From: an uncultured Shinella sp.
GTDB lineage: Bacteria > Pseudomonadota > Alphaproteobacteria > Rhizobiales > Rhizobiaceae
Reading direction: 5' to 3'
NCBI GenBank assembly: GCA_946481465.1
Contig: CAMLOC010000140.1
Span: 1-7,837 of the forward strand
DNA length: 7,837 nt
In this document: one piece after another, positions 1 through 7,837 of the stretch
Position numbering within the stretch: position 1 is the stretch's first letter
Layout of the letters: every line of letters starts with the position of its first letter
Translations under genes and position numbers: made by a program
Notes under the pieces: model-generated
Databases searched by the model: none
What the model saw: only the letters and a program-made list of their open reading frames with translations
What the model was told of the DNA's origin: nothing

Positions 1-1
1 C

Positions 2-790
2 GGCAGCTATACGATCATCGCCCAGACGGCCGCGGAGATGATGGGCGTCGCCATCGACAAGGTGGTCGTGCGCCTCGGCGATTCCCGCTTCCCCGTCTCG
101 TCGGGATCGGGCGGCCAGTTCGGCGCGAACTCCTCGACCTCGGGCGTCTATGCCGCCTGCGTCAAGCTGCGCGAGGCGGTGGCGCGCAAGCTCGGCCTCA
201 ACGCGCAGGACGCCGTCTTCGAGAATGGCGCGATCCGCTCGGGCGACAGGACCATATCCCTTACCGAGGCGGCCGGATCGAAGCCGATTTCGGCCGAGGA
301 CAAGATCGAATGGGGCGACCTTACGGAAACACACCAGCAATCGACGTTCGGCGCGCATTTCGTCGAGGTCGGCGTCGATGCGGCGACGGGCGAGACCCGC
401 CTCCGCCGCATGCTGGCGGTCTGCGCGGCCGGGCGCATCCTCAACCCGATCACCGCCCGCAGCCAAGTCATCGGCGCGATGACGATGGGGGCGGGGGCGG
501 CGCTGTCGGAGGAACTGGTGATCGATACCCGGCGCGGCTTCTTCGTCAACCATGATCTGGCCGGCTACGAGGTTCCCGTCCATGCCGACATCCCCCACCA
601 GGAGGTGATCTTCATGGACGAGACCGACCCGATGTCCTCCCCCATGAAGGCGAAGGGTGTCGGAGAACTCGGCATCTGCGGCGTTTCCGCCGCGATCGCC
701 AACGCCATTTACAACGCCACCGGAATTCGGGTCCGGAGCTATCCCATCACGCTGGACAAGCTCATCGGGGGCCTTCCGGACATCGCCTGA
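2..790 (+). CDS. Molybdopterin-binding large subunit of a PaoC/YagR-like aldehyde oxidoreductase, 3' part only
   Basis: This is the last 262 codons of a large subunit that begins before the window; the frame is open to the left edge, so the internal ATGs at 38 and 41 are not real starts. PaoC-type subunits are about 730 residues, so roughly the final third is present. The fragment opens on the molybdopterin-binding loop GSYTIIAQTAAEMMGV, followed by GSGGQFGANSSTSG and then AAGRILNPITARSQ. The base that activates the substrate in this superfamily is the Glu of GVGELG, encoded at 665-667. The end, PITLDKL plus a short tail, matches the family's normal C-terminus, so the 3' end is intact. In the family this subunit binds the molybdenum cofactor and hydroxylates or oxidises the substrate (aldehydes for PaoC). 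Its [2Fe-2S] and FAD partners presumably lie upstream of the window. It is clearly related to, but quite different from, the large subunit at 2437-4725. Substrate unknown. Confidence -1.
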   Translation, partial: GSYTIIAQTAAEMMGVAIDKVVVRLGDSRFPVSSGSGGQFGANSSTSGVYAACVKLREAVARKLGLNAQDAVFENGAIRSGDRTISLTEAAGSKPISAEDKIEWGDLTETHQQSTFGAHFVEVGVDAATGETRLRRMLAVCAAGRILNPITARSQVIGAMTMGAGAALSEELVIDTRRGFFVNHDLAGYEVPVHADIPHQEVIFMDETDPMSSPMKAKGVGELGICGVSAAIANAIYNATGIRVRSYPITLDKLIGGLPDIA

Positions 791-881
791 ACAGGCGCGC
801 GAGACTTAAACGCAATGCCGCTGCTTGTTTTGCACGCGGCCGATGCAAAGGCGAACGGCGCCATAGCGACAGGAGTGAACG
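791..881 (+). other. 91-base gap before the complete molybdoenzyme operon, with an imperfect inverted repeat
   Basis: This gap separates the upstream large-subunit gene from the [2Fe-2S] gene. It contains an imperfect inverted repeat: GCCGCTGC at 817-824 and GCA-C-GCGGC at 832-840 (one bulged C), with a 7-base T-rich loop. No T-tract follows, so it is a poor intrinsic terminator. I see no convincing -35/-10 pair. The gap could hold a promoter for the downstream operon, or the genes may be read through from upstream; the sequence does not decide. Confidence -1.
871..875 (+). promoter_or_regulatory. Ribosome binding site of the [2Fe-2S] subunit, abutting an in-frame stop
   Basis: AGGAG lies six bases before the ATG at 882. 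The next three bases (876-878) are TGA in the same frame as the gene. The coding sequence therefore cannot be extended upstream, which fixes the start and excludes a longer N-terminus such as a Tat signal peptide. Confidence -1.
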
Positions 882-1448
882 ATGCGGACGCATGACGATG
901 TCTTCCATACACCAGCCGTTTTGCGCGGGAGTGTCGACGTGACGCTGCGGATAAACGGAACGGATATGCAGGTGACGATCGAGCCGCGCACCTCGCTCCT
1001 GGATGCCTTGCGCGAGCGGCTCGGGCTTACCGGGTCGAAAAAAGGCTGCAACCAGGGGGCCTGCGGCGCCTGCACGGTGCTCGTCGACGGCGACCGTGTG
1101 CTCTCCTGCCTGTCGCTCGCCATCCAGATGGAAGGCCGAGAGATCACGACGGTCGAGGGCCTTGAAGGCGATGGCGGACTGCATTCCCTGCAGACGGCCT
1201 TCATCGTCCATGACGGTTTTCAGTGCGGCTATTGCACGCCGGGCCAGCTCTGTTCCGCCATCGGCATGGTCCGCGAATTCCGCGATGGCCTTCCGAGCGC
1301 CGTGACGGGCGACATGAACGCAACGGACATCGAATTCTCCGATGCCGAGATCAAGGAGCGGATGAGCGGCAATCTCTGTCGCTGTGGGGCCTATGTCGGC
1401 ATCTGTTCGGCGATTCGCGAGACTTTCGGGGCAGAGGTGTCGCCATGA
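882..1448 (+). CDS. [2Fe-2S] iron-sulfur subunit of a molybdenum hydroxylase (PaoA/YagT-like)
   Basis: This 188-residue protein has the two [2Fe-2S] domains of the xanthine dehydrogenase family. The plant-ferredoxin-like N-terminal domain carries C56, C61, C64 and C76 (GCNQGACGACTVLVDG, then LSC). The C-terminal helical domain carries C115 and C118 (FQCGYCTPGQ) plus C166 and C168 (SGNLCRCGAY). By family knowledge it relays electrons from the molybdenum centre to FAD. The start is fixed by AGGAG at 871-875 and an in-frame TGA just before it. E. coli PaoA is longer because it carries a Tat signal; here the N-terminus (MRTHDDVFHT) has no twin arginine, hydrophobic stretch or signal cleavage site, so a cytoplasmic enzyme is inferred. 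Its stop overlaps the next start by four bases (ATGA), indicating translational coupling with the FAD subunit. Confidence -1.
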   Translation: MRTHDDVFHTPAVLRGSVDVTLRINGTDMQVTIEPRTSLLDALRERLGLTGSKKGCNQGACGACTVLVDGDRVLSCLSLAIQMEGREITTVEGLEGDGGLHSLQTAFIVHDGFQCGYCTPGQLCSAIGMVREFRDGLPSAVTGDMNATDIEFSDAEIKERMSGNLCRCGAYVGICSAIRETFGAEVSP

Positions 1449-2437
1449 AGGACTTTTCCTATGCGCGCGCCGAAGGCGTCGAGGATGCGGTCCGCATGAT
1501 GGCGAGAACGCCCAATGCCCGGTTTCTCGCAGGCGGGACCAATCTCGTCGATCTGATGCGGGAGAATATCGAGCAGCCCGAGGCGCTCGTGGACGTCTCC
1601 ACGCTGCCGCTCGGCGAGATCGAACGGCATGCGGATGGCGGGCTTTCGATCGGCGCCACGGTGCGCAACACCGCACTCGCCGGCCACGCCGCCGTTCGGC
1701 GAGACTATCCGTTCCTCGCCCAGGCCGTGCTGTTCGGCGCGTCCGGGCAGATTCGCAACATGGCGACAGTCGGCGGCAATCTGCTTCAACGCACACGCTG
1801 CGCCTATTTTTACGACCTTGCCGCCTGCTGCAACAAGCGCGAGCCCGGCAGCGGTTGCGACGCGATCGGCGGCTTCAACCGCATGCATGCCATACTCGGC
1901 GCGTCCGACCGCTGCATCGCCGTACATCCTTCCGATCTCTGCGTGGCGCTGGCGGCGCTGGATACGACCGTGAGCGTGATGGGGCCTGACGGCGGCCGCA
2001 CCATCCCCTTCGCCGATCTCCATCGCTTGCCGGGCGAGACGCCGCATGTCGAGACCGCGCTCGCACCCGGCGAGCTCATCACGGGCATCCGGATCGCACC
2101 GCTCGGCTTCGCGCGCAATTCGCTTTACCGCAAGGTCCGCGACCGGGCGAGCTACGCCTTCGCGCTCGTCAGCGTTGCCGCTGCCCTGGATGTGAAGGAC
2201 GGCAAGGTCGCGGGCGTGCGCCTCGCGCTGGGCGGCGTCGCCCATAAGCCGTGGCGCGCGGCGGAGGCCGAACGCATCCTCATCGGCGGCGATGCCGGAC
2301 GGGCGCAGTTCGAGCGCGCCGCCGAGGCGGAACTCGCGCAGGCGCGCGCCTTCGAGCACAACGCCTTCAAGATCGAGCTGGCGCGCCGCACCATCGTCGG
2401 CGCGCTGACGGAACTGGCCGAGCAGGGAGACGCCTGA
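1445..2437 (+). CDS. FAD-binding subunit with a PaoB-type extra iron-sulfur cysteine set
   Basis: A 330-residue FAD subunit of the molybdopterin-dehydrogenase FAD-binding (CO dehydrogenase medium subunit) family. I chose the ATG at 1445 because it overlaps the previous stop, has AGAGG seven bases upstream, and gives the typical N-terminus MKDFSYARAEG. FAD-binding motifs are AGGTNL (29-34) and the region around IRNMATVGGNLLQRTRC (103-119). Between the two halves lies an insertion with C119, C128, C129, C138 and C157 (RTRCAYFYD, CCNKREPGSGC, SDRC). This matches the segment that holds a [4Fe-4S] cluster in E. coli PaoB, so a cluster is likely here too, although which four cysteines bind it is inferred. 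A typical CO-dehydrogenase-type C-terminal domain follows. Its role is to collect electrons from the Fe-S subunit and hand them to an acceptor. Its stop overlaps the large-subunit start by one base (TGATG). Confidence -1.
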   Translation: MKDFSYARAEGVEDAVRMMARTPNARFLAGGTNLVDLMRENIEQPEALVDVSTLPLGEIERHADGGLSIGATVRNTALAGHAAVRRDYPFLAQAVLFGASGQIRNMATVGGNLLQRTRCAYFYDLAACCNKREPGSGCDAIGGFNRMHAILGASDRCIAVHPSDLCVALAALDTTVSVMGPDGGRTIPFADLHRLPGETPHVETALAPGELITGIRIAPLGFARNSLYRKVRDRASYAFALVSVAAALDVKDGKVAGVRLALGGVAHKPWRAAEAERILIGGDAGRAQFERAAEAELAQARAFEHNAFKIELARRTIVGALTELAEQGDA

Positions 2438-4725
2438 TGCCGAACATGCGCAAGATCATGGAGACGGTCGCCCGTTTTATCCCCGACGGCGAGCCCGATC
2501 CCCTCATCGGCAAGCACAGCCATGTCAGCCGGCCGGTGGACCGTATCGACGGGCGCCTGAAGGTCACGGGCAAGGCGCCGTTCACCGCGGAATTCGCCAT
2601 CGACGGCCTGACGCATGCGGCGCTCGCCAACAGCACGATCGCCAAAGGACGCATCGCGCGGATCGACCTGTCCGAAGCGCAGGCCGCGCCCGGCGTCGTT
2701 GCCATCCTCACGCATGAGAACGCGCCGCGGCTGAAGCGCCCCTCGCTCCTCAACGTCAACAATGTCGGCAAGGGCGTCGGCAGCAGCGACCTGCCGATCA
2801 TGCAGGACGACGCGATCCACTATGACGGGCAGGCCGTCGCCGTGGTCGTCGCGCAGACGCTGGAACAGGCAGAACATGCCGCATCGCTGGTGCGGGTGGA
2901 GTATGCGGCCGGGACGGCGCGCGTCTCCTTCGACGCGCTGAAAGGCGAGGCGGAAACGCCCTCGGAGGTGCTGGGCGAGGATCCGGAGGTGAGGAAGGGC
3001 GATGCGGAAGCCGCCCTGGCGGCGGCGTCGTTTCAGGTCGACAACGTCTACCGCACGCCGCGCCACAACCACAATGCTCTCGAACCGCATGCCACCATCG
3101 CGCTCTGGGAGAGCGACGACGAGCTGCTGGTCTATGACAGCACCCAGTTCGTCAACGGCACCAAGCACCAGCTTGCCCGCGTCTTCCGCCTGAAGCCGGA
3201 CGACGTGCGGGTGATCTCGCCCTTCGTCGGCGGGGCGTTCGGCGGCAAATGGGCGCTCTGGAGCAACACGGTCCTGTGCGCGGCCGCCGCGAAGATCGCC
3301 GGGCGTCCGGTCAAACTCTTCCTGTCGCGGGAGGGCACCTTCCGCATCATCGGCGGGCGCACGATGGCCGAGCAGCGCGTGGCGCTCGGCGCGGATCGCG
3401 ACGGGCGCTTTACCGCGCTTGTCCACACGGGCACGACGGCGACAACGAGCCATGCGAACTTCCCCGAGCAGTTCTCGCTGCTCGCGCGCCACCTTTACGA
3501 CACCGAAACCAAGCTGATCGGCCAGAAGGTCTTCAATCTCGACACGGTGGCCAACACCTGGATGCGTGCGCCGGGCGAGGCCATGGCGACCTTCGCGCTG
3601 GAATCGGCGATCGACGAGCTCGCCCACAAGATGGGGATCGATCCCATCGAGCTGCGCCGGATCAACGAGCCGGAAAAGGACCCCACGAAGGGAACCGCGT
3701 TCTCCAGCCGCAACCTTCTCGAAGCCTACAGGCGCGGCGCGGAGAAATTCGGCTGGTCCGGCCGTTCGGCCGAGCCGGGAACGCGCCGCGACGGCAAATG
3801 GCTGATCGGGCAGGGGGTGGCGACCGCCTACTACCCGGTCTTCCGGTTTCCGGCGACGGTGCGCGTGCGTCTTGATGCCGACGGCAGCGCGCTGGTGCAG
3901 GCCGCGGGAAGCGAGATGGGGATGGGCACCGCGACGGCGCAGATCCAGCACGCCGCCGAACGGCTCGGCCTGCCGATGGACAAGGTATCGTTCGAATACG
4001 GCGATTCCGCCCTGCCGGATTCGGCCGTCACGGCGGGCGGATCGAGCCAGACGGCCACCATTATGGCCGCGGTGCAGCCGGCGGTGGAAAAGCTGCACAA
4101 GAAGCTGATGGCGCTCGTTACGGACGATTCGCCGCTGGCCGGCGCCAACGACGTCGAGGCGCGCGACGGCGGCCTCTACAGGGTCGGCGAGAGCGGCGCG
4201 GGCGAGAGCTATGCGGCGATCCTCCAGCGGGCGGGCCAAGCCTATCTGGAAGTGGAGGCGAGTTCCTCCATGCCCATGGAGACGATGAAATATTCGATGG
4301 CCTCCTACGGCGCGCAGTTCTGCGAGGTGCGGGTCAACGCGGAAACCGGCGAGCTGCGCGTCTCGCGATGGCTCGGCTCCTTCGACTGCGGCCGCATCAT
4401 CAACCCGAAGACGGCGGCCAGCCAGTTTCGCGGCGGCATCATCATGGGCATCGGCATGGCGCTTTCGGAGGAAACCCAGTTCGACGATCGGCGCGGCCGG
4501 ATCGTCAACCGGTCGCTTGCCGAATACCATATCCCCGTCCATCTCGACGTGCCCGACATAGAGGTGATCTATACCGACATCCCTGACGCGCTGATGCCGC
4601 TCGGCGCACGCGGTGTCGGCGAGATCGGCATCACGGGCACCGCGGCGGCGATCGCCAACGCGGTCTTCAATGCGACCGGCAAGCGCATCCGCGACCTGCC
4701 GATCACCTTGGACAAGCTGCTCTGA
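2437..4725 (+). CDS. Molybdopterin-binding large subunit of the same enzyme (aldehyde oxidoreductase / xanthine dehydrogenase family)
   Basis: A complete 762-residue catalytic subunit. The ATG at 2437 is preceded by AGGGAG at 2424-2429 and overlaps the FAD-subunit stop. The N-terminal a/b-hammerhead domain begins near HVSRPVDRIDGRLKVTGKA (residues about 29-47). Family landmarks then follow in order: GGAFGGK (265-271), RAPGEA (377-382), the molybdopterin loop GSEMGMGTATAQ (491-502), GGSSQTAT (534-541), and the catalytic Glu729 within GVGEIG. The C-terminus PITLDKLL is normal for the family. The length and all core motifs indicate an active enzyme. It should bind a molybdenum cofactor and form a heterotrimer with the two preceding products. 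Sequence alone does not give the substrate; aldehydes or N-heterocycles are the usual choices. No XdhC/PaoD-type cofactor-insertion chaperone lies in the window, although such proteins usually accompany these enzymes. The gene ends nine bases before the convergent xthA. Confidence -1.
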   Translation: MPNMRKIMETVARFIPDGEPDPLIGKHSHVSRPVDRIDGRLKVTGKAPFTAEFAIDGLTHAALANSTIAKGRIARIDLSEAQAAPGVVAILTHENAPRLKRPSLLNVNNVGKGVGSSDLPIMQDDAIHYDGQAVAVVVAQTLEQAEHAASLVRVEYAAGTARVSFDALKGEAETPSEVLGEDPEVRKGDAEAALAAASFQVDNVYRTPRHNHNALEPHATIALWESDDELLVYDSTQFVNGTKHQLARVFRLKPDDVRVISPFVGGAFGGKWALWSNTVLCAAAAKIAGRPVKLFLSREGTFRIIGGRTMAEQRVALGADRDGRFTALVHTGTTATTSHANFPEQFSLLARHLYDTETKLIGQKVFNLDTVANTWMRAPGEAMATFALESAIDELAHKMGIDPIELRRINEPEKDPTKGTAFSSRNLLEAYRRGAEKFGWSGRSAEPGTRRDGKWLIGQGVATAYYPVFRFPATVRVRLDADGSALVQAAGSEMGMGTATAQIQHAAERLGLPMDKVSFEYGDSALPDSAVTAGGSSQTATIMAAVQPAVEKLHKKLMALVTDDSPLAGANDVEARDGGLYRVGESGAGESYAAILQRAGQAYLEVEASSSMPMETMKYSMASYGAQFCEVRVNAETGELRVSRWLGSFDCGRIINPKTAASQFRGGIIMGIGMALSEETQFDDRRGRIVNRSLAEYHIPVHLDVPDIEVIYTDIPDALMPLGARGVGEIGITGTAAAIANAVFNATGKRIRDLPITLDKLL

Positions 4726-4734
4726 TCGCCTGCG

Positions 4735-5517
4735 TCATTGCGAGGGCGCTTCGAGCTCGATCATCACCGGCGCATGGTCGCTGGTATGGTCCCAGCCGCG
4801 CGGCGTGCGGCGGACGCTCGCCTTGCGAAGCCAGAGCGCCAGCGCCCGGCTGAGAAGCAGGTGGTCGATGCGCAGGCCTGCATCCCGCTCGAAGGAATTG
4901 CGCCAGTATTTCCAGAAGGTGTAGATGCGTTCGTTCGGATGCAGGTGCCGGATAGCATCGGTCCAGCCTTGGGCCAGCAAATCGGCGTAGGCTTCTCTCA
5001 CCTCCGGCCGAAACAGCGCGTCGTCGCGCCAGCGCTCCGGTGCATAGACGTCGAGATCGGTCGGCATGACGTTGAAATCCCCAATCAGCGCCACGGGAAG
5101 ATCAAGCGAGAGCAGGTCGGCCGCATAGGTCTGGAGACGCTCGAACCAGCGCAGCTTGTAGTCGAATTTCGGGCCGGGCGCCGGATTGCCGTTCGGCAGG
5201 TACAGGCAGCCGATCAGGATGCCGTCGACAGCGGCTTCGATATAACGTCTGTGGCTGTCGTCGGAATCGCCGGGCAGGCCGCGACGCGTCAGGATAGGGG
5301 TTGCCTCCCTGGCGAGGATCGCGACACCGTTCCAGCTTTTCTGCCCATGCCAGACCGCCTCGTATCCCATTCGCTCAAGGTCGCGCCGGGGAAAGCGCTC
5401 ATCCGGCGACTTGAGCTCCTGCAGGCAGACGATGTCGGGCGCGTCCTGTTCCAGCCATCGCAGAAGGACGGGAAGCCGGGCGTTGATGCCGTTGACGTTG
5501 TAGGTGGCGAGTTTCAC
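4735..5517 (-). CDS. xthA: Exodeoxyribonuclease III / AP endonuclease (ExoIII family)
   Basis: A 260-residue endonuclease/exonuclease/phosphatase-fold enzyme. In the family it cuts DNA 5' of abasic sites and removes nucleotides or blocking groups from 3' ends in base excision repair. Visible active-site residues, given with E. coli ExoIII counterparts where I know them, are: N7 (ATYNVNG), E34 (LQELK, metal ligand), Y106 (LYLPNG), D147 and N149 (GDFN), D218 (RIDHLL), and D247-H248 (SDHAPV, general base). The start is GTG at 5515-5517, giving VKLATYNVNG, the standard N-terminus, with GGAG seven bases upstream (5525-5528 on this strand). The open frame continues another 44 codons upstream to an ATG at 5649, but that extension (MQWQGNMPCE...) does not fit the family. 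The gene converges on the molybdoenzyme operon and diverges from a small cysteine-rich gene. High confidence in family; whether it is the main AP endonuclease of the cell is unknown. Confidence -1.
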   Translation of the reverse strand: MKLATYNVNGINARLPVLLRWLEQDAPDIVCLQELKSPDERFPRRDLERMGYEAVWHGQKSWNGVAILAREATPILTRRGLPGDSDDSHRRYIEAAVDGILIGCLYLPNGNPAPGPKFDYKLRWFERLQTYAADLLSLDLPVALIGDFNVMPTDLDVYAPERWRDDALFRPEVREAYADLLAQGWTDAIRHLHPNERIYTFWKYWRNSFERDAGLRIDHLLLSRALALWLRKASVRRTPRGWDHTSDHAPVMIELEAPSQ

Positions 5518-5524
5518 GAAGCTG

Positions 5525-5528
5525 CTCC
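5525..5528 (-). promoter_or_regulatory. Ribosome binding site that selects the GTG start of xthA
   Basis: GGAG on the minus strand lies seven bases before GTG (5515-5517). Together with the conserved KLATYNVNG N-terminus, it favours the GTG start over the in-frame ATG 132 bases further upstream. Confidence -1.
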
Positions 5529-5571
5529 GGGCGCGGCGATGGTCCGAGGGGAAACCGTCCCGGAATTTCAA

Positions 5572-5594
5572 AGGTTCCCCGCGCTTTTGAACCT
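5572..5594. repeat. Inverted repeat AGGTTC-N11-GAACCT upstream of xthA
   Basis: Perfect six-base arms at 5572-5577 and 5589-5594 lie about 55 bases before the xthA start in the divergent intergenic region. It may be a protein-binding site or chance. It does not fit the usual alphaproteobacterial LexA box, which is a direct repeat GTTC-N7-GTTC, and no T-tract follows, so it is not a terminator. Confidence -1.
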
Positions 5595-5654
5595 CCAAGG
5601 ACGTGTGCGGCAAGATGCTCTCGCAAGGCATGTTTCCCTGCCATTGCAAAGATT

Positions 5655-5678
5655 TTGAGCGCTCCTATCTGTGCTCAA
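5655..5678. repeat. Inverted repeat TTGAGC-N12-GCTCAA, possible operator before the small cysteine-rich gene
   Basis: Six-base arms at 5655-5660 and 5673-5678 end 20 bases before the ATG at 5699. The repeat overlaps the only weak promoter-like match I could find for the plus strand (TTGCAA at 5644-5649, 16-base spacer, TATCTG at 5666-5671). A regulator bound here could block that promoter. Both the promoter and the operator are tentative. Confidence -1.
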
Positions 5679-5698
5679 GATCGTTGGAGACGACCGCG

Positions 5699-5950
5699 AT
5701 GAAGACAATTCCCATCGGTACCCTTTTTGACCCCGCCGCCGAGATCATGCTGCCGCACCGGTGCGACCACGCTGCCCGAACTACAGCTGCGTGCATCTGT
5801 TGCGGGCAGGCAGGTCAGGCGATGGACGATGACGGCTGCGGCATCTGCGATGCCTGCCTCGATGCGCCGCTTCAGGCGACCGGCAGTCCTGACGGCCTTG
5901 ATTTCCCCAATGCCTTTCCCCATCTATCGCTCACTGCCCGTCAACGATGA
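5699..5950 (+). CDS. Small cysteine-rich protein, probable zinc-ribbon-like fold, function unknown
   Basis: An 83-residue protein. The ATG at 5699 has GGAG nine bases upstream and begins the plausible N-terminus MKTIPIGTLF; the frame is open to an ATG at 5603, but that extension has no comparable support. Seven cysteines occur at 22, 32, 34, 35, 47, 50 and 53. C32-x2-C35-G (CICCG) and C47-x2-C50 or C50-x2-C53 (CGICDAC) are spaced like the two knuckles of a zinc ribbon, with an acidic DDD turn between them. There is no signal peptide or membrane segment. I do not recognise a named family. It diverges from xthA across 181 bases and is followed by a hairpin. Zinc binding is inferred from spacing only; a DNA-repair link would rest on neighbourhood alone. 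Confidence -1.
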   Translation: MKTIPIGTLFDPAAEIMLPHRCDHAARTTAACICCGQAGQAMDDDGCGICDACLDAPLQATGSPDGLDFPNAFPHLSLTARQR

Positions 5951-6000
5951 ACTGCCTGCAGCGACGATATCCGTCGCGCGTTCGCAATCATCCGGGTCGG

Positions 6001-6032
6001 AAGGGCGCTCCCCGAAAGGGTCGAGCGCCCTT
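6001..6032 (+). terminator. Strong hairpin, likely terminator between convergent transcription units
   Basis: AAGGGCGCTC (6001-6010) pairs perfectly with GAGCGCCCTT (6023-6032). Inside, CCC-GAAA-GGG (6011-6020) can extend the stem and close with a GNRA-type tetraloop, leaving a two-base TC bulge. On the plus strand it is followed by CATCATTT, a weak T-run, and it lies 50 bases after the stop of the small cysteine-rich gene. On the minus strand it lies 34 bases past the stop of the 65-residue ORF but has no T-tract there. A plus-strand or bidirectional terminator is the best reading. Confidence -1.
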
Positions 6033-6066
6033 CATCATTTCGGGAAGGGGTCGCCGCAGGGTACGG

Positions 6067-6264
6067 TCACACGGATCGCCGCGAGCGCCAGGTTCCAGCC
6101 TTGTCCCTGACCAGCCGCCAGCGGCGCGCATCGACATCCGTGCCGCGGGCCGTGCGATAGGCCGGGACGGAAAGATGAATGTCCTCCCCATCAGGATGCC
6201 ATTCACCTATCATGGCGATCCCGTCGCCGAACTCGACCACACATGCCTTCCGCAGCTTCGGCAT
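6067..6264 (-). CDS. Possible small 65-residue protein downstream of the SRAP gene
   Basis: The frame encodes 65 residues starting MPKLRKACVVEFGDGIAMIGEW, with a soluble, tryptophan- and arginine-containing composition that looks like real protein. Codon use supports coding: G or C is frequent at third positions (about three quarters) and much less so at second positions, as in the neighbours. It begins 57 bases after the SRAP stop in the same frame and on the same strand, so it could be a second cistron. The ribosome site is poor: one GAGG directly abuts the ATG and another lies 11 bases upstream. I recognise no family and see no signal peptide or membrane segment. The alternative is non-coding sequence between SRAP and the hairpin. 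Confidence -1.
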   Translation of the reverse strand: MPKLRKACVVEFGDGIAMIGEWHPDGEDIHLSVPAYRTARGTDVDARRWRLVRDKAGTWRSRRSV

Positions 6265-6321
6265 CCTCGACGCGGACCTCGCCGCCCGGAAAGGCGTGAC
6301 TATGCGGGAAAGAAAAGCGCA

Positions 6322-6912
6322 TCAGCCGACTTGCTCCAGGGAAAGGGAGCCGGCCGGGAGCGGCTTGATCAGCGACTTGGCAGACACGGACGGATCGAGC
6401 CAATCCGCCCAGGCATCACGCTCGAGGATGACGATCTGCCGGTCGTGATAAGGGGCGATATCGGGACCGGGCGGCATGGTCAGCATGGTGAAGGCCTCGC
6501 CGACCTCGTCGGTCGCGCGCCAGATGCCGGCAATGGCGAAGATCGGCTCTCCGAGCTTGCGAAACAGCCATTTGTCTTTGCGCTTTTTCCCTTTCTCGAC
6601 CGGTTCGGTGAACTCGTAGAACCCGTCCGCCACGATAAGGCAGCGGTTCGAGGCGAAATCGCGGCCCTCCGAACGAAAGTTGTAAACCGGCTTCTTAGTC
6701 GGGCTTGGCCAGCTCCAACGACGCTGGACAAGCTCGCCAACCCCGCGTTCGCCGTCTACCGTGCGAACGATCGGCGCCGTATCGGTGATCTTGATATCCT
6801 CGCGCGCCGCGATGTTCGGCCGACCCTCCGGAAAGCGAATTTTGATCTTGAGGTGCTCGAAGTTTTCGATGACCGAGTCCAGTTCGACCATCAGCCTGTA
6901 GTCGTTGCACAT
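6322..6912 (-). CDS. SOS response-associated peptidase (SRAP) family protein, YedK/HMCES-like abasic-site cross-linker
   Basis: A 196-residue SRAP-domain protein. In the family, Cys2, exposed after removal of Met1, forms a stable thiazolidine cross-link with abasic sites in single-stranded DNA and protects them at stalled forks. All key positions are visible: C2 (MCNDYR), N78 and R80 (PVYNFRSEG), E100 (VADGFYEF), and H156 (APYHDRQIVIL). The start at 6912 is chosen because it puts Cys at position 2 and follows AGGAGG with four bases spacing. A longer in-frame ATG at 7008 would bury the catalytic cysteine and must be wrong. The protein is slightly shorter than E. coli YedK (222), ending soon after the PLPAGSLSLEQV segment, without loss of an active-site residue. 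It lies downstream of the DinB-containing frame on the same strand, with xthA nearby, which suits a DNA-damage role. I find no GTTC-N7-GTTC LexA box upstream. Confidence -1.
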   Translation of the reverse strand: MCNDYRLMVELDSVIENFEHLKIKIRFPEGRPNIAAREDIKITDTAPIVRTVDGERGVGELVQRRWSWPSPTKKPVYNFRSEGRDFASNRCLIVADGFYEFTEPVEKGKKRKDKWLFRKLGEPIFAIAGIWRATDEVGEAFTMLTMPPGPDIAPYHDRQIVILERDAWADWLDPSVSAKSLIKPLPAGSLSLEQVG

Positions 6913-6916
6913 GGTC

Positions 6917-6922
6917 CCTCCT
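6917..6922 (-). promoter_or_regulatory. Strong ribosome binding site of the SRAP gene
   Basis: AGGAGG on the minus strand lies four bases before the ATG at 6910-6912. It confirms the start that leaves Cys at position 2. Confidence -1.
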
Positions 6923-6926
6923 GCGG

Positions 6927-6944
6927 CTCGGCCATATCTCGGCC
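6927..6944. repeat. Direct repeat CTCGGCC-ATAT-CTCGGCC just upstream of the SRAP ribosome site
   Basis: Two exact seven-base copies (6927-6933 and 6938-6944) sit 11 bases apart start to start, about one helical turn, in the 96-base gap between the DinB-containing frame and SRAP. This spacing would suit two protein contacts on one face of the DNA, but in GC-rich sequence chance is quite possible. A weak -10-like TACATT on the minus strand lies just upstream, with no matching -35. Confidence -1.
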
Positions 6945-7008
6945 TCGCAGTAATGTAGCGCGGGTGCCGCAGATTTCGATGCGGTTGGCCAAGCCAATTG
7001 ATGATCAC

Positions 7009-7512
7009 CTAGATCTCGAAGTGGAGTTGATCGTCCGGGCCACGCGCGAGGTCGTCGGAAAAGGAAGACAGGGTGACGCCGAGGAGCCGGATGCCTTTCG
7101 CCGTCGGGAACAGAGGGTCGAGGAGTGTCTGGACCGTCGCTACGATTTCATCCTGCGATCCGAACGAGGCGGCTTCGGTCCGGCTCCGCGTAATGATCTG
7201 GAAGTCGGCATACTTCACCTTCAGGGTGACGGACCGACCGTGCAGGCTTTTGGCCTCGCAGTGCCGCCAGACCTTGTCGACAAGCGGGGGAATCTCGGCG
7301 CGGGCTCTATCAGCGTCGAAGATATCCGTCATGAACGTGTCCTCAGCGCCGACCGACTTGCGCACGCGATCCGGCCGGACCGGTCGATCGTCGATGCCGC
7401 GGGAGATGTTGTAGTACCAGGCGCCCGACTTGCCAAAATGCTCCTGCAAGTAGGCCAGTGACTTCGATCGCAGGTCACCGCCCGTCAGGATGCCGAGCTG
7501 CTTCATCTTCTC
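7009..7512 (-). other. dinB: DinB-derived portion: thumb and little-finger domains of DNA polymerase IV
   Basis: This part corresponds to roughly the last 165 residues of a polymerase IV of about 350 residues. It includes the thumb, with a helix-hairpin-helix-like LGILTGGDL, and the whole little finger, which in the family contacts DNA, plus the terminal clamp-binding position (QLHFEI, compare the QLxLxL type). The frame is uninterrupted and residues look conserved, with no stop codons or frameshifts, so it has not decayed. That points to a recent join or a misassembly rather than an old pseudogene. Its place just before SRAP suggests that the native locus held a full dinB. Confidence -1.
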
Positions 7513-7837
7513 GAACAGGGTGCGTTCGATCCTGATCAGCTCGTCGGGTTTCAGGAGCGAGGTGTTCGTCCGGAACGCGCGGGTGTGATCGATGAGCCAC
7601 AAGGTCCAGTCCTTCGTCCACAGGACGTTGCCCCTGTTGCGGTCCCGGTTCTGGATCAGCTCGTCCCAGACGCGCATGATGTGAATCTGCCGCTGCGTCC
7701 GCTGCGGATCGGGCCCCATCATCGCGGTGTCGCCCAGCTTCATGCGCCCGCTCTCGTCGAACATCACGTCGTCGATCCACCAGGTGACGGCGGCCTGCTT
7801 GCCTTTGTAGCGGCGTTCCACCGACATCGGCACCGTG
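7009..7837 (-). CDS. Chimeric reading frame: kinase-like C-lobe joined to the C-terminal part of DNA polymerase IV (5' end outside window)
   Basis: The frame is open to the right edge, so the gene starts beyond the window; the GTG at 7833 is only the first start-like codon seen, and residues below are numbered from it. Residues 1-107 resemble the C-lobe of an uncharacterised kinase-like family: WWIDD (18-22), MRVWDEL (53-59), the catalytic-loop-like DRNRGN (64-69), and the metal-site-like IDHTRAF (81-87). Residues 108-274 are DinB: thumb (LGILTGGDL, YLQEHFGKSG, SRGIDDRPVRPDR), linker (RKSVGAEDTF), little finger (DKVWRHCEAKSL, GRSVTLKVKYADFQ, KGIRLLGVTLSSF), and a C-terminal clamp-motif-like QLHFEI. 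The palm and fingers with the catalytic carboxylates are absent, so this frame cannot encode an active polymerase. The two parts meet at EKMKQL (108-113). It may be a real fusion, a recombined pseudogene, or an assembly join. Confidence -1.
   Translation of the reverse strand, partial: TVPMSVERRYKGKQAAVTWWIDDVMFDESGRMKLGDTAMMGPDPQRTQRQIHIMRVWDELIQNRDRNRGNVLWTKDWTLWLIDHTRAFRTNTSLLKPDELIRIERTLFEKMKQLGILTGGDLRSKSLAYLQEHFGKSGAWYYNISRGIDDRPVRPDRVRKSVGAEDTFMTDIFDADRARAEIPPLVDKVWRHCEAKSLHGRSVTLKVKYADFQIITRSRTEAASFGSQDEIVATVQTLLDPLFPTAKGIRLLGVTLSSFSDDLARGPDDQLHFEI
7513..7837 (-). other. Kinase-like C-lobe portion, origin foreign to dinB
   Basis: The translated motifs resemble the catalytic and metal-binding segments of PI3/PI4-kinase-like folds (D-R-x-x-x-N followed by I-D-x-x-x-x-F): DRNRGNVL and, 11 residues later, WLIDHTRAF. 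Similar uncharacterised proteins are, as I recall, common in Acidobacteria and related soil bacteria, where they are single-domain proteins; this placement is from memory. The N-lobe would lie outside the window. The substrate and even true kinase activity are unknown. Confidence -1.

Follow-up and report, generated by a model that had tools for sequence, protein, structure and literature searches.

The minus-strand open reading frame that joins a kinase-like domain to a truncated DNA polymerase IV (DinB) at the end of the window, by which we mean the whole stretch of 7,837 nucleotides analyzed here, is best explained as an assembly misjoin in the contig, a reading to which we give a probability of about 0.9. 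The junction is truly there in the sequence as assembled, but it almost certainly has no counterpart in nature, nor should it be taken for a real biological feature; we predict that no fusion protein exists. This reading, which the initial annotation had offered as a short-k-mer misjoin, is strongly favored by two halves that are each 100% identical to a separate protein, by the existence of both parents as intact, independent genes, and by a switch from one to the other at a stretch they appear to have in common. Automated pipelines could otherwise log such a frame as a kinase-polymerase architecture or as an inter-phylum transfer, both of them false.

The reading frame across the junction and its two parents

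The frame (7009–7836, minus strand) is open through the junction to its stop at 7009 and runs past the end of the window, which lies 322 bases beyond the shared stretch. Its position and its composition, a kinase-like N-terminal and a DinB C-terminal part, are as first reported. Pfam searches place the DinB little finger (PF11799, IMS_C, 81.4 bits) and the DinB-type helix-hairpin-helix domain of the thumb (PF21999) in the C-terminal part, whereas PF00817, the palm and fingers domain required of a DinB, was not found, which bears out the earlier observation that the palm is missing. In the N-terminal part, HipA_2 and PI3_PI4_kinase gave matches, both below their curated cut-offs. The frame thus resembles a Y-family polymerase in its thumb and little finger but carries foreign sequence where the palm and fingers should be, and therefore encodes no polymerase as written.

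In a position-by-position comparison, the DinB part (7009–7515, minus strand; residues 108–275 of the frame) is identical over all 168 residues to P0121, a complete DNA polymerase IV of 374 residues that has PF00817. The cluster of P0121 contains three member sequences and is found intact on nine contigs, the longest of 38,104 bases. The next relative, P0122, is 86% identical, and the best relatives with an organism label are from Shinella, at up to 84%.

The same comparison for the kinase side shows identity to P0001, a protein of 280 residues, at all positions from 1 to 108, with the first mismatch at residue 109. Residues 1–114 as query yielded 2250 protein matches; among the 120 listed, the best 24 are all 280 residues long and 94–99% identical (97–99% for P0002–P0014), and for none of the 120 does the precomputed Pfam annotation list a DinB domain. 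The sole labelled protein among these 120, P0011 (97%), comes from Vicinamibacterales (Acidobacteriota). The part of the window that belongs to the kinase alone (7516–7837, minus strand) corresponds to residues 113–219 of the 280 and is truncated by the window end. GC3 is 0.935 in this piece, compared to 0.801 in the DinB half. Codon usage nevertheless failed to mark it off as foreign: the synonymous-codon score of the kinase piece (−0.766) falls within the range of sliding stretches taken from the other genes in the window (−1.03 to −0.69).

The identity of each half to a separate full-length protein is, at the level of the sequences compared, far beyond chance. The initial annotation had named halves from different phyla, with full-length parents known, as evidence against a true fusion, and this is what we find: an Acidobacteriota kinase-like protein, as judged from one labelled relative, on one side and a Shinella-like DinB on the other. 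Sides that match different organisms, with an intact parent gene for each, are one mark of a misjoined contig.

A real fusion would be expected to have homologues that outscore either half alone. A search with the whole frame, covering 5.8 billion proteins, gave 5793 matches, and among the 120 listed there was no homologous fusion and the query coverage did not exceed 61%. None of the 425 plasmid records with a match covered 80% of the frame, and the plasmid collection contained no DNA match to 7492–7837. In viral contigs, a scan that reaches close relatives only confirmed none. The same architecture in independent sequences, which had been suggested as a check on a true fusion, was therefore not encountered among proteins, plasmids or viral contigs.

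That the frame is a functional kinase-DinB fusion kept by selection is an idea with next to no probability: an open frame is all that speaks for it, and it is opposed by the lack of a homologous fusion among those 120 listed matches of 5793, by the removal of the polymerase palm and fingers, by the position of the junction before the last helices of the kinase in the predicted model, and by the fact that neither half has diverged from its separate parent.

Shinella-like DNA on the dinB side

The DNA from 4716 to 7513 is Shinella-like (Rhizobiaceae), as comparison with plasmid sequences shows. NZ_CP131133.1 is collinear with the window over this entire range (2833 alignment columns, 79.8% identity). 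In Shinella zoogloeoides (NZ_CP086612.1), the gene order is helicase, full-length dinB, SOS response-associated peptidase (SRAP), two hypothetical genes, DUF1810 and xth. The window has the same order for dinB, SRAP (6322–6912, minus strand; PF02586, E 3e-23), a small hypothetical gene and then xth, the gene for exodeoxyribonuclease III (4735–5520, minus strand; TIGR00195, 249.3 bits with a cut-off of 182.55). Shinella sp. HZN7 (NZ_CP015742.1) differs in order, with integrase genes after dinB and the match to the xth part elsewhere on the same plasmid.

In all three records compared, the DNA alignment to the Shinella plasmids ends at 7509–7513. The change is abrupt in the two that could be compared in register: the 18-codon block adjoining the junction is 70–72% identical inside dinB and 24–33% beyond, and all blocks past the junction stay at 22–48%. 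As dinB is whole in all three Shinella plasmids examined, with a helicase gene directly upstream, the dinB of the window should, judging by these sequences, continue into the palm domain. Instead, the DNA past 7515 encodes a piece of what its sequence shows to be an unrelated kinase-like protein of Vicinamibacterales type. We found no publication that treats Shinella, dinB, imuB and plasmid together.

Two further observations concern other parts of the window. The short hypothetical gene that follows SRAP (6067–6324, minus strand) differs in frame from its Shinella zoogloeoides counterpart by an internal length difference of two bases, and is either a pseudogene or the product of a sequence error. 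On the plus strand, positions 1–4725 encode the C-terminal portion of a PaoC-like molybdopterin subunit and, after it, another set of subunits of the PaoABC/XDH type, this one complete (FeS, FAD and molybdopterin). None of these aldehyde/xanthine dehydrogenase genes reaches its NCBIfam cut-off, and the best DNA matches of this region to plasmids are alphaproteobacterial (Azospirillum 68%, Sinorhizobium 72%; for the first ~790 bases Shinella, 84%).

The shared stretch and the origin of the join

The transition had been placed at EKMKQL; the site is right, but the shared segment is slightly wider, comprising FEKMKQL (7495–7515, minus strand), which is encoded by the 21 bases TTCGAGAAGATGAAGCAGCTC. 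This is the longest exact peptide that P0121 has in common with any of the 120 proteins of the kinase set, where all seven residues occur in 21 and KMKQL alone in 57. Among the 120 DinBs listed, a set that includes some fragments, P0121 is the only one with all seven residues that it has in common with P0008 of the kinase set; four others share six. GPATAEKMKxLGI, proposed as the common DinB form at this site, is not what the family shows: half of the DinBs listed (60 of 120) read GVGPATAAKMERLGIL, with AAKMERL at the FEKMKQL position. Neither of the two Shinella dinB sites compared carries the stretch. Since the kinases have mostly F(D/E)KMKQL, and FEKMKQL stands in this DinB where half of the listed relatives have AAKMERL, the shared stretch is a coincidence.

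How long the stretch is in the two parent genomes can be estimated from the protein matches and the DNA of the window. Apart from residue 109, where they have Asp, P0001 and P0002 agree with the window throughout residues 1–114. The window, P0121 and P0008 all have Glu there; P0008 departs from the window at two further positions. With Glu in the sample's kinase allele, the parents would share 20–22 bases; with Asp, they would share about 14–15, which would be too short for a k of 21. Judging by the codons, the two genes could have at most 22 bases in common at the site, barely the length that a k of 21 needs: on one side a Leu of the kinase faces a Thr of DinB, and on the other a Thr of the kinase faces a Gly of DinB. 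Of the 18–20 shared bases proposed initially, the encoded peptide is found in 21 kinase-set proteins as well as in P0121; the difference of the closest kinase relatives, P0001 and P0002, at residue 109 counts against a misjoin. So does the absence of the 20-mer of the site from 396 Acidobacteriota genomes, although no kinase homologue there was better than 50% identical; the reversed control occurred once each in nine of them.

We infer that an assembler using short k-mers (about 21) left dinB and went on in the kinase gene at a stretch of 20–22 bases that both would carry. Both genes read the shared codons in one and the same frame, which keeps the frame open across the junction. An error at shared in-frame codons must leave an open frame, and the lack of stops is therefore no evidence of function; the earlier conclusion that the fusion, if real, is recent or functional because stops are absent does not follow. 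A clean, stop-free, in-frame fusion can still be an assembly chimera, provided that the shared stretch is in frame in both genes.

Chimeras produced by assemblers have been described before. PMC8171044 reports inter-species chimeric contigs from metagenome assemblers, for similar species, and PMC3901335 reports chimeric contigs at all taxonomic levels in simulated viral sets, with a tendency to join close relatives. The present case is like these in that genomes are joined at what appears to be a common sequence and each side matches its own source. It is unlike them, which counts against a misjoin, in that the chimeras described there are mostly between similar or related species, whereas here the sources belong to different phyla and would have only about 21 bases in common.

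A chimera made in the laboratory, during amplification or ligation and again with the aid of the shared stretch, would leave the same signature as a misjoin: two unrelated halves, each identical to its own parent, meeting at a short common segment. Yet one chimeric molecule seldom dominates an assembly, and we consider this origin improbable.

Less probable still, and in our view very unlikely, is natural illegitimate recombination at a microhomology of ~20 bases, by which a piece of Acidobacteriota DNA would have entered the dinB of a living Shinella-like cell to give an in-frame fusion. Joining at microhomologies is generally known to occur, and the frame is open, as this origin would have it. 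However, it requires transfer between phyla with zero amino-acid change on either side (108 of 108 and 168 of 168 residues), such that the event would have to be very recent if it were biological. It also calls for a second, intact version of the recipient gene, namely P0121, has no second occurrence among the 120 matches listed of 5793, and would remove the catalytic palm. If true, such an event would inactivate or remodel dinB, killing the polymerase.

The kinase parent and its predicted Fam20 fold

The protein behind the kinase piece is a more interesting object than the fusion itself. Its description as PI3/4-kinase-like was fair at the level of the fold, but the nearest fold in our comparison is that of Fam20. 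With the predicted model of P0001 as query (mean pLDDT 73; weak at residues 135–151 and 179–182, among other stretches), Fam20 chains ranked top in Foldseek and VIA-align 2, with an identity of about 15% when the folds are aligned. We therefore predict, from this model, that P0001 has the Fam20 kinase fold. The closest systems to it would be the Fam20 secreted kinases, HipA_2, PI4KII and TIGR03843 (SCO1664 family).

In sequence comparisons, the Pfam Fam20C score of P0001 (19.5) is below the gathering cut-off of 26.8, and TIGR03843 scored 37 bits with a cut-off of 172.4. Searches with the kinase alignment gave no match to PDB sequences at E ≤ 1, and fold comparison alone yielded relatives. Across the family, Fam20C matches at E ≤ 0.01 in 30 of 52 members, and the precomputed Pfam annotation has Fam20C (PF06702) in 10 of the 120 listed kinase-side proteins. 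We found no work joining Fam20, bacterial, kinase-like and Acidobacteria, and, among the titles and beginnings of abstracts listed, none on this kinase family; SCO1664 is mentioned in a single paper.

P0001 and P0002, the closest kinase relatives (99%), whose contigs measure 5255 and 1470 bases, are not encoded whole in the window. A scan of genome contigs for DNA of the kinase half returned one locus, at 52% identity, and in 38 genomes of the class of the kinase and 396 of its phylum nothing exceeded 50% among the matches listed. At E ≤ 1e-20, the Fam20-like family as such is present in 75 of the 396 Acidobacteriota genomes sampled.
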